A stretch of 64,000 bases of DNA from Catenulispora sp. MAP5-51 (GTDB taxonomy: Bacteria; Actinomycetota; Actinomycetes; Streptomycetales; Catenulisporaceae). Positions 1 to 64,000 of the stretch are shown one piece after another. The position numbers and the translations under genes are program-made. Location: positions 186,001 through 250,000 of the forward strand of contig NZ_JBGCCH010000005.1 in the NCBI RefSeq assembly GCF_041261205.1. The letters run 5' to 3'. How positions within the stretch are numbered: position 1 is the first letter of the stretch; each line of letters begins with the position of its first letter. The notes beneath the pieces are model-generated. The model did no database searches and was not told where the DNA came from. It was given only the letters and a program-made list of their open reading frames with translations.

Positions 1-138
1 GCCGCGCCAGGCCTCGGCGTTGGCGCGCAGCAGGGCCGGGACTTCCTCGCGGGCGATGGTGCCGGCCGCGAAGCCGCACTCCGGGCAGGGGCGCTGGAGC
101 ACCCACGTCCAGTTCTTGGTGTCCGGTGTGATGGTCAT
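1..138 (-). CDS. DinB-family protein, N-terminal fragment
   Basis: The first 46 codons of a leftward gene that runs off the left edge. It starts at ATG 138. The N-terminus has the W-T-W-V-L-Q-R-P-C-P-E-C-G-F pattern that I associate with actinobacterial DinB/maleylpyruvate-isomerase-like four-helix proteins, many of which are thought to act with mycothiol. The metal-binding histidines expected later in such proteins lie outside the window, so the assignment rests on the N-terminal motif alone. It is divergent from the dehydrogenase gene starting at 183, with about 44 bp between them, so both promoters must be compact or leaderless. Confidence 0.6.
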   Translation of the reverse strand, partial: MTITPDTKNWTWVLQRPCPECGFAAGTIAREEVPALLRANAEAWRG

Positions 139-182
139 GGCGTCACCCTAGCGGCGCCGGGGCGGTCGGTAGAGTGCGTTCC

Positions 183-1136
183 ATGCCGCAGACAAACTCG
201 CGCCAGGTGTGGGTCCCCTTCGGACAGTCGGCGAAGGAGGTCCCCGACGGGTTGGCGGCCGACGTGTTCACCGGCACGGGCGTCGACGAGCCCGGCGGTG
301 TCCCGGACTCGATCGACGAGGTCGAGTTCTTCGTGCTGCCGTACATGTTCGTCAACGCGCACCCCGAGTTCATGGCGCGGATGCCGAAGCTGAAGGTGGC
401 GCAGACGCTGACGGCCGGGTACGAGAACGTGCTGCCGTACGTCCCCGACGGCGTGACGCTGTGCAACGCCCGCGGCCTGCACGACGCCTCGACGGCGGAG
501 CTGGCGCTGACGCTGACCCTGTCGGCGCTGCGTGGCATCCCGCGTTATGTGCGCCAGGCCGAGCGGGGCGACTGGGCGCCGACCTACAAGACCGACCCGA
601 ACGCGGTCGACGAGGCCTTGGCCGACAAGACGGTCCTGATCCTCGGCTACGGCTCGATCGGCTCCGCCATCGAACGCCGCCTGGCCGGCTTCGAGGTCGA
701 GGTCCTGCGCGTGGCCCGCACCGCCCGCGAGGGCGTGCACGCGTTCTCGGAGATCGACACGCTGCTCCCGCAGGCCGACGTGGTGATCGCGATGGTCCCG
801 GCCACCGACGAGACCCGCGGCATGATCGACGCGCGCTTCCTGGCGCGGATGAAGGACGGCGCGCTGCTGGTCAATGTGGCGCGCGGCGTCGTGGTGCGCA
901 CCGAGGCGCTGATCGCGGAGTGCGCCTCGGGACGGCTGCGCGCGGCGCTGGACGTGACCGACCCCGAGCCGCTGCCGGCGGACCACCCGCTGTGGCAGAC
1001 GCCGAACGTGCTGATCACGCCGCACGTCGGCGGGGCTTCGACCGCGTTCCTGCCCCGGGCGCTGCGGCTGATCGACACGCAGCTGCGGCGGTTCGCGGCC
1101 GGGGAGGAGCTGGAGAACGTGGTGCGGGCCGGGTGA
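183..1136 (+). CDS. D-isomer-specific 2-hydroxyacid dehydrogenase
   Basis: Predicted NAD(P)-dependent oxidoreductase of the phosphoglycerate/formate dehydrogenase family, about 317 residues and cytoplasmic. The Rossmann motif L-G-Y-G-S-I-G is near residue 154. The catalytic triad region is visible as V-A-R-G (Arg, about 232), D-P-E-P (Glu, about 260) and T-P-H-V-G-G (His, about 281). The ATG at 183 is preferred over an in-frame GTG at 174 because the mature family start lies just after it; neither has a strong Shine-Dalgarno site. The substrate cannot be read from the sequence. Length and motif order are normal for the family. Confidence 0.85.
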   Translation: MPQTNSRQVWVPFGQSAKEVPDGLAADVFTGTGVDEPGGVPDSIDEVEFFVLPYMFVNAHPEFMARMPKLKVAQTLTAGYENVLPYVPDGVTLCNARGLHDASTAELALTLTLSALRGIPRYVRQAERGDWAPTYKTDPNAVDEALADKTVLILGYGSIGSAIERRLAGFEVEVLRVARTAREGVHAFSEIDTLLPQADVVIAMVPATDETRGMIDARFLARMKDGALLVNVARGVVVRTEALIAECASGRLRAALDVTDPEPLPADHPLWQTPNVLITPHVGGASTAFLPRALRLIDTQLRRFAAGEELENVVRAG

Positions 1137-1170
1137 GGGCGGGGTGAAGGCGGAGTGAGGCTGGTTTGCG

Positions 1171-1236
1171 GGCCGGGGCAAGGCCCCCTGGTTGCTCGGT
1201 CGCGTAACAGCCGACGAGCTGTACCGGAGGCCTTGC
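1171..1236. terminator. Putative terminator between convergent genes
   Basis: A small hairpin GGGGC-AAG-GCCCC lies at 1175-1187, and an 8-bp inverted repeat GCAAGGCC (1178-1185) / GGCCTTGC (1229-1236) surrounds it. It sits between the dehydrogenase stop and the convergent SGNH hydrolase stop. No U-tract is obvious, so termination is an inference. Confidence 0.35.
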
Positions 1237-1251
1237 GCCTACTCGCGGATC

Positions 1252-2397
1252 TCAGCTGCTGGCGGTGAGTCCAGTCGGCGTCAGCCCTGCGCTTTCAAAG
1301 GCCCTATACGCCTGCTCAGCCTGGTTCTGCGCGCCGTAATAGTTCGGGTGGACGAACGTGCACGCCTCACCGGCGATGAACGGCACCCCGACAGGAAGCG
1401 AGTTCTCGACCTCGTCGCGCCCCGCACAGTGGTACTCCGGCTTCGCCGGCTTGCTGACGCCGGGAGGCAGGACCAGCTTGTCGAAGATCCCGTACATCCA
1501 CTTGTCCGGGTTCGGCGGCTGGTTGGCGCTGTTTGAGGGAAGGCAGGCGCCGTGAGCGATGCTGGAGGTGTAGGTGTCCACATAGGTGGCCCCGGCCGTC
1601 TCCGCGGCGTTCTCGACCTCGAAGTTGAGAGCCTGCTCGATCTCATCGAACCAAGGGGCGTCGTCCTTCATCATGGGGCCGAGCTTGTAGAAGTTGGGGA
1701 TGCCGAGGATTTCCCGTGTGCACTGGCTCTGAATCGGTGCTCCGGCGACCGCGGGGTAGCCCAGGACGAATACCTTGGCGTTCGGGGCGTGCTGTTTGAT
1801 GGCCGCCATGGTGGCGGCCAAGCCTGTCCGCAGGGTCCGCCACCCCGCGTCGAGTTGGGGCCTGCCTTCACCCGTTTCGAAGTAGGGCTGGCACCGATGG
1901 TTCTCGCTTCCCAGCTCCATGCACTTGGTCAGAATCGGGCCGAATCCCAGGTCGTTGCCTCCGATGCCGACCGTGACGATGTCCGTGTCGGCGGTCACCA
2001 CGTCAATCTGCGGCGGGCGTGCCGGATACCCTCCCTCCGGGGCGCCGTTGTAAGGCGGGCCGACCAGCGCGGTCTGCTTGCCCAGAATCCCGGCGTCGAC
2101 CGTCGCGGAGCCGCAGGTGACATCGGTCAGGTTCACCCAGTTCGGGCTCTGCGTGTTCAAGCGGGTCGCCAGTTGCTGTTCCCAGTTGCGCCCGGATCGG
2201 CCGCAGCCGTCCGAGTCAGCCGGGCTCTGCCACGGCGGGACCGCGACGTCCGCCATGTAGGAGTCGCCCAGGGCGGCCCACTTCAGCGGCTTGTTCTGCT
2301 GTGCCGCGGCGCCGTGCACCGTCAGGACGGCCACGCACGCGGCTGCCACGGCGGTGGCGGCTGTGCGGAGTGTCATTTTCCGAAGCATCGACATCAT
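1252..2397 (-). CDS. Secreted SGNH/GDSL-family esterase or lipase
   Basis: 381-residue exported hydrolase. The N-terminus is a signal peptide: a basic start, a hydrophobic Ala/Val run, and an A-A-A-Q-type cleavage region near residue 33. Block I is G-D-S-Y at about 44-47 (nucleophile Ser46), block III is G-G-N-D near 140, and block V is the V-H-P-N region near 345 supplying catalytic Asp/His. This arrangement matches extracellular actinomycete SGNH lipases and esterases. The start ATG 2397 follows an AAGGG-type ribosome site. A perfect 16-bp palindrome at 2413-2428 lies just upstream and is a likely operator. Substrate unknown. Confidence 0.85.
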   Translation of the reverse strand: MMSMLRKMTLRTAATAVAAACVAVLTVHGAAAQQNKPLKWAALGDSYMADVAVPPWQSPADSDGCGRSGRNWEQQLATRLNTQSPNWVNLTDVTCGSATVDAGILGKQTALVGPPYNGAPEGGYPARPPQIDVVTADTDIVTVGIGGNDLGFGPILTKCMELGSENHRCQPYFETGEGRPQLDAGWRTLRTGLAATMAAIKQHAPNAKVFVLGYPAVAGAPIQSQCTREILGIPNFYKLGPMMKDDAPWFDEIEQALNFEVENAAETAGATYVDTYTSSIAHGACLPSNSANQPPNPDKWMYGIFDKLVLPPGVSKPAKPEYHCAGRDEVENSLPVGVPFIAGEACTFVHPNYYGAQNQAEQAYRAFESAGLTPTGLTASS

Positions 2398-2412
2398 CCC
2401 TTCACCTGAGGA

Positions 2413-2428
2413 GTGATCACGTGATCAC
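2413..2428. promoter_or_regulatory. 16-bp perfect palindrome upstream of the SGNH gene
   Basis: GTGATCACGTGATCAC is self-complementary and sits 16-31 bp before the SGNH hydrolase start codon, where a bound repressor would block transcription or translation. Its 12-bp core GATCACGTGATC recurs at 6586-6597. Confidence 0.5.
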
Positions 2429-2543
2429 GGGCGAAAGGGTAATGTCGTGAACTGCGGATATTCCGTTCACGTGCAAGTATGCCAAGGTGTTTCACTCGTG
2501 GGTGTTATTCGTATGCATAGACCCGTGACTATGCGCCCTCTGA

Positions 2544-2593
2544 CGAAAGTGCGTGCCACGGATTCCGAGTCGCATCCGTGGCACGCACTTTCG
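2544..2593 (-). terminator. Strong hairpin terminator after the MMPL gene
   Basis: Two perfect 19-bp arms, CGAAAGTGCGTGCCACGGA (2544-2562) and its complement (2575-2593), flank a 12-nt loop. The hairpin lies 14 bp beyond the stop of the leftward MMPL transporter gene and before the SGNH promoter, so it should insulate the two. Confidence 0.65.
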
Positions 2594-2606
2594 CTGGCGT
2601 GAAGTC

Positions 2607-4832
2607 TTAAGCCTCCGCGTGTGATGACCCGACCAACTCCGGGGATCGCTCCTCGGCGCCGTCCCCAGCGCCCTCGCTGACGCCGAACCGGTTGTGGAAC
2701 CGCCGCAAAGGTCCCGGCGCCCACCAGGCGCTGCGCCCCAGCACCCGCATCGCGGCCGGCACCAGGATGCCGCGGATCAGCAGCGCGTCGATCAGGATCG
2801 CCACGCCGCAGCCCAGACCGAAGAACTGCAGGAAGCTCACCGAGGCGGTGCCGAAGGCGAAGAAGCTCACCGCCAGCAGGCCGGCCGCCGTGGAGACGAT
2901 GCGGCCGGTGCGGGCCAGGCCCTCGCTCACCGAGTGGCGCAGGTCCGCGCCCTGGGCGTGGAGTTCCTTGATGCGGCTGGTGAGGAAGACCTCGTAGTCC
3001 ATCGACAGGCCGAAGGCGATGCAGAACAGCAGGACCGTCATCGCCGTGTCCATCGGGCGCGGGGTGAAGCCGAGCAGGCCGGACAGGTGGCCCTGCTGGA
3101 AGATCCAGACCATCGTGCCGATCGAGGCCGACAGGCCCAGGGTGTTCAGGAGCAGGGCCCGCAGCGGCTGGGTGACGCTGCCGGTGAACAGGAACAGCAC
3201 GATGAAGGTCGTCAGCACCACCCAGGCGATCGCGTAGGGCAGGCGGGCTGTGATCCCGTGCTCGGAGTCGATGAGCCGGGCCGTGTCGCCGCCGATCAGC
3301 GTCGAGGTGCCGGCCGGGCCGGGGACCGCGCGGGCGTCGCGGACCAGCTGCTCGGCCGCCGCGGAGTGGCCGCCCGCCGCGGTGAAGACCGTCAGGCGCT
3401 GGGCCGAGGCGGTGGCCATGCCGGTATCGGAGGGGCCGATGCCCAGGGCCGTGCCGTGCTCGAACGAGCCGGCGCTGCTGTCCACGCGCACGGCGCCCGG
3501 CAGCGTCGAGAGCTTGGCGGCGTACGTGGCGACCGATGAGGTGTCGGCCGGCCCGGTCGTGACGACCTGGACCGCCGTCGCCTGGTTGCCCTGGAAGTCG
3601 TTGTGCAGGGTGTCGGCGGCGACGCGGGCCGGTGCGCTGGTCGGCAGGACCGTCTCGTCGGGGGTGCCGAAGGAGGCGCCGAACAGGGGCGCCGCGAGGA
3701 ACGCCAGGACGGCCACCACCGGCAGCGCCATCAGGGCCGGCCGCTTCATCACGGCCGAGGCCAGGCGGCCCCAGGCCGGCGCGGCCGAGCCCTGCTGGGC
3801 GTTGCGGCGCCAGGGCACGCGGCCGGCGTTGACGCGGGTGCCCAGGGCCGCCAGCAGCGCCGGCATGATGATCAGGGCGCTGAGGGCGGCGATCGCGACC
3901 ACGCCGATGCCGGCGTAGGCGAACGAGCGCAGGAAGTAGAACGGGAAGACCAGGAGGGCGGCCAGGGCGGCGGCGACCGTCAGCGCCGAGAAGGCGATGG
4001 TGCGGCCGGCCGTGCGCATCGTGCCCAGGACCGCGTCGGGGACGCTCGTGCCCTGCGCCAGGAACTCCCGGTAGCGGGCGACCATCAGGAGCGCGTAGTC
4101 GATGCCCAGGCCCAGGCCCAGGGCGGTGGTCAGGTTGATGGCGAAGACCGAGACGTCGGTGATGCGGCCCAGGATCGCCAGTTCGGCGAACGTGCCCAGG
4201 ATCGCGACCAGGCCGATCGCCAGCGGCAGCAGGGCCGCGACCAGGCTGCCGAAGGCCAGGATCAGCAGGACCAGGGTCAGCGGGATGGCAATGGACTCGG
4301 CCGCGGCCAGGTCCTTGGTGACCTGGGAGGTGACGTTGTGGTTCACCGCCGCCTCGCCGCCGGCCTGGATCGTCACGGCGGTGTTGTCCTTGACGTAGCC
4401 GGACAGCAGGCGGTCGGTGGTCTTGCCGATCGTGGTGTCGTCGCCGAGGACGCGGACCAGGACCATCGCGGAGTGGCCGTCGGTGGAGCGCAGGGCCGGG
4501 CTGTGGTCGGCGAAGTACGACACGACGTTGCTGACACCGTGGTCGGCCGACAGCTCCTGCGTCAGGGTCTGGCCGGCCTGGGCGGCGGTGCCCTGGTCGA
4601 TGCCGCCGGCGCGGGCGCCGACCACCAGGATCAGGTTGGCCTGGCCGCCGAACTGGCTGTCGATGGCCTGCTGCGACTTCCAGGACTGGGAGCCGGTGTC
4701 GTCGAAGCCGCCGGACTTCAGCACGCCGAACGCGCCGACGCCGACCGCGACCATGGCCACCAGCAGCAATGAGGCGGCGATCAGGACGGCCTTGGGCCGC
4801 CCCACCGCGAGTCTTCCGATTCTTTCGAGCAT
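2607..4832 (-). CDS. MMPL-family RND-type membrane transporter
   Basis: 741-residue integral membrane protein with the two-fold MMPL arrangement. An N-terminal membrane helix is followed by an extracytoplasmic domain, five or six helices (about 165-330), a second helix and extracytoplasmic domain (from about 365), and a final helix block (about 530-690). The family exports lipids, siderophores or toxic compounds by proton motive force. The start at ATG 4832 has a GGAGGGGG ribosome site about 10 bp upstream. A divergent TetR regulator and a long inverted repeat between them suggest effector-controlled export. Substrate unknown. Confidence 0.85.
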   Translation of the reverse strand: MLERIGRLAVGRPKAVLIAASLLLVAMVAVGVGAFGVLKSGGFDDTGSQSWKSQQAIDSQFGGQANLILVVGARAGGIDQGTAAQAGQTLTQELSADHGVSNVVSYFADHSPALRSTDGHSAMVLVRVLGDDTTIGKTTDRLLSGYVKDNTAVTIQAGGEAAVNHNVTSQVTKDLAAAESIAIPLTLVLLILAFGSLVAALLPLAIGLVAILGTFAELAILGRITDVSVFAINLTTALGLGLGIDYALLMVARYREFLAQGTSVPDAVLGTMRTAGRTIAFSALTVAAALAALLVFPFYFLRSFAYAGIGVVAIAALSALIIMPALLAALGTRVNAGRVPWRRNAQQGSAAPAWGRLASAVMKRPALMALPVVAVLAFLAAPLFGASFGTPDETVLPTSAPARVAADTLHNDFQGNQATAVQVVTTGPADTSSVATYAAKLSTLPGAVRVDSSAGSFEHGTALGIGPSDTGMATASAQRLTVFTAAGGHSAAAEQLVRDARAVPGPAGTSTLIGGDTARLIDSEHGITARLPYAIAWVVLTTFIVLFLFTGSVTQPLRALLLNTLGLSASIGTMVWIFQQGHLSGLLGFTPRPMDTAMTVLLFCIAFGLSMDYEVFLTSRIKELHAQGADLRHSVSEGLARTGRIVSTAAGLLAVSFFAFGTASVSFLQFFGLGCGVAILIDALLIRGILVPAAMRVLGRSAWWAPGPLRRFHNRFGVSEGAGDGAEERSPELVGSSHAEA

Positions 4833-4870
4833 GGCTGTGGAGCCCCCTCCGGGTCTGGCGTCACCTTCAA

Positions 4871-4919
4871 GTTGACGCCGTTAACATCAACTGTGCCGGT
4901 CATTGTTAACGGTGTCAAC
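4871..4919. promoter_or_regulatory. Inverted-repeat operator between MMPL and TetR genes
   Basis: GTTGACGCCGTTAACA (4871-4886) and TGTTAACGGTGTCAAC (4904-4919) are reverse complements with one mismatch in 16. Each arm contains GTTAAC. The pair fills the divergent intergenic space and is the obvious TetR operator. Confidence 0.65.
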
Positions 4920-5594
4920 ATGAGGCACGATGAACAGGTGAGCACGCCCAAGACCGCCTCCCGGACCCGCTACCACCACGGCGACCTGCGCAACGCGATG
5001 ATGGACTCGGCGGTGGAACTGGCCCGCACCGGCGGCCCGGAGGCGGTGGTGCTGCGCGAGGTGGCGCGCCGGGTCGGCGTCTCGGCGACCGCGGCCTACC
5101 GGCATTTCTCCGATGCCGAGGCACTGCTCGACGAGGTGAAGAAGAGCGCGCTTGCGGACCTGGCCGCCGCGCTGGAGGCCGCGACATGTGCGGTGCCGGA
5201 CGACGGCGACCCCGGCGACGTCGCGGTGGCCCGGCTGCGTGCCTCGGCGAACGCCTACATCGACTTCGCGATCGACCAGGCCGGGCTGTTCATGACCGCT
5301 TTCTGTCGCACCACGGTACCCGGCGGGGAGCACCCGGAGTACGAGGGCGAGCCGTTCGACCAGACCGAGGCCTTCCTGGCCCTGGGCCGGCTGCTGGACC
5401 AGGTGGTCGCGACCGGGCGGATGCCCGCTGACCGGCGCCCCGGCGCGGACATCGCGGCCTGGTCGGTGGTGCACGGCCTCGCGCTGCTGCTGGTCGGCGG
5501 CCCGCTGGAGCGGCACCTGTCGGAGGCGGACCAGGAGTTCGTGCGGGAGCGGACGCTGGACGTCGTCATACGAGGGCTGACGGCGGGGGAGTAG
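4920..5594 (+). CDS. TetR-family transcriptional regulator
   Basis: About 224 residues. The N-terminal helix-turn-helix has the classic order Y-H-H-G-D-L-R, E-L-A-R-T-G-G-P, L-R-E-V-A-R-R-V-G-V-S, A-A-Y-R-H-F. The C-terminal helical domain should bind a ligand. An open frame begins earlier at TTG 4872, but that start lies inside the putative operator, so ATG 4920 (or GTG 4938) is preferred; neither has a clear ribosome site and the mRNA may be leaderless. Divergence from the MMPL gene suggests it represses that exporter and itself. Confidence 0.85.
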   Translation: MRHDEQVSTPKTASRTRYHHGDLRNAMMDSAVELARTGGPEAVVLREVARRVGVSATAAYRHFSDAEALLDEVKKSALADLAAALEAATCAVPDDGDPGDVAVARLRASANAYIDFAIDQAGLFMTAFCRTTVPGGEHPEYEGEPFDQTEAFLALGRLLDQVVATGRMPADRRPGADIAAWSVVHGLALLLVGGPLERHLSEADQEFVRERTLDVVIRGLTAGE

Positions 5595-5957
5595 CGGTCG
5601 GGCCCGCGCGGCGATTCAGCGGCCGTTGATTCAGTGGCCGTCGATTCAGCCGCCGTTGATCCAGTGGCCGGCGCCACAGGGGAAACCCCGAACCGCCGCC
5701 TGACAATCGGACCATCGGCCCATATCAGAGACCGTATCTGCGGGTTCGCAGAGTATGTCCGGATCTTCGGTTCACCCGGTTGGCGGCCTGTGCGAAGGTT
5801 GTCCGTGCGCCTAGAGTGCAAGAGCACTAAGACAACTGGTGCCGCGCCCGGAGCGTGCGGCACAATAAAGGCCGCTGACATGGGGCTCCACGGGTCGTGG
5901 TGCGGGCAAGGCCGCTGGGGAAGGCGAACCTCGCCGCAGCACAGCCAGGAGGTCCCG
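5595..5957. other. Non-coding gap with short tandem repeats
   Basis: 363 bp between the TetR stop and the DUF3145 start. It begins with four 15-bp tandem units at 5613-5672. The rest probably carries the DUF3145 promoter, but I could not pick a convincing -35/-10 pair. An upstream open frame continues through this gap but has no ribosome site and atypical composition. Confidence 0.5.
5613..5672. repeat. Four 15-bp tandem repeats
   Basis: Units GATTCAGCGGCCGTT, GATTCAGTGGCCGTC, GATTCAGCCGCCGTT and GATCCAGTGGCCGGC follow each other without spacers, just after the TetR gene. Function unknown. Confidence 0.8.
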
Positions 5958-6479
5958 ATGACGGCACAGTCGGCAGACAAGACAGTGACAACAAGCGGAG
6001 TCCTCTACATCCACTCCGCTCCACGCGCGCTCTGTCCCCACATCGAGTGGGCGGTGGCGAGCGTACTAGGCGTGCGCGTCAGCCTGGACTGGACGCACCA
6101 GCCGGCCGAACCGCACACGTGGCGGGCCGAGCTGTCCTGGCGCGGTCAGGCCGGGACGGCGGCGCACATCACCTCGCAGCTGCGGGGCTGGCAGCAGCTG
6201 CGTTTCGAGGCCACCGAGGACCGCTCCGACGGGGTCGAGGGCGAGCGCTACTGCTCCACGCCCACGCTCGGCGTCTACCGGGCCGCCACCGGGCAGCACG
6301 GCGACATCGTCATCGCCGAGGACCGGCTGCGAGCCGCGCTGGCCCGGGCGCACCGGGGCGAGTCCACGCTGGAGCGCGAGGTCGAGGCGTTGCTCGGCAA
6401 GCCCTGGGACGACGAGTTGGAGCCGTTCCGGTACGCGGGCGAGGGGGCGCCGGTGCGGTGGTTGCATCAGGTCGGGTGA
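5958..6479 (+). CDS. DUF3145-family conserved actinobacterial protein
   Basis: 173 residues. Landmarks of the family are S-G-V-L-Y-I-H-S-A-P-R-A near the N-terminus, the middle block G-E-R-Y-C-S-T-P-T-L-G, and the ending E-P-F-R-Y-A-G-E-G-A-P-V-R-W-L-H-Q. The start at ATG 5958 is fixed by an AGGAGGT ribosome site at 5947-5953; the longer open frame is not the protein. The function is not established. In streptomycetes a homologue lies next to the fab genes (recalled context), and here the fab operon lies 6 kb away. Confidence 0.85.
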   Translation: MTAQSADKTVTTSGVLYIHSAPRALCPHIEWAVASVLGVRVSLDWTHQPAEPHTWRAELSWRGQAGTAAHITSQLRGWQQLRFEATEDRSDGVEGERYCSTPTLGVYRAATGQHGDIVIAEDRLRAALARAHRGESTLEREVEALLGKPWDDELEPFRYAGEGAPVRWLHQVG

Positions 6480-6570
6480 TGCCCGGCGGATCCGTGCCGG
6501 CGGCTTGATCGCGCCGGCGTTCACCCACACGAGTGGTCTTCGCTGACGGATTTCGCGGAGGACTGATCAT

Positions 6571-6597
6571 CGGATCGTGTGATCGGATCACGTGATC
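6571..6597. promoter_or_regulatory. Tandem GATC-rich site with CACGTG palindrome
   Basis: Two near-identical 14-mers, CGGATCGTGTGATC (6571-6584) and CGGATCACGTGATC (6584-6597), overlap by one base. The second contains the palindrome GATCACGTGATC shared with the SGNH operator. It lies between two convergent genes, so it may be a terminator stem or a distant regulator site. Confidence 0.35.
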
Positions 6598-6666
6598 GTC
6601 CGCATGGCGACAGGCGCGGCGGCGGCGGCGGAGACACGGCAGAAGCGCGGCAGAGGTGCGGTGCGG

Positions 6667-7608
6667 TCAGCTGAACCGCGCCGTCCGCGCGTCGACCTCG
6701 TTCCCGTACTCCGCCGTCAGCGGCCGGTACAGCTCCGGCCGCCGGGCCCGCAGCCAGCGCCGGCCGGTCGCGTCCGGGACCAGATCCAGGTCCAGGTCGG
6801 CGGTGACCATGGCGTCGGCGGCGGCCCGGGACTCGGCCAGGATCCGGCCGTAGGGGTCGATGATCATCGCGTTGCCGGTGCGGACCTCGTCGTCGTCCCG
6901 GCCCACGCCGTTGCTGAAGAGCACGAACAGCCCATTGTCGTGGGCCCGCGACGGCAGCCAGCGCAGCAGCCACTCCCGGCCGTTCGGGCCGCGGAAGGCC
7001 TCCTCGACGGCCGCCGGATCGGTGTGCCGGTTGTCCCAGACGCTCAGCGGGATGGGCTTCATCCCGTGTGGGCTCACCGAGTTCGTGCCGCCGGTCTGGT
7101 GCGGGGCCAGCAGGATCTGCGCGCCGAGGAGCGCGGTGGCGCGGACGTTCTCGACCAGGTTGTTGTCGTAGCAGATCAGGACCCCGACCCGGACGTCCCA
7201 CGGCGTGTCGAACACCGTGTAGCGCCCGCCGGAGGAGATCGCCTCGTGCTCGAAGGCGTGCAGCTTGCGATGGATGTGCACGGTGCCGTCCGGCAGGCAG
7301 ACGGCGTAGGCGTTGAACAGCCAGCCGTCGCGCTCGGTGAGCAGCCCGAAGCCGATCCCCAGGCCCAACTCGGCGGCCAGGGCGCTGATCCGGGCGACCG
7401 CCGGCCCGTCGTCGGGCTCGGCGGCCTCGTGCAGGTAGGCGGCGTCGCGCTTGGTCAGGTGCCAGTAGCCCAGCAGGCACATCTCCGGGAACGCGACGAG
7501 CTGCACGCCGTCGGCCGCGGCGGCCCGCGCGAAGTGCTCGACCCGGGCCAGGTTGTACTCCTTGGCGCCGGGACGCGGCTCGAACTGGACGGTGGCGGCG
7601 CGAAGCAT
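6667..7608 (-). CDS. Carbon-nitrogen hydrolase (nitrilase superfamily)
   Basis: About 313 residues. The Glu-Lys-Cys triad of the superfamily is visible: Glu in A-F-P-E-M-C-L-L-G-Y, Lys in H-R-K-L-H-A-F-E, Cys in V-L-I-C-Y-D-N-N. Members hydrolyse nitriles, amides or carbamoyl groups; the substrate here is undetermined. The start ATG 7608 has GGAG six bases upstream; ATG 7611 and 7620 are alternatives. A much longer open frame extending to 8259 is antisense to the LysR gene and is rejected. The divergent LysR at 7682 probably controls it. Confidence 0.85.
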   Translation of the reverse strand: MLRAATVQFEPRPGAKEYNLARVEHFARAAAADGVQLVAFPEMCLLGYWHLTKRDAAYLHEAAEPDDGPAVARISALAAELGLGIGFGLLTERDGWLFNAYAVCLPDGTVHIHRKLHAFEHEAISSGGRYTVFDTPWDVRVGVLICYDNNLVENVRATALLGAQILLAPHQTGGTNSVSPHGMKPIPLSVWDNRHTDPAAVEEAFRGPNGREWLLRWLPSRAHDNGLFVLFSNGVGRDDDEVRTGNAMIIDPYGRILAESRAAADAMVTADLDLDLVPDATGRRWLRARRPELYRPLTAEYGNEVDARTARFS

Positions 7609-7681
7609 CATGCGCTCCATGCAAGCGTCGTCGGTTCGATGAGTCCAATGAATGTCGCGGGGCTTTCGATAATCTGAGGGA

Positions 7682-8560
7682 ATGGAAGACCGGTTGGTGC
7701 GGGCATTCGTCGCGGTCGCCGAGCACGGCACGTTCGGTGCGGCGGCCCGGGCCCTGGCCGTGACGCAGCCGGCGCTGACCAAGCAGATCCAGGCCCTGGA
7801 GGCGCGGATCGGCGGCACGCTGTTCCGGCGCGGACGCCTCGGCGCCCAGCTCACGCCGCTGGGCCGGACCCTGCTGCCCGACGCGCGCGACGCGGTGGAG
7901 CGCCTGGACGCCTTCGCGCTGCGGGCCAGGCGCCTGACCTCGGGCGGCGCCGGACGCCTGGCGCTGGGCTTCGGCCTGTCGACGATCGACATCGCGCCCC
8001 GGGCCGTGGCCGAGTTCCGGCGCCGGCACCCGGATGTCGGCGTGACCCTGGACGACATGGCCACGGCGATCCAGCTGGAGCGGCTGCGGCGCGGGCAGCT
8101 CGACGCCGGGTTCGTGCGCCTGCCGGTCGACCCGGCCTTCTCCGTGCTCGAACTCGGTGCCGACCGGCTGATGCTGGCCGTCCCGGGCAACGCCGACACC
8201 GGGCCGGGAGTGCGGGAGCTGATCAAGCGGCACGGCATGGTCGCGCTGGCGCAGACCAAGGGGCCGGGCTTCGTCGACCAGGTCCAGCGCTACCTGGCCG
8301 CCGAGGGGATCAAGCCCCGGGTGTTGCAGCGGGCGAACGACCTGCAGACGGTGATGGCGCTGGTCGCGGCGGGCGTCGGAGTCGCCCTGGTGTCGGCCCG
8401 GGCGCCGGTGGTGGTGGCCGCGGAGCGGATCCGCTGGGTGCCGATCGAGCACGAGGCGGCGCGCTGGGGCATCGGGCTGGTGTGGGGCGGCGGCGAGGCG
8501 GCTCCGGCGCTGGCGGCGTTCCTGGGGGTGACACGGGAGCTGGCGGCCGGGGGCTGGTGA
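7682..8560 (+). CDS. LysR-family transcriptional regulator
   Basis: 292 residues with the N-terminal LysR helix-turn-helix (G-T-F-G-A-A-A-R-A-L, V-T-Q-P-A-L-T-K-Q-I-Q-A-L-E, L-F-R-R-G-R) and a periplasmic-binding-type effector domain from about residue 90. The gene is divergent from the nitrilase-family hydrolase with a 73-bp shared promoter region, the usual LysR arrangement with its target. Effector unknown. Confidence 0.9.
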   Translation: MEDRLVRAFVAVAEHGTFGAAARALAVTQPALTKQIQALEARIGGTLFRRGRLGAQLTPLGRTLLPDARDAVERLDAFALRARRLTSGGAGRLALGFGLSTIDIAPRAVAEFRRRHPDVGVTLDDMATAIQLERLRRGQLDAGFVRLPVDPAFSVLELGADRLMLAVPGNADTGPGVRELIKRHGMVALAQTKGPGFVDQVQRYLAAEGIKPRVLQRANDLQTVMALVAAGVGVALVSARAPVVVAAERIRWVPIEHEAARWGIGLVWGGGEAAPALAAFLGVTRELAAGGW

Positions 8561-8625
8561 AATTTGTCGTGATGTCTTCGCAAGAAAACTGTAGTCTCAC
8601 GCAAAGATCCAGCGAGGGGGCCCTG

Positions 8626-9453
8626 ATGGAAAGAATCCGTGCACCGTTCGTCGACGCGGACGGCGTCGCCCACTACCGCAACCTCACCGTCTCGCGGACC
8701 CAGGGCTTCCGGCCGCTGCACGCGGACCTGCGCGTGCCGCCGGGCGGGGGTCGCAAGCCCCTCATAGCGTTCCTGCACGGCGGCGCCTTCTGGGCCGGCT
8801 CGCGGGTGGATCTGCCGGGGCCCTTGGAAGAGCTGGAGTTGCCCGGGTTCTACCAGCGGCTGCTCTCGCGGGGGTACGCCGTGGCAGACCTCGACTACCG
8901 GCTCTCGTCGGAGGCGGTGTTCCCGGCGCAGCTGGAGGATGTCGAGAGCGCGGTGCGCGTATTGTCCGAGGCTGCCGAAGAACTAGGCCTGGATGCCCGG
9001 CGCTTCGCGCTGTGGGGCGAGTCGGCCGGCGCGACGCTGGCCGCGCTGGCGGCGCTCGACAAAGAGTCCGGAGCGCCGATCCACGCGGTCGTCGACTGGT
9101 ACGGCCCGGCTGACTTCGTCACGGGAGCCCAGGGCGCGGACATTCCCGGCAACCCGATCTACGCGCTGCTCGACGGCGGAGTGCCGGGAGTCTGGGACCG
9201 CGCCCGCGCGGCCAGCCCGACGCGCCAGGTCCACGCGGACGCCCCGCCCTTCCTCATCATGCACGGCGCGGCGGACGCGCTCGTCCCGTATACCGAGAGC
9301 GAGAACCTCGCGGCCGTGCTGCGCTCGGCCGGTGTCCGCGCGGACCTCGTGCCTGTGGAGGGCGCGGGGCATGTCATGGAGGGCGCGAGCGACGTCGGTG
9401 CCCTGGTGGACCAGGTCTTGGACTTCCTCGACGAGGTCCTGGACGCCTCGTAG
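8626..9453 (+). CDS. Alpha/beta hydrolase (esterase, HSL/BD-FAE-like)
   Basis: 275-residue cytoplasmic hydrolase. The oxyanion motif is H-G-G-A-F-W near residue 46, the nucleophile elbow is G-E-S-A-G (Ser at about 127), the acid is in H-G-A-A-D-A-L-V-P, and the His is in G-A-G-H-V-M. The start ATG 8626 has a GAGGGGG ribosome site; a longer upstream frame overlaps the LysR gene and is not used. It follows LysR on the same strand with 65 bp between, so it may be part of the same response. Confidence 0.85.
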   Translation: MERIRAPFVDADGVAHYRNLTVSRTQGFRPLHADLRVPPGGGRKPLIAFLHGGAFWAGSRVDLPGPLEELELPGFYQRLLSRGYAVADLDYRLSSEAVFPAQLEDVESAVRVLSEAAEELGLDARRFALWGESAGATLAALAALDKESGAPIHAVVDWYGPADFVTGAQGADIPGNPIYALLDGGVPGVWDRARAASPTRQVHADAPPFLIMHGAADALVPYTESENLAAVLRSAGVRADLVPVEGAGHVMEGASDVGALVDQVLDFLDEVLDAS

Positions 9454-9465
9454 GTCGGCACGCCC

Positions 9466-10446
9466 TTAGTGCCCCCGCACCACCCGATCGCCCAAGTCGG
9501 TCCGCCGGTATCGGATCTCGTGCCGCTGCCGCTCGCCGACGACCATGCCGGCCTCGCGCAGCACCGACAGGTGCTCCGAGACGGTGCCGAGCGCGAGCGC
9601 GTGCCGGTGCGCCAGGCGGCTGGTGGAGGCCGGCTCCTCCAAGCCGGTGAGCAGGTGCGCGCGGGTGCGGCCGACGAGCTTGGTCAGGGCCGCCGCCGGG
9701 GTGCCGCGCCGGGCCTCGAAGGCGTTGCCCAGGCCGCGTGCCGGGTAGACGAGGGTCGGCTGCCAGGGGGCGTCGGTGATGACGATGACCTCGTCCCACT
9801 TGAACGCGCTCGGCATCAGGATCAGCCCGCGGCCGTCGAGGTCGTGGTGCTCGTCGCCGCCCGGGTCGCGGATCAGGGTGTCGCCGGTCCAGTGGACGGT
9901 CGGGTGCAGGTCGGAGAACAGGGCGTCCAGGCCGCCGGCGGCCAGCCGCCGGGACTGGTGGGCGACGTCGGCCTCCAGCAGGGTCCTGATCCGCGGCCAG
10001 TGCGGCGCGACCAGCGTCTCCCAGGCGCCGCGGATCAGCTGCGTCAGCAGGCTGAGGACCTCGGCCGGGTCGCCGAGCAGCAGCCGGCCGGTCGGGGTGT
10101 CGCGGCCGCCGGGGGTGTAGCGCAGCGCGAGCTCGATCTCGCGGCGCACGACCGGCGCGGGGGTGGCGGCGATCCGGGTCAGCTCGGCGTCGAAGTCGCC
10201 GACCGGGGCGGTCGGCGGGGGCGCGAGGAAGTCGGGGGTGTAGCCGCGGCGGGGCTGGAGCAGGACGATCGGCTCCAGGCCCAGCCCGGGCAGCGTCGGG
10301 CGGACACTGTCCAGCCAGCGGGCGTGCGCGCCGGGGCCCTGGGAGCCGGTCGCGTCGCGGATCGCGGACAGCGTCTCGAAGGCCGGCGAGATCGCGAACC
10401 GGCAGCGGGCCAGGTCGGCCGGGCCGAAGCCGAGGCTGATGACCAT
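9466..10446 (-). CDS. ArsR-like winged-helix regulator with N-terminal DUF5937-type domain
   Basis: 326 residues. The last ~90 residues form an ArsR-type winged helix (L-A-L-G-T-V-S-E-H-L-S-V-L-R-E-A-G-M-V, R-H-E-I-R-Y-R). The larger N-terminal part resembles the actinobacterial domain commonly attached to such regulators. No metal-binding Cys cluster is visible, so it is probably not a metal sensor. The start ATG 10446 has an AGGAAGG site just upstream. It is convergent with the alpha/beta hydrolase, with 12 bp between stops. Confidence 0.75.
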   Translation of the reverse strand: MVISLGFGPADLARCRFAISPAFETLSAIRDATGSQGPGAHARWLDSVRPTLPGLGLEPIVLLQPRRGYTPDFLAPPPTAPVGDFDAELTRIAATPAPVVRREIELALRYTPGGRDTPTGRLLLGDPAEVLSLLTQLIRGAWETLVAPHWPRIRTLLEADVAHQSRRLAAGGLDALFSDLHPTVHWTGDTLIRDPGGDEHHDLDGRGLILMPSAFKWDEVIVITDAPWQPTLVYPARGLGNAFEARRGTPAAALTKLVGRTRAHLLTGLEEPASTSRLAHRHALALGTVSEHLSVLREAGMVVGERQRHEIRYRRTDLGDRVVRGH

Positions 10447-10472
10447 CGGGGCCTTCCTGGGAGGGGCAGGTG

Positions 10473-10490
10473 TTTCGGCGGTGGCCGAAA
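10473..10490. promoter_or_regulatory. Inverted repeat in the ArsR/TPR divergent promoter
   Basis: TTTCGGC (10473-10479) and GCCGAAA (10484-10490) form a 7-bp inverted repeat with a 4-bp centre, 27-44 bp before the ArsR-like start. It is a candidate autoregulatory operator. Confidence 0.4.
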
Positions 10491-10565
10491 GACTTCCGAT
10501 GATCGTAGCGCCTCGGCAAGATCTTCCTCGCAAGGCAGATCGTTTTCACCAGGAGGGGAATTCCT

Positions 10566-11069
10566 ATGACCGCCGACCTGAAGGCCGACGTCAACCGCCG
10601 TGTGGCCGCTCTGTTCGCCGCGATCGACGACTACGACGAGGAGAGGTTCATCGCGGAGGTCGACGCGCTGGCCGCCGAGCTCCCTGAGGGCGATGCCGAC
10701 GCGATCTTCCATCGCGGTTGCGCGCGCGACAGCTGGGGGCACTCGGACCTCGCCGTGCCGATGTATGCCGAGGCGCTGGAAATCGGCGGCCTGACCGGGG
10801 AGAACCGGCGGCGGGCCATCATCCAGATGTCGAGCTCGCTGCGGAACATCGGGCGGGTCGAGGACGCGCTGGCGACGCTGCTCAAGGAGAAGGAGACCGG
10901 CGGCGAGGACCACCTGTCCGACGCGCTGGACTGCACGATCGCGCTGTGCCTGTCCACGCTCGGCCGCGACCGTGAGGGGCTGTCCCTGGTGCTCGTGGCA
11001 CTGGCCAAGCACCTGCCGCGCTACAACCGGTCGATGGCGAACTATGGCAGGGTCCTGCTTGAGGGCTAG
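10566..11069 (+). CDS. Tetratricopeptide-repeat protein
   Basis: 167 residues, all helical. It shows TPR-like paired helices with Ala/Gly at packing positions: A-I-F-H-R-G-C-A-R-D, A-V-P-M-Y-A-E-A-L-E, S-S-L-R-N-I-G-R-V-E-D-A-L-A-T-L. It resembles the short actinobacterial single-domain TPR proteins of unknown partner. The start ATG 10566 has an AGGAGGGG site. It is divergent from the ArsR-like regulator, with 119 bp between starts. The function beyond protein binding cannot be read. Confidence 0.75.
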   Translation: MTADLKADVNRRVAALFAAIDDYDEERFIAEVDALAAELPEGDADAIFHRGCARDSWGHSDLAVPMYAEALEIGGLTGENRRRAIIQMSSSLRNIGRVEDALATLLKEKETGGEDHLSDALDCTIALCLSTLGRDREGLSLVLVALAKHLPRYNRSMANYGRVLLEG

Positions 11070-11076
11070 GTTCTGC

Positions 11077-11114
11077 GGCAGGATGACTGCATGTTGATGA
11101 AGCGTCATCCTGCC
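11077..11114 (+). promoter_or_regulatory. Hairpin holding the GH130 start codon in its loop
   Basis: GGCAGGATGAC (11077-11087) and GTCATCCTGCC (11104-11114) are perfect 11-bp complements. The 16-nt loop contains both possible ATG codons (11091 and 11097), and the purine-rich GGCAGGA ribosome site lies in the left arm. In mRNA this would hide the ribosome site. Confidence 0.55.
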
Positions 11115-12122
11115 AACCCGATCCTGCGCCGCAACCCGGACCAGCCCTGGGAGGCCGGCTCGGTGCTCAACGGCACGGTCGTCCGAGGCGCGGACGGTGT
11201 CATCCACATGCTGTACCGCGCCACCAACGGCGTGAGCTTCAGTACGGCGGGGGAGTACGTCTCCTCGATCGGCATCGCCGACAGCACCGACGGTGTGACC
11301 TTCGTACGCCGCCCCGAGCCGCTGATCGCCCCGGACCAGCCGTATGAGCAGGGCCTGGGCTGCGAGGACCCGCGCGTGGTGTTCCTCGACGGCGAGTACT
11401 ACATCTACTACACGGCCGTCGAGGGCACGCCGCCGGACATCAAGGTCCGTATCGCTCTGGCGACCACGCCCGACCTGCGGGCCGAGACCGTCACCAAGCA
11501 CGGCGTCGTCGGCCCGCAGGGCGCGCCGTCGAAGGCCGCGACCTTGCTCCCCGAACCGATCGGGGGCACGTACATCTGGTTCTTCACCTGGTGCTCCGAC
11601 ACTCCCGGCGCGGCGATCCTGCACGCCGCCTTCGACGACCTGGCCGCGGTCAAGAACCCGCCGCCGGGCCACATCGCCGCCGCGGTCGCCGCCTACGACA
11701 CCTCCGCGGTCCTGATCCCCGGCGACCGCGCCGAGCTGGTGAAGAAGCGCGTCCGCCGGGGCCCGGAACTCGGCGCCCCGCCGATCCGCACCGAGGACGG
11801 CTGGCTGTTCTTCTACTGCAACTCCGACAGCGAGGAGGAGCCGGAGTGGCAGATCAGCGCCGCGCTGCTCGATCTGGAGGAGCCGTGGAAGGTGATCGCG
11901 CGGACCCCCGCACCGCTGCTGACGCCGCAGACCGAGACCGAGCTGACCGGGATCGTGAACCGGGTGACGTTCCCCGCCGGCGCGATCGTCATCGACGGGG
12001 TGGTCCACTTGTACTGCGGGAGCGGGGATCAGGGGATCTGCCTGGCGACGTGCGAGCTCGACGCGTTGCTGGAGCACGTGAAGACGTTCCCGGTGAAGTG
12101 CGACGGGCCCTGCGTGGGCTGA
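11091..12122 (+). CDS. Glycoside hydrolase family 130-like protein (glycosidase/phosphorylase)
   Basis: 343 residues predicted to be a five-bladed beta-propeller. Blade signatures N-P-I-L, Y-R-A-T, S-S-I-G-I-A-D-S-T-D-G and G-C-E-D-P-R-V match GH130 enzymes, which phosphorolyse or hydrolyse beta-mannosides. The Asp in the E-D-P-R block is the family's usual catalytic position. ATG 11091 and 11097 are both possible starts, and both lie in a hairpin loop. No sugar transporter is adjacent, so the physiological substrate is open. Confidence 0.8.
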   Translation: MLMKRHPANPILRRNPDQPWEAGSVLNGTVVRGADGVIHMLYRATNGVSFSTAGEYVSSIGIADSTDGVTFVRRPEPLIAPDQPYEQGLGCEDPRVVFLDGEYYIYYTAVEGTPPDIKVRIALATTPDLRAETVTKHGVVGPQGAPSKAATLLPEPIGGTYIWFFTWCSDTPGAAILHAAFDDLAAVKNPPPGHIAAAVAAYDTSAVLIPGDRAELVKKRVRRGPELGAPPIRTEDGWLFFYCNSDSEEEPEWQISAALLDLEEPWKVIARTPAPLLTPQTETELTGIVNRVTFPAGAIVIDGVVHLYCGSGDQGICLATCELDALLEHVKTFPVKCDGPCVG

Positions 12123-12126
12123 GGCC

Positions 12127-12486
12127 TCACCAGATGACGACGCAGGCGCCGAGGTCCAGTGCTCGTGCCGCGGCGGCCTCGATGTTGGCCAGGCGGAACG
12201 AGAGCTGGTCCTCGGTGGAGCTCTGACCTGCGACCAGCGTGAGATTGCGGCGCAGCAGTCCGCATTCCTCGATGAAGGCCGGCAGTTCGTCGGCGGCGAC
12301 CAAGAGATCGCCGCCGGCCAGCTGCGGGAAGAACCGTGCGCCCAACGAGCGCACGGCCTGCGACCCCCAGACCGTGGTCCGCCATGCTTCGAAGCCGGCG
12401 AGGTCGGACGCGCCCTCCGGGGCGTCGAGGACTTCCCGCATCGTGCCGTTCGCGTCGGCGATGTAGACGTCCACTGACAAAGTCAT
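12127..12486 (-). CDS. Conserved hypothetical protein
   Basis: 119-residue soluble protein that I do not recognise. It starts at ATG 12486, 16 bp after the accD stop on the same strand, so it may be the last gene of the fab operon transcript. It has no signal peptide, membrane segment or cysteine pair motif. The single visible cysteines are in E-E-C-G and G-A-C-V-V. The ribosome site is weak. It is convergent with the GH130 gene, with only 4 bp between stops. Confidence 0.55.
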   Translation of the reverse strand: MTLSVDVYIADANGTMREVLDAPEGASDLAGFEAWRTTVWGSQAVRSLGARFFPQLAGGDLLVAADELPAFIEECGLLRRNLTLVAGQSSTEDQLSFRLANIEAAAARALDLGACVVIW

Positions 12487-12502
12487 ACGAGCAGTGAAGC
12501 AG

Positions 12503-13969
12503 CTACAGCGGGATGTTCCCATGCTGCCCGCGCACCAGCGCACCTCCGCCGATGCCGCCGGGCGCCGCGGCGATGGCCGCCGCGATGGCGCTGCGTGAGG
12601 CGGCGGGCTCCACGACCTCGTCGACGACGCCGATCTCGATGGCGCGCTGGACGCCGCCGGAGACCAGTTCGTGCTCGGCGGCGAGTTCCTGCTCCATCTG
12701 GGGGCGGATGTCGTCGCTGACCTCGGCGAGCTTGCGGCGGTGGATGATGCGGACGGCGGCGACCGCGCCCATGACCGCGACCTCGGCGGTGGGCCAGGCG
12801 TAGACCTTCGTGGCGCCCAGGGACCGGGAGTTCATCGCGATGTAGGCGCCGCCGTAGGTCTTGCGGGTCACCAGGGTGACGCGCGGGACCACGCACTCGG
12901 CGAAGGCGTGCAGGAGCTTCGCGCCGCGGCGGACCACGCCGTCCCACTCCTGGCCGACGCCGGGCAGGTAGCCGGGGACGTCCACCAGGACGATCAGCGG
13001 GACGCCGAAGGCGTCGCACATCCGCACGAAGCGGGCCGCCTTCTCCGCCGAGGCCGAGTCCAGGCAGCCGCCCAGGCGCAGCGGGTTGTTGGCGATGACG
13101 CCGACCGTGCGGCCGCCGAAGCGGCCCAGCGCCGTCACCACGTTCGGGGCCCACTTGGGGTGCAGCTCCACGCCGGCCTTGTCGAAGACCGCGTTCACCA
13201 GCGGGTGGACGTCGTAGGCGCGCTTCGGCGAGGCCGGCAGCAGGTGCGCCAGGTCGCGGTCCTCGACCGCCGAGACGTCCAGGGTGCCCTGGTCGCCCAG
13301 CAGCGCGGCCAGCTTGCGGGCGCTGGAGTACGCCGCGTCGTCGGTGTCGGCCACCACGTGCACCACGCCGGAGCGCCGGCCGTGCGGCTCGGGGCCGCCC
13401 AGGCGCAGCGCGTCGACGTCCTCGCCGGTGACCGAGCGGACCACGTCCGGGCCGGTGACGAAGATGCGGCCGGCCGGGCCCAGGATCACGATGTCGGTCA
13501 GCGCCGGGCCGTAGGCCGCGCCGCCGGCCGCCGGGCCCAGGACCACGGAGATCTGCGGGATCTTGCCGCTGGCCCGGGTCATGGCCGCGAAGACCTGGCC
13601 CACCGCGTGCAGCGAGGCCACGCCTTCCTGCAGGCGGGCGCCGGAGGAGTGGAAGAGCGCGACGATCGGGCTGCCGGCGGCCATGGCGTGCTCGTAGGCG
13701 GTCAGGATGACCTGGCAGCCGGTGGCGCCCATGGCGCCGGCCTGGATGGTGGCGTCCGAGGCGTAGGCCACGGTGCGGACGCCGTCGATCAGGCCCGCCG
13801 CGGCCAGGAAGCCGGAGTCGTCGACCGGGGTCAGTAGCTCCGTGGTCCCGGCGTCGAACAGCCGCTCCAGGCGGCCGACCGGGTTGCGCGGGTCATCCTC
13901 GCGGGAGGGGCGGGAGGGCTTGGCCGGCGCCGGGATCGCCGGCGCCGCCACGGTTTCGGTCACTGACAT
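12503..13969 (-). CDS. accD: Acyl-CoA carboxylase beta (carboxyltransferase) subunit
   Basis: 488 residues, biotin-dependent carboxyltransferase with two crotonase-like halves. It transfers CO2 from biotin to acetyl- or propionyl-CoA, making malonyl- or methylmalonyl-CoA. Oxyanion-forming glycine blocks are visible as G-G-A-A-Y-G-P-A-L (first half) and G-G-A-Y-I-A-M-N-S (second half), plus H-S-S-G-A-R-L-Q-E-G. There is no zinc ribbon, so it is the actinobacterial AccD/PccB type, not the E. coli type. It follows fabF by 17 bp, placing malonyl-CoA supply in the fatty-acid synthase operon. It needs a biotin-carrying alpha subunit, which is not in the window. Confidence 0.88.
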   Translation of the reverse strand: MSVTETVAAPAIPAPAKPSRPSREDDPRNPVGRLERLFDAGTTELLTPVDDSGFLAAAGLIDGVRTVAYASDATIQAGAMGATGCQVILTAYEHAMAAGSPIVALFHSSGARLQEGVASLHAVGQVFAAMTRASGKIPQISVVLGPAAGGAAYGPALTDIVILGPAGRIFVTGPDVVRSVTGEDVDALRLGGPEPHGRRSGVVHVVADTDDAAYSSARKLAALLGDQGTLDVSAVEDRDLAHLLPASPKRAYDVHPLVNAVFDKAGVELHPKWAPNVVTALGRFGGRTVGVIANNPLRLGGCLDSASAEKAARFVRMCDAFGVPLIVLVDVPGYLPGVGQEWDGVVRRGAKLLHAFAECVVPRVTLVTRKTYGGAYIAMNSRSLGATKVYAWPTAEVAVMGAVAAVRIIHRRKLAEVSDDIRPQMEQELAAEHELVSGGVQRAIEIGVVDEVVEPAASRSAIAAAIAAAPGGIGGGALVRGQHGNIPL

Positions 13970-13986
13970 CGCTGTGTCTTCCGATC

Positions 13987-15231
13987 TCAGACGGACCGGA
14001 AGGCCACGACCACGTTGTGCCCTCCGAATCCGAAGGAGTCGTTGAGCGCCGCGATCTGGCCCTCGGGCAGCGCCCGCGGCTTGTCGCGGACGATGTCCAG
14101 GGTGACCTCGGGGTCCAGGGTCTCGATGTTGATCGTCGGCGGGGCCTGGCGGTGGTGCAGGGCCAGGACGGTGGCCACCGACTCGATGGCGCCGGTGCCG
14201 CCGAGCAGGTGCCCGTGCATGGACTTGGTGGCCGAGATCGCGACGTCCTCGGCGGCCGAGCCCAGGATCTTGCGGAAGGCCATGATCTCGGCGAGGTCGC
14301 CGCGCGGGGTGCTGGTGGCGTGCGCGTTCAGGTGCTTGACGTCGCCGGCCGACAGGTCGGCGTCCTCCAGCGCGAAGGCCAGCGCCTCGGCGACGCCGCG
14401 GCCGTCGGGCTCGGGCTGGGCGATGTCGTGGGAGTCGGCGGAGAAGCCGACGCCGGCGGCCTCGGCGTAGACCCGGGCGCCGCGCGCGGCGGCGTGCTCG
14501 GCCGACTCCAGCACCAGGATGCCGGCGCCCTCGCCGAGCACGAAGCCGTCCCGGCTGACGTCGAAGGGCCGGGAGGCGTGCCGCGGGTCGTCGTTGCGCT
14601 TGGACATCGCCATCATGTTGGCGAAGGCCGCGATCGGCAGCGGGTGGATGGCCGCCTCGGTGCCGCCGGCCAGCACCACGTCGGCGCGGCCGGAGCGGAT
14701 CATCTCGATGGCGTGGCCGACGGCCTCGGCGCCGGTGGCGCAGGCCGACACCGGCGCGTGCACGCCGGCGCGGGCGTCGAACTCCAGGCCGACGTAGGCC
14801 GCCGGGGAGTTCGGCATGAGCATGGGGACGGTGCGCGGGCCGACCGCGCGCGGGCCCTTGTTGAGCAGGTCGTCGTAGGCGCTCAGCAGCGTGGTGACGC
14901 CGCCGATGCCCGAGCCGACCATGACGCCCAGCCGGTTCGGCTCGGCGGACTTGCCGTCGAAGCCGGCGTCCTTCCAGGCCTCCCGGGCGGCGATCAGCGC
15001 GAACTGCGCCGAGCGGTCCAGGCGCCGCATCTCGACCGGCTTGAGGTGCGCGGAGGGCTCGACGGCGACCCGCGCGGCGAAGCGCACCGGCAGCTGCTCG
15101 GCCCAGTCCTCAGTGAGATCGCGGACCCCGGAGCGTCCGGCCAGCAACCCGTCCCAGAACGAGGCGGCGTCCCCGCCGAGCGGCGTGGTCGCACCGACCC
15201 CGGTGACGACAACAGACTTGCGAGCAGTCAC
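13987..15231 (-). CDS. fabF: Beta-ketoacyl-ACP synthase II
   Basis: 414 residues, the elongating condensing enzyme of type II fatty acid synthesis. The Cys nucleophile is in V-S-A-C-A-T-G (about residue 165). The two catalytic His are in N-A-H-A-T-S-T-P and S-M-H-G-H-L-L-G-G-T-G, and the C-terminal N-S-F-G-F-G-G-H-N loop is present. It starts at ATG 15231 with a usable AGGTAAGG site. It lies 92 bp after acpP and is followed by accD with a 17-bp gap. Confidence 0.95.
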   Translation of the reverse strand: MTARKSVVVTGVGATTPLGGDAASFWDGLLAGRSGVRDLTEDWAEQLPVRFAARVAVEPSAHLKPVEMRRLDRSAQFALIAAREAWKDAGFDGKSAEPNRLGVMVGSGIGGVTTLLSAYDDLLNKGPRAVGPRTVPMLMPNSPAAYVGLEFDARAGVHAPVSACATGAEAVGHAIEMIRSGRADVVLAGGTEAAIHPLPIAAFANMMAMSKRNDDPRHASRPFDVSRDGFVLGEGAGILVLESAEHAAARGARVYAEAAGVGFSADSHDIAQPEPDGRGVAEALAFALEDADLSAGDVKHLNAHATSTPRGDLAEIMAFRKILGSAAEDVAISATKSMHGHLLGGTGAIESVATVLALHHRQAPPTINIETLDPEVTLDIVRDKPRALPEGQIAALNDSFGFGGHNVVVAFRSV

Positions 15232-15323
15232 GAGCCTTACCTTCTATCTCTGGTTCAAAACGGGTTCTGCCGGCCGGACGGCCGTAGTGCGGGTTCTGCG
15301 TTACAGCGGGCCTAGTTCGTGGC

Positions 15324-15575
15324 TCAGGCCGCCTGGTTCTTCTGGATGTAGCCGACCGCGTCGCCGACCGTGGACAGGTCCTTGACGGCGTCGTCCGGGA
15401 TCTTCACGTTGAACTTCTCCTCGGCGGCCACGACGACCTCGACCATGGTCAGCGAGTCGACGTCCAGGTCGCCGGTGAAGGACTTGTCCAGCTGCACGTC
15501 GGCGGCGTCGACGCCGGCGACCTCTTCGACGATCTCGGCGAGGTCCGCGAGGATCTCTTCCTGGGTCAGAGCCAT
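15324..15575 (-). CDS. acpP: Acyl carrier protein
   Basis: 83-residue acidic carrier. The phosphopantetheine serine is Ser41 in D-V-D-S-L-T-M-V-E. The start ATG 15575 has an AAGGAG site. It carries acyl chains between the FabD, FabH and FabF proteins encoded on either side, and the gap to fabH is 63 bp. Confidence 0.97.
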   Translation of the reverse strand: MALTQEEILADLAEIVEEVAGVDAADVQLDKSFTGDLDVDSLTMVEVVVAAEEKFNVKIPDDAVKDLSTVGDAVGYIQKNQAA

Positions 15576-15638
15576 TGTGTGGCGCTCCTTCGTTGTTTTC
15601 TTTATTGGGATGAACGGGATCCGCGTAGCCGCGAAGCC

Positions 15639-16649
15639 CTAGGGGAGACTAACGACCTGCGCCGCGTAGACCAGACCCGCCCCGAAACCGATGAGCAGGG
15701 CCAGGCCGCCGTGCGGCGCCGAGCCGTCGTTGAGCATGCGCTCCATGGCCAGCGGGATGGTGGCCGCGGAGTTGTTGCCGAACTCGGCGATGGTGCGGGC
15801 GACCGGTACGTGCTCGGGCAGGTCCAGGACCTTCACCAGCCGGTCGGTGATGCGCATGTTGGCCTGGTGCGGGATGAAAGCGTCCAGGTCGGAGGCGGTG
15901 ATGCCAGCCTCGGCCAGCGCCTTCAGTGAGACCTCGGCCATCTGGTAGGAGGCCCAGCGGAAGACCGCCTGGCCCTCCATCTGCAGGAACGGGCCGCGCA
16001 CCTCGCCGCCGTCCTCCTCCGGCTCCGGGGCTTGGCCCCAGGGGAAGGTCTGCGTGATGGTGCCGTACTTGTCGCCCTCGGAGCCCCACACCACCGGGCC
16101 GATGCCGGGGGTGTCGGACGGGCCTATCACCACCGCGCCGGCTCCGTCGCCGAAGATGAAGGCGGTACCGCGGTCGTGGATGTCGGTCAGGTCGGACAGC
16201 CGCTCCACGCCGATCACCAGCACGTACTCGGCGGTGCCGGCCTTGACCATGTCCGAGGCCTGCGCCACGCCGTAGCAGAAGCCCGCGCAGCCGGCCGAGA
16301 TGTCGTAGGCGGCGCCGTTGGTGCCCAGACGGTCGGCGACGAGGCAGGCCAGGGCGGGGGTCTGGGCGAAGTGCGACACCGTGGCCACGATGATCGCGCC
16401 GACCTGGTCCCCGGAGATCCCGGCGGCGGCCAGCGCCTTGCCGGAGGCCTCGACGGCCATCTCCAGGACGGTCTCCTCCGGCGTGGCCCAACGGCGCTCG
16501 GCGATGCCCGAGCGCGTCCGGATCCACTCGTCGGAGGAGTCTATCCAGGTGCAGACCTCTTCGTTGTCGATGACTCGGCTGGGCACGTAGCCGCCGACAC
16601 CCATGATGCGGGTGTGGGCCGCGCCCTGCTTCTCCCTGATGACTGCCAT
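15639..16649 (-). CDS. fabH: Beta-ketoacyl-ACP synthase III
   Basis: 336 residues, the initiating condensing enzyme that joins an acyl-CoA primer to malonyl-ACP. The triad is Cys121 in S-A-G-C-A-G-F, His in F-I-P-H-Q-A-N (about 260), and Asn in F-G-N-N-S-A-A-T (about 290). The start ATG 16649 follows a GAGGGGA site; the longer open frame into fabD is rejected. Primer choice (straight or branched) cannot be read from the sequence, though branched primers are usual in actinomycetes. Confidence 0.95.
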   Translation of the reverse strand: MAVIREKQGAAHTRIMGVGGYVPSRVIDNEEVCTWIDSSDEWIRTRSGIAERRWATPEETVLEMAVEASGKALAAAGISGDQVGAIIVATVSHFAQTPALACLVADRLGTNGAAYDISAGCAGFCYGVAQASDMVKAGTAEYVLVIGVERLSDLTDIHDRGTAFIFGDGAGAVVIGPSDTPGIGPVVWGSEGDKYGTITQTFPWGQAPEPEEDGGEVRGPFLQMEGQAVFRWASYQMAEVSLKALAEAGITASDLDAFIPHQANMRITDRLVKVLDLPEHVPVARTIAEFGNNSAATIPLAMERMLNDGSAPHGGLALLIGFGAGLVYAAQVVSLP

Positions 16650-16705
16650 GATCGGATCCCCTCTTTCGACTGTCGGGCCGGCCGGGACTTCGCTGGGGAC
16701 GGGCC

Positions 16706-17908
16706 CTAAGCGAGCGAGCCCGTCGGATGGACGCGCAAGAGCGGCTGCCCCGGCGCGACCGGATCCCCGTCCTCCACGAGCCACTCGAGGACCTGGCCCT
16801 CGTGCCGCACCGTGATCTCGTGCTCGCCGCCGCGCGCGACCACGGTCGCCACGGCGGTGTCCGGCACGATCTTGTCCCCGGCCTCGAGCGCGCCGCGGCG
16901 CACCGTGCCCCCGTGGGGGGCGATCACCAGGCGCCAGGTCGGGGCGGCGTCCAGTTCGTTGGCCTCGGCGGGTTCGGCGTGCTTGGCGGCGAACTCGCGT
17001 GCGGCGTCCAGGTCGTCCGGCGTCTTCAAGGCGAAGGTCTCCACGTCCTTGAGGGCGCGCTTGGCCAGACCCGTCAGGGTGCCGGCCGGCGGCACCTCAA
17101 GGATGCCAGTTACCCCGAGTTCGCCGAATGTATCCATGCACAGGTCCCAGCGCACCGGGTTCGACACCTGCGCGACCAGGCGGCGCAGCACCTCGCGGCC
17201 GTCGTGCACGACCGCGCCGTCGGCGTTGGACACCAGGCGGGTGCGCGGGTCGCGGGTGGTGATGCCCTTGGCCAGCGTGGAGAGCTGCTCCACGGCCGAG
17301 CCCATGTGCTGGGTGTGGAAGGCGCCCGCCACGCTCAGCGGCCGCAGGCGCCCCCCCGCCGGGGCGTCGTCCTGGAAGCGGGCCAGGTCCTCCAGCGTGC
17401 CGGCGGCGACGATCTGGCCGGCGCCGTTGTTGTTGGCCGGGATGAGGTTGTGCTCGGCGATCTTGGCCAGCACCACGTCGCGCTCGCCGCCGAGCACGGC
17501 GGTCATGCCGGTCGGGGTGACGGCGGCGGCCTGGGCCATCAGCCGGCCGCGCTCGCGGACGAAGACCATGGCGGCCTCGGCGCTGATGACGCCGGTGCCC
17601 GCGGCGGCGGTGATCTCGCCGACGGAGTGGCCGCCGGCCGCGCCGACCATCTTGAAGGCGTCGGCCGGGTGCGGGAACAGCGCCAGCGCCGAGGCGATGC
17701 CGGCGGCGACCAGCAGCGGCTGCGCGACCGCGGTGTCCTTGATGGTGTCGGCGTCGGCCTCGGTGCCGTAGTGCACCAGGTCCAGGCCGGACACGGCGGA
17801 CCACCAGGTCAGCCGGTCGGCGAAACCCGGGACTTCGAGCCACGGGGTGAGAAATCCTGGGGTCTGGGCACCCTGGCCCGGCGCGACGAGAACTAGCACG
17901 TCATTCAC
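16706..17908 (-). CDS. fabD: Malonyl-CoA:ACP transacylase with C-terminal carrier-like domain
   Basis: 400 residues, against roughly 310 for ordinary FabD. Residues 1-310 are the transacylase, with G-H-S-V-G-E (Ser95) and the catalytic His in G-A-F-H-T-Q-H. Residues about 324-400 (16709-16939) look like a biotinyl/lipoyl barrel: A-P-H-G-G-T-V start, G-D-K-I-V turn, then E-G-Q-V-L-E and G-D-P-V-A-P-G-Q-P-L-L. At the place of the A-M-K-M biotin motif the protein has A-R-G-G (358-361), so there is no lysine to modify. The GTG start at 17908 has a weak ribosome site. It is the first gene of the fab operon. Confidence 0.93.
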   Translation of the reverse strand: MNDVLVLVAPGQGAQTPGFLTPWLEVPGFADRLTWWSAVSGLDLVHYGTEADADTIKDTAVAQPLLVAAGIASALALFPHPADAFKMVGAAGGHSVGEITAAAGTGVISAEAAMVFVRERGRLMAQAAAVTPTGMTAVLGGERDVVLAKIAEHNLIPANNNGAGQIVAAGTLEDLARFQDDAPAGGRLRPLSVAGAFHTQHMGSAVEQLSTLAKGITTRDPRTRLVSNADGAVVHDGREVLRRLVAQVSNPVRWDLCMDTFGELGVTGILEVPPAGTLTGLAKRALKDVETFALKTPDDLDAAREFAAKHAEPAEANELDAAPTWRLVIAPHGGTVRRGALEAGDKIVPDTAVATVVARGGEHEITVRHEGQVLEWLVEDGDPVAPGQPLLRVHPTGSLA

Positions 17909-17962
17909 TCTCGTTCGTCAACCGCGAGATTGCCTTTAGCGGGGCGGACGAAGATCTTGGTC

Positions 17963-17988
17963 TGGATCTTGGAGGTTTCCTACAAACC
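17963..17988. promoter_or_regulatory. Candidate promoter/operator upstream of fabD
   Basis: Only about 71 bp separate the regulator stop from fabD. GGTTT (17974-17978) and AAACC (17984-17988) form a short inverted repeat, and GATCTTGG occurs twice nearby. The PucR-type FasR regulator is known to activate fab genes in Streptomyces, so its site could be here. The assignment is speculative. Confidence 0.25.
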
Positions 17989-19203
17989 GTTAGCGGGCCC
18001 CGCCAGCCTTCCCAAGGCCAGCGCCATATGGAGGGTGAACGCCGCGCGCGGCTGCGCGGGATTGAGCCCTGTGAGGTCGCTCACCCTTTTCAGCCGGTAC
18101 CGCACGGTGTTGGGATGAACGAACAGCATCCGGGCGGCGCTCTCCAGGGAAGCGGCCTGTTCCAGATACGCCGAGACGGTTTCCAGCAGAGCCGCGCCCG
18201 CGGACTCCAGCGGCCGGTAGACCTCGGTGACCAGTTGGGCCTTCGCCGCCTCGTCGCCGGCCAGGGCCCGCTCGGGCAGCAGTTCGGCGGCCAGGACCGG
18301 GCGCGGGGCGTCCGGCCAGGCGCCGGCGGCCCGCAGAGCCGACAGGGCGGCTTGGGCGGAAATGCCCGCCGACAGGAGGTCTTCGACAACGGGGCCGATC
18401 ACCAGCGGCCCCGGCCCGAACTCGTTGGCCAGCGCCCGGGTCGCCGTCAGCGGGTCCTCGGCGCCGCCGATGATCACCACCAGCCGGTCCGACTGCACCC
18501 CGGTGAGCACGGTCAGCCGGGCCCGGCGCGCGGCGCGGTGCACGGCGTCGGCGACCAGCGCGGTGTGCTGCCGGACGTTCTCCCGGTTGTCCAGCGGCTT
18601 GGGGGTGGTGCCGACCACGACCACCAGGCCCGAGGCGCTGTCCCAGCCCAGGGCCGCGGCGCGGGAGCGCACGGTGTCGTCCAGCACGTCGCCGCGCATC
18701 AGCTCGTCGACGACCAGCGCCTCCAGCCGCGCGTCCCACGCCCCGCGCAGCTCCGCGGCCTGCGCGTAGACCTGCGCGGCGGCGAAGGCGATCTCGCGGG
18801 AGTAGCGCAGCATGCCCTCGCGCAGCGCCGCCTGCTCTGTGGGACCCTGCGCGATCTGGCCGATGCCCTCCTCGACCACCTCTATGGTCGTGCGGACCAG
18901 CTCGACGGTCTGGCGCAGCGTCACCGAGCGGGTCAGCTCGCGCGGGGCGGTGCCGAAGACGTCGGCGCTGATCGCGGTGCGGTCCTGCGGGTTGCGGAAC
19001 CACTCCACGAAGGCCGCGATCCCGGCCTGCACGACCAGGCCGATCCAGGAGCGGTTGTCCGGCGGCATGGCCCGGTACCAGGCCAGGCGCTCTTCCATCC
19101 GCTGGATGGCCACCCCGGCCAGCGAGCCGATCGCCTTCTCCAGGCGGCGGACCGCGGCCGCCCGTTGCGCGGGGGTGAGGTCGTCAGTCGGGCCGGTGGT
19201 CAT
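17980..19203 (-). CDS. fasR: PucR-family regulator, FasR-like
   Basis: 407 residues. The last ~60 residues are the PucR C-terminal helix-turn-helix (A-R-M-L-F-V-H-P-N-T-V-R-Y-R-L-K-R-V, D-L-T-G-L). The middle part is a GGDEF-related ligand domain. In Streptomyces coelicolor the PucR-type FasR immediately upstream of fabD activates the fabD-fabH-acpP-fabF operon, and the order here is the same. ATG 19203 or GTG 19221 may be the start; the latter would place GAGGAG inside the gene. The long open frame continuing to 20295 is antisense to the next gene and is rejected. Confidence 0.85.
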   Translation of the reverse strand: MTTGPTDDLTPAQRAAAVRRLEKAIGSLAGVAIQRMEERLAWYRAMPPDNRSWIGLVVQAGIAAFVEWFRNPQDRTAISADVFGTAPRELTRSVTLRQTVELVRTTIEVVEEGIGQIAQGPTEQAALREGMLRYSREIAFAAAQVYAQAAELRGAWDARLEALVVDELMRGDVLDDTVRSRAAALGWDSASGLVVVVGTTPKPLDNRENVRQHTALVADAVHRAARRARLTVLTGVQSDRLVVIIGGAEDPLTATRALANEFGPGPLVIGPVVEDLLSAGISAQAALSALRAAGAWPDAPRPVLAAELLPERALAGDEAAKAQLVTEVYRPLESAGAALLETVSAYLEQAASLESAARMLFVHPNTVRYRLKRVSDLTGLNPAQPRAAFTLHMALALGRLAGPANGL

Positions 19204-19380
19204 CTCCTCATTCTCGCTCACGGAATGGGACGGCCGTGTCCACGTTCCCGGCACCGGTCCGCTCTGTGACGCGACGCACAGGCGTCTGCCAGGGGTTCGC
19301 CGGACTTCCCCGGCCTTCGTCATATGCATGACTAGTCGCGGCCGGGCGCGTGGTGAAACGGGCGATTCGCAGCAATCTGG

Positions 19381-19386
19381 TATACG
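19381..19386 (+). promoter_or_regulatory. Candidate -10 of a leaderless promoter
   Basis: TATACG lies six bases before GTG 19393 and nine before ATG 19396, with no ribosome site. This spacing is typical for actinobacterial leaderless transcripts. A matching -35 is not clear. Confidence 0.35.
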
Positions 19387-19395
19387 TGGGCTGTG

Positions 19396-21105
19396 ATGGA
19401 CATGCACCACCGCGGCCCCTCCACCGCGATCACCGAGCTCCAGGGTACCGCCGAACAGGGCCGCCTGGTGCTGGCCGAGGTGCTGGATCGGATCGAGGCG
19501 GCGTTCCCGGCCGCCGCGCGGCGGCACCGCCTCGGCCCGGGCGCGTGGCTGGTCCCGCTCGGCGCCGGCGGTAATGGCAGCATGCTGATCGCCATCGCCC
19601 CGGCGTGCCGGCCCCGCGACCGGGGCAACGCGCAACTGGTGCTGTCCGCGACGCTGCTGAACTGCGCGGAGGTCGGCGAAGCGGACGCGGCGCGGGCCCT
19701 GGGGTGTCTGCAAGGCGTGCCGTTCACCGCGTTCGAGACCGACTCCTTCGCCACGCAGCTGCCGCTGCTGGCCGGGCTGCCGGAGCAGGTCCCGGACAAG
19801 CCGCTCGGAAAATGCGGGGTGGTGCTGGTCGGGCACCTGCTGTCGGACCTGGTCGTGCAGGCCCAGACGCTGATCGCGCTCGGCGCGCGGCCCGAGGCGA
19901 TGACGGTGCTGAAGAAGGATTATCCGTACAAACTGCGGCAGCGGGTGGAAGCCCATCTGGCCGGCCTCGGCATCGCGGTCCTGCCGCTGTCCGACGCGGA
20001 GACCGCGCTGCGGCGGCACGCGGCGCGGGTCGCCGAACCGAGCGTGGTGATCGACGACGGCGGGCAGGTGCTGGCGGCGCTGACCAGGCTCGCGCCGGAG
20101 CTGCTGCCGTGCTTTCGGGGGCTGGTCGAGCAGTCGGTGTCGGGTGTTGAAGGGCTCGACGACGCCGACAGCGACGCCGACGTGGACAGCGACGCCGACA
20201 CCAACACCGGCACCAACACCGGCACCAACACCGGCACCGATGGCCACGCCGACGCCCGCACTGAGATCGACACCGGTGCCGGCACCGATGGCCATGCTGA
20301 TGTCGATACCCCTGCCGACACTGCTGCCGATGGTGCTGCCGACACTGCCGATGGCGCGGCGCTGGTGCGCTTGCCGCTGTCCCTACCCCTGTCCCTGCCG
20401 GTGTTCAGCGCGGCGCGCAGTGCGGTGAAGCGTGGCATCGAGGCGCACTGGATCGCCGAGTCCGTGGTGCGCTCGATCCGCGACCTGCTGCCGGGGGAGT
20501 CCTTCGACGAGGCGTCCGCGCTGGTCGTCGGCTATGGCACGGTCGGTGCCCAGGTGGCGGCGGTGCTGCGGGGCCAGCGGATGCGGGTCGCGGTGCACGA
20601 CACCGGGTGGCGGAAGCTGGTCGCGGCGCACGAGGCCGGGTTCCTGACCGCGCCGGACCTGGCCGCGTTGCTGGACGGCCATCGGCCGACTCTGATCGTG
20701 TCCGCGACCGGACGCACCAGCCTTGGTGGCGAGGACCTGGACTTCCTGCCAGGGGACTGCTTCATCGCGAGCGTGTCCGGGTGCGGCTCGGAGATCGACG
20801 TGCGCGGGTTGGCCGAGCGTGCCGAGCGGGTCGAGGAGGTGGCGCGCGTGGGGGTCCGGTACACGCTGGCGAACGGACCGGTCACGGTCCTGGCCGACGT
20901 GCTGCAAGTGCCCTCATCGCGCGGAGACCGTGGGCCGGTGCGGCAGTCGGACCTGACGATGGCGGTGCTGGCCTGGGGCGCGTGCACGCTGGCGCGGCCC
21001 GGGCACGGGTTCTCGGCCGGGCACGATGTGGCGCGGACGGATGCGGCGATCGTTGAGAGCGGGTTGGTGGAGCGGTACTACCGGCTTTACGGGCCGGATT
21101 GCTGA
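19396..21105 (+). CDS. S-adenosylhomocysteine hydrolase-like protein with repetitive insert
   Basis: About 569 residues. The C-terminal half has an NAD-binding fold like SAHH: A-L-V-V-G-Y-G-T-V-G-A-Q-V-A (about 380), I-V-S-A-T-G-R (about 435), then F-I-A-S-V-S-G-C-G-S-E-I-D. The N-terminal half has a V-V-I-D-D-G-G-Q block like the SAHH substrate domain. Residues about 255-325 are a low-complexity insert rich in Asp, Ala, Thr and Gly (repeating N-T-G-T), absent from normal enzymes. Several catalytic SAHH residues are not evident, so the activity is uncertain. The gene is divergent from the FasR-like regulator. Confidence 0.7.
   Translation: MDMHHRGPSTAITELQGTAEQGRLVLAEVLDRIEAAFPAAARRHRLGPGAWLVPLGAGGNGSMLIAIAPACRPRDRGNAQLVLSATLLNCAEVGEADAARALGCLQGVPFTAFETDSFATQLPLLAGLPEQVPDKPLGKCGVVLVGHLLSDLVVQAQTLIALGARPEAMTVLKKDYPYKLRQRVEAHLAGLGIAVLPLSDAETALRRHAARVAEPSVVIDDGGQVLAALTRLAPELLPCFRGLVEQSVSGVEGLDDADSDADVDSDADTNTGTNTGTNTGTDGHADARTEIDTGAGTDGHADVDTPADTAADGAADTADGAALVRLPLSLPLSLPVFSAARSAVKRGIEAHWIAESVVRSIRDLLPGESFDEASALVVGYGTVGAQVAAVLRGQRMRVAVHDTGWRKLVAAHEAGFLTAPDLAALLDGHRPTLIVSATGRTSLGGEDLDFLPGDCFIASVSGCGSEIDVRGLAERAERVEEVARVGVRYTLANGPVTVLADVLQVPSSRGDRGPVRQSDLTMAVLAWGACTLARPGHGFSAGHDVARTDAAIVESGLVERYYRLYGPDC
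20153..20370 (+). repeat. Coding low-complexity repeat in the SAHH-like gene
   Basis: Imperfect 6- and 12-bp units (GACGCC, AACACCGGCACC and relatives) run through this stretch, including three consecutive AACACCGGCACC copies. The frame stays open, so length changes in multiples of 6 bp would be tolerated. Confidence 0.75.
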
Positions 21106-21236
21106 GCGCTGATCCGCGCCCGCGACCCAGCCCGCGACCAGCCCGCATCTCTACCCGTCTCTACCCACGATTTATGGTCGCGCCGGGAGTTTCCCGGTCC
21201 CGGCGCGACCTTTCAGTGTCGGCGTCGGCGCCGGCC

Positions 21237-23222
21237 TCAGTGAGCGGCCAGCGTGTTGATCGCCGCGGCGGTGGTCGGTCCGCAGATGCCGCGCGGGTCG
21301 GCGGTGATGTTGAGCATGTTCTGCACGTAGGCGACGGCGTCGGTGGTGCGGGTGTCGTAGACCCCGGTCACCGGGACCCAGGTGGGGGTGCCGAGGCGGT
21401 CCAGCAGGGTCTGCAGGATGGAGACGTTCGGGCCTGTGTCGCCGGCCTGCAGGGTGCCCGCACTGGGGGAGATCTGCGGGGTGCTCGGGTCCGGGGTGCT
21501 GGGAGCCGAGGAGGTGGGTGTCGGCGCCGGGGTGGTCGGGGTCGGCGTCGTCGGGGTGGTCGGTGTCGGGGTCGTGGGCGTGCCCGGGGTGCCGGGCGTG
21601 CTGGAGACCGGGGTGTTCGGCAGCGACGAGGTCGGCGGGGCCGGCGTGCCGGGGTCCGACGAGGTGCCGGTCGGGGCGCCCGGGGTGCTGGGCGTGGTGG
21701 AGACCGGGCTGGTGGCCGGGGCGCCCGGCTGGGTGCTCGAGATCGGGCCGTTGGACGGGATTCCGGGCGCCGAGGTGAGCGGCGTGCCCGGCGCGGAGGA
21801 CGTGCCGCCGGCGGTGGTCGACGTGCTGGGCGCCGTGCTGCGCGAGCCGGGGGCGCTGGTCTGCTGGCCGGGGTTCGGCGCGGAGAGCGAATCGCCGCCG
21901 GAGGTGGTCGCGTCCAGCGGCGAGGTCGCCGGATCGGAGCTGGCCGGGTTGGCCCCGGTGGAGCCGTCGGAGGGCGCGTTGCTCAGGTCGGTGGTGATGG
22001 TCGAGTTGTTGTTCCCCGACGCCATGTCCACGGCCGAGCCGGGAGCCCCGGAGGACACCGCGTGCACCAGCCCGAGCGCGCCGCCGCCGGCCGCGAGCAC
22101 CGCCGCGATCGGCACTGCGGCCCGGAAAGCGGGACGCCGCGGGCCCCGGTGCCGGCCGCCGGAGGGGCCGTCGGAGCCGCCGCGGCCGAACGGGGGCAGG
22201 TCGTCGTCATCGCCGCCGCCGAAGTACCCGGACCCCGACGAGGGCATCACCGTGGTCTCGTCGACCGGGCGCCGGAACAGTTCCTGTCCGATCGCCCGCT
22301 CGGACAACCGCGTGATCTCGGTGCGGCGCTCAGGCAGCCGCGAGTCGCCGCCGGAGGCGGAGCCGGCTATTCGGCGCTCCTCGGCGGCCCGCAACCACTC
22401 GGGCTCCGGACGCCGCGACGGCGCCGGGGTCCGCAGGTCGCGGGTGAGGCCCTCGGCACCCTGGGCGGCCGGGGCCGTCGACTGGCGCTGGGGGAGGGCG
22501 CTTCGGCCCTCGGGAGCAGCCGGTCGGGGCTGGAACGAGGGGTGCTGCGGTGCCGGGGCGGCCGGAGCGGCCGGTCGGGGCTGGAACGAGGGGTGCTGCG
22601 GTGCGGCGGACTGCTGGGCCGCGGCGCTCGGCATCCCGGGCCGCGGCGCGTTCGGCCGGGGCTGGAACGAGGGGTGCTGGCCGGAGGGAGCCGCGGACTG
22701 CGGCTGGGCCGGGCGCGGCTGGAACGACGGATGCTGCGGTGCGGCCGGCATCCCAGCCTGCGGCGCGTTCGGGCGCGGCTGGAAGGAAGGATGCTGCTGC
22801 GCCGGAGCAGGCTGAGCGCCCGGAGCGCCCGGCCGGGGCTGGAACGACGGATGCTGTCCGGCGGCGGGCTGCTGCGGCGCGTACGGACGCGGCTGGAACG
22901 ACGGATGCTGTCCCGCGGCGCCCTGCTGCGGAGCGCTCGGCCGAGGCTGGAACGAAGGATGCTGCGCACCCTGTGCCGCACTGGCACCCGCGCCCGGATG
23001 GGCACCCGCCTGCGGTCCGCGACCGCCCGGCTGCTGTCCGTACCCGGTCACCTGGCTCTGCCCCTGTCCGGAACCCGGCAGCCACGACGGGTCCGGGACC
23101 CGGGGCTGCGTCATCGGCAGGTTGCTCTCGGTGTGCGGCGCGCTCGCGCCCCGGTTCTGGCCGGGCACGGCGCGCGTCTGTCTCGGGGCCGGGCGACGGC
23201 CGCCGTCGTTCGTCTCAGCCAC
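21237..23222 (-). CDS. Membrane-anchored repeat protein with C-terminal peptidoglycan-binding domain
   Basis: 661 residues, type II topology. The cytoplasmic part (1-365) is disordered and contains eight copies of Q-H-P-S-F-Q-P-R-P (about 87-237). A membrane helix lies at about 366-389. A Pro/Thr/Ser-rich linker follows, and the last ~75 residues form a PG_binding_1-type domain (L-Q-A-G-D-T-G-P-N-V-S-I-L-Q, V-T-G-V-Y-D). The start GTG 23222 is fixed by a GGAGGA site. The adjacent upstream gene has the same architecture. The protein could link a cytoplasmic partner to the cell wall; no enzyme domain is visible. Confidence 0.75.
   Translation of the reverse strand: MAETNDGGRRPAPRQTRAVPGQNRGASAPHTESNLPMTQPRVPDPSWLPGSGQGQSQVTGYGQQPGGRGPQAGAHPGAGASAAQGAQHPSFQPRPSAPQQGAAGQHPSFQPRPYAPQQPAAGQHPSFQPRPGAPGAQPAPAQQHPSFQPRPNAPQAGMPAAPQHPSFQPRPAQPQSAAPSGQHPSFQPRPNAPRPGMPSAAAQQSAAPQHPSFQPRPAAPAAPAPQHPSFQPRPAAPEGRSALPQRQSTAPAAQGAEGLTRDLRTPAPSRRPEPEWLRAAEERRIAGSASGGDSRLPERRTEITRLSERAIGQELFRRPVDETTVMPSSGSGYFGGGDDDDLPPFGRGGSDGPSGGRHRGPRRPAFRAAVPIAAVLAAGGGALGLVHAVSSGAPGSAVDMASGNNNSTITTDLSNAPSDGSTGANPASSDPATSPLDATTSGGDSLSAPNPGQQTSAPGSRSTAPSTSTTAGGTSSAPGTPLTSAPGIPSNGPISSTQPGAPATSPVSTTPSTPGAPTGTSSDPGTPAPPTSSLPNTPVSSTPGTPGTPTTPTPTTPTTPTPTTPAPTPTSSAPSTPDPSTPQISPSAGTLQAGDTGPNVSILQTLLDRLGTPTWVPVTGVYDTRTTDAVAYVQNMLNITADPRGICGPTTAAAINTLAAH
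22518..22964 (-). repeat. Coding array of eight QHPSFQPRP motifs
   Basis: The nine-residue motif is repeated eight times, separated by 7-18 residues rich in Ala, Pro and Gln. The motif is nearly invariant while the spacers vary, which implies selection on the motif. Confidence 0.85.
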
Positions 23223-23486
23223 GCTGAACTCCTCCGTTCGCGGGCCGGGGCCGGGTGGCGCCGGCTTCGGTCTGCTCTCGCGGGGATTCGGTGCCGGTCG
23301 CTGGCTCGTGGCGGAGGCTGTCCGCCGCGTACTGCGACCGCACTGGCACCCCGGGTAAGTCGGGCTCCAAAGGCTGCTGCGGCGCGGACATGTCTGCCTC
23401 CGTGACGTCCTTCGTGGCGTGGCGCGACTTCGGGCGATCACCGACGCTATCACTCTGATGTTCGTCCCGGGGCCCGAATCCGGCTA

Positions 23487-24764
23487 TCAGCCCACGGCCT
23501 GCTGTAACGCCTTGTCCGTGGCCGGGCCGTATGTCCCGTACGGGTCGGGCGGGCTGGTGCCTGGGGTGTTGTCCTGGAACGCCTGCACCGCGTTGGTGGT
23601 GGCCTGGTCCCACTTGCCTGTCACCTTCAGGTTCGGCCACCCGTAGTAGCCGCCCCATGCCTTGAGGTTCTGTTGAAGTTGCGAGACCGCCGGGCCGCTG
23701 GAGCCCGGTCCCAGGCTCGTGAACGTCGGCGACGGCGTGCTCGGCGACGGCGGCGGGACCGCCGAGGTGCCGGCCGTGCTCGGCGGCGCGCTGCTCGGCC
23801 GCGACGCCATCGAGGAGCTGCTGGACGTCGAGGGGTGCGAGGACGACGAGGTCTTCGACGCCGACGTCTTCGTGGTGTGCGACGGCGACGGGGTGCTCGA
23901 CGACGACGCGCTGGTGCCCGAGGTCGTGCCGGTCGGCACCGGCGCGGCGGGCGCGCTGCTGTCCGAGGGCGTGCCGGGGGCGCCGGCCGCCCCGGTCGTG
24001 GTGGCGGCCCCGGCGGCCGCCGGTCCCGCCGCCGGCGAACCCGAACCGCCGCCGAGCACGCTGTACGCGGCCACGCTGACCACCGCCACGCCGGCCAGGA
24101 GCGCGCCGACCTTCAGCGCGCGCGGCGGGCGGCCGCTGCCGCGGTGCCGGCCGTTGTCGGCGTCGTCGTGGTAGTGCCCGTGCTCGCCGGGCGGGGCGTT
24201 GTCGTAGTCCGGGCGGCCGTCGCGGTCGTCGTAACCGTCATAGCCGTCGTGACCGTCATGGCCGTCGTACCCCTCGTCGGCGGGCACGGCCAGGAGCGGC
24301 ATCGTCGTGGTCAGGTCGCTCAGGTCCGGGGCCGGTTCCGGCTGCCGCGGCGGGGTGTGCCGGGCCACCGCGCGCGGCGGCGGCATCGGGGTGGAGACCA
24401 GACCGGGGACCTGGCGCGGGTCGGTGTCCCGCGGCGGCCGGGGACTGGGGACGCCGGCACCCGGGCCCGCGCCGTTCGGCCGGCCGCGTCCGTTCTGCGG
24501 ATTGCGGCCGCCGTCGCCGGCGCGTCCGTTCGGCTGCTGGCGCCCGTTCTGGCGGGACCGCCCGCCGGGCGCCCCGCCGTCAGCACCCTGACGTGCGCGG
24601 CGTCCGCCGCCGGAGTCGGGGCCGCCGGACCCGGCCTGGACGAACGGCCGCACCATCGTCGGGTCGTCCTCGACGTAGTCCTCGGGCGGCCGCTGCGACC
24701 GGTTCCCGCCGGGGCGTCCCTGGCCTTGCCGTCCAGGCTGCCGCCGTCCGGGCTGTTGCTCCAT
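23487..24764 (-). CDS. Membrane-anchored protein with Asp/Gly/His/Tyr repeats and peptidoglycan-binding domain
   Basis: 425 residues with the same plan as its downstream neighbour. The N-terminal cytoplasmic region is long and disordered (Arg/Gly/Gln-rich, then Y-D-G-H-D-G repeats near 190-215). A membrane helix lies near 244-263, followed by a Ser/Thr/Pro linker and a C-terminal PG_binding_1-like domain (G-P-A-V-S-Q-L-Q-Q-N-L, V-T-G-K-W-D-Q-A-T). The start ATG 24764 has GGGGGC upstream; ATG 24782 is an alternative. It is probably cotranscribed with the following gene after a gap of about 260 bp. Function unknown. Confidence 0.7.
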   Translation of the reverse strand: MEQQPGRRQPGRQGQGRPGGNRSQRPPEDYVEDDPTMVRPFVQAGSGGPDSGGGRRARQGADGGAPGGRSRQNGRQQPNGRAGDGGRNPQNGRGRPNGAGPGAGVPSPRPPRDTDPRQVPGLVSTPMPPPRAVARHTPPRQPEPAPDLSDLTTTMPLLAVPADEGYDGHDGHDGYDGYDDRDGRPDYDNAPPGEHGHYHDDADNGRHRGSGRPPRALKVGALLAGVAVVSVAAYSVLGGGSGSPAAGPAAAGAATTTGAAGAPGTPSDSSAPAAPVPTGTTSGTSASSSSTPSPSHTTKTSASKTSSSSHPSTSSSSSMASRPSSAPPSTAGTSAVPPPSPSTPSPTFTSLGPGSSGPAVSQLQQNLKAWGGYYGWPNLKVTGKWDQATTNAVQAFQDNTPGTSPPDPYGTYGPATDKALQQAVG

Positions 24765-24975
24765 CGGGTCTGCCCCCAACATCGTCCGCCAGTGATCGCA
24801 TTGGTAACCGCCCCACCCGCGGTGACCCGGAGAGTACCAGTAATCCCCGGCACGCCTGCCCGAAAGGCCCGACCCGCCACGCTCCGCTTCCGGCACTCCA
24901 GGATGAACCCGGGCGTTGAGTAGATTGGACGGCTATCAGCTTCGAAACCATACACAGCCGGAGGTAAGGGTTCGG

Positions 24976-26826
24976 ATGACGGAGACCGCGACTGCGAGCC
25001 GCGCTCAGCGCTTCCGCGCCCGGATCCCGATGCTGCTGGTCTGGTACTGCCGGATCGTGGCGCTGGCCTCGATCCTGTCGGCGCTCTCGCCGCGCACCAA
25101 CGAGCGCATCGACCGGCTGCCGGACTACATCCTGTTCAGCCTGGGCTTCCTGCTCGGCGTGCCCTCGATCGGCTTCGGCGTGCTGATGCTGATGCTGGCC
25201 GCGGCGGTGCGCCGGCGCAAGCGGATCGCCTGGTGGCTGCTGATGGTGCTGGGGCTGTTCGTCGGGCCGCTGGGCTGGCTGGCGATCAGTGCGCTGCTCT
25301 ACAACGTCACCTCCTCCGACCTGCAGCCGCTGGCGCCGCTGATCGTGTCGTTCGTGATCCAGGCGCTGTTCATCGGCCTGGTGATCTGGGCGCGCAAGGA
25401 GTTCTACGCCGTCTTCGACGCCGCCAACTTCCGGCTGGCCCTGGTGGTGCTCGCCGTGTCGCTGGCGCTCTCGACGGTCCTAGGCGTCACCCTGGTGGCC
25501 TGGAACGATGCCAACCCCGCCACCGACCTGGGCGATCAGGCGCTTTACACGCTCAAGGCCGGCATGGCCGGGACCGGGATCTGGTGGTACGACACCGCCG
25601 TGCAGGTGCCGCACTGGGTGGACGTCACGGTCAACCTGATCGGCAGTGTGATGATCCTGGCGGTGGCCTGGGCGCTGTTCCAGCCGCGCCGCGGGACCGT
25701 CCGGCACCAGCCCGAGGACGACGACCGGCTGCGCACCCTGCTGGACAAGTTCGGCGACCAGGACTCGCTGGGCTATTTCAACCTGCGCCGGGACAAGGCG
25801 GTCAAGTGGTCCCCGTCGGGCAAGGCGGCGATCGCCTACCGGCCGGTGGGCGGGGTGTCGCTGGCCTCCGGCGATCCGATCGGCGACATCGAGGCCTGGC
25901 CCGGGGCGATCGAGGCGTGGCTGGCCGAGGCCCGCGAGCACGCGTGGGTCCCGGCGGTGATGGGGTCCTCCGAGGAGGGCGGCAAGGTCCTGGCCCGGTT
26001 CGGCCTGGACGCTGTCGAACTCGGCGACGAGGCGGTGGTCGAGGTCGAGGAGTTCACGCTGGAGGGCCGCGCGATGCGCGTGGTCCGGCAGGCCTACAAC
26101 CGGGTCGAGCGCGCCGGCTACACCACCCGGATCCGGCGCCACGCCGAGATCCCGTCCGAGGAGATGGCGGCCCTGGTGCGCCGGGCCGACGACTGGCGCG
26201 ACGGCAGCGTCGAGCGCGGCTTCTCGATGGCGCTGGGCCGGCTCGGCGATCCGGCGGACGGCCAGTGTGTGATGGTCGAATGCCTGGACGGCGACGGGGC
26301 GCTACGCGCGCTGTTGTCCTTCGTGCCGTGGGGGACCAAGGGGCTCTCGCTGGACCTGATGCGGCGCGAGCGCGGCACCGAGAACGGCCTGGTGGAGTTC
26401 ATGGTCATCGACCTGATCAAGGCCGGCCCGCGGCACGGCGTGGAGCGCGTCTCGCTGAACTTCGCGATGTTCCGCAGCATCTTCGAGCGGGCCGGCCGCA
26501 TCGGGGCCGGGCCGTTCCTCCGCCTGGCCCGGGTGGTGCTGTCGGTGTTCTCGCGCTGGTGGCAGCTGGAGTCGCTGTACCGGGCCAACATGAAGTACCG
26601 GCCGGTGTGGGAGCCGCGCTACCTGTGCTTCCCGAAGGCCCGGGACCTGGCGCGCATCGCCATCGCCGCGGGGCGGGCCGAGGGGTTCCTGGCGTTCCCG
26701 ACGCCGCGGTTCCTGCGGCTGCGCCGCGAGCCGGAGCTGGCGGCGGCCCCGGTGGCCGTGCCGGTGCAGGTCGATCTCCCCGAGTCCCCTGATGAACCGG
26801 GCCCGGAGCAAGAGCGCGAAGCCTGA
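24976..26826 (+). CDS. MprF-like membrane protein with DUF2156 aminoacyl-lipid transferase domain
   Basis: 616 residues. About seven hydrophobic helices lie within residues 18-235. A cytoplasmic DUF2156/LPG-synthase domain follows (about 255-580), with landmarks G-Y-F-N-L-R, A-I-A-Y-R-P-V-G-G, G-D-P-I-G and S-L-N-F-A-M-F-R. The family transfers lysine or another amino acid from tRNA to phosphatidylglycerol, altering surface charge and resistance to cationic peptides. There is no lysyl-tRNA synthetase domain, unlike mycobacterial LysX. ATG 24976 is fixed by GGAGGTAAGG. It is divergent from the peptidoglycan-binding pair. The amino acid used is unknown. Confidence 0.8.
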   Translation: MTETATASRAQRFRARIPMLLVWYCRIVALASILSALSPRTNERIDRLPDYILFSLGFLLGVPSIGFGVLMLMLAAAVRRRKRIAWWLLMVLGLFVGPLGWLAISALLYNVTSSDLQPLAPLIVSFVIQALFIGLVIWARKEFYAVFDAANFRLALVVLAVSLALSTVLGVTLVAWNDANPATDLGDQALYTLKAGMAGTGIWWYDTAVQVPHWVDVTVNLIGSVMILAVAWALFQPRRGTVRHQPEDDDRLRTLLDKFGDQDSLGYFNLRRDKAVKWSPSGKAAIAYRPVGGVSLASGDPIGDIEAWPGAIEAWLAEAREHAWVPAVMGSSEEGGKVLARFGLDAVELGDEAVVEVEEFTLEGRAMRVVRQAYNRVERAGYTTRIRRHAEIPSEEMAALVRRADDWRDGSVERGFSMALGRLGDPADGQCVMVECLDGDGALRALLSFVPWGTKGLSLDLMRRERGTENGLVEFMVIDLIKAGPRHGVERVSLNFAMFRSIFERAGRIGAGPFLRLARVVLSVFSRWWQLESLYRANMKYRPVWEPRYLCFPKARDLARIAIAAGRAEGFLAFPTPRFLRLRREPELAAAPVAVPVQVDLPESPDEPGPEQEREA

Positions 26827-26921
26827 ACATTTATACGACGCACATATATACAGAGAGAGCAGAGAGAGCTGTCGCGCACAGCACTGCTGACAGCGAAGCT
26901 ACCGAGTAGTAGCTTTCCGCT
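26827..26921. promoter_or_regulatory. AT-rich spacer with two inverted repeats
   Basis: This spacer is unusually AT-rich for the window (TTTATA, CATATATA). It contains GCTGTC/GACAGC (26868-26873 / 26889-26894) and AGCTAC/GTAGCT (26897-26902 / 26909-26914). The latter ends 7 bp before the GTG start of the next gene. It is probably promoter and operator for that gene. Confidence 0.4.
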
Positions 26922-27614
26922 GTGCCCCTCACCCTGACCCTGCTCACCCTCGTGGCCGCGATCGCCGACTGGACCGCCGTCTCGCGCCGGACCATGGACC
27001 CGGCCTCGCCGGGAGCGCGGCGCGCGGAGTACGCCGCCAAGCCGCTGACCATGGTCCTGCTGATCGGCGCGGCCCTGGCCATCGCGGACGCCCACGACAC
27101 CCCGGCCCACCTGCTGGTCACCATGGTCGCGGCGCTGGTCCTGAGCCTGGTCGGCGACGTCTTCCTGATGCTGCCGGAGGACTCCCCGTCCGCCGACCGG
27201 AACTTCGTGCTCGGCCTGGGCGCCTTCCTGCTCGCGCACGTCGCCTACATCGCGGCCTTCGTCCGGCTGCACGCGCACGGCGGCTACGCGATCTCCTTCG
27301 TCATCACCGGTCTGGTCCTGGCCGGCGCGATGTTCGCGACCGTGGGTCTGCGCGTCCAGCGAGCGGCCGCCGAGGAGGACCCGGCTCTGGGCGTCCCGGT
27401 GCTGGCCTACGTCAGCGTCATCTCGCTGATGGTGGTCGCGGCCTGGTGGACCGGCGATCTGCGCATCATCCCCGGCGCGCTGCTGTTCGCGGTGTCGGAC
27501 GCGATGATCGGGTGGACCCGGTTCGTCCGCAAGGACTGGGAGCTCGACGTGCCGATCATCGTCACGTACCACCTTGCGCAGATCCTGCTGGTCCTGGGAC
27601 TGGTCCGCAGGTAG
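26922..27614 (+). CDS. YhhN/TMEM86-family membrane protein (lysoplasmalogenase-like)
   Basis: 230 residues with about seven or eight membrane helices. Family landmarks are the Lys in A-A-K-P-L-T, L-S-L-V-G-D-V-F-L-M-L-P, L-G-L-G-A-F-L-L-A-H-V-A-Y and the late S-D-A-M-I-G-W. Characterised relatives cleave vinyl-ether lysophospholipids; bacterial substrates are mostly unproven. It starts at GTG 26922 without a clear ribosome site. Its place after an MprF-like lipid enzyme fits a membrane-lipid role. Confidence 0.8.
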   Translation: MPLTLTLLTLVAAIADWTAVSRRTMDPASPGARRAEYAAKPLTMVLLIGAALAIADAHDTPAHLLVTMVAALVLSLVGDVFLMLPEDSPSADRNFVLGLGAFLLAHVAYIAAFVRLHAHGGYAISFVITGLVLAGAMFATVGLRVQRAAAEEDPALGVPVLAYVSVISLMVVAAWWTGDLRIIPGALLFAVSDAMIGWTRFVRKDWELDVPIIVTYHLAQILLVLGLVRR

Positions 27615-27640
27615 GGCGGATATCGCCAGGCCGTCGCTGG

Positions 27641-27646
27641 TACCCT
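27641..27646 (+). promoter_or_regulatory. Candidate -10 for the leuS leader transcript
   Basis: TACCCT lies six bases before the leader-peptide ATG, so transcription would begin at or next to the start codon. No clear -35 was found. Confidence 0.35.
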
Positions 27647-27652
27647 TGAGGC

Positions 27653-27691
27653 ATGCGGGCTGTGACGCTGCTTCTTAGTTCGCCGCGCTGA
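27653..27691 (+). CDS. leuS leader peptide (12 residues, three consecutive Leu)
   Basis: ATG-to-TGA frame encoding M-R-A-V-T-L-L-L-S-S-P-R, ending inside a hairpin arm. The Leu codons are CTG-CTT-CTT; CTT is rare in this GC-rich DNA and should slow ribosomes when charged leucyl-tRNA is low. It lies 139 bp before leuS and 40 bp before an intrinsic terminator, the classic attenuator layout. It is short, so existence as a translated peptide is inferred from the context. Confidence 0.65.
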   Translation: MRAVTLLLSSPR

Positions 27692-27755
27692 AACAGGACG
27701 GGGCCGCCCAAGGCTCCGGTCAGCGCGGCTCCCCTCCATGCGCGAGGGGCTTTTT
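27682..27755 (+). promoter_or_regulatory. leuS attenuator: pause hairpin plus intrinsic terminator
   Basis: Hairpin 1 pairs GCCGCGCTGA (27682-27691, overlapping the leader stop) with TCAGCGCGGC (27720-27729), and has an inner stem CGGGGCC (27699-27705) / GGCTCCG (27712-27718) with one G-U. The terminator pairs CCCCTC (27731-27736) with GAGGGG (27744-27749), followed by TTTTT at 27751-27755 after one C. GGGG at 27700-27703 could alternatively pair with CCCC of the terminator as an antiterminator. Confidence 0.65.
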
Positions 27756-27829
27756 CATTTCCAGCGCGGACCTTCATGACAGACCCAGACTTGATTCTGA
27801 CCAGACGTATCTTGAGGACTGAGACGACG

Positions 27830-30706
<2,877 letters not shown>

Positions 30707-30721
30707 GTTCTGCTTCTCACG

Positions 30722-30760
30722 GCCCGGTGCCGACCGCTTCGGCGGTCAGTGCCGGGCTTT
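30722..30760 (+). terminator. Intrinsic terminator after leuS
   Basis: A 16-bp stem (30722-30737 with 30742-30757, one mismatch and two G-U) is capped by a TTCG tetraloop and followed by TTTCTC. It lies between leuS and a convergent gene. Confidence 0.8.
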
Positions 30761-30783
30761 CTCGCGCGCGGCGGCGGGGGAAT

Positions 30784-31506
30784 TCAGCCGTGTCGCGGTG
30801 GAGTGCTGGGGAGCCGGTGGACCTGGTCCTCCGGCGGCACGGCCGGTTTGGCGCCGATCGGTCGGCCGAAGCTGTGGAGGTCGGTCCGAGAACGGCAGTA
30901 CACCGGCTTGGTGCCGCACGTGGTCATGCCGCGGTTCCTCACGTGCAGGCCGAGGAGCTCGCCGTCGTCGGCAGCCGTCGTCACCGTCACCGTATGACCA
31001 CTGACGCGGTGGTCGCGGACCCAGGCGGCGATCTTCCGCGCCCGCGGATCGTCGACGGCGGCCAGGTCGTCGAAGGCGAAGCGGTGGACGGCCGCCTCCC
31101 GGTCGCCGACGGTGGTGATGCGTTCGGTTTGGGCCCGCCACCCCATACGGATCAGGACAGGCAGGTCTTCCCGCAAGTCGCCGCCGCCTTCGCAGGGCGT
31201 CGAGAAGGCGATCCAGGCCTTCCCGGTGTGGGCCTGCTCGCGTTCCGAAGCCGCCCGGTAGCCGACGCCGTCGACGGTGAAGCCGGTCATGACCCGCTTG
31301 CCTTCGAGCTCGTGCTGCCAAAGGCTGTAGGCACCGGCCGTGTCGGACTCGCTGACGGAACTCGTGTCGCGGCCGCTGTGGCGCAGGTCTTTCATCCCGC
31401 TGCGGCTCTGATACGTCGTGATGCCCTCCATCGCCGTGGCTATACGCTCGCGGAGTTGCTGATCGATGTCAGGACTCCGCCGAGTCGAGAACGGGAACCG
31501 AAGCAT
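30784..31506 (-). CDS. Hypothetical protein
   Basis: 240 residues, no recognised domain. It appears soluble, with no signal peptide or membrane helix. Landmarks are a C-E-G-G-G-D motif, F-A-F-D-D-L, and a late pair of Cys around T-C-G-T-K-P-V-Y-C. The start ATG 31506 overlaps the end of the MFS gene by 38 bp on the same strand, suggesting translational coupling; ATG 31431 is an alternative that removes the overlap. Role unknown. Confidence 0.5.
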   Translation of the reverse strand: MLRFPFSTRRSPDIDQQLRERIATAMEGITTYQSRSGMKDLRHSGRDTSSVSESDTAGAYSLWQHELEGKRVMTGFTVDGVGYRAASEREQAHTGKAWIAFSTPCEGGGDLREDLPVLIRMGWRAQTERITTVGDREAAVHRFAFDDLAAVDDPRARKIAAWVRDHRVSGHTVTVTTAADDGELLGLHVRNRGMTTCGTKPVYCRSRTDLHSFGRPIGAKPAVPPEDQVHRLPSTPPRHG

Positions 31507-32743
31507 GGCGTGACAGTATCCCGGACCGGCGCGGCAGGAGCAGCGGTGTCGCCAGCAACAGCGCGCCGGCCAGGGCGAGGCCGAAGCGGGGGCTCGTCAC
31601 CGTCGCGATCAGGCCCCACAAGGCGGTGGCCGCCGCGATCGTGGTCTTGGAGGTGATCGACCACGCCGACAGGACTCTGGTGACGTTGTCCGTCCCCGCG
31701 TGTTCCAGGCGGTGGGTCGCCAGAACGGGGGCGTAGACGCTGATGGTGGTGATCAGGCCCAGCTCCACCACGATCACCAGGGCCAGGCCGGGCAGGCCGC
31801 GGCCCACGAAGGCCAGCCCGATCGGCCAGAGCGCGCGCACCGTGCCGGCGGTGCGCAGGATCGCGGCGCGGCCGTAGCGGGCGACCAGATGTGGGGCCAA
31901 GCGGGAGCCGAGCAGGCCGCCGAGGCAGGGGACGGCGAAGGCCAGGCCGTACTCCCAGGGCGGGAAGCCGAGGCGGCCGAGCATCAGGATGCTGAGCAGC
32001 GGTTCGCCGGCCATGATCAGCGCGTTGACCGCTGCGCTGTTGAAGAACAGGGGGCGCAGGGTCGGGTCGCCGAGGATGTGGCGCCAGCCGGCGACGAGGT
32101 CGGCGGCGCGCAGGCCGGAGGTGCGCTCGCGTTTGTCCACGTGCTCGCTGTCCGGCCCGATCGCGCGGATCCCGAGTGCCGACAGCAGGTAGCTCACCGC
32201 GTCCGCCACAACGGTCGTCACCGGCCCCAGCAGGGCGAACGCCGCACCGCCCAGCGGCGGCCCGATCACGACCGCCGACCACTGCGTCGACTCGAACCGG
32301 CCGTTGGCGGCCAGCAGGTCCTCGCGCGGGAGCAGCGACCTCAGATACGCGCCGCTGGCCGCCGTGAACGTGATGTCCGCCGCCCCCACGACCACCGACA
32401 CCACCAGCATCTGGGCGAAGCTCAGCACGCCGAAGCCGTACGCCACCGGGATCGTCAGCAGCGCGCCGAAGCGCAGCAGGTCCATGGCCATCATCACCGG
32501 CCGCTTGCGCCGGAACTCCACCCACGGCCCCAGCGGCACCGCCACCAGCGCCCCGACCGCCGCGCCGGACGCCGACAGTGCCGCGACCTGTGCCGGGCCG
32601 GCGTGCAGCACCCGGATGAGGATCAGCGAGAAGGCGTTGAAGGCGAAGTAGGTTCCCAGGGTGCTGATCGCGTAGGCGGACCACAGCCAGGCGAACGGCC
32701 GCCCCAGCCTGCGTCCGCCGGTCCCCTTCGATCCCTCCGCCAT
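31469..32743 (-). CDS. MFS transporter (drug/siderophore exporter type)
   Basis: 424 residues with about 12 membrane helices and a central cytoplasmic loop. After helix 2 the loop has P-L-G-P-W-V-E-F-R-R-K-R-P-V, a form of the MFS motif A region. It most resembles the EntS-like exporter branch. The start ATG 32743 has GGAAGGG upstream; ATG 32773 is possible but would overlap an operator-like repeat. The divergent LysR gene probably regulates it. Substrate unknown. Confidence 0.85.
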   Translation of the reverse strand: MAEGSKGTGGRRLGRPFAWLWSAYAISTLGTYFAFNAFSLILIRVLHAGPAQVAALSASGAAVGALVAVPLGPWVEFRRKRPVMMAMDLLRFGALLTIPVAYGFGVLSFAQMLVVSVVVGAADITFTAASGAYLRSLLPREDLLAANGRFESTQWSAVVIGPPLGGAAFALLGPVTTVVADAVSYLLSALGIRAIGPDSEHVDKRERTSGLRAADLVAGWRHILGDPTLRPLFFNSAAVNALIMAGEPLLSILMLGRLGFPPWEYGLAFAVPCLGGLLGSRLAPHLVARYGRAAILRTAGTVRALWPIGLAFVGRGLPGLALVIVVELGLITTISVYAPVLATHRLEHAGTDNVTRVLSAWSITSKTTIAAATALWGLIATVTSPRFGLALAGALLLATPLLLPRRSGILSRHASVPVLDSAES

Positions 32744-32765
32744 CCCCGCGCCCTTCCACCCGTCC

Positions 32766-32780
32766 ACAACCATCGGCTGA
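32766..32780. promoter_or_regulatory. Operator half-match in the MFS promoter
   Basis: ACAACCATCGGCTGA matches 12 of 15 positions of the palindromic ACAACCATCGGTTGT at 32840-32854. It lies 23 bp before the MFS start, as expected for a second LysR contact. Confidence 0.45.
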
Positions 32781-32839
32781 CCACGGCATCCAATCCGGGA
32801 GCTGAATCCCAGGTCAAACAACCAGAAGGGGCCCCGGAC

Positions 32840-32854
32840 ACAACCATCGGTTGT
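32840..32854. promoter_or_regulatory. LysR-type palindromic operator
   Basis: ACAACC-ATC-GGTTGT is a perfect inverted repeat located 20-34 bp before the LysR start, suited to autoregulation and to activation of the divergent MFS gene. A -10-like TAGGCT follows at 32860-32865, eight bases before the ATG. Confidence 0.6.
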
Positions 32855-32873
32855 GTGGCTAGGCTGGGCGGCC

Positions 32874-33797
32874 ATGGACCTCGAAGCCGTGCGCACCTTC
32901 GTCGCCGCCGCCGACACCGGACGCTTCCAGGACGCCGCGAACGACCTCGCGGTCACCCAGCAGGCGGTGTCCAAGCGCATCGCCGGGCTGGAGAGGGAAC
33001 TCGCGGTGCGCCTGTTCACCCGCACGGCGCGCGGTGCCCAGCTCACCATCGACGGCCAGGCGTTCCTGCCCCACGCCAGGGCCCTGATCCAGGCCGAGGA
33101 GCGGGCGATCGCCTCGGTGCGGCCGGGGCGGCGCGCGCTGCGGGTGGACGTCATCATCATGCGCAGCGCGATGTCGGTGCTGCTGCGCCGGTTCCACGAG
33201 GCGCGGCCGGAGGTGGACCTGGACGTGGTCACGCTGTTCGACGCCGACACGGCGCTGGCCGCCGTGCAGACCGGGACGATCGACGCCACGTTCCGGTACG
33301 TCGCGCCGACGCGCCGCCTGCCGGCCGGCATCGAGGCCGCCCGGGTCCTCGACGAGCGGCTGGACCTGCTGGTCGGGCCGCGGCACCCGCTGGCCGGGGC
33401 GCGGACCGTGACGCTCGCGCAGCTGGTCGGGCACCGCATCTGGATCCCGGGGCTGGTCCCCGGCGTCGAGTGGGCGCTGTACTACGACGACCTGGCGGCG
33501 GAGTTCGGGCTGTCCATCGACGGCCTAGGGCCGCACTTCGGCAGCGACCACCTCATGGACGTCATCGCAGAGTCCTCCGACGTCGCCTCGCTGGTCGGGG
33601 AGAAACCGCGGCTGGCCTGGTCCGACGGGCACGACCTGCGCCGGATCCCGGTGGTCGGGCCGACGCCGGTGTATCCGCACTCACTCCTTTGGCGGACCGA
33701 GAACGCCCATCCCGCGCTGGCGATGCTGCGCAGGCACCTTGCCGCGACGGGGCAGCCGACGGGGGCCGCCGGGTCGTGGACGCCGGCCGGGGCTTGA
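32874..33797 (+). CDS. LysR-family transcriptional regulator
   Basis: 307 residues. The LysR helix-turn-helix is at the N-terminus (M-D-L-E-A-V-R-T-F-V, A-V-T-Q-Q-A-V-S-K-R-I-A-G-L-E, L-F-T-R-T-A-R-G), and the effector-binding domain follows from about residue 88. ATG 32874 is the natural family start; an upstream GTG at 32853 lies in the operator. TAGGCT eight bases upstream suggests a leaderless mRNA. It is divergent from the MFS exporter. Confidence 0.9.
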   Translation: MDLEAVRTFVAAADTGRFQDAANDLAVTQQAVSKRIAGLERELAVRLFTRTARGAQLTIDGQAFLPHARALIQAEERAIASVRPGRRALRVDVIIMRSAMSVLLRRFHEARPEVDLDVVTLFDADTALAAVQTGTIDATFRYVAPTRRLPAGIEAARVLDERLDLLVGPRHPLAGARTVTLAQLVGHRIWIPGLVPGVEWALYYDDLAAEFGLSIDGLGPHFGSDHLMDVIAESSDVASLVGEKPRLAWSDGHDLRRIPVVGPTPVYPHSLLWRTENAHPALAMLRRHLAATGQPTGAAGSWTPAGA

Positions 33798-33876
33798 GCA
33801 CCTGATCGCGGCTCCGATCGGCCTTCGACGGCTGCGGCCTTCGAGGGCTCTTGCGGCCCTGACCGGCCCTCGGCCC

Positions 33877-34728
33877 TCAGCGCGGCGCGACGACCACCCC
33901 GAGCACACCCGGCCCGACGTGCGCGCCGATGACCGCGCCGACCTCGCACACCGTCACGCCGGTCAGGCCCGGCAGGCGGTCGCGCAGCCGGGCGGCCAGC
34001 GCCTCGGCGCGCTCGGCGGCGTCGAGGTGCTGGACGGCGATCTCCACCGAGCCGCCGTCGCCGCCGGCCCGCTCGACCGCGATCTCCTCCAGGCGCGCGA
34101 TGGCCTTGGCCGAGGTGCGCACCTTCTCCAGCGGCTCGACACGGCCGTCGGCCATGTGCAGCAGCGGCTTCATCGCCAGGGCCGAGCCGAGCAGGGCCCG
34201 GGCCGAGCCGATGCGCCCGCCGCGCCGCAGGTACTCCAGGGTGTGGACGTAGAAGAACGCGGAGGCGGTCGCCGAGCGCTTGGCGGCGATGTCGGCCACC
34301 GCGTCCAGGTCGTGCTCCCCGTCCCGGCCCGCCTCGGCCGCCGCCAGGACGGCGAAGCCCAGCGCCATGCCGATGGTCCGGCTGTCCAGGACCCGCACCG
34401 GGATCGGCGAGTCCTTCGCGGCCAGCTCCGCCGACTCCAGCGTCGCCGACAACTCGGCGGAGATGTGCAGCGACACCACCCCCTCGGCCCCGGCCTCGGC
34501 CGCGGCCCGGTACGCGGCGGCGAAGTCCTCCGGCGAGGGACGCGACGTCGTGGCGGTCTCGTGCCCCCGCAGCGCCGCCACCAGCAGCTCGCCGGTCGCG
34601 GGATCCGCCTCGCTGTGCGGCGCGCCGCGCACGATCACCTCCAGCGGGACCGCCCTGACCCCGTACGCCGCCGCCACCTCCGCGGACAGACAGGCCGTGG
34701 AGTCGGTGACGAGCGCGATGCGGGACAT
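33877..34728 (-). CDS. DegV-family fatty-acid-binding protein
   Basis: 283 residues. DegV signatures include V-T-D-S-T-A-C-L near the N-terminus, T-S-R-P-S-P-E-D-F, S-L-H-I-S-A-E-L-S-A-T, D-S-R-T-I-G-M-A-L-G and Y-L-R-R-G-G-R-I-G. DegV/FakB-type proteins bind fatty acids, in Firmicutes for FakA kinase; no FakA partner is seen here. The gene begins nine bases after a TATAAC -10 element (34738-34743), so a leaderless mRNA is likely. Confidence 0.85.
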   Translation of the reverse strand: MSRIALVTDSTACLSAEVAAAYGVRAVPLEVIVRGAPHSEADPATGELLVAALRGHETATTSRPSPEDFAAAYRAAAEAGAEGVVSLHISAELSATLESAELAAKDSPIPVRVLDSRTIGMALGFAVLAAAEAGRDGEHDLDAVADIAAKRSATASAFFYVHTLEYLRRGGRIGSARALLGSALAMKPLLHMADGRVEPLEKVRTSAKAIARLEEIAVERAGGDGGSVEIAVQHLDAAERAEALAARLRDRLPGLTGVTVCEVGAVIGAHVGPGVLGVVVAPR

Positions 34729-34848
34729 AAGGCCGAGGTTATAGGCAGGTGGCGTCAGGGCAAATGGGCGGGAGTCGGAACGGGGGACAGGCCGGCCGAC
34801 GCCCATAATCAACTGCCGCACACGCCCGCGCCCACCACAATGCGTTCC

Positions 34849-35259
34849 ATGACGCACGACAAGCTCACCCTCATCAACCCCCCGGGCCTGCACCCCACCG
34901 ACGGCTACGCCCACGTCACCATCGCCCCCGCAGGCCGCACCGCCCACCTGGCCGGCCTGTGCCCCCTCGACGCCGAGGAGAAGCTGGTCGGCCCCGGCCT
35001 GGACGCGCAGATCGACCAGCTGGTCGCGAACGGCCTGGCGGTCCTGGCGGCCGCCGGCGCGCGCCCGGAGGACGTGGTGCGCTCGGTGGTCTACGTGGTC
35101 AGCGACCAGAGCACGGTACTGGCGGCGGCCTGGAAGCGCCTCACGGCCTCAGCCCTCGGGCCCGCGTTCCGGACGGCGGGCACGCTGCTCGGGGTCGCGG
35201 CGCTCGGGTATGGCGGGCAACTGGTGGAGGTGGATCTGACGGCGGCGCTGGAGGGCTGA
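34849..35259 (+). CDS. Rid-family (RidA/YjgF-like) protein
   Basis: 136 residues. The fold signatures are N-P-P-G-L near the N-terminus, A-G-L-C-P-L-D in place of S-G-Q, A-Q-I-D-Q-L-V-A-N-G-L, and a C-terminal P-A-F-R-T-A-G-T...V-E-V-D. RidA enzymes hydrolyse reactive enamines and imines; the exact subfamily here is not RidA proper, so the activity is unsure. ATG 34849 is used; ATG 34840 is an alternative. It is divergent from degV. Confidence 0.75.
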   Translation: MTHDKLTLINPPGLHPTDGYAHVTIAPAGRTAHLAGLCPLDAEEKLVGPGLDAQIDQLVANGLAVLAAAGARPEDVVRSVVYVVSDQSTVLAAAWKRLTASALGPAFRTAGTLLGVAALGYGGQLVEVDLTAALEG

Positions 35260-35273
35260 GAGGGGCGTGCTGA

Positions 35274-35300
35274 GGCGAGCGTGCTGAGGCGGGCAAGGCA
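35274..35300. repeat. Short tandem duplication
   Basis: GCGTGCTGAGGCG occurs twice in succession just after the Rid gene (near 35265-35292). No function is evident. Confidence 0.4.
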
Positions 35301-35302
35301 AG

Positions 35303-35327
35303 AGCCCGGCGCTTTGCACGCCGGGCT
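35303..35327. terminator. Bidirectional terminator between Rid and Cys-rich genes
   Basis: AGCCCGGCG (35303-35311) and CGCCGGGCT (35319-35327) form a perfect 9-bp stem with a 7-nt loop between two convergent genes. Confidence 0.65.
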
Positions 35328-35389
35328 CCATGCCGCTTGCTGCTGCCAGCCGGGCCCTGTGTCGCTGTCTCAGCCGCTGTGAGCTGATA

Positions 35390-36685
35390 TCAGCGCCGAG
35401 CGAATCGCCTGACCAGCACCAGCCCACCGGCCACCAGCACCAGCCCGCCCGAGGCGGCGCCGGCCAGCATCGGCGTCGACATGCCGGTGAACGCCAGGCC
35501 GCCGTGCTTGACGCAGCCGCCTGACTTGTCAGCCGGGCCGCAGCATCGGTCGGGCCTCGTCGTCGAGTGGCCGGAGCAGCATCCTGCCGAGTGCGGTCCG
35601 CAGCAGGTGCTCGGTCCGGAGCAGCACCCGGTCGCATGGGGTCCGCAGCAGCTGTTCGCCGAGCCCGCCTTGTCCGAGCAGCACTGGCTGCCGCTCTTGT
35701 CCGTGCAGCACTGGCTCGTCTTGTCCGTGCAGCACCAGCTGCCGCTCTTGTCCGTGCAGCACTGGCTCGTCTTGTCCGAGCAGCACCAGCTGCCGCTCTT
35801 GTCCGAGCAGCACCCGCTCGTCTTGTCCGAGCAGCACCCGCTCGTCTTGTCCGCGCAGCACCCGCTCGTCTTGTCCGAGCAGCACCCGCTCGTCTTGTCC
35901 GCGCAGCACCCGCTCGCCTTGTCCGCGCAGCACCCGCTCGTCTTGTCCGCGCAGCACTGGCTTGTCTTGTCCGCGCAGCACCGGCTCGCCTTGTCCGAGC
36001 AGCAGCCGCTACCGCTACCACTGCCGCCCTTACCGGCTCCGCAGCAGTTCTCTTCCGCCCCCGCGGATCCGCCCACGCACCCGTTCGCGACCGGCGCCTT
36101 CCCCGGGTCCGCGGGCGCGTGGTTCGGCGGGTCCGCCGGGTCGGCCGGGTCCCGGGGCGGCGGGGCGAACGTCGGGGGGTGTGGCGGGCGTCCGGAGGCC
36201 GGGTCCGGGGCCAGCGGCGGGTGGAAGGCCGGGGCGCGCGGCGGGGGCGGGGGCGGGGGCAGGAAGCCGTTGTAGTGCAGGGAAGTGGTGCGCAGCAGAG
36301 GACCCTCGCTGGGGACGTTCGCGGTCGCGCGGGCCACCAGGGTGTGGAAGCCGACTGCCGCGGTGACCAGGGCCGTGCACTGCAGGGACTGGTCCGGTTC
36401 CAGGGACAGGTGCCCGTTCTGGCCGGCCGGGCAGGTCACCGGCAGGGGGCGCGGGTCCAGGTCGCGGAGGCTGATCGTGATATCGCGCAGGTCGGCCTCG
36501 CCGGGGGTGTCGGCCAGAGTGATGTGCACCGTGTGCCTGGTGCCGACCAGGAGGCGCTGGTCCTGGCCGTCCATCGTGGCGGTCAGGGTCATGCCCGCGC
36601 CGCCGCCGGCGAACGCCGGGGTGGCGGCGGCGAGCGTCGGGGCAAGGCTGAGACCGACCGCCAGCAGTAATCGCAAAGTACGCAT
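35390..36685 (-). CDS. Secreted Cys-pair repeat protein with LAFTG cell-wall sorting signal
   Basis: 431 residues. Signal peptide 1-26; a beta-rich, Ig-like domain at about 30-125 with two Cys (85, 103); a proline-rich stalk at about 142-195. From 214 to 382 there are 20 Cys-Cys pairs, mostly in C-C-x-D-K-T-S-x units spaced exactly 8 residues (228-292) and then alternating 9 and 8. The C-terminus is L-A-F-T-G (397-401), a hydrophobic helix and R-R-F-A-R-R, i.e. a class E-type sortase signal. No sortase gene is in the window. I know of no named family. It probably forms a cross-linked or metal-rich surface stalk; this is inference. Confidence 0.8.
   Translation of the reverse strand: MRTLRLLLAVGLSLAPTLAAATPAFAGGGAGMTLTATMDGQDQRLLVGTRHTVHITLADTPGEADLRDITISLRDLDPRPLPVTCPAGQNGHLSLEPDQSLQCTALVTAAVGFHTLVARATANVPSEGPLLRTTSLHYNGFLPPPPPPPRAPAFHPPLAPDPASGRPPHPPTFAPPPRDPADPADPPNHAPADPGKAPVANGCVGGSAGAEENCCGAGKGGSGSGSGCCSDKASRCCADKTSQCCADKTSGCCADKASGCCADKTSGCCSDKTSGCCADKTSGCCSDKTSGCCSDKSGSWCCSDKTSQCCTDKSGSWCCTDKTSQCCTDKSGSQCCSDKAGSANSCCGPHATGCCSGPSTCCGPHSAGCCSGHSTTRPDRCCGPADKSGGCVKHGGLAFTGMSTPMLAGAASGGLVLVAGGLVLVRRFARR
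35651..36004 (-). repeat. 24/27-bp coding tandem array of Cys-Cys repeats
   Basis: Near-identical 24-bp units (core TTGTCCGAGCAGCACCCGCT as read on the plus strand) encode C-C-x-D-K-T-S-x; the units nearest the 3' end are longer by one codon. The units are similar enough to recombine, so copy number may vary among strains. Confidence 0.9.
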
Positions 36686-36787
36686 GCTTCCAGATATGGG
36701 AAGCGCGGTACTGCGTTATGTCCGGCGCGCCGTCAGTTCCCACCGATGGACCACTCTTCGACCGAGCGTCCACTCATCCGATGGTCC

Positions 36788-37489
36788 TCACGGTTGAAAC
36801 CGGTACCCCATCCCCGGCTCTGTCAGCAGATGCGCCGGCCGTGACGGCTCGCGCTCGAGTTTGCGCCGCAGCTTCGTGAAGTGGAACCGCAGCAGCGGCG
36901 TGTCGTTCTCGTACCCGTGCCCCCACACCTCGGTGAGCAGCTGCCGCGCCGACACCAGCCGCCCGGCGTTCTTCAACAGCACCTCGACGATGCCCCACTC
37001 GGTCGGCGTCAGGTGAACCGTCGGCGGCACCGTCTGCGGCGCCTCCGGCACCCGGGTGATGGTGTGCGAGGCCACGTCCACGTCGAAGTCCCCGACCCGC
37101 TGCACCGCCGTCTTGGGCGCGTTGCGGTCGGCGTGCCGGCGCGCCACCCGCAGCCGGGCCAGCAGCTCCTCCATCGAGAACGGCTTGGTCAGGTAGTCGT
37201 CGGCGCCGGCGTCCAGGGCCTCGACCTTGTCCGAGGCGTCGGCGCGGCCGGAGAGCACCACGATCGGCACCTCCGTCCAGCCCCGCAGCCCCTTGATCAC
37301 CTCGGCGCCGTCCAGGTCCGGCAGACCCAGGTCGAGCACCACCAGGTCGGGCAGCGTGCGCGCGGCTATGGCCAGCGCCGAGGTGCCGTCGACGGCGGTG
37401 ACCACGTCGTACTTGCGGGCGGTCAGGTTGATCCGCAGCGCGCGCAGCAGCTGCGGTTCGTCGTCGACCACCAGGACCTTGATCATCAT
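36788..37489 (-). CDS. kdpE: KdpE response regulator (OmpR/PhoB family)
   Basis: 233 residues. The receiver has D-D (9-10), phospho-acceptor Asp53 and Lys102 in L-T-K-P-F. The winged-helix output domain has L-T-P-T-E-W, V-W-G-H-G-Y and R-R-K-L-E. It activates the kdp operon when KdpD senses low potassium. Its ATG overlaps the kdpD stop (ATGA at 37489-37486), so the two are translationally coupled. OmpR-type regulators bind direct repeats, matching the box found in this region. Confidence 0.92.
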   Translation of the reverse strand: MMIKVLVVDDEPQLLRALRINLTARKYDVVTAVDGTSALAIAARTLPDLVVLDLGLPDLDGAEVIKGLRGWTEVPIVVLSGRADASDKVEALDAGADDYLTKPFSMEELLARLRVARRHADRNAPKTAVQRVGDFDVDVASHTITRVPEAPQTVPPTVHLTPTEWGIVEVLLKNAGRLVSARQLLTEVWGHGYENDTPLLRFHFTKLRRKLEREPSRPAHLLTEPGMGYRFQP

Positions 37490-40140
37490 CGGGCGGGCTC
37501 CTCAGCAGCGATGCCGGCGGCGGTGTCCGCGGTGGTGTTCTCGGCGCCGCCGGAGTCATCCTCGTCCCCGGCCATACCCGCCGCGGGCAGCGAAACCACC
37601 ATCGTCATCCCGCCGCCGGGCGTCTCCTCGGGCGTGAGCGTGCCGCCCATGGCCTCCACCAGCCCCCGGGACAGCGCCAGTCCCAGGCCCACGCCGGTGG
37701 TGTTGTCCCGGTCCCCGAGGCGCTGGAACGGCGTGAAGACCCGCTCCCAGTCCTCCGGCCGGATCCCCGGCCCGCGGTCGGTCACCCGCAGCTCCACCCT
37801 TCCCCCCAGCTCCGAAGCGGTGAGCAGGACCGGCCGGATCAGCGAGCCGTACTTCAGGGCGTTGGCGATCAGGTTCGCCACGGCCCGCTCCAGCAGCACC
37901 GGGTCGGCCAGCACGTCCGGCACCCCGGACAGCTGCCCGAACTGCACCTTGGACCGGTCCTCGATGCCCAGGCTGTCCAGCGCCATCATGGCCACGTCCT
38001 CCACGGCCACGTCCTCCAGCCGCAGGTTCAGCGCCCCGGCCTGCAGCCGGCTCATGTCCAGCAGGTTCTCCACCAGGCGCGAGAGCCGGTCCAGCGACTC
38101 CTCGGCGCCGGCCAGCAGCTCGGCCCGGTCCTGCTCGGACCACTGCACCGTGGTGTCGCGCAGCGAGGCCACCGACAGCTTCGCGGCGGCCAGCGGCGTG
38201 CGCAGGTCGTGCGAGACCGCGGCCAGCAGCGCCGTGCGCATCTTGTCCGCGGCCGCCAGCGGCACCGCCTCGGCCGCCTGCCGGGCCAGCCGCGAGCGCT
38301 CCAGCGCCACCGCCGCCTGCGCCGCGAACGCGGTGAGCACGTGCTGGTCGGCGGCCGGCAGCGCGCGCCCGCGCAGCACCAGCATCGCGTCCGGGCCGGC
38401 CTGCACCACCACGTCGCCCTCGCCGGGCGCGCGGCACGGCATCGTGCCGGTGCCGGAGGTCGCCGCCACGATCCGCCACGCGTCCGGGTCGTCCGTCTCG
38501 TCCGGCAGCACCGGGATGCTGGGGTCGACCCGCTCCAGCAGCGCCACCGACTCCATGCCGAACGTCTCCCGGAACCGGCCCAGCAGCGCCCCGATGGCCT
38601 CGTCGCCCCGCAGCACCGAGCGCGCCAGCTCCGAGAGCGTCTCGGCCTCCGCCGAGGCCTTCCCGGCCCGCCGCTCCTGCCGCGAGGCGAAGTCCACGAC
38701 CGAGGCCACGATCAGCGCCACCAGCGCGAACACCACCAGCGCGACGATGTTCTGCGGGTCGTTGATGGTCAGCCGGTATATCGGCCGGATGAAGTAGTAA
38801 TTCAGCAGCAGCGAGGCGGTCAGGGAGGCGAAGAACGCCGAGAGCAGGCCGCCCAGGCGCGCCACCGCGACCACCCCGGCCAGGAAGATCAGCACCTGGT
38901 TGGTCAGGTTCAGCTCCGAGCGCAGGCTCGCCAGGATCATGGTGAGCACGATCGGCACGATCAGCCCGGCCACCGGCCCCCACCAGCGCGGCCCCGTCTC
39001 CGGCTGCCTGGCCACCCGCTTGATCCAGGCCAGCCGGCTCTGGTCGGCCGCCGAGCGCTCGTGGGTGACCATGTGCACGTCGATGTCGCCGGACTGCTGC
39101 ACCACGGTCTCGCCGATCCCGTAGCCGCCCAGGAACCGCTCCAGCCGGCCCCGCCGCGACACCCCGACCACCAGCTGCGTGGCGTTCTCGGCGCGCGCGA
39201 ACTGCAACAGCGCGTTGGGGATGTCATCGCCGACCACCGAGTGGAAGGTGCCGCCCAGGGACTCCACCAGGTCCCGCTGCTCGGCCAGCAGCGCCGGCGA
39301 GGCGCCGGTCAGTCCGTCGGAGCGGGCCACGTGCACGGCCAGCAGGTCCGAGCCCTTGGCGCCGAGCCGCTGCGCGATGCGCGCGCCGCGGCGGATCAGC
39401 GTGGCGCCCTCCGGGCCGCCGGTCAGCGCGACCACGACCCGCTCCCGGGTCTCCCAGACCTTGTCGATGCCGTGCTGGTCGCGGTAGTGCTGCAGCGCCT
39501 CGTCCACCCGGCCGGCGACCCACAGCAGGGCCAGCTCGCGCAGCGCGCCGAGGTTGCCGGGCCGGAAGTAGTTCGACAGCGCGGCGTCGATCTTCTCCGG
39601 CTTGTAGATGTTGCCGTGCGCCATCCGGCGGCGCAGGGCCTCCGGCGCCATGTCGATCAGCTCGATCTGGTCCGCCGAGCGCACCACCTCGTCCGGTACC
39701 GTCTCCCGCTGCGGGACCCCGGTGATCTTCTGGACGACGTCGTTCAGCGACTCCAGGTGCTGGACGTTGACCGAGGCTATGACGTCGATCCCGGCGGCCA
39801 GCAGGTCCTCGACGTCCTGCCAGCGCTTGGCGTTGCGCGAGCCCGGGATGTTGGTGTGCGCGAGCTCGTCGATCATCACCACCGACGGCTGCCGCTCCAG
39901 GATGGCCTCGACGTCCATCTCCTCGAACTCCGAGCCCCGGTACTCCATTCGGCGGCGCGGCACGATCTCCAGGCCGTCCAGCATGGCCTCGGTGTGCGGC
40001 CGGTCGTGCGTCTCCACGAAGCCCACGACCACGTCGCCGCCCCGCTCGGCGCGCCGCTGGGCCTCGTCGAGCATGTGGTACGTCTTGCCGACACCGGGCG
40101 CGGCGCCCAGGTAGACGCGCAGCTTTCCGCGAGTGCTCAT
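37486..40140 (-). CDS. kdpD: KdpD potassium-responsive sensor histidine kinase
   Basis: 884 residues. The N-terminal KdpD domain has a Walker A G-A-A-P-G-V-G-K-T (12-20) and M-I-D-E-L-A-H-T-N. A universal-stress-protein-like domain follows (about 245-365), then four membrane helices (about 400-490), a GAF-like region, and the kinase with V-S-H-D-L-R-T-P-L (phospho-His about 645) and N-, G1- and G2-boxes (N-A-L-K-Y, D-R-G-P-G-I, G-V-G-L-G-L-A). ATG 40140 has AGAGGTGA upstream. It is divergent from the SAV_915-family gene, with a KdpE-like box in between. Confidence 0.95.
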   Translation of the reverse strand: MSTRGKLRVYLGAAPGVGKTYHMLDEAQRRAERGGDVVVGFVETHDRPHTEAMLDGLEIVPRRRMEYRGSEFEEMDVEAILERQPSVVMIDELAHTNIPGSRNAKRWQDVEDLLAAGIDVIASVNVQHLESLNDVVQKITGVPQRETVPDEVVRSADQIELIDMAPEALRRRMAHGNIYKPEKIDAALSNYFRPGNLGALRELALLWVAGRVDEALQHYRDQHGIDKVWETRERVVVALTGGPEGATLIRRGARIAQRLGAKGSDLLAVHVARSDGLTGASPALLAEQRDLVESLGGTFHSVVGDDIPNALLQFARAENATQLVVGVSRRGRLERFLGGYGIGETVVQQSGDIDVHMVTHERSAADQSRLAWIKRVARQPETGPRWWGPVAGLIVPIVLTMILASLRSELNLTNQVLIFLAGVVAVARLGGLLSAFFASLTASLLLNYYFIRPIYRLTINDPQNIVALVVFALVALIVASVVDFASRQERRAGKASAEAETLSELARSVLRGDEAIGALLGRFRETFGMESVALLERVDPSIPVLPDETDDPDAWRIVAATSGTGTMPCRAPGEGDVVVQAGPDAMLVLRGRALPAADQHVLTAFAAQAAVALERSRLARQAAEAVPLAAADKMRTALLAAVSHDLRTPLAAAKLSVASLRDTTVQWSEQDRAELLAGAEESLDRLSRLVENLLDMSRLQAGALNLRLEDVAVEDVAMMALDSLGIEDRSKVQFGQLSGVPDVLADPVLLERAVANLIANALKYGSLIRPVLLTASELGGRVELRVTDRGPGIRPEDWERVFTPFQRLGDRDNTTGVGLGLALSRGLVEAMGGTLTPEETPGGGMTMVVSLPAAGMAGDEDDSGGAENTTADTAAGIAAEEPAR

Positions 40141-40388
40141 CGCACCGTCACCTCTGTCACCACAGCCACGCACTGATCGTCCCACGTGCGCGAATGGCTG
40201 GATAACCGCCGGCGTTTGCATCTCGTTTGCGATTGGCCGCCGGAGCTGCATCGTGACCGGGTTCACAAGGTCCGCTTGCGGGGTGTGGGCGTTCCGGGCG
40301 GGTCCGCTTGGGTCGTGTTGGCGGGTCTGCCGGCGGCGGTTCCGGGCTCCTACTTTCGGAAGGGAAGAGCGGAAAGAAGGAGCACATC
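40141..40388. promoter_or_regulatory. Divergent kdpD / SAV_915 promoter region
   Basis: 248 bp carrying the two leftward and rightward promoters. The direct-repeat box at 40214-40231 is the main visible signal; no other gene is seen. Confidence 0.5.
40214..40231 (+). promoter_or_regulatory. KdpE-like box, site A
   Basis: GTTTGCATCTCGTTTGCG contains TTTGC at 40215 and again at 40226, exactly 11 bp apart, the spacing typical of OmpR/PhoB-family regulators. It lies 74 bp before kdpD. Confidence 0.6.
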
Positions 40389-40745
40389 ATGGACACCACC
40401 GTTCTGGTTCCCGTCCGAGTCGGGCGTTGTGGGGCGATCGCGGTGCGGACCGGGCGTCTGCCCGACGGACAGCGGGTCGGACTCGCGTTCAGTAATCCGG
40501 CGGCTCTGGCCGAGGTGTTCGGTTCCGACCAGGGCTGGATTTCGTTGAACCCGCGGATGGCGCGGACGATGCTGGCCGAGGCCGGTGCCCAGGAGATGCG
40601 GATCGACGCGGTCCTGTTCGCTCCGGAGCCGGAGCCGATCCAGGTCGCCGTCGCCCCGAAGCCGCTGGTCGCGCTGCAGACGATCGTCCCCGCGCGCCGG
40701 CGTGCCGGCACCCGCATCCGGCTGGCGGCCCGCCATGCCCACTGA
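40389..40745 (+). CDS. SAV_915-family protein
   Basis: 118 residues. The N-terminus T-V-L-V-P-V-R-V-G, followed by L-P-D-G-Q-R-V-G-L-A-F and A-A-L-A-E-V-F-G, matches this small actinobacterial family of unknown function. The start ATG 40389 has AAGGAG upstream. It overlaps the next small gene by 11 bp. The upstream KdpE-like box suggests potassium-linked control. Confidence 0.75.
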   Translation: MDTTVLVPVRVGRCGAIAVRTGRLPDGQRVGLAFSNPAALAEVFGSDQGWISLNPRMARTMLAEAGAQEMRIDAVLFAPEPEPIQVAVAPKPLVALQTIVPARRRAGTRIRLAARHAH

Positions 40746-40902
40746 ACACCGCTCCCCCGAATCCGCGCCGCACGTCTGGTACTGCGGCTGCCCCGACGAC
40801 GAATGCGACTGCGATGAAGAACCGACTGCGGGTGCCCAGCACGACGACGCCGTGGCCGCTGACCACGACGAAGACCCCTTCTTCACCCACTGCCACCGAT
40901 GA
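40735..40902 (+). CDS. Small acidic cysteine-rich protein (putative)
   Basis: 55 residues: an acidic core with W-Y-C-G-C-P-D-D-E-C-D-C-D-E-E and a final H-C-H. Four closely spaced Cys and several His suggest metal binding. Codon third positions are strongly G/C, favouring a real gene. It starts inside the end of the SAV_915 gene and its last part overlaps the beginning of the LysA-like gene in another frame. No clear ribosome site, so translation would be coupled. Confidence 0.5.
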   Translation: MPTEHRSPESAPHVWYCGCPDDECDCDEEPTAGAQHDDAVAADHDEDPFFTHCHR

Positions 40903-42172
40903 GGGCGATCTGGCGGTCGGCGGCGTCCGCCTGGCGGAGATCGCGGCGACGTACGGCACTCCTGCTTACGTCCTCGACGAGGCCGACGTCCGGGCCAGGG
41001 CCCGCGCCTATCGTGCCGCTCTGCCCGAAGCTGAGATCGCCTATGCCGGCAAGGCATTCCTCTGCCGGGCGATGATCGGCTGGATCCAGGCCGAGGGGCT
41101 GTCGCTGGACGTCTGCTCCGGCGGCGAGCTCGCGCTGGCCCGGCACGTCGGGTTCCCCGCGGAGCGGATCGTGTTGCACGGCAACGCCAAGACGCCGCGC
41201 GACGTGCAGGACGCGCTCGCCTACGGCGTGGGGCGCGTCGTCGTGGACTCCACCTACGAGATCACGCAACTCGCGGTGGCCGCGCATCCGGGGCGCCCGC
41301 AGAAGGTACTGATCCGGGTCACGCCCGGAGTGGATGCCCATACTCACAATGCAGTCGCCACCGGGGTCGAGGACCAGAAGTTCGGCTTCTCACTGGCCAC
41401 CGGTGCAGCCGCCGACGCGGTCCGCCAAGTCCTGCACTGGCAGCTCACGGAACGCCCGGCGCTCGAACTGGCCGGTCTGCACTGCCACCTCGGCAGCCAG
41501 ATCACCTCCGTGGACGTCTTCGCCGAGGCCGCGCGGCGTCTGATCGCGCTGATGGCGTGGATCCGCGACGAGTACGGCGTCACGCTGCCCGAACTCGACC
41601 TCGGCGGCGGCCACGCGGTCGGCTACCGCGAGGGCGAGGCGGACTTCGACCTGGAGCAGTACGCGCGCACCATTCGCGCCGTGATCACGAAAGCCTGCCT
41701 CCAGCACCGGCTGCCGGTGCCGAAGCTGACCGTCGAACCCGGCCGCGCGATCGTGGCCCGCGCCGGCGTGACGCTCTACAGGGTCCTGACCATGAAGCGC
41801 ATCCCCGGCGTCCGGACCTTCGTGGCCGTCGACGGCGGCATGAGCGACAACCCGCGTCCCGCACTCTACGGCTCGGCCTACACCGCACGCCTCATCGGCC
41901 GCGCCTGCGCCGCCGAAACCGAGCCGATGACCGTGGTCGGACGCCACTGCGAGGCCGGCGACGTCATCGCACGCGACCTGCCGCTGCCGTCCGACCTGCG
42001 GCCCGGCGACCTGCTCGCGGTGCCGTGCACCGGGGCGTACCAGCACTCGATGGCCTCGACGTACAACCAGGTCTGCCGGCCTCCGGTGATCGCGGTGCGC
42101 GACGGCGTCGCCAGGGTGCTGATACGGCGCGAGACGCTGGAGGATCTGCAGGCGCGCGATGTGAGTCTGTGA
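40814..42172 (+). CDS. Diaminopimelate decarboxylase-like PLP enzyme (group IV decarboxylase)
   Basis: 452 residues. PLP-binding Lys in A-Y-A-G-K-A-F; H-L-G-S-Q-I; glycine-rich phosphate site L-G-G-G-H-A-V-G; E-P-G-R-A-I-V; active-site C-E-A-G-D-V-I and the C-terminal T-G-A-Y-Q-H-S-M. These fit LysA, which makes lysine from meso-diaminopimelate. It is not beside other lysine genes, so it may be a second copy or act on another amino acid. The first ~28 residues are atypical and overlap the 55-residue gene; GTG 40832 is an alternative start. Confidence 0.8.
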   Translation: MKNRLRVPSTTTPWPLTTTKTPSSPTATDEGDLAVGGVRLAEIAATYGTPAYVLDEADVRARARAYRAALPEAEIAYAGKAFLCRAMIGWIQAEGLSLDVCSGGELALARHVGFPAERIVLHGNAKTPRDVQDALAYGVGRVVVDSTYEITQLAVAAHPGRPQKVLIRVTPGVDAHTHNAVATGVEDQKFGFSLATGAAADAVRQVLHWQLTERPALELAGLHCHLGSQITSVDVFAEAARRLIALMAWIRDEYGVTLPELDLGGGHAVGYREGEADFDLEQYARTIRAVITKACLQHRLPVPKLTVEPGRAIVARAGVTLYRVLTMKRIPGVRTFVAVDGGMSDNPRPALYGSAYTARLIGRACAAETEPMTVVGRHCEAGDVIARDLPLPSDLRPGDLLAVPCTGAYQHSMASTYNQVCRPPVIAVRDGVARVLIRRETLEDLQARDVSL

Positions 42173-42259
42173 GCTGCTTCCGGCCAACCGCACCCGCGCC
42201 CCCACACTGACCCGCATATGAGTCCGAGGCGCCCAAAAACCGGCGCCGGTGCCGCTCCG

Positions 42260-43900
42260 TCACCCCGCCGCGACCGGCGCCGCCTCGTACACGACCTTTC
42301 CGCCGACCACGGTCATCACCGACTCCAGATCGGCCATCTCCGCCTCGGGCACGCTGAAGTAGTCCGCCGACAGCACCGCGAAGTCCGCGAGCATCCCCGG
42401 TTCCAGCGTCCCGCGCCGCCGCTGCTCGCCGGTGAACCAAGCGCTTCCCTCGGTGAACAGGCGCAGCGCCAGCGTCCGGTCCAGGCGGTCCTCCGGCCGC
42501 CACATCTCCAGGCCGCCGAGCGTCGTCCCGGTCGTGAACCACCGCAGCGCGCTCCACGGGTTGGCGTCGGCCATCCACGTCCCGTCCGTCCCGGCCCCGA
42601 CCGGCACGCCGCGCGTCAGCATCTCCATCACCGGCTGCGCGCGGCGGGCCGCTTCGGGGCCGTAGCGCTTCGAGAACTGCTCGCCGCGGTAGGCCATCCG
42701 GTGCTGCACCGTGATCCCGCCGCCGAGCGCCGCGACCCGGTCGATGGTCTCCGGCTCGATGGTCTCGGCGTGCTCCACGGCCCAGCGCAGGCCGTCGAAG
42801 GGGACGTCGCGGGCCACCTTCTCCAGCACTCCGAGGAAGCGCCGGATCGACTCGTCGTAGGTCGCGTGGAAGCTGAACGGCCAGCGCCGCTCCACCAGCA
42901 GCCGCACCACCGGCTCCAGGTGGCGCCCGAAGGCCGCGGAGAGCTCCGGCCGGGGCTGGGCGAAGTTGGAGAAGTCCACGCCGTCCAGGGTCAGCGCCTC
43001 GCCGACGCCGTTGAACCACAGCAGGTCGTCGCCGCCGAGGGTCAGGCCGTCCATCAGCGCGGCGAGCTCGTCGCGCTCCGAGCCGGGCTGGGAGGCGAAC
43101 ACGTTCAGCGCCGTCCGGACCGGCAGCCGGTTCTGCTCGCGCAGCGTCCGCAGTGCGCGGTAGCAGTCCGGGAAGCCGGTCGCCCCGGCGTCGATCGCGC
43201 CGGTCACGCCGCGGCGGCTCAGCTCGGTCAGGAACCGGTGCGTGGAGTCCACCTGCTCCTCCGGCCCCAGCCGCGGCGCCCCGAGCACGGCCAGCGCCAG
43301 CACCGCGGGGCTCGGCTTGGCGATCAGCAGCCCGGTGGGGTTCCCGGCCCGGTCGCGCTGGATCTCGCCGCCCGGCGGGTCCGGGGTGGTCTTGGTGTAG
43401 CCCAGCGCCCGCAGCGCCGCCTGATTCAGGAAAGCCCCGGTGTCCAGGAAGACCACCAGGACCGGGATGTCCGGCGACACCGACTCGATCTCCGCCGGGG
43501 TGGGCAGGCGGTGCTCGGCGAACTGCTCCTGCGACCAGCCGCCGATCACCTGGACCCACTGCCCGGGGGCGGCCTCGGCGGCGCGGACGGCGAGCAGGCG
43601 CAGGGCGTCGGCCAGGGAGGGCACGCCGTCCCAGCGGACCTGCAGGGCCCAGCCGTTGCCGGCGTCGGCCAGGTGCAGGTGCGAGTCGTGCAGGCCGGGG
43701 ACCACGACCCGGCCGGCCAGGTCGACCACCTCGGTGTCGGGGCCCAGCAGCGCCGAGGTCTCGCGGTCGTCGCCGGCCGCGGCGATCCGGTCGCCGGCCA
43801 CGGCCAGCGAGGAGACCACGCTGTCGGCGGCGTCCAGGGTGTGGACGCGGCCGCCGCGCAGGATCAGGTCGGCGTGGCGGATCACCGGTATGTCGCTCAC
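42260..43900 (-). CDS. Amidohydrolase-family protein (YtcJ-like, exoenzyme-regulatory type)
   Basis: 546 residues, metal-dependent TIM-barrel hydrolase. The metal-binding D-S-H-L-H-L motif is near residue 65 after V-V-P-G-L-H, later histidines lie in F-S-F-H-A-T-Y-D-E, V-E-H-A-E-T-I and V-Q-H-R-M-A, and a late Asp is in G-A-G-T-D-G-T. Substrate unknown; relatives act on amides or cyclic compounds. The GTG start at 43900 is chosen because an operator-like palindrome lies directly upstream. It is divergent from the kdp operon. Confidence 0.8.
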   Translation of the reverse strand: MSDIPVIRHADLILRGGRVHTLDAADSVVSSLAVAGDRIAAAGDDRETSALLGPDTEVVDLAGRVVVPGLHDSHLHLADAGNGWALQVRWDGVPSLADALRLLAVRAAEAAPGQWVQVIGGWSQEQFAEHRLPTPAEIESVSPDIPVLVVFLDTGAFLNQAALRALGYTKTTPDPPGGEIQRDRAGNPTGLLIAKPSPAVLALAVLGAPRLGPEEQVDSTHRFLTELSRRGVTGAIDAGATGFPDCYRALRTLREQNRLPVRTALNVFASQPGSERDELAALMDGLTLGGDDLLWFNGVGEALTLDGVDFSNFAQPRPELSAAFGRHLEPVVRLLVERRWPFSFHATYDESIRRFLGVLEKVARDVPFDGLRWAVEHAETIEPETIDRVAALGGGITVQHRMAYRGEQFSKRYGPEAARRAQPVMEMLTRGVPVGAGTDGTWMADANPWSALRWFTTGTTLGGLEMWRPEDRLDRTLALRLFTEGSAWFTGEQRRRGTLEPGMLADFAVLSADYFSVPEAEMADLESVMTVVGGKVVYEAAPVAAG

Positions 43901-43910
43901 CTCACGGATC

Positions 43911-43926
43911 GTAATCGTGCGATTAC
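43911..43926. promoter_or_regulatory. Palindrome between amidohydrolase and kdp genes
   Basis: GTAATCG-TG-CGATTAC is a perfect 7-bp inverted repeat with a 2-bp centre, only 11 bp before the amidohydrolase start. It is a probable operator for a dimeric regulator that is not encoded next to it. Confidence 0.55.
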
Positions 43927-43968
43927 CACGCCGCACGTTTGGGGGGTGTGCGCATCCGTGGCCAGTGC

Positions 43969-43986
43969 GCTTGCATCGCGCTTGCG
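43969..43986 (+). promoter_or_regulatory. KdpE-like box, site B
   Basis: GCTTGCATCGCGCTTGCG has CTTGC at 43970 and 43981, 11 bp apart. It lies 72 bp before the first gene of the kdpFABC transcript. Confidence 0.65.
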
Positions 43987-44057
43987 GGTCCGATCTGCGC
44001 GATCTGCGCGGGTTCACTGACTGGGGTAACCCCGTCCCCGATTCCAAGGAGCACCTG

Positions 44058-44147
44058 ATGGCCGACGTGATTTTCGTCGGGATCACGATCGCGTTCTTCG
44101 CCCTTCTCGCGCTGATCGTCAAGGGGGTCGAGCGTCTTGAGCGCTGA
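44058..44147 (+). CDS. 29-residue membrane peptide preceding kdpF
   Basis: One predicted membrane helix (V-I-F-V-G-I-T-I-A-F-F-A-L-L-A-L) followed by a basic/acidic tail V-K-G-V-E-R-L-E-R. The start ATG 44058 has AAGGAG upstream, a better site than that of kdpF. It overlaps kdpF by 11 bp. I recall similar unnamed peptides before kdpF in other actinomycetes. It may help assemble or modulate the Kdp complex. Confidence 0.6.
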   Translation: MADVIFVGITIAFFALLALIVKGVERLER

Positions 44148-44226
44148 GAACATCATCGGCCTGATCGTGTCGGTCCTGCTGGTCGGCTATCTCATAGCGG
44201 CCCTGATCCTCCCGGAGAAGTTCTGA
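44137..44226 (+). CDS. kdpF: KdpF, small subunit of the Kdp potassium pump
   Basis: 29 residues, single membrane helix with N-I-I-G-L-I-V and the terminal L-P-E-K-F. This closely parallels mycobacterial KdpF. It probably starts at TTG 44137 and its stop overlaps the kdpA ATG (TGATG at 44224-44228). It stabilises the KdpABC complex in the membrane. Confidence 0.8.
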   Translation: MSAENIIGLIVSVLLVGYLIAALILPEKF

Positions 44227-45911
44227 TGTCGGACACCTGGGCCGGCTTGCTTCAAGTCGCCGCGCTGGTCCTCCTGCTGGCCGTGTCCTACCGGCCGCTG
44301 GGCGACTACATGGCGCACATTCTCACCACGAAGAAGCACTCTCGTGCGGAGAAGGTGCTTTACAAGGCGATGGGCGTTGATCCCGAGGCGGATCAGACGT
44401 GGGGCACGTACCTGCGTTCGGTGTTCGCCATCTCGGCGGTCGGGGTCCTGCTCCTGTATCTGCTGCTGCGGGTCCAGCACCACCTGATGATGGCGCTGGG
44501 CATGCCGAAGGTGAACGCGGACCTGGCCTACAACACGGCCGCGTCCTTCGTCACGAACACCAACTGGCAGAACTACTCGGGTGAGAACACCCTGGGCTAT
44601 GTCGCGCAGGCGACGGGTCTGGCGGTGCAGAACTTCGTGTCGGCCTCGGTCGGCATCGCGGTGGTCGCGACCCTGATCCGCGGCTTCACGCGCAACCGCA
44701 CCGACCGCCTGGGCAACTTCTGGGTGGACCTGACCCGGGTCCTGATCCGGCTGATGCTGCCGTTCTCCATCGTGTTCGCGGTGATCCTGGTCGCCTGCGG
44801 TTCGGTGCAGTCCCTGGGCGACCACATGACCGTGGTGCACACGATCAACGGCAACCAGAGCCTGTACACCGGTGCGACCGCCAGCCAGGAGGTCATCAAG
44901 GAGCTCGGCACCAACGGCGGCGGTATCTTCAACGCCAACTCCTCGCATCCGTTCGAGAACCCCACGGCGTTCACGAACCTGATCGAGATCTACCTGCTGC
45001 TGGTCATCGGTTTCGCGCTGCCGCGCACGTTCGGGAAGATGGTCGGCTCGCACAAGCAGGGCTACACCATCGTGTCGGTGATGGCGATCATCTGGATCGG
45101 CTCGTTGGCGTTCTCGACCTTCGCCGAGACCCACCACCACGGTGTGAACCTGGTCAGTGGCCACGCCGGCTTGGAGGGCAAGGAGTCCAGGTTCGGCATC
45201 CCGGCCTCGACCCTGTTCATGACGTCCACGACGTTGACCTCGACCGGCGCGATCAACTCCTGGCACGACTCGTACACGCCGTTCGGCGGCGGTGCGGCCA
45301 TGTTCAACATGATGTTGGGTGAGATCGCGCCCGGCGGTACCGGCTCGGGCCTGTACGGCATGCTGATCCTGGCGATCATCACCGTGTTCATCGCCGGTCT
45401 GATGGTCGGCCGCACGCCGGAGTACCTGGGCAAGAAGATCCGCCCGACCGAGATGAAGTACGCGGCGCTGTACATCCTCACCACCCCCGCCGTCGTGCTC
45501 ATCTTCACTGGTCTGGCGATGGCGCTGAAGGGCGAGACCGCCTCGATCAACTCGGGGAACCTGGGCCCCAACGGCAGTCCGTCGCCACACGGCTTCTCCG
45601 AGATCTTGTACGCCTTCACCTCGATGGGCAACAACAACGGCTCGGCCTTCGGGGGGCTGTCCGGCAACACCCATTGGTGGAACACCGCCGGCGCGCTGGC
45701 GATGCTGTTCGGCCGGTTCCTGCCGATGATCTGGGTGCTGGCGCTGGCCGGGTCGCTGGCCAAGCAGAAGCCGGTCCCGGAGACCGAGGGCACGCTCAAG
45801 ACCGCCTCGCCGCTGTTCGCGGGGATGCTGCTGGGCACCGTGCTGCTGGTCGTCGGCCTCACCTACTTCCCGGCCCTGTCGCTCGGGCCGCTCGCTGAAG
45901 GACTGCACTGA
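44226..45911 (+). CDS. kdpA: Potassium-transporting ATPase, K+-binding subunit
   Basis: 561 residues, about ten membrane helices with four selectivity-filter-like repeats, e.g. [24 protein letters not shown] and [10 protein letters not shown]. It forms the K+ pathway of the high-affinity pump. The ATG overlaps the kdpF stop and its own stop overlaps the kdpB ATG, giving strict coupling. Confidence 0.97.
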
Positions 45912-48037
45912 TGTCTGCCAACACCCTGACGGAAGCTGCTCCCGCGCCGCGGGCCCCGCAGCAGAACCCGGGCGGTGAACCGCGCCGCGTCGGCGGCGGG
46001 TTCCTGGACCCGAAGATGCTCTGGAAGTCGCTTCCGGACGCCCTGAAGAAGCTCGACCCCCGGGTCATGATGAAGAACCCGGTGATGTTCGTCGTCGAGG
46101 TCGGCTCCGCGCTGACCACGTACGAGGCCGTCACCAAGCCCTCGGTGTTCGCCTGGGTCATCACGGTGTGGCTGTGGCTGACCGTGGTGTTCGCCAACCT
46201 GGCCGAGGCCGTTGCCGAAGGCCGTGGCAAGGCCCAGGCCGCGACCCTGCGCAAGGCCAAGACCACGACCGTGGCCCGGCGCCTGGCGTCCTGGTCCCCG
46301 GGCCAGTCCGGCGCGGAGTCCGAGGTCCCGGGCACCGAGTTGCAGCTCGGCGACTTCGTGGTGGTCGAGGCCGGGCAGGTCATCCCGGGCGACGGTGACG
46401 TCGTCGAGGGTGTGGCCTCGGTGGACGAGTCGGCGATCACCGGCGAGTCGGCCCCGGTCATCCGGGAGTCCGGCGGCGACCGGTCGGCCGTGACCGGCGG
46501 GACCAAGGTGCTGTCGGACCGGATCGTCGTGAAGATCACCTCCAAGCCGGGGGAGACCTTCATCGACCGGATGATCAGCCTGGTCGAGGGCGCGAACCGG
46601 CAGAAGACGCCGAACGAGCTGGCGCTGAACGTGCTGCTGGCCTCGCTGACCATCGTGTTCCTGCTCGCGGTCGTGACCCTGCAGCCGATGGCCACCTGGG
46701 CCGGGGCCGCGCAGTCGCTGGTCGTCATGGTCTCGCTGCTGGTGGCGCTGATCCCGACCACGATCGGCGCGCTGCTCTCGGCGATCGGCATCGCCGGCAT
46801 GGACCGGCTGGTGCAGCGCAACGTGCTGGCCATGTCCGGCCGCGCGGTCGAGGCCGCCGGTGACATCAACACCCTGCTGCTGGACAAGACCGGAACGATC
46901 ACGCTCGGGAACCGCCAGGCCAGCGAGTTCGTGCCGGTGGCCGGCGTGGACAAGGACGCGCTCGCCGACGCCGCGCAGCTTTCGTCGCTCGCCGACGAGA
47001 CGCCCGAGGGCCGCTCCATCGTGGTGCTGGCCAAGACGGCTTATGGGTTGCGCGAGCGTCATCAGGGTGAGCTGAGCGGCGCGGAGTTCGTGCCCTTCAC
47101 CGCGCAGACCCGCATGTCCGGGGTCAACCTGGCCGACGGCCGGCAGGTCCGCAAGGGCGCCGGAGCGGCGGTCATGAAGTGGGTCCGCGACAACGGTGGT
47201 CACCCCACCGACGAGGTCGGCCAGGCGGTCGACGCCATCTCCGGCGCCGGCGGCACCCCGCTGGTGGTGGCCGAGTTCGTGCCCGGCAAGCCGGCCCGCA
47301 CCCTGGGCGTCATCCACCTGAAGGACGTCGTCAAGGAAGGCATCCGCGAGCGGTTCGCCGAGCTGCGGCAGATGGGCATCAAGACGGTCATGATCACGGG
47401 TGACAACCCGCTGACCGCCAAGGCCATCGCCGAGGAGGCCGGGGTCGACGACTTCCTGGCCGAGGCCACGCCCGAGGACAAGATGGCGCTGATCAAGAAG
47501 GAGCAGGAGGGCGGCAAGCTGGTCGCGATGACCGGCGACGGCACCAACGACGCCCCCGCCCTGGCCCAGGCCGACGTCGGCGTGGCCATGAACACCGGCA
47601 CCTCGGCCGCCAAGGAGGCCGGGAACATGGTGGACCTGGACTCCAACCCGACCAAGCTGATCGAGATCGTCGAGATCGGCAAGCAGCTGCTGATCACCCG
47701 CGGCGCCCTGACCACCTTCTCCATCGCCAACGACGTCGCGAAGTACTTCGCGATCATCCCGGCCATGTTCACGGTGATCTACCCGGGCCTGCACGTGCTG
47801 AACATCATGGGCCTGCACTCGCCGAAGTCGGCGATCACCAGCGCCATCATCTTCAACGCCCTGATCATCATCGGCCTGATCCCGCTGGCCCTGCGCGGCG
47901 TGCGCTACAAGCCGTCCTCGGCCTCCGCGCTGCTGCGCCGCAACCTGTGGATCTACGGCGCCGGCGGTCTGGCGCTGCCCTTCGTCGGCATCAAACTGAT
48001 CGACCTGATCGTCATGTACATCCCCGGACTGAAGTAG
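45911..48037 (+). CDS. kdpB: Potassium-transporting P-type ATPase catalytic subunit
   Basis: 708 residues. The actuator motif T-G-E-S is at about 177, the phosphorylation motif D-K-T-G-T-I-T at about 325, and the hinge T-G-D-G-T-N-D-A-P at about 540, with seven membrane helices. It hydrolyses ATP to drive K+ uptake through KdpA. Length and motifs are normal. Its stop is followed by kdpC after 13 bp. Confidence 0.97.
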
Positions 48038-48050
48038 GAAGGAGCCGACC

Positions 48051-48698
48051 ATGAAACTCGGAGCAGCAATCCGGCGGCACACCGCCGCCATCCGGGCCAT
48101 GCTGGTGTTCACGGTGATCCTCGGAATCGCCTACCCGCTGCTGGTCACCGGCATCGCGCAGCTGGCGTTCAAGGACAAGGCCAACGGCTCACTCATCAAG
48201 AACGCGCAGGGCCAGGTGGTCGCTTCCAGCCTGCTGTGCCAGCAGTACGTCGACAAGTCAGGCGACGCCCTGCCGCAGTACTTCCAGGCCCGGCCGTCGG
48301 ACGCCACGAACTCCGCCAATTCGAGCGACCCCGGCTGTAACTACTCCTACTCGGCCGGCTCGAACCTGGGCACCGACAGCGCCACGCTGAAGAACACCAT
48401 CGAGGGCCGCATCGCCTCCTACGCCAAGGCGTACAACGTGGACCCGACCAAGGTGCCCGAGGACGCGGTGACCGCCTCGGCCTCCGGCATGGACCCGGGT
48501 ATCTCGGTCCAGAACGCCGACGACCAGGCCGCCTCGGTCGCCAAGGCCCGCGGCGTGGACCTGGCCACGGTGCAGAAGCTGGTCAAGACCAACACGACCG
48601 GGCGCTCGCTGGGGTTCCTGGGCGAGCAGTACGTGAACGTCGTGACCCTGAACCTGGCTCTGGACAAGACCCACCCGGTCGCCACGGCACAGAGCTGA
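48051..48698 (+). CDS. kdpC: Potassium-transporting ATPase subunit C
   Basis: 215 residues. One N-terminal membrane helix (M-L-V-F-T-V-I-L-G-I-A-Y-P-L) and an extracytoplasmic domain with F-Q-A-R-P-S, N-S-S-D-P-G-C-N-Y-S and G-R-S-L-G-F-L-G-E. It bridges KdpA and KdpB. It has an AGGAAGGAG ribosome site. It is the last gene of the kdp operon, followed by a strong terminator. Confidence 0.95.
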   Translation: MKLGAAIRRHTAAIRAMLVFTVILGIAYPLLVTGIAQLAFKDKANGSLIKNAQGQVVASSLLCQQYVDKSGDALPQYFQARPSDATNSANSSDPGCNYSYSAGSNLGTDSATLKNTIEGRIASYAKAYNVDPTKVPEDAVTASASGMDPGISVQNADDQAASVAKARGVDLATVQKLVKTNTTGRSLGFLGEQYVNVVTLNLALDKTHPVATAQS

Positions 48699-48724
48699 GA
48701 GAGCGCCGGCAGGACGCCGGCGGC

Positions 48725-48764
48725 AAGGCTGCAAGGCTGCAAGGCTGCAAGGCTGCAAGGCGGC
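48725..48764. repeat. Five 8-bp tandem repeats after kdpC
   Basis: AAGGCTGC is repeated four times and followed by a variant AAGGCGGC that is also part of the terminator stem. Such a tract is prone to slippage, but it lies outside coding sequence. Confidence 0.85.
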
Positions 48765-48807
48765 GGGACTCGGTACGCGCGGGGGCGTACTGGTCCCGCC
48801 GCCTTGC
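48755..48807. terminator. Strong bidirectional terminator after kdpC
   Basis: GCAAGGCGGCGGGAC (48755-48769) pairs perfectly with its complement (48793-48807), with a further inner stem GTACGC / GCGTAC. It separates kdpC from a convergent gene ending at 48812. Confidence 0.8.
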
Positions 48808-48811
48808 GGTG

Positions 48812-49309
48812 CTAGCGCCCGTCGCAGAACACGCAATCGGGGTTGGCGACCAGCGGGGCGAGGACGCGGTGGCGCAGGCAGGAGCGGGCGACCACGTCTT
48901 CGGGACCGGGGAAGCAATCACCGTCGGGTTCCGCAGCAGCAGTATCGGTGTCGAAATCCTCGACCATTGCTTGGAACCGCCGCAGGACATCCCCGATCAG
49001 CGGCGGCGAGTAGTCGAGGTCGTCCCACCGGTACCGGCTGGCGGCCAGCGCGAGGGTGTCGAGCACGAGGTCCTTGTTCGCCGCCGCGTCCTCGCCGGGC
49101 TTTCCCCAGTCGAAGTCCTCGAGAGCGAAACCCACCATCCCGAGCCCGAAGACGTTCTGGTCCGACAGCGCGATGCGGCCGGCGAATCGGTAGCCCCACT
49201 CGGTGGTGACCGTGGCCGACGCGGCGAGCATCATCACGTCGATGAACGCTGACGTGTTGCCGTTGGACAGGGAGATCTCGTGCGCGCCGCCGGTGAAGGT
49301 GTTGCCCAT
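48812..49309 (-). CDS. Hypothetical protein
   Basis: 165 residues, soluble, no recognised domain. Asp/Glu-rich in the second half, with a C-terminal P-D-C-V-F-C-D-G-R (two Cys) and further Cys at about 132 and 144. It starts at ATG 49309, 11 bp after the stop of the DUF3592 gene on the same strand, so the two are probably one operon. No strong ribosome site. Function unknown. Confidence 0.6.
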   Translation of the reverse strand: MGNTFTGGAHEISLSNGNTSAFIDVMMLAASATVTTEWGYRFAGRIALSDQNVFGLGMVGFALEDFDWGKPGEDAAANKDLVLDTLALAASRYRWDDLDYSPPLIGDVLRRFQAMVEDFDTDTAAAEPDGDCFPGPEDVVARSCLRHRVLAPLVANPDCVFCDGR

Positions 49310-49320
49310 GGGCAAGCACC

Positions 49321-49698
49321 CTAAGGCGCCAGCACTATCCCGACTACGGCCCCCACACAGGCCAGCACGCCCGCGACCACGAAAGCCACATCCGCCCGCC
49401 CCCGCGACCCGAACACCAGCACCTGCGCCGGATCCGCGGGGTCGTAGTGCACCAGCACCGCCTCGCCGGCGACGCGCCGCGGGGAGAAGACCTCCACGTC
49501 GCGGCCGTCCTCGGTGGTGAAGGCCAGCATCGGGCGGTAGCCGTCCGGGGAGTCCTCCGGGCCGAGCGGGCGATCGACTATCCGGGCGAAAACCGCCACG
49601 CCGCCGGTCCGCATGCGCCGGCGCCAGCGCAGCTCCAGCGCGCCGGCCAGCAGCGCGATCAGCCCGCCGAGCAGCAGCACGCAGCCGAGGACCACCAT
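49321..49698 (-). CDS. DUF3592-family membrane protein
   Basis: 125 residues. An N-terminal membrane helix (V-V-L-G-C-V-L-L-L-G-G), then a beta-rich domain with R-P-M-L-A-F-T-T-E-D-G and V-H-Y-D-P-A-D-P, and a second helix at the C-terminus. The pattern is that of DUF3592 proteins, whose role is not known. It is divergent from the KimA-like transporter, and a KdpE-like box lies between them. GTG 49707 is an alternative start. Confidence 0.75.
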   Translation of the reverse strand: MVVLGCVLLLGGLIALLAGALELRWRRRMRTGGVAVFARIVDRPLGPEDSPDGYRPMLAFTTEDGRDVEVFSPRRVAGEAVLVHYDPADPAQVLVFGSRGRADVAFVVAGVLACVGAVVGIVLAP

Positions 49699-49739
49699 GG
49701 GATCCACGGTAGTCCGGCACACCGCGGCGCGTCTGGCAA

Positions 49740-49757
49740 CGCAAGCGGCATGCAAAC
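49740..49757 (-). promoter_or_regulatory. KdpE-like box, site C
   Basis: On the minus strand this reads GTTTGCATGCCGCTTGCG: TTTGC and CTTGC, 11 bp apart. It lies 80 bp before the KimA-like start and about 42 bp before the DUF3592 start. A GCATG within it creates a misleading upstream ATG. Confidence 0.6.
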
Positions 49758-49836
49758 GACTACTGCCCGATTCGTCCCCTCCCCGGATGTCAATCTGGAG
49801 ACGTTCAACGACGTCACCAGCTCCGAGGGGATTCCC

Positions 49837-51702
49837 GTGACCACAGGCGAGGCCGGCCGCGCGGCGCTCGCGGCCGACGACCCGGCCGCCCCGATCCGGG
49901 AGGGCGACCGGGAGCACGACCGCCTCACCGTCTCCCAGGGCCTGGCCGCGCTCTCCCTGGACGCCCTGGCCTCCGTGGCCTACGGCCCCGAGGCGATCGT
50001 CGTGGTGCTGGCCGTCGCCGGCGCGCACGGCCTGGGCTTCACCCTGCCGGTCACCCTGGCGATCGCCGGGCTGCTGGGCTTCCTCACCTTCTCCTACCGC
50101 CAGGTGATCGCGGCGTTCCCCGAGGGCGGCGGGGCGTACGCGGTGGCCGGGAAGTACCTCGGCAAGAACGTCGCGCTGGTCGCGGCGGCCAGCCTGATCA
50201 TCGACTACGTCCTGAACGTCGCGGTGTCGGTCTCGGCCGGTGTCGCCGCCCTCACCAGCGCCTACCCTTCGCTCTACGGCGACCGGGTCTGGCTGTGCCT
50301 GGCGGTGCTGGTCGTGATCACCGGCATCAACCTGCGCGGCGTCGCGGAGTCGGCGAAGGCGTTCATCGTCCCGACCGTGCTGTTCATCGTCGCGATCCTC
50401 GCGGTGATCGTGGTCGGCCTGGTCCGCTCGCATCCCGCGACCGCGCCGACCGGGCACGTCGCGGCCGCCGCCAACGCCGAGAGCGTCGGGGTCCTGCTGC
50501 TGCTCAAGGCGTTCGCCTCCGGTTGTAGCGCGCTGACCGGCGTCGAGGCCATCGCCAACGCCGTGCCCACGTTCCGAAAGCCGCGGGTCAAGCGCGCGCA
50601 GCGCACCGAGTCCGCGCTGGGCGCGCTGCTGGGCGTCATGCTCATCGGCCTGGCGCTGCTGATCCGCAAGTTCCACGTCGCCCCGGACCCGTCCAAGACG
50701 GTCCTGGCCCAGCTCACCGACGCCGCGCTCGGCCACAACGCGGCCTTCTTCGCGGTCCAGTTCGTGACCATGATCCTGCTGGCCCTGGCCGCGAACACCT
50801 CCTTCGGCGGCATGCCGGTCCTCACCAGCCTGCTGGCCCGGGACAACTACGTGCCGCACGTGTTCGCGCTGCGCGCCGACCGCCAGGTCTACCGCTGGGG
50901 CGTGCTGATCCTGGCGGGCCTGGCGGCGATCCTGCTGGTGGGAGCCAAGGGCGACACCCAGACCCTGGTGCCGGTGTTCGCCATCGGGGTGTTCATCGGT
51001 TTCACCATCTCCCAGGTCGGCATGGTCCGGCACTGGCGCCGCGAACGGAGCCCGGGCTGGCGGCGCCGGGTGGCGATCAACGGGACCGGCGCGGTGCTGA
51101 CGTTCGCGGCCCTGGCGATCGAGCTGATCTCGAAGTTCGGCGAGGGCGGCTGGCTGGTCGTGGTGATCGTGCCGCTGCTGGTCTTCGGGATGCTGCGGGT
51201 GCACCGGGCCTACCGGATCGTCGGGGACGTGCTGGGTCTGGGCCGCAAGCCCGAGCCCGTCGTGGAGCAGCAGGCGCTGGTGGTGGTCCCGGTCGGCGCG
51301 GTGTCCCGGCTGACGCAGGAGGCGATGTCCGCCGCGCTCTCGCTCGGCGACGGCGTGATCGCGGTGACCGTGCGCTACTCCGACGAGGACGACGCGGCCG
51401 AGTGCGAGCGCCTGCAAGCCGCCTGGCGCGCCTGGCAGCCGGACGTCCCGCTGGAGGTCCTCACCACCCACAAGCGCTCCCTGACGCGGCCGATGGTCGA
51501 CTACCTGAACCGGCTCGCGGCCACCGCCCCGGCCTCGCCGGGCGGCTTCGAGCGCGTCATGGTCCTGATCCCCGAGGTGGAACCGCGCCGGGCCTGGCAC
51601 CGTCTGCTGCACAACCAGCGCGGCGCCGTCCTGGACCGCGCGATCCGCCGGCACACCGAGGCGATCGTGTGCCGGATGCGATTCCACATCAAGGGGTGGT
51701 GA
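49837..51702 (+). CDS. APC-family potassium transporter, KimA-like
   Basis: 621 residues, close to KimA of Bacillus subtilis in length. About twelve membrane helices (residues ~50-460) with the hallmark L-A-L-D-A-L-A-S-V-A-Y-G-P-E type start (here L-S-L-D-A-L-A-S-V-A-Y-G-P-E) and F-P-E-G-G-G-A-Y. A C-terminal cytoplasmic domain of about 150 residues follows. KimA-type proteins are proton-coupled high-affinity K+ importers. GTG 49837 has GAGGGG six bases upstream; an upstream ATG lies inside the KdpE-like box and is rejected. Context beside kdp supports a K+ role. Confidence 0.82.
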   Translation: MTTGEAGRAALAADDPAAPIREGDREHDRLTVSQGLAALSLDALASVAYGPEAIVVVLAVAGAHGLGFTLPVTLAIAGLLGFLTFSYRQVIAAFPEGGGAYAVAGKYLGKNVALVAAASLIIDYVLNVAVSVSAGVAALTSAYPSLYGDRVWLCLAVLVVITGINLRGVAESAKAFIVPTVLFIVAILAVIVVGLVRSHPATAPTGHVAAAANAESVGVLLLLKAFASGCSALTGVEAIANAVPTFRKPRVKRAQRTESALGALLGVMLIGLALLIRKFHVAPDPSKTVLAQLTDAALGHNAAFFAVQFVTMILLALAANTSFGGMPVLTSLLARDNYVPHVFALRADRQVYRWGVLILAGLAAILLVGAKGDTQTLVPVFAIGVFIGFTISQVGMVRHWRRERSPGWRRRVAINGTGAVLTFAALAIELISKFGEGGWLVVVIVPLLVFGMLRVHRAYRIVGDVLGLGRKPEPVVEQQALVVVPVGAVSRLTQEAMSAALSLGDGVIAVTVRYSDEDDAAECERLQAAWRAWQPDVPLEVLTTHKRSLTRPMVDYLNRLAATAPASPGGFERVMVLIPEVEPRRAWHRLLHNQRGAVLDRAIRRHTEAIVCRMRFHIKGW

Positions 51703-51779
51703 CCCCGTGCGCAGCCGGCCGTGCTGGTTGAATGGGTCCGGACCGGCCGGCGCTTCGGCGTCGACAGCGCAGGTCGGCC

Positions 51780-51817
51780 ATTTGCATCGGGCATGCCGGC
51801 GTTTGCATCGCGCGAGC
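51780..51817 (+). promoter_or_regulatory. KdpE-like box, site D (four half-sites)
   Basis: TTTGC at 51781 and 51802 are 21 bp apart (two helical turns). Weaker half-sites CATGC (51792) and CGAGC (51813) fall 11 bp after each. The array ends about 75 bp before the second response regulator. Confidence 0.5.
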
Positions 51818-51892
51818 AAGCACCCCGAGCGGGGCACCGGGACTGTTGACTTGTCACGAGTGCCCGACTTCTGACGAGAACCGAGGGAGCCA

Positions 51893-52585
51893 GTGACCCG
51901 CATCCTGGTCGTCGACGACGAGCCGCAGATCCTGCGCGCGCTGCGCATCAACCTGAAGTCCCGGACCTACGAGGTCGAGACGGCGGCCAACGGCGTCGAC
52001 GCGCTGGCCTGCGCGGCCCGCAAGCTGCCCGACGCGGTCCTGCTGGACCTGGGCCTGCCGGACATGGACGGGGTCGAGGTGATCCTGGGCCTGCGCGGCT
52101 GGACCACGGTCCCGATCGTGGTCCTGTCCGGACGGTCCGATCCGCTGGAGAAGATCCACGCCCTGGACGCCGGCGCGGACGACTACGTCACCAAGCCCTT
52201 CGCCATGGAGGAGCTGCTGGCCCGGCTGCGCGCGGTGATCCGCCGCCACCAGCAGGCGCACGCCGGCACGGCCGGCGTCGAGACCAGCTCGGTGCGGCTG
52301 GGCAGCTGCGACATCGACCTGGCGGCGCACAGCGTGGACCGCGAAGGCGATCCGGTGCGCCTGACCCGCACCGAGTGGGCCCTGCTGGAGGTCCTGCTGC
52401 GCCATCCCGGCCAGCTGGTGAGCACCGCCCGGCTGCTGGCGGACGTCTGGGGCAACAGCCACACCGGCGAGGCCGGGTACCTGCGGTTCCACATGGCGCG
52501 CCTGCGCCGCAAGCTGGAGGACGATCCGCAGAACCCACGGCACCTGATGACCGAGTACGGGACCGGATACCGCTTCGTCCCCTGA
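51893..52585 (+). CDS. Second KdpE-like response regulator
   Basis: 230 residues, closely similar to the KdpE encoded at 36788-37489 over both domains (D-D at 8-9, Asp52, Lys101; output domain L-T-R-T-E-W, V-W-G-N-S, R-R-K-L-E). GTG 51893 has GAGGGAG upstream. It has no kinase partner next to it, so it may answer to the single KdpD in the window, to another kinase, or form heterodimers with KdpE. It follows the KimA gene. Confidence 0.88.
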   Translation: MTRILVVDDEPQILRALRINLKSRTYEVETAANGVDALACAARKLPDAVLLDLGLPDMDGVEVILGLRGWTTVPIVVLSGRSDPLEKIHALDAGADDYVTKPFAMEELLARLRAVIRRHQQAHAGTAGVETSSVRLGSCDIDLAAHSVDREGDPVRLTRTEWALLEVLLRHPGQLVSTARLLADVWGNSHTGEAGYLRFHMARLRRKLEDDPQNPRHLMTEYGTGYRFVP

Positions 52586-52617
52586 GCCGTGTGGGACCGC
52601 GAAGTCAGCATCGGCCC

Positions 52618-52927
52618 ATGGAACACAGCCAGGCTCGAGCAGAACGCACACTGGCGGCGTGGGAACGGATCGCGGCGTGGCTGCGGACGCATGCGCCGCA
52701 GACGTACGCCGCGCTACCCGGGTCCTTCGAGGTTACGCGTGCTGCCGCCGAGCCCGGCTGTCTGGTGCCGTGTCAATGTGCTTGAGGGCATCGCCGACGG
52801 ACTCCACGGCGCCCCGGTACACGCAGGAATCCGCCGTGCGGGAACCGTCGACGGGTGTCTGTCGTGGAGGGCCATGAAGGACACCCGCACAATACCGTCG
52901 GGGTGGGTGCCGGTCGGGCCTGCGTAG
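52618..52927 (+). pseudogene. Decayed SMI1/KNR4 (SUKH)-like gene
   Basis: The first part (52618-52785) encodes W-E-R-I-A-A-W-L-R-T-H-A-P, the typical SMI1/KNR4 N-terminal helix, and then stops. A different frame continues to 52927 with L-S-W-R-A-M-K-D and W-V-P-V-G, resembling the end of such a domain. A frameshift and loss of the middle would explain this. SUKH proteins are often immunity proteins of toxin systems. Weak evidence. Confidence 0.35.
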
Positions 52928-52992
52928 GCCGCTACAACCATCGCCGCCTGTCGGACGTCTGAGACGGTGTGCGGCAAATTGTGCGGCAATCC

Positions 52993-53325
52993 ATGCGGCA
53001 AACCTGGATCCTGATCGTGCTGGGCCTGCTCCTGGTCGGGGGCGCGGCGTACATCGGCGTGCACCACACACACCTGGGCATCGACGTGGGCTCCAACGGT
53101 TTCACCCTGGCCCACGTCGAGGTCGACTGCGGCTCCCCGCTGTCCCGGAAGTATCCGCTGCCTGCGGGGCTCCAGTACACGGGCAAGGGCCCGTGCGCGT
53201 CGAGTTCGGCGCTGTCCCGGCAGCTGGTCGGGGGAGTGCTCGCCGCGGCGGCCGGGGCGGGGTGCCTGGTCATGGGGGTGACCGGGCTGGTCCGGCGGCC
53301 AGCGGCGACAGTGCATGGGGCTTAA
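52993..53325 (+). CDS. Small membrane protein with two helices
   Basis: 110 residues from ATG 52993; GTG 52969 or 52981 are in-frame alternatives created by a threefold 12-bp repeat. An N-terminal membrane helix (W-I-L-I-V-L-G-L-L-L-V), an extracytoplasmic segment with two Cys (V-D-C-G-S, G-P-C-A-S) likely to form a disulphide, and a second helix near the C-terminus. No known family recognised. Confidence 0.6.
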   Translation: MRQTWILIVLGLLLVGGAAYIGVHHTHLGIDVGSNGFTLAHVEVDCGSPLSRKYPLPAGLQYTGKGPCASSSALSRQLVGGVLAAAAGAGCLVMGVTGLVRRPAATVHGA

Positions 53326-53402
53326 GCGTTTCGCCGGCCGCTGATCAGTGCCAGGGTGGGGCTCCGGCCGGCGGCGGGCGTCGGCCAATCGGGAGGGAAC
53401 CC

Positions 53403-53930
53403 ATGCTCCGTTCCAGGTGGGCGCCGGTTTTAGCGTGCCTGATCGCGCTTTCGGCGACAGCGTGTCAGTCCACTGCTTCGAGCTCGGGGGCAGCGCAGGC
53501 ACAGGCTCAAGCCCAGGTGGGTGCTTCGCAGAGCACGAGTGCGGCGGCCCCGGCGAGTACCGCGCCGCCGACCACGGCACCCTCGACCACAGCACCCTCG
53601 ACCACGGCCGCGCCGCCCGCGGCGCCGCCGAGCACAACGGCCGCCAAGCCGACGCCGTCAGTGCGCAGCGTCCCGACCACGACCGCCCCGGCCGCGCCGC
53701 CGTCCTCGCACCCTGCCACCACGAAGGCTCCGGCGGCCGCTCCCACGTCCTCGGCAGCCGCCACCTGCATGCACCACGCGACCATCGACGAGGGCACGGC
53801 CCGCTGCGGTGCGGGAGAGTCCCACCCGAGCGGCGCCGGAGCCCTGTGTCATGACGGCACCTACAGCTACAGCACGTCCCCGGACGGCACGTGCTCGCGC
53901 CACAAAGGCGTAGCCGTCTGGTACTACTGA
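53403..53930 (+). CDS. Lipoprotein with C-terminal DUF3761 domain
   Basis: 175 residues. Signal peptide with a lipobox L-S-A-T-A-C (Cys21). A Thr/Pro/Ala-rich stalk (about 45-120) spaces a small Cys-containing domain with C-H-D-G-T-Y-S-Y-S and G-T-C-S-R-H-K-G-V-A-V-W-Y, as in DUF3761. It is extracellular and membrane-anchored. The start ATG 53403 has GGGAGGGAA. Function of DUF3761 is not established. Confidence 0.8.
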   Translation: MLRSRWAPVLACLIALSATACQSTASSSGAAQAQAQAQVGASQSTSAAAPASTAPPTTAPSTTAPSTTAAPPAAPPSTTAAKPTPSVRSVPTTTAPAAPPSSHPATTKAPAAAPTSSAAATCMHHATIDEGTARCGAGESHPSGAGALCHDGTYSYSTSPDGTCSRHKGVAVWYY

Positions 53931-53959
53931 CCTGCGTTTTTCCTGACCTGCGGCAGCAC

Positions 53960-54718
53960 CTACGGCAGCGCCGCGACGATCTCCGCGATCGAGCGCCGCT
54001 TGCCGGTGTAGAACGGCACTTCCTCCCGGACGTGCCGCCGCGTCTCCGAGCCGCGCAGGTGCCGCATCAGGTCCACGATGCGGTCCAGCGCGTCGGCCTC
54101 GAAGGCCAGGATCCACTCGTAGTCGCCGAGCGCGAACGAAGGCACCGTGTTGGCCCGCACGTCCGGGTACTCCCGGGACATCATCCCGTGCTCGGCCAGC
54201 AGCCGGCGGCGCTCGGCGTCCTCCAGCAGGTACCACTCGTAACCGCGCACGAAGGGGTAGACCGCGATGTAGCCGCGCGGCGTCTCGTCGGCGACGAACG
54301 CCGGAACGTGGCTCTTGTTGAACTCGGCCGGACGGTGCAGCGCCATCTGCGACCACACCGGCTCGGTCAGGCGGCCGAAGGCGGTGCGGCGGAAGCGCTG
54401 GTAGGCGTCCTGCAGCGCGTCGGAGGTCTCGGCGTGCAGCCAGAACATGAAGTCCGCGTCGTGCCGGAAGCCGCCCACGTCGTAGCTGCCGCGCACCACC
54501 ACGTCGTCCTTGGCCAGCGCCTCGAACAGGGTCTCCACCTCGGCGGCCATGTCGGCGCGGGCGTCGTCGGAGGCCGGCAGGTCCTGGCGGACCTTGAAGA
54601 CGCTCCACAGCGCGTAGCGGGTGACCTCGTTCAGCTCCACAGCGCGCTTGCCGATGCGGACGTTGCTGACCACGCCGGCCGGGCGCTCGTCCTGGTTTTC
54701 GTTACCGCTGTCGCTCAT
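53960..54718 (-). CDS. hemQ: Coproheme decarboxylase (HemQ, chlorite-dismutase-like)
   Basis: 252 residues. Family landmarks [22 protein letters not shown] with the redox Tyr, the A-E-H-G His near the haem, and D-Y-E-W-I-L-A-F-E. In gram-positive bacteria HemQ decarboxylates coproheme to haem b, the last step of the coproporphyrin route. ATG 54718 has AAGGAAG. It follows hemY and hemE on the same strand, so the window encodes three consecutive steps (ferrochelatase not seen). Confidence 0.93.
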
Positions 54719-54762
54719 GTTGTCTTTCTTCCTTATGGGTGTACTCGGTTGTGCGCCCGGCG

Positions 54763-56229
54763 CTATGCGGGCCCGGCACTGATTTCGCGGGCCGCCCGCA
54801 GCGCCGAGGCGACGCAGGCCGCGATCCCGACGCCGTCGTAGGCCGCGCCGCAGACCGCCAGGCCCGGCTGTGCGGCCACCGCCGAACGGATCCGCTCCAC
54901 GCGCGCCACATGGCCGACCGCGTACTGCGGAAGCCCTCCGCCCCAGCGCTGGACGTGCCAGTCGACGGGCTCGCCGAGGGCGTCCGGCGCGCCGAGCGCG
55001 GTCCGCAGATCGGCCAGCGCCGTCGCGGCCAGATCGGCGTCCTCGCGCTGCAGGTCCTCGGTCTCGCGGTGCCGGCCGACGGAGGCGCGGACCACCGTCT
55101 TGCCGGACTCGGCGAGCCAGGACCACTTCACGCTGGAGAACGTCGAAGCCTTGATGTACCGGCCGTCGGCCGGCGGGACGAGGAAGCCGCTGCCGGCGGG
55201 CAGCGCGGCGTCGTCGAACACGAAGGTCGCCAGCGCGACCGAGGCGTATTCGATCCCTGAGAGTTCCGCTGCGGCGGCCGGTGCCGCGTCCTTCAGCAGC
55301 CGCGCGGCCGGAGCGCCCGGGACCGCCACGATGACGGCGTCGAATGCGTGCGCGGTCGGCGCGGGCACCGGGCCCGACACCAGGCGCCAGCCGTCGGCGG
55401 TGCGAGTCAGTTCCCTGACCATCGTCTCGCGCCGGATCGTGACCCCGGCGCTTTCGCAGGACTGGGCCAGAGCCGCCGGGAACCGTCCCACGCCGCCGCG
55501 CACTCCGGCGAACACCGGCTTCGGATTGGCCGCCGCGGACTGCGCCGCGAGGATCTTCGACACCGCCTCGTCCAGCGGCTCGCCGGATTCATAGGCGGGA
55601 ACCAGCGCGGGAATCGCGGCGCGCAACGAGAGCTCGTCGGCGTGGCCCGCGTAGACCCCGCCGAGCAGCGGCTCGACCAGCCGGTCCACGACCTCTCGGC
55701 CGAACGTCTCGGCCACGTACGCGCCGACGGCCATGTCGTCGGTCTCGGCCTGGGTCCGCAGCACCGAGCGCGACGGCAGCGCCGGCCCGGCCTCGGCCCG
55801 CTTGAGCCCGGCCGCCGACAGCAGACCGGCCAGGACGCCCGGATCCCCGGGGACGCCCATCAGGTGCCCCTTGGGCATCGGCACCAGCTCGCCCCGGCTC
55901 CACACCGACGCCGAAGCCGTGGCCGGATACACGATGTCCTCGGCCAGTCCCACGGCCCGGGCCAGATCCACCGCCTCGGGCCGCCGGTTCAGGATCGACT
56001 CGGCGCCGAGGTCCACCTGGACGCCGCCGACCTCGCCGACCGCGAGCTTGCCGCCGAGCCGGGGCGAGCCCTCGAAGACGGTGACGGCCGCGTCCGGCAG
56101 CGCCTGCTTCAGATACCAGGCCGCGGCCAGGCCCGAGACGCCGCCGCCGATCACGGCGACCGAACCCGGTCCCGCACCGGACCCGGCGCCCGAATATGAA
56201 CCCTGAGACGACGTCTGCTCCGATGCCAT
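54763..56229 (-). CDS. hemY: Coproporphyrinogen/protoporphyrinogen oxidase
   Basis: 488 residues, FAD-dependent. The dinucleotide motif [12 protein letters not shown] is near residue 25, then [10 protein letters not shown], and a C-terminal [13 protein letters not shown]. It oxidises coproporphyrinogen III (the gram-positive CgoX activity). ATG 56229 has AGGGGG upstream; GTG 56253 is an alternative. It lies between hemE and hemQ in one operon. Confidence 0.92.
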
Positions 56230-56280
56230 CGCAGCCCCCTGTGTCGTGCCCACCGCCGTGGTCCCTTCCGTAGCGCGCTG

Positions 56281-57459
56281 CTACCGCGCCGACGCCTCGT
56301 GCACCAGCTCGACCACCCTGGCCAGCCGGTCCGGGTCCATGTCCGGCGTCACGCCGTGGCCCAGGTTGAAGATGTGCCCCGGGGTCCGCGCGCCCTCGGC
56401 GAGGATCTCGCGCACCCGGGTCTCGATCACCGGCCACGGCGCGAACATCACCGACGGGTCCAGGTTGCCCTGCACCGCGTAGTCCGGTCCGACGCGGCGC
56501 GAGGCCTCGTCCAGCGGCACCCGCCAGTCCACGCCGATCACGTCCGCGCCGGCGCCGGCCATCAGCGGCAGCAACTCGCCGGTGCCGACGCCGAAGTGGA
56601 TGCGCGGCACGCCCAGGTCGGCCACCGCCGCCAGGACCTTCGCGCTGTGCGGCATGACGCAGCGCTCGTAGTCCCGCGGCGACAGCGCGCCGGCCCAGGA
56701 GTCGAACAGCTGCACCACGCTCGCGCCGGCCTCGATCTGCACCCGCAGGAAGGCGGCGGTCACGTCGGCCAGGCGGTCCATCAGCGCGGCGAACAGCTCC
56801 GGCTCGCCGAGCATCATCGCCTTGGTCTTCTCGTGGTTCTTCGACGGCCCGCCCTCGATGAGGTAGCTGGCCACCGTGAACGGGGCGCCGCCGAAGCCGA
56901 TCAGCGGGGTCGTGCCGAGCTCGCCGACCAGCTGGCCGACCGCCTCGGTCACGAACGCGAAGTCCGCGGCCGGGTCCAGCGGACGGATCTGGTCCAGGCC
57001 GGAGTGGTCGCGGACCGGGTTCGCGAACACCGGGCCGACGTTCGGGACGATCTCCACGTCCACGCCGATCGCCTTGAGCGGTACCACGATGTCGCTGAAG
57101 AAGATGGCCGCGTCGGTGTTGTAGCGGCGCACCGGCTGCAGGGTGATCTCGGTGACCAGGTCCGGCCGCAGGCAGGACTCCAGCATCGGGATGCCCTCGC
57201 GGATCTTCTTGTACTCCGGCAGCGAGCGGCCGGCCATGCGCATGAACCACACCGGGGTGTGGCCGACCGGCTCCCGGCGCGCGGCGCGCACGAGGTCGCT
57301 GTCCCGGGCCGGGCCGCGGCGCGCGTCCGTCGAGCCGGCCGACCCGCTGCGCGGGCCGGGTACCTCGCCGGGCTGGCCGGCGGCCGACGGGCCCAGGTCT
57401 GCCGCGGGGTTCAGGCGCTCGGGCCCTCGTGACAAGTCATGGGTCACGCTGTCGTGCAC
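56281..57459 (-). CDS. hemE: Uroporphyrinogen decarboxylase
   Basis: 392 residues. Signature [15 protein letters not shown] at about 70, [18 protein letters not shown] and F-N-L-G-H-G-V. It converts uroporphyrinogen III to coproporphyrinogen III. GTG 57459 with AGGAG eight bases upstream is chosen; this leaves ~65 residues before the conserved start, longer than usual, with Gly/Pro-rich composition. A shorter start inside is possible. Confidence 0.93.
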
Positions 57460-57801
57460 GGCATCGCTCCTGTCGTCGGTCACCTTTCGATGGTCCCACG
57501 TCCACTGGGGTGATCGATGCCGGGGTCTTGCTGTTGTGGGCGGTTCCCGACGGGATGTCGGGCTGGTGTCGGCATGGGTTTCGGCATGGTCCTCGGCATT
57601 GGTGTTGGCATGGGCGTCGGCAGGGCTGTCGGCGTCGGCGGCGTCCGGCGTTGCCGGGTCGCGGTTCCGGCGTGCTCTCGCCGCGGAACCGGCGCGCCTT
57701 GTCGTGAAGTGGATCACCACTGAATACCATCGCCGCCTTGCGGCGTCCCGTGCCAGCGCGCCTCCCGTCGGGCCCGCGGCGCGGCGGCGTACGCTTCACC
57801 C
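57460..57801. other. Divergent hemE / DUF3000 promoter region with degenerate repeats
   Basis: 342 bp. The middle part (about 57560-57660) is made of degenerate GTCGGC/GGCATGG-type hexamers. The hemE frame stays open leftward to 57720 through this tract, coding repetitive A-D-A-H-A-N-T-like residues, but I read it as non-coding because a good start lies at 57459. No clear promoter elements. Confidence 0.45.
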
Positions 57802-58404
57802 ATGGCACCCAGCCGCGCGGACGACCCGCGGGAGTTCGCGGAGGCCGTCGCCGCCCTGACGGCGTCGCCCCTTCCGGCCGCGATCGAGCTCGACGCGCTG
57901 CCCTCCCCGGTGAACCTCGCCCCCTTCGCGCACGCCGTCGGCGGCGCCGTGGTCGGTACCGACCAGGCCGGCGCCGAGGAGGACCTGGCCAGCGGCCGCC
58001 TGGTGCTGCTGCACCGCCCCGGCGGCTTCGAGGAGTGGCGCGGCGCGTGGCGCTTCGTGGTGCTGGTCGAGGCGGACCTGGAGGCGGAGATCGCCGAGGA
58101 CCCGCTGCTGGCCGAGGTCGCCTGGTCCTGGCTGCTGGACGCGCTGGCCGAGCACGGCGCGCCGTTCACCGCCGAGGGCGGCACGGTCTCCCGCTCGTCC
58201 TCGCGCGGCTTCGGCGGCCTGGCCGGCCGGCCGGCCACCACGGCGGTGGAGGTCCGCGCGTCCTGGACGCCGGTCCCCGGGCCCGAGGGCATCGACTTCG
58301 GCGCGCACCTTCAGGCGTGGTGCGCTCTGATGATGATGTGCGCGGGTCTGCCGCCGGAGTACGAGGGCGTGGCGAACCTGCCGCCGGCCGGCTCGCGCCG
58401 GTGA
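57802..58404 (+). CDS. DUF3000-family protein
   Basis: 200 residues. Landmarks P-A-P/L-P-A-A-I-E-L near 25, G-R-L-V-L-L-H-R-P-G-G, W-R-F-V-V-L-V-E-A-D-L, W-S-W-L-L-D-A-L, and V-E-V-R-A-S-W-T-P. A conserved actinobacterial protein of unknown function that usually sits next to hemE and the RNase D gene, as here. No enzyme motif is visible. Confidence 0.85.
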   Translation: MAPSRADDPREFAEAVAALTASPLPAAIELDALPSPVNLAPFAHAVGGAVVGTDQAGAEEDLASGRLVLLHRPGGFEEWRGAWRFVVLVEADLEAEIAEDPLLAEVAWSWLLDALAEHGAPFTAEGGTVSRSSSRGFGGLAGRPATTAVEVRASWTPVPGPEGIDFGAHLQAWCALMMMCAGLPPEYEGVANLPPAGSRR

Positions 58405-58877
58405 CTCTGCTTGATGCGGTGAGGCGACGCTTGATGCGGTGAGGCGACTCCGGCCCCACCGTTGGCTTCGAACACTTCTGCTACTTCAGCGCCGCCGGAC
58501 GCTCCGATCTCATTGCGTTACGCCGGGGTCACCTGATCGGCGCAGCCGGTTCCACCGGACGGCGCAGCCCTCGACACCTTCGGTCCGTCGCGCCCCATCG
58601 GTCGCGGAACTGCACGTCCGACGCTTGCGGACCAGATCTGTCACGCTGCGTAGCGACATCGAGCCCTGCGTGACCATCCTTCTCTGAAGCCGATATCACC
58701 GCAGGTCAGGGCGCATTTTCGGATAATCATATGCCCGACACCGTCCCGTTCTGTGAACTTGCGAGCATTAGCCCTAAAGGTGCCTGCTTGATCTGCCGAT
58801 GACCTGAATGGACCGATCCGCTACCGGCGGACGCGGCGCCTGAGCACAAGCTCGCAGCACCCCCAGGAGGAGGTTCG
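58405..58877. other. Intergenic region before the LuxR-type regulator
   Basis: 473 bp. It opens with an exact 20-bp tandem duplication (58409-58448). An 82-codon open frame inside (58439-58687) is Arg/Ser-rich without ribosome site and is not credible. The part from 58690 to 58877 is less GC-rich and is the likely promoter of the regulator. Confidence 0.5.
58409..58448. repeat. Exact 20-bp tandem duplication
   Basis: GCTTGATGCGGTGAGGCGAC occurs twice back to back, five bases after the DUF3000 stop. Confidence 0.85.
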
Positions 58878-59576
58878 GTGTCGGTACTCGTCGACAACAC
58901 CGCCAACCTGATCGCATACCGGCCGGCGCGCCTGACCGCGATGGTCGTCGTGGCCGACCCCCGCGTACGCCAGTCGGTGACCCGGCACCTGTGGGCGCTC
59001 GGCGTCCGCGACGTGCTCGAGGCGCAGACCGCCGCCGAGGCGCGGAGCCGGATGTCCGCCACCCGCGATCTGGCCGTCGTGGACATCCACCTGCCAGACG
59101 GCTCGGGACTACAACTACTGGCCGAGATGCGGGCCGCGGGCTGGGCCGGCGGCCTGGCCGTGTCGGCCGCCGACGACGCCGGCGCGGTCCGGGCCGCCCT
59201 GGCCTCCGGCGTACGCGGCTTCGTCATCACCGGAGCGCGCCCGGTCGCCGCCGGCCGCCCGGGGCTGACCGGCGTGCACGCCGCCAGCGCCAACCGGGTC
59301 CGCCCGGCCGGCGGCCTGCCACCGGGCGCGGCCGCCCTGGCCGGGGCCAACGGCGCCGCGCAGGCCGCGCACGCGGGCTGCCGCGACCTGTCGGCCCGCG
59401 AGATCGAGGTGCTGCGGCTGGTCGCCGACGGCCGCTCGAACAAGGCCATCGGACAGGCGATGGGCCTGTCGGCGCTCACCGTGAAGAGCCACCTGGCGCG
59501 CATCGCCCGCAAGCTGGGCACGGGCGATCGGGCCGGCATGGTCGCGGTCGCGCTGCGCGGCGGGACCATTCACTGA
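58878..59576 (+). CDS. LuxR/NarL-type response regulator with atypical receiver
   Basis: 232 residues. The receiver has the acceptor-position Asp69 (V-V-D-I-H-L-P) but only A-D in the acidic pocket (26-27) and T-G where the invariant Lys is expected, so classic phosphorylation is doubtful. A long Ala/Gly linker leads to a LuxR helix-turn-helix (L-S-A-R-E-I-E-V-L, S-N-K-A-I-G, T-V-K-S-H-L-A-R-I). GTG 58878 has AGGAGGAGG. No kinase is adjacent. A regulator occupies this position in Streptomyces too. Confidence 0.85.
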   Translation: MSVLVDNTANLIAYRPARLTAMVVVADPRVRQSVTRHLWALGVRDVLEAQTAAEARSRMSATRDLAVVDIHLPDGSGLQLLAEMRAAGWAGGLAVSAADDAGAVRAALASGVRGFVITGARPVAAGRPGLTGVHAASANRVRPAGGLPPGAAALAGANGAAQAAHAGCRDLSAREIEVLRLVADGRSNKAIGQAMGLSALTVKSHLARIARKLGTGDRAGMVAVALRGGTIH

Positions 59577-59598
59577 CGGCGGTCGTTACTGTAAGGGC

Positions 59599-60930
59599 GT
59601 GACGAGTTCCAGTACGCCGGGCGGACCGGCGAGCCCCGAGCCGCTCCCGCCGGCCGCCGACGCTCCGCTCGGCCTGGTCCCGCTGCTGGAACCGCGTGAA
59701 GGCCTGCCGCCGGTCACGGACACCGCGGCGGCGCTGGCCGCCGCCGTCGAGGCGCTGGCGGCCGGCACCGGCCCGGTCGCCGTGGACGCCGAGCGGGCCA
59801 GCGGCTACAAGTACAGCCAGCGCGCCTACCTGGTCCAGATACGCCGCCAGGGCGCCGGCACGTTCCTCATCGACCCGATCGCCTGCCCGGACCTGTCGGC
59901 CCTGGCCGGCGACGGCCCGGCCCTGGCCGGCGCCGAATGGGTGCTGCACGCCGCCTCCCAGGACCTGGCCTGCCTGGCCGAGGTCGGCATGCGCCCGCCG
60001 GCCCGCCGCGCCGACGGCACCGGCGGGCTGTTCGACACCGAGCTCGGCGCCCGCCTCGGCGGCCACGAGCGCGTGGGCCTGGGCCCGCTGGTCGCCGAGG
60101 TGCTGAAGCTGGAGCTGGAGAAGGGCCACTCGGCCTCGGACTGGTCCACCCGGCCGCTGCCGGAGGCCTGGCTGCGCTACGCGGCCCTGGACGTCGAGGT
60201 CCTGGTCGAGGTCCGCGACATCATCGAGGACGAGCTGCGCGGCGCGGGCAAGCTGGACTGGGCCCGCCAGGAGTTCGACGCCGTCGCCAGCGCCCCGCCG
60301 CCCAAGCCCCGCGCCGAACCCTGGCGCCGCACCTCCGGCCTGCACAAGGTTCGCCGCCCCCGCCAGCTCGCGGTGGTCCGGGCCTTGTGGGAGGCCCGCG
60401 ACGAGCTGGCCCGCCGCCGCGACATGACGCCCACCCGGGTCCTGCCCGACCAGGCGATCATCGACTCGGCCCTGTCCCTGCCCGGCACCGCGCCCCAGAT
60501 GCGCGCCATCCCGGGATTCAGCGGCCGCATGCGCTCCGGCGACGTCCCGCGCTACTTCGAGGCCCTGACGAAGGCCCGCCAGCTGAAGGACGCCGAACTG
60601 CCCAAGCCCGGCGCCGCCCCCAGCGACGGCCCGCCCCCGGTGCGCGCCTGGGCGGACAAGGACCCGGTCGCCGCCGAACGGCTGACCGCGGCCCGCGAGG
60701 CCGTCGGCACCCTGGCCGCGGAGCACTCGCTGCCGGTGGAGAACATGCTGGCGCCGGACTCGCTGCGCCGCCTGTGCTGGACCCCGCCGACGCCGGCCCC
60801 GAGCGACGAACAGGTGGCGGCCTTCCTGAGCGCGGCCGGCGCCCGGCCGTGGCAGGTGGCGCTGACGTCGAAGACGATCGGCGAGGCGCTGCGGGAGGTG
60901 GCCGGGCGGGAGCGGGTCGCGGGGGAGTAG
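59599..60930 (+). CDS. rnd: Ribonuclease D-like 3'-5' exonuclease with HRDC domain
   Basis: 443 residues. DEDD exonuclease motifs: V-A-V-D-A-E (about 60), A-A-S-Q-D-L (about 120), and R-Y-A-A-L-D (about 195). An HRDC domain follows (about 255-330) with L-A-V-V-R-A-L-W-E-A-R-D and P-D-Q-A-I-I. It trims tRNA and other RNA 3' ends. GTG 59599 lies six bases after TACTGT (59587-59592), so it may be leaderless. Confidence 0.92.
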   Translation: MTSSSTPGGPASPEPLPPAADAPLGLVPLLEPREGLPPVTDTAAALAAAVEALAAGTGPVAVDAERASGYKYSQRAYLVQIRRQGAGTFLIDPIACPDLSALAGDGPALAGAEWVLHAASQDLACLAEVGMRPPARRADGTGGLFDTELGARLGGHERVGLGPLVAEVLKLELEKGHSASDWSTRPLPEAWLRYAALDVEVLVEVRDIIEDELRGAGKLDWARQEFDAVASAPPPKPRAEPWRRTSGLHKVRRPRQLAVVRALWEARDELARRRDMTPTRVLPDQAIIDSALSLPGTAPQMRAIPGFSGRMRSGDVPRYFEALTKARQLKDAELPKPGAAPSDGPPPVRAWADKDPVAAERLTAAREAVGTLAAEHSLPVENMLAPDSLRRLCWTPPTPAPSDEQVAAFLSAAGARPWQVALTSKTIGEALREVAGRERVAGE

Positions 60931-60955
60931 GCGCAGGGGAGCAGGGCGTCAGGCC

Positions 60956-61354
60956 TCAGTCCTTCGGCGCATTCGTGGTGTCGTAGGACTCCCGGTGCTT
61001 CTCGATGGTCTCGGCGTTGTCCGCGGCCCAGTTCACCAGCTCCAGCACCGGCACCAGCAGGCTGTGCCCCAACTCTGTGAGCTCGTACTCCACCCGCGGC
61101 GGCACCTCGGCGTAGACCGTCCGCGAGATCAGCCCGTCGCGCTCCAACTGCCGCAGGTTCAGCGTCAGCATCCGCTGGGAGATCCCGCCGATCGACGCCT
61201 GCAAAGCGCCGAACCGCTTGGGTCCCCGGTTCAGGCTCCCGATGATCATCAGGCTCCACTTGTCGCCGATCCGGTCCAGCACTCCGCGCACGAAGCGCCC
61301 CTCCGGCCCGGCCTCCTGGCACGCCACCGGCGGTTCCAACCGTGTTCCGGTCAT
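60956..61354 (-). CDS. HxlR-family transcriptional regulator
   Basis: 132 residues. Winged helix with the HxlR pattern: F-V-R-G-V-L-D-R-I-G-D-K-W-S-L-M-I-I-G, I-S-Q-R-M-L-T-L-N-L-R-Q-L-E-R-D-G-L, V-P-P-R-V-E-Y-E-L-T. One Cys near the N-terminus (V-A-C-Q-E-A) could be redox-active. ATG 61354 has GGGAGCAGGG. It is divergent from an azoreductase gene and probably regulates it, as HxlR proteins commonly do for quinone and electrophile detoxification. Confidence 0.87.
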   Translation of the reverse strand: MTGTRLEPPVACQEAGPEGRFVRGVLDRIGDKWSLMIIGSLNRGPKRFGALQASIGGISQRMLTLNLRQLERDGLISRTVYAEVPPRVEYELTELGHSLLVPVLELVNWAADNAETIEKHRESYDTTNAPKD

Positions 61355-61491
61355 CTGCCCTGCTCCCGTTCCTTGCTGGACGGTCACATCCATGTGCCTG
61401 GCCGCACTTCGATGTGCCTTTTGTAGAGCGCTCAACAATCACCCATCATAAGCCACGTACGAAAGGTAACCATCAAGCTTAGGGAGTTTCC

Positions 61492-62163
61492 GTGGCCACG
61501 CTGCTGCACATCGACGCCTCTCTGTTCCCCGGCGAGGCCAGCGCCTCCCGGACCGTCACCGCCGCCTTCGCCGACGCCTGGCGCCAGGCGCACCCGGACG
61601 GCACCGTCGTCCACCGCGACCTCGCCGCCGACCCGCTGCCGCACATCGACGCGGTGACCGTCTCCGCGGCCTTCTCCGACCCGGCCACCCACACCGAGGC
61701 CCAGGCCGCCGCGCACGCCGCCCGCCTGGCCCTGATCGAGGAGGCCGAGGCCGCCGACGCGATCGTCATCGGCGCCCCCATGTACAACTTCGGGCTCGCC
61801 TCCTCGCTGAAGGCGTGGATCGACCAGATCATCCTGATGGGCCGGACCTCCGGCAGCCCGGAGGCGCAGTCGCTGGCCGGCAAGCCGGTCGTGATCGTGG
61901 CCTCCCGCGGCGGCTCCTACGAGCCGGGCACGCCGCGCGAGGAGATGGAGTTCGTGAAGAACTACCTCGCCGGAGTCCTGTCCGCGCACCTGGGCATCAC
62001 GCCGGAGTTCATCACCATCCAGCTCACCCTGGCGCCGACCGTCCCGGCGATGGCCGACCTGATCCCGCTGGCCGAGCAGTCGCGGGCCGAGGCGCTGGAG
62101 CAGGCCGACGCGAAGGCGCGTGAGCTGGCCGCGCGGCTGTCGGGGGACCCGGTCGCGGTCTGA
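61492..62163 (+). CDS. azoR: FMN-dependent NADH-azoreductase / quinone reductase
   Basis: 223 residues, flavodoxin-like fold. Landmarks L-L-H-I-D-A-S, S-A-S-R-T-V-T, A-P-M-Y-N-F-G-L-A-S-S-L-K-A-W-I-D (FMN site) and A-S-R-G-G-S-Y. It reduces quinones or azo compounds with NADH. GTG 61492 has AGGGAG. The 137-bp space to the divergent HxlR gene should contain the operator. Confidence 0.88.
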   Translation: MATLLHIDASLFPGEASASRTVTAAFADAWRQAHPDGTVVHRDLAADPLPHIDAVTVSAAFSDPATHTEAQAAAHAARLALIEEAEAADAIVIGAPMYNFGLASSLKAWIDQIILMGRTSGSPEAQSLAGKPVVIVASRGGSYEPGTPREEMEFVKNYLAGVLSAHLGITPEFITIQLTLAPTVPAMADLIPLAEQSRAEALEQADAKARELAARLSGDPVAV

Positions 62164-62185
62164 GGCGACTCTGCAAGAACGACGG

Positions 62186-62224
62186 CGGGTGCGGCCCTGT
62201 CCAAGCGGGCCGCACCCGTCTTTT
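62186..62224 (+). terminator. Intrinsic terminator after azoR
   Basis: CGGGTGCGGCCC (62186-62197) pairs perfectly with GGGCCGCACCCG (62207-62218) and is followed by TCTTTT. Confidence 0.85.
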
Positions 62225-62291
62225 GCTCGCTCTGCCCCACTTTCATTCCCCGTGACCGCAGTCACCTCCCCCCGCGCTCGCCGAACCTTGT

Positions 62292-62303
62292 TACTCGTGA
62301 GTA
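62292..62303. promoter_or_regulatory. Palindromic operator before the thiolase gene
   Basis: TACTC-GT-GAGTA is a perfect 5-bp inverted repeat with a 2-bp centre, 39-50 bp before the thiolase start. Similar sites are typical of TetR-type fatty-acid degradation repressors; no such repressor is in this stretch. Confidence 0.5.
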
Positions 62304-62342
62304 GCATGGTCGCAGAACCGTTCCGTGTGGAGGAGAGCCAAC

Positions 62343-63557
62343 GTGCCTCAGACCCAGAGGGCCGTGCGACAAGTCGTGTTCGTCGACGGCGTCCGTACCC
62401 CGTTCGGCAAGGCGGGCCCCAAGGGCGTCTATGCCGAGACCAGGGCGGATGACCTGGTCATCCGCTGCATTCGCGAGCTGCTGCAGCGCAACCCGCAGCT
62501 GCCGGCCGAGCGGGTGGACGACGTGGCCATCGCCGCCACCACCCAGATCGGCGACCAGGGCCTGACCATGGGCCGGGTCGCGGGGCTGCTCGCGGGCCTG
62601 CCCAAGACCGTCCCCGGCTTCTCGATCGACCGCATGTGCGCCGGCGCCATGACCGCCGTGACCACCACCGCCGGCGGCATCGCCTTCGGCGCGTACGACG
62701 TGGTCGTGGCCGGCGGCGTGGAGCACATGGGCCGCCACCCCATGGGCGAGGGCGTGGACCCCAACCCGCGCATCGTCGCCGAGAAGCTGGTCGACCCCTC
62801 GGCGCTGGTCATGGGCTCCACCGCGGAGAACCTGCACGACCGCTACCCGGAGCTGACCAAGGAGCGCTGCGACGCCTTCGCCGCCGCGTCCCAGGAGAAG
62901 TACGCCAAGGCGCTGGCCGCCGGCAAGTTCCAGGACGTCCTGGTCCCGATGTCGGCCCGGCACGCGGAGAAGGGCTACGCCCTGGTCACCGCGGACGAGC
63001 CGCCGCGCCCCGGCACCACCGTGGAGGACCTGGCCGCGCTCAAGACCCCGTTCCGGGTCCGCGGCCGCGTCACCGCGGGCAACGCCGCCGGCCTGAACGA
63101 CGGCGCCACCGCCTGCCTGCTGGCCGCCGAGGACGTCGCCGAGGAGCTGGGCCTGCCGGTCCGCATGCGCCTGGTGTCCTACGCCTACGTCGGCGTCGAG
63201 CCCGAGGTCATGGGCATCGGCCCGGTCCCGGCCACCGAGAAGGCCCTGGCCAAGGCCGGCCTGACCATCGAGGACATCGGCCTGTTCGAGCTGAACGAGG
63301 CCTTCGCGGTGCAGGTCGTGGCCTTCCTGGAGCACTTCGGCATCGCCGACGACGACGAGCGCGTGAACCCCTTCGGCGGCGCGATCGCCATGGGCCACCC
63401 GCTGGCCTCCTCCGGCGTGCGGCTGATGACCCAGCTGGCGCAGCACTTCGAGGAGCACCCCGAGGTCCGCTACGGCCTCACCTCGATGTGCGTGGGCATC
63501 GGCATGGGCGGAACGGTCATCTGGGAGAACCCGCACTGGACTGGAGAGAGCAAGTGA
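62343..63557 (+). CDS. Acetyl-CoA acyltransferase (thiolase)
   Basis: 404 residues. Catalytic Cys99 in S-I-D-R-M-C-A-G-A-M, His in A-M-G-H-P-L-A-S-S-G, and second Cys in S-M-C-V-G-I-G-M-G. It cleaves 3-ketoacyl-CoA in beta-oxidation. GTG 62343 has GGAGGAGAG upstream. Its TGA overlaps the GTG of the next gene (GTGA at 63554-63557), so the two subunits of the complex are coupled. Confidence 0.93.
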   Translation: MPQTQRAVRQVVFVDGVRTPFGKAGPKGVYAETRADDLVIRCIRELLQRNPQLPAERVDDVAIAATTQIGDQGLTMGRVAGLLAGLPKTVPGFSIDRMCAGAMTAVTTTAGGIAFGAYDVVVAGGVEHMGRHPMGEGVDPNPRIVAEKLVDPSALVMGSTAENLHDRYPELTKERCDAFAAASQEKYAKALAAGKFQDVLVPMSARHAEKGYALVTADEPPRPGTTVEDLAALKTPFRVRGRVTAGNAAGLNDGATACLLAAEDVAEELGLPVRMRLVSYAYVGVEPEVMGIGPVPATEKALAKAGLTIEDIGLFELNEAFAVQVVAFLEHFGIADDDERVNPFGGAIAMGHPLASSGVRLMTQLAQHFEEHPEVRYGLTSMCVGIGMGGTVIWENPHWTGESK

Positions 63558-64000
63558 GCCAGGACCTTACAGCTCTGGCGACAGAGCTCTTCCCCGACGA
63601 GGTCGTCACCAAGGCCCCGGTCCAGTTCTTCGACCTGCCCGGGCACTCCGGCAAGTTCGCGCTGATCACGCTGGACAACGGCTTCGACCACACCAAGCCG
63701 AACACCTTCGGCCCCGGCGGTCTGGTGCAGCTGGGTCAGGCCATTGACACGGTCGAGGCGGCCGCGTCGCGCGGCGAGATCGTCGGCGTCGGCGTCACCG
63801 GCAAGCCGTTCATCTTCGCGGTCGGCGCCGACCTCAAGGGCGTCGAGGTCGTGAAGAACCGCGAGCAGGCCCTGGCCATCGCGCAGGCCGGCCACGACAC
63901 CTTCAAGCGCCTGAGCGCGCTGCCGGTGCCCTCCTTCGCGTTCGTCAACGGCGCGGCCATGGGCGGCGGCGTCGAGGTGGCGCTGGCGTGCACCTACCGC
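63554..64000 (+). CDS. FadB-like 3-hydroxyacyl-CoA dehydrogenase/enoyl-CoA hydratase, 5' part
   Basis: 149 codons to the right edge, continuing beyond. The crotonase fold is visible: F-A-V-G-A-D-L-K-G (first oxyanion block) and F-V-N-G-A-A-M-G-G-G-V-E (second block). The dehydrogenase half is outside the window. With the preceding thiolase it should form the multifunctional beta-oxidation complex. GTG 63554 is coupled to the thiolase stop. Confidence 0.85.
   Translation, partial: MSQDLTALATELFPDEVVTKAPVQFFDLPGHSGKFALITLDNGFDHTKPNTFGPGGLVQLGQAIDTVEAAASRGEIVGVGVTGKPFIFAVGADLKGVEVVKNREQALAIAQAGHDTFKRLSALPVPSFAFVNGAAMGGGVEVALACTYR

Follow-up and report, generated by a model that had tools for sequence, protein, structure and literature searches.

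The window, a 64,000-nucleotide stretch of the 10.9 Mb genome of Catenulispora sp. MAP5-51 (genome G000), contains on its minus strand the gene of a cysteine-rich protein, whose features are listed in the table below, together with those of the upstream region. A sequence-only reading of the window had singled out this frame as encoding a protein with 20 Cys-Cys pairs, and the frame, its strand and its number of pairs are confirmed.

Features of the gene of the CC-array protein and of its upstream region; positions are those of the window.
Feature	Positions	Strand	Remarks
Whole gene, CC-array surface protein	35390..36685	-	ATG start, 431 aa, TGA stop
Signal peptide, residues 1-26	36608..36685	-	By inspection and by conservation in the alignment; cleavage assumed after AFA
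N-terminal domain, residues 27-141, DUF7507-like	36263..36607	-	Profile alignment; invariant cysteines C85 and C103
Proline-rich stalk, residues 142-202	36080..36262	-	26 Pro within residues 143-202
C-(CC)20-C array, residues 203-391	35513..36079	-	21 presumed loops of 5-12 residues
LAFTG sorting pentapeptide, residues 397-401	35483..35497	-	Sequence and ortholog alignment
Membrane helix and basic tail RRFARR, residues 402-431	35393..35482	-	By inspection
Conserved noncoding block (GACGGCGCGCC...CATAAC)	36714..36749	-	Upstream of the start codon; alignment of nine genomes
KdpE-like response regulator	36788..37489	-	Upstream neighbor; best NCBIfam match is to KdpE, scoring under the cut-off
KdpD-like sensor kinase	37486..40266	-	Upstream neighbor; PF02702 above cut-off, NCBIfam KdpD equivalog below cut-off; synteny

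The 44 cysteines of the protein, each encoded by TGC (GC1 0.60, GC2 0.67 and GC3 0.92 for the gene), comprise two in the N-terminal domain, the single Cys203, 20 adjacent pairs (CC) and the single Cys391, the two single cysteines being 188 residues apart. The array had been described as a strictly periodic C-C-x-D-K-T-S-x repeat, of which the 20 pairs stand, whereas the strictness does not: the pair-to-pair interval is 8 or 9 in 15 of 19 cases, the remaining four being 14, 11, 7 and 12, and CC-x-D-K is found at 14 of the 20 pairs. No Pfam family matches the protein at E≤1, so there is neither a chaplin nor a metallothionein match, and no NCBIfam family (metallothionein included) is above its cut-off, the sole NCBIfam matches being staphylococcal clumping-factor models, far below their cut-offs and across the low-complexity part. 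This is in agreement with the earlier impression that the array belongs to no known family. The Ig-like domain proposed by the same reading is weakly supported, through a faint likeness to DUF7507: the DUF7507 profile (PF24346) matches the window protein with 14.0 bits (gathering cut-off 27; E 0.051) and matches six of the ten members of the family, with a best E of 0.033 and always below the cut-off. The best match of the N-terminal domain in a sequence search of the PDB has an E of only 0.24, and two AlphaFold models, calculated from 3-row alignments, have mean pLDDT values of 42 and 33 and are unusable.

A signal peptide, a C-terminal hydrophobic helix and a basic tail are all present in the window protein, as seen by inspection of the sequence and the alignment. 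The sorting signal L-A/P-FTG is read through in nine of ten orthologs, being LAFTG in eight and LPFTG in G007; in G003 an in-frame stop occurs soon after the last cysteine, ahead of the sorting signal, and a sorting-signal-like sequence lies beyond it. This stop may be an assembly error, given that the G003 assembly is 81% complete. The Pfam Gram_pos_anchor profile has no match at E≤1 in the window protein, and among the orthologs it has a single match, in G007 (13.9 bits, cut-off 20). LAXTG is described as the sorting signal recognized by class E sortases (PMC5148588), whose substrates are reported to shape development in Streptomyces and Actinoplanes (PMC5148588, PMC13251363). The genome contains ten matches to the sortase family PF04203, and two of these were examined with the class E model of NCBIfam (NF033747), both being above its cut-off. 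The protein anatomy, together with these two sortases, supports the earlier proposal of a sortase-anchored surface protein, predicted here to be secreted and anchored by a class E-type sortase.

The genes for KdpD, KdpE, DegV, LysR, MFS and LeuS proteins adjoin the gene in constant order wherever the contig extends far enough to include them, and a RidA gene is a neighbor in six of the nine other genomes (it is not found in G003, G005 and G007). The kdpA, kdpB and kdpC genes, at 44226-48698, are on the strand opposite to kdpD and kdpE; the linkage of the CC-array gene to this predicted potassium-uptake locus is constant. Between positions 37486 and 48698, a decarboxylase and an amidohydrolase are flanked by kdpD-kdpE and kdpA-kdpB-kdpC; an 8-base tandem repeat GGCTGCAA (5.4 copies, 97% matches; 48719-48761) lies just downstream of kdpC, and a second copy of KdpA is encoded on contig C30. 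The upstream block of about 36 bases is strongly conserved in nine genomes despite differing distances between KdpE and the start codon, which suggests that the CC-array gene has its own promoter at this candidate site. A scan with the sigma-70 consensus found no promoter, and the block may act as a non-sigma-70 promoter.

A second repeat in the window, at 22643-22964, is CC-rich when read on the plus strand. A minus-strand frame of 738 residues (21237-23453) has tandem QHPSFQPRP repeats and what by eye resembles a C-terminal peptidoglycan-binding domain, and the CC-rich plus frame looks like the antisense of this gene. The possibility that the CC array itself is such an antisense artefact is rejected, because the start, the domain and the sorting signal of its minus-strand frame align across the genus.

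When searching 60 relatives, orthologs are found in all nine other Catenulispora genomes of the set (designated G001 to G009), the one of G001 being a fragment, as its contig begins inside the gene. The same search gives matches in four genomes outside the genus at E≤0.01, which are rejected as true orthologs, as by eye they look like low-complexity or antisense matches. The profile of the N-terminal domain, used against 293 genomes of the order with 13 candidates scored per genome, matches in nine Catenulispora genomes, missing only the truncated G001, and in one further genome (G081), where the match is a DUF7507 protein (3.4e-8) with only four cysteines and a collagen-like stretch below the cut-off. 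With the array and the C terminus as the query (35390-36082, minus strand), 394 genomes of the class, with seven candidates scored per genome, give matches in 15, the own genome included; the matches in the other 14 are weak, and there is no other Catenulispora genome among them, presumably because the sample of 394 contained none. In the 17 other loci of this array search, the most CC-rich frame of each has at most five CC, and the three with at least three CC carry no sorting motif. These sampled searches support, and fall short of proving, a restriction of the CC-array protein to the genus Catenulispora. In another genus of the family (G010), CC-rich short frames between stops, of at most 37 residues and with up to five CC, are seen at about 220-630 of locus L012, and these are probably the antisense of another repeat gene. 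G002 encodes a paralog (locus L041, about 9950-11020) that has the Ig-like domain and, at its C terminus, a hydrophobic stretch, and that has neither the cysteine array nor LAFTG. A literature search, outside which most subscription papers lie, brought up no recognizable account of the protein or of any C-(CC)n-C array, which is weak evidence of novelty. The evidence points to a real surface protein, so far seen only in Catenulispora, and to a new variation on the sortase-anchored stalk protein, with an unusual cysteine topology.

The order of the cysteines outside the N-terminal domain is the same in all ten Catenulispora genomes: a single cysteine, n adjacent pairs and a single cysteine. The value of n is 20 in the window protein, 19 in G008, 7 in G002, 6 in G004 and in G005, 5 in G009, 3 in G006 and in G003, 2 in the G001 fragment and 0 in G007, where the end cysteines are in the motif CPGGSGC, with five residues between them. 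Over the ten orthologs, there are 71 pairs, 81 loops of 5-14 residues and no unpaired interior cysteine. The loops have mostly small or polar residues: of the 697 loop residues, 69% belong to the small ones (G, S, A) and 11 to the hydrophobic set V, I, L, M, F, Y and W. In the nine orthologs with complete N termini, the total number of cysteines is always even, and the two cysteines of the N-terminal domain always have a spacing of 18. No ortholog lacks both the cysteine pairs, present in all except G007, and the sorting signal, present in all except G003. The charge pairing of alternating Asp and Lys residues, which the sequence-only reading had also suggested, is not borne out, since the DK unit is not kept: CC-x-D-K occurs once in the other nine orthologs, in a loop of G004.

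The abundance of pairs was compared with shuffled sequences in the nine orthologs with complete N termini, the G001 fragment being left out. Shuffling of the cysteine-containing region of the window protein gives 7.3 ± 1.8 CC pairs, with a maximum of 13 in 2000 shuffles, versus the 20 observed. The observed count is met by none of 2000 shuffles in G000, G008, G004, G002 and G005, and by a single one in G009. It is reached more often where n is 3 (54 shuffles in G006, 59 in G003), and by all 2000 in G007, for which n is 0. Under random ordering, both single cysteines would be terminal with a probability of 1/C(n+2,2), the product of which across the genomes is 6e-14, a number that ignores shared ancestry and is not a P value. 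Tandem duplication copies CC pairs whole, and therefore the many pairs inside the G000 and G008 arrays are not independent observations.

The two longest arrays are those of the closest pair of genomes, the window genome and G008, whose markers are 93% identical. In the tree of three neighboring proteins, these two genomes are sisters (with a support of only 66), and both group with G004 (support 100). The two arrays have similar lengths up to the sorting signal (194 residues in the window protein and 200 in G008) and are built from different units, which are of the CC-x-DK type in the window protein and of the CCGPHAPGCC(S/P)AGAGSA type in G008. The six-pair array of G004 has the loops SDKAAGPDG and GSHPAG, one resembling the unit of each long array. 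The DNA units are near-identical within the G000 array and within the G008 array, so the amplification of both looks recent. The two longest arrays have thus been amplified from different units, so that it is the topology that is kept and not the sequence. TGT is used alongside TGC in G008, G004 and G002, where cysteine codons change without loss of the cysteine; between the deeper branches, the loop sequences have, by eye, little in common.

It is possible, with about an even chance, that the CC-array protein is a wall-attached stalk of variable length made of n+1 abutting disulfide loops, a model in which secretion, anchoring, disulfides, their pairing and the role as a stalk are all inferred. 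The protein would be secreted and joined to the cell wall at LAFTG by a class E-type sortase, with the Ig-like head outermost and spaced from the wall by the proline stalk and by a series of small disulfide loops. The first single cysteine would be bonded to the first cysteine of pair 1, the second cysteine of each pair to the first cysteine of the next pair, and the second cysteine of the last pair to the final single cysteine, generating n+1 abutting loops, which are 21 in the window protein and one in the shortest ortholog, with an almost free loop sequence. Such a chain would be a compact, hydrophilic stalk, resistant to protease and acid, whose length would evolve through the gain or loss of whole loops. 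This arrangement explains the single end cysteines, the intact pairs, the free sequence and length of the loops, the absence of a hydrophobic core (the few hydrophobic loop residues leave no core to fold around) and the one-loop ortholog, G007, in which the five residues between the end cysteines would be one minimal loop. It retains the disulfide ladder of the sequence-only reading, which is the best of its options, in a different form, namely as serial abutting loops, as indicated by the single ends and the intact pairs. The other two options of that reading, a metal store and cross-links between cells or hyphae, are less likely. Against the loop-chain model, the disulfides are inferred only, VKOR and DsbB are absent, the AlphaFold models are unusable, the G003 frame stops before the sorting signal, and one species evidently does without the array, as its G007 protein has no pairs.

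The absence of VKOR is the strongest counter-evidence. VKOR (PF07884) is found in none of the ten Catenulispora genomes; it is found in 44 of the 45 genomes of another genus (g4) and in two of the four other genomes of the family, and one genome of a third family is likewise without it. DsbB is not found in the own genome, and thus neither of the usual reoxidants of DsbA/MdbA-type enzymes was found. These enzymes themselves are represented by seven matches to PF13462 (DsbA/MdbA-like), with a CXXC motif detected by script in five of the six loci read. A search for Evr1/Alr gives no match, though the control genomes gave none either, so this absence is uninformative. In Actinomyces oris, MdbA is described as being reoxidized by VKOR, and overexpressed MdbA made up for the loss of VKOR (PMC5478893), from which it follows that VKOR is not strictly required there. 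The type species of Catenulispora is reported to grow at pH 4.3-6.8 and to be essentially aerobic (PMC3035231), and an acid, aerobic habitat would favor disulfides over thiolate-metal binding.

The same cysteines could instead be intermolecular cross-linkers, the CC pairs bonding neighboring molecules or hyphae into a keratin-like or exosporium-like protein coat. Keratin-associated proteins resemble the window protein in having CC pairs with small-residue spacers. A cysteine-rich spore-surface protein with consecutive cysteines, CdeC, is reported to self-assemble in a partly redox-dependent way (PMC7677010), and the hyphae and sporangia of an actinomycete are described as being shaped by sortase-anchored proteins (PMC13251363). 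However, cross-linking leaves the single end cysteines and the absence of any unpaired interior cysteine in all ten orthologs unexplained and would have little capacity in the species in which n is 0-3, and it is considered unlikely. The single ends are predicted neither by cross-linking nor by the next two alternatives, metal binding and vicinal rings.

The protein could also be an extracellular binder of metals or metalloids, in which reduced vicinal thiols would hold Cu(I), Zn, Cd, Hg or As(III), ions of the type that vicinal dithiols do bind, and for which the absence of VKOR would suit a less oxidized exoplasm. In the compact clusters of metallothioneins, cysteines are arranged unlike the pairs seen here, which are 5-14 residues apart; none of the conserved neighbors followed (KdpD, KdpE, RidA, DegV, LysR, MFS and LeuS) is obviously related to metals, and the acid, aerobic habitat, the drifting length and content of the loops and the lack of a Pfam family match leave this reading with a small probability. 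If each pair were to form a vicinal disulfide, an eight-membered ring, the array would be a succession of rigid turns that might act as redox switches, with the ends paired mutually or with other molecules. In favor of this, none of the 71 pairs of interior cysteines in the ten orthologs is broken, and vicinal disulfides are described as occurring, though rarely (PMC7191308); they are strained, and they leave the end cysteines, so far apart in the window protein, without a local partner, which makes this arrangement very unlikely. The least probable of all is a neutral low-complexity tandem repeat, expanding and drifting, with cysteines merely tolerated in a spacer, as the recent expansion seen in the near-identical DNA units of G000 and G008, the range of n from 0 to 20 and the stop after the array in G003 would allow, but the cysteine order holds even between deeper branches whose loops, by eye, are barely alike in sequence, cysteine is retained with both TGT and TGC in use in G008, G004 and G002, and the end cysteines are present in ten of ten orthologs.

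The stalks of sortase-anchored proteins are usually folded repeats or low-complexity stretches of Ser, Pro and Asp. Returning to the loop-chain model, evolution seems to keep the cysteine order alone, across 1 to 21 presumed loops in one genus, with the rest drifting. It is a tentative and somewhat doubtful extension that the architecture, C-(CC)n-C, is set by this order alone, as a length-tunable wall stalk of one genus that is oxidized without VKOR by a new exoplasmic route. If the loop-chain model is true, a covalently braced spacer that is almost free of sequence constraint would follow from a simple genetic rule, and the question would arise of how a VKOR-less genus oxidizes a wall protein with as many as 44 cysteines.

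When compared with known systems, the N-terminal domain has a weak profile likeness to DUF7507 (PF24346) proteins over residues 34-108, and in the window protein it is present as a single copy, followed by the cysteine array. Keratin-associated proteins have short repeats that contain CC. Those of hair share with the window protein a richness in cysteine, their own content being about 40% (PMC7191308). They are matrix proteins of animal fibers, and no Pfam match ties them to the window protein. CdeC of the Clostridioides difficile exosporium is a spore protein, unlike the window protein, and is not known to be sortase-anchored. CdeC is described as likewise having many cysteines (37), some of them consecutive, and as having a redox-dependent assembly in a surface layer (PMC7677010). 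Among the class E sortase substrates of filamentous actinomycetes, the long chaplins ChpA-C and the proteins SspA, CwpA and CwpB of Actinoplanes missouriensis are reported to have, likewise, an LAXTG- or LPXTG-type signal, a membrane region and basic residues, and SspA is described as putatively disordered (PMC5148588, PMC13251363). Chaplin domains are described as hydrophobic, with GN motifs and two cysteines per domain (PMC13251363), whereas the window protein, having no Pfam chaplin match, carries a hydrophilic C-(CC)n-C array.
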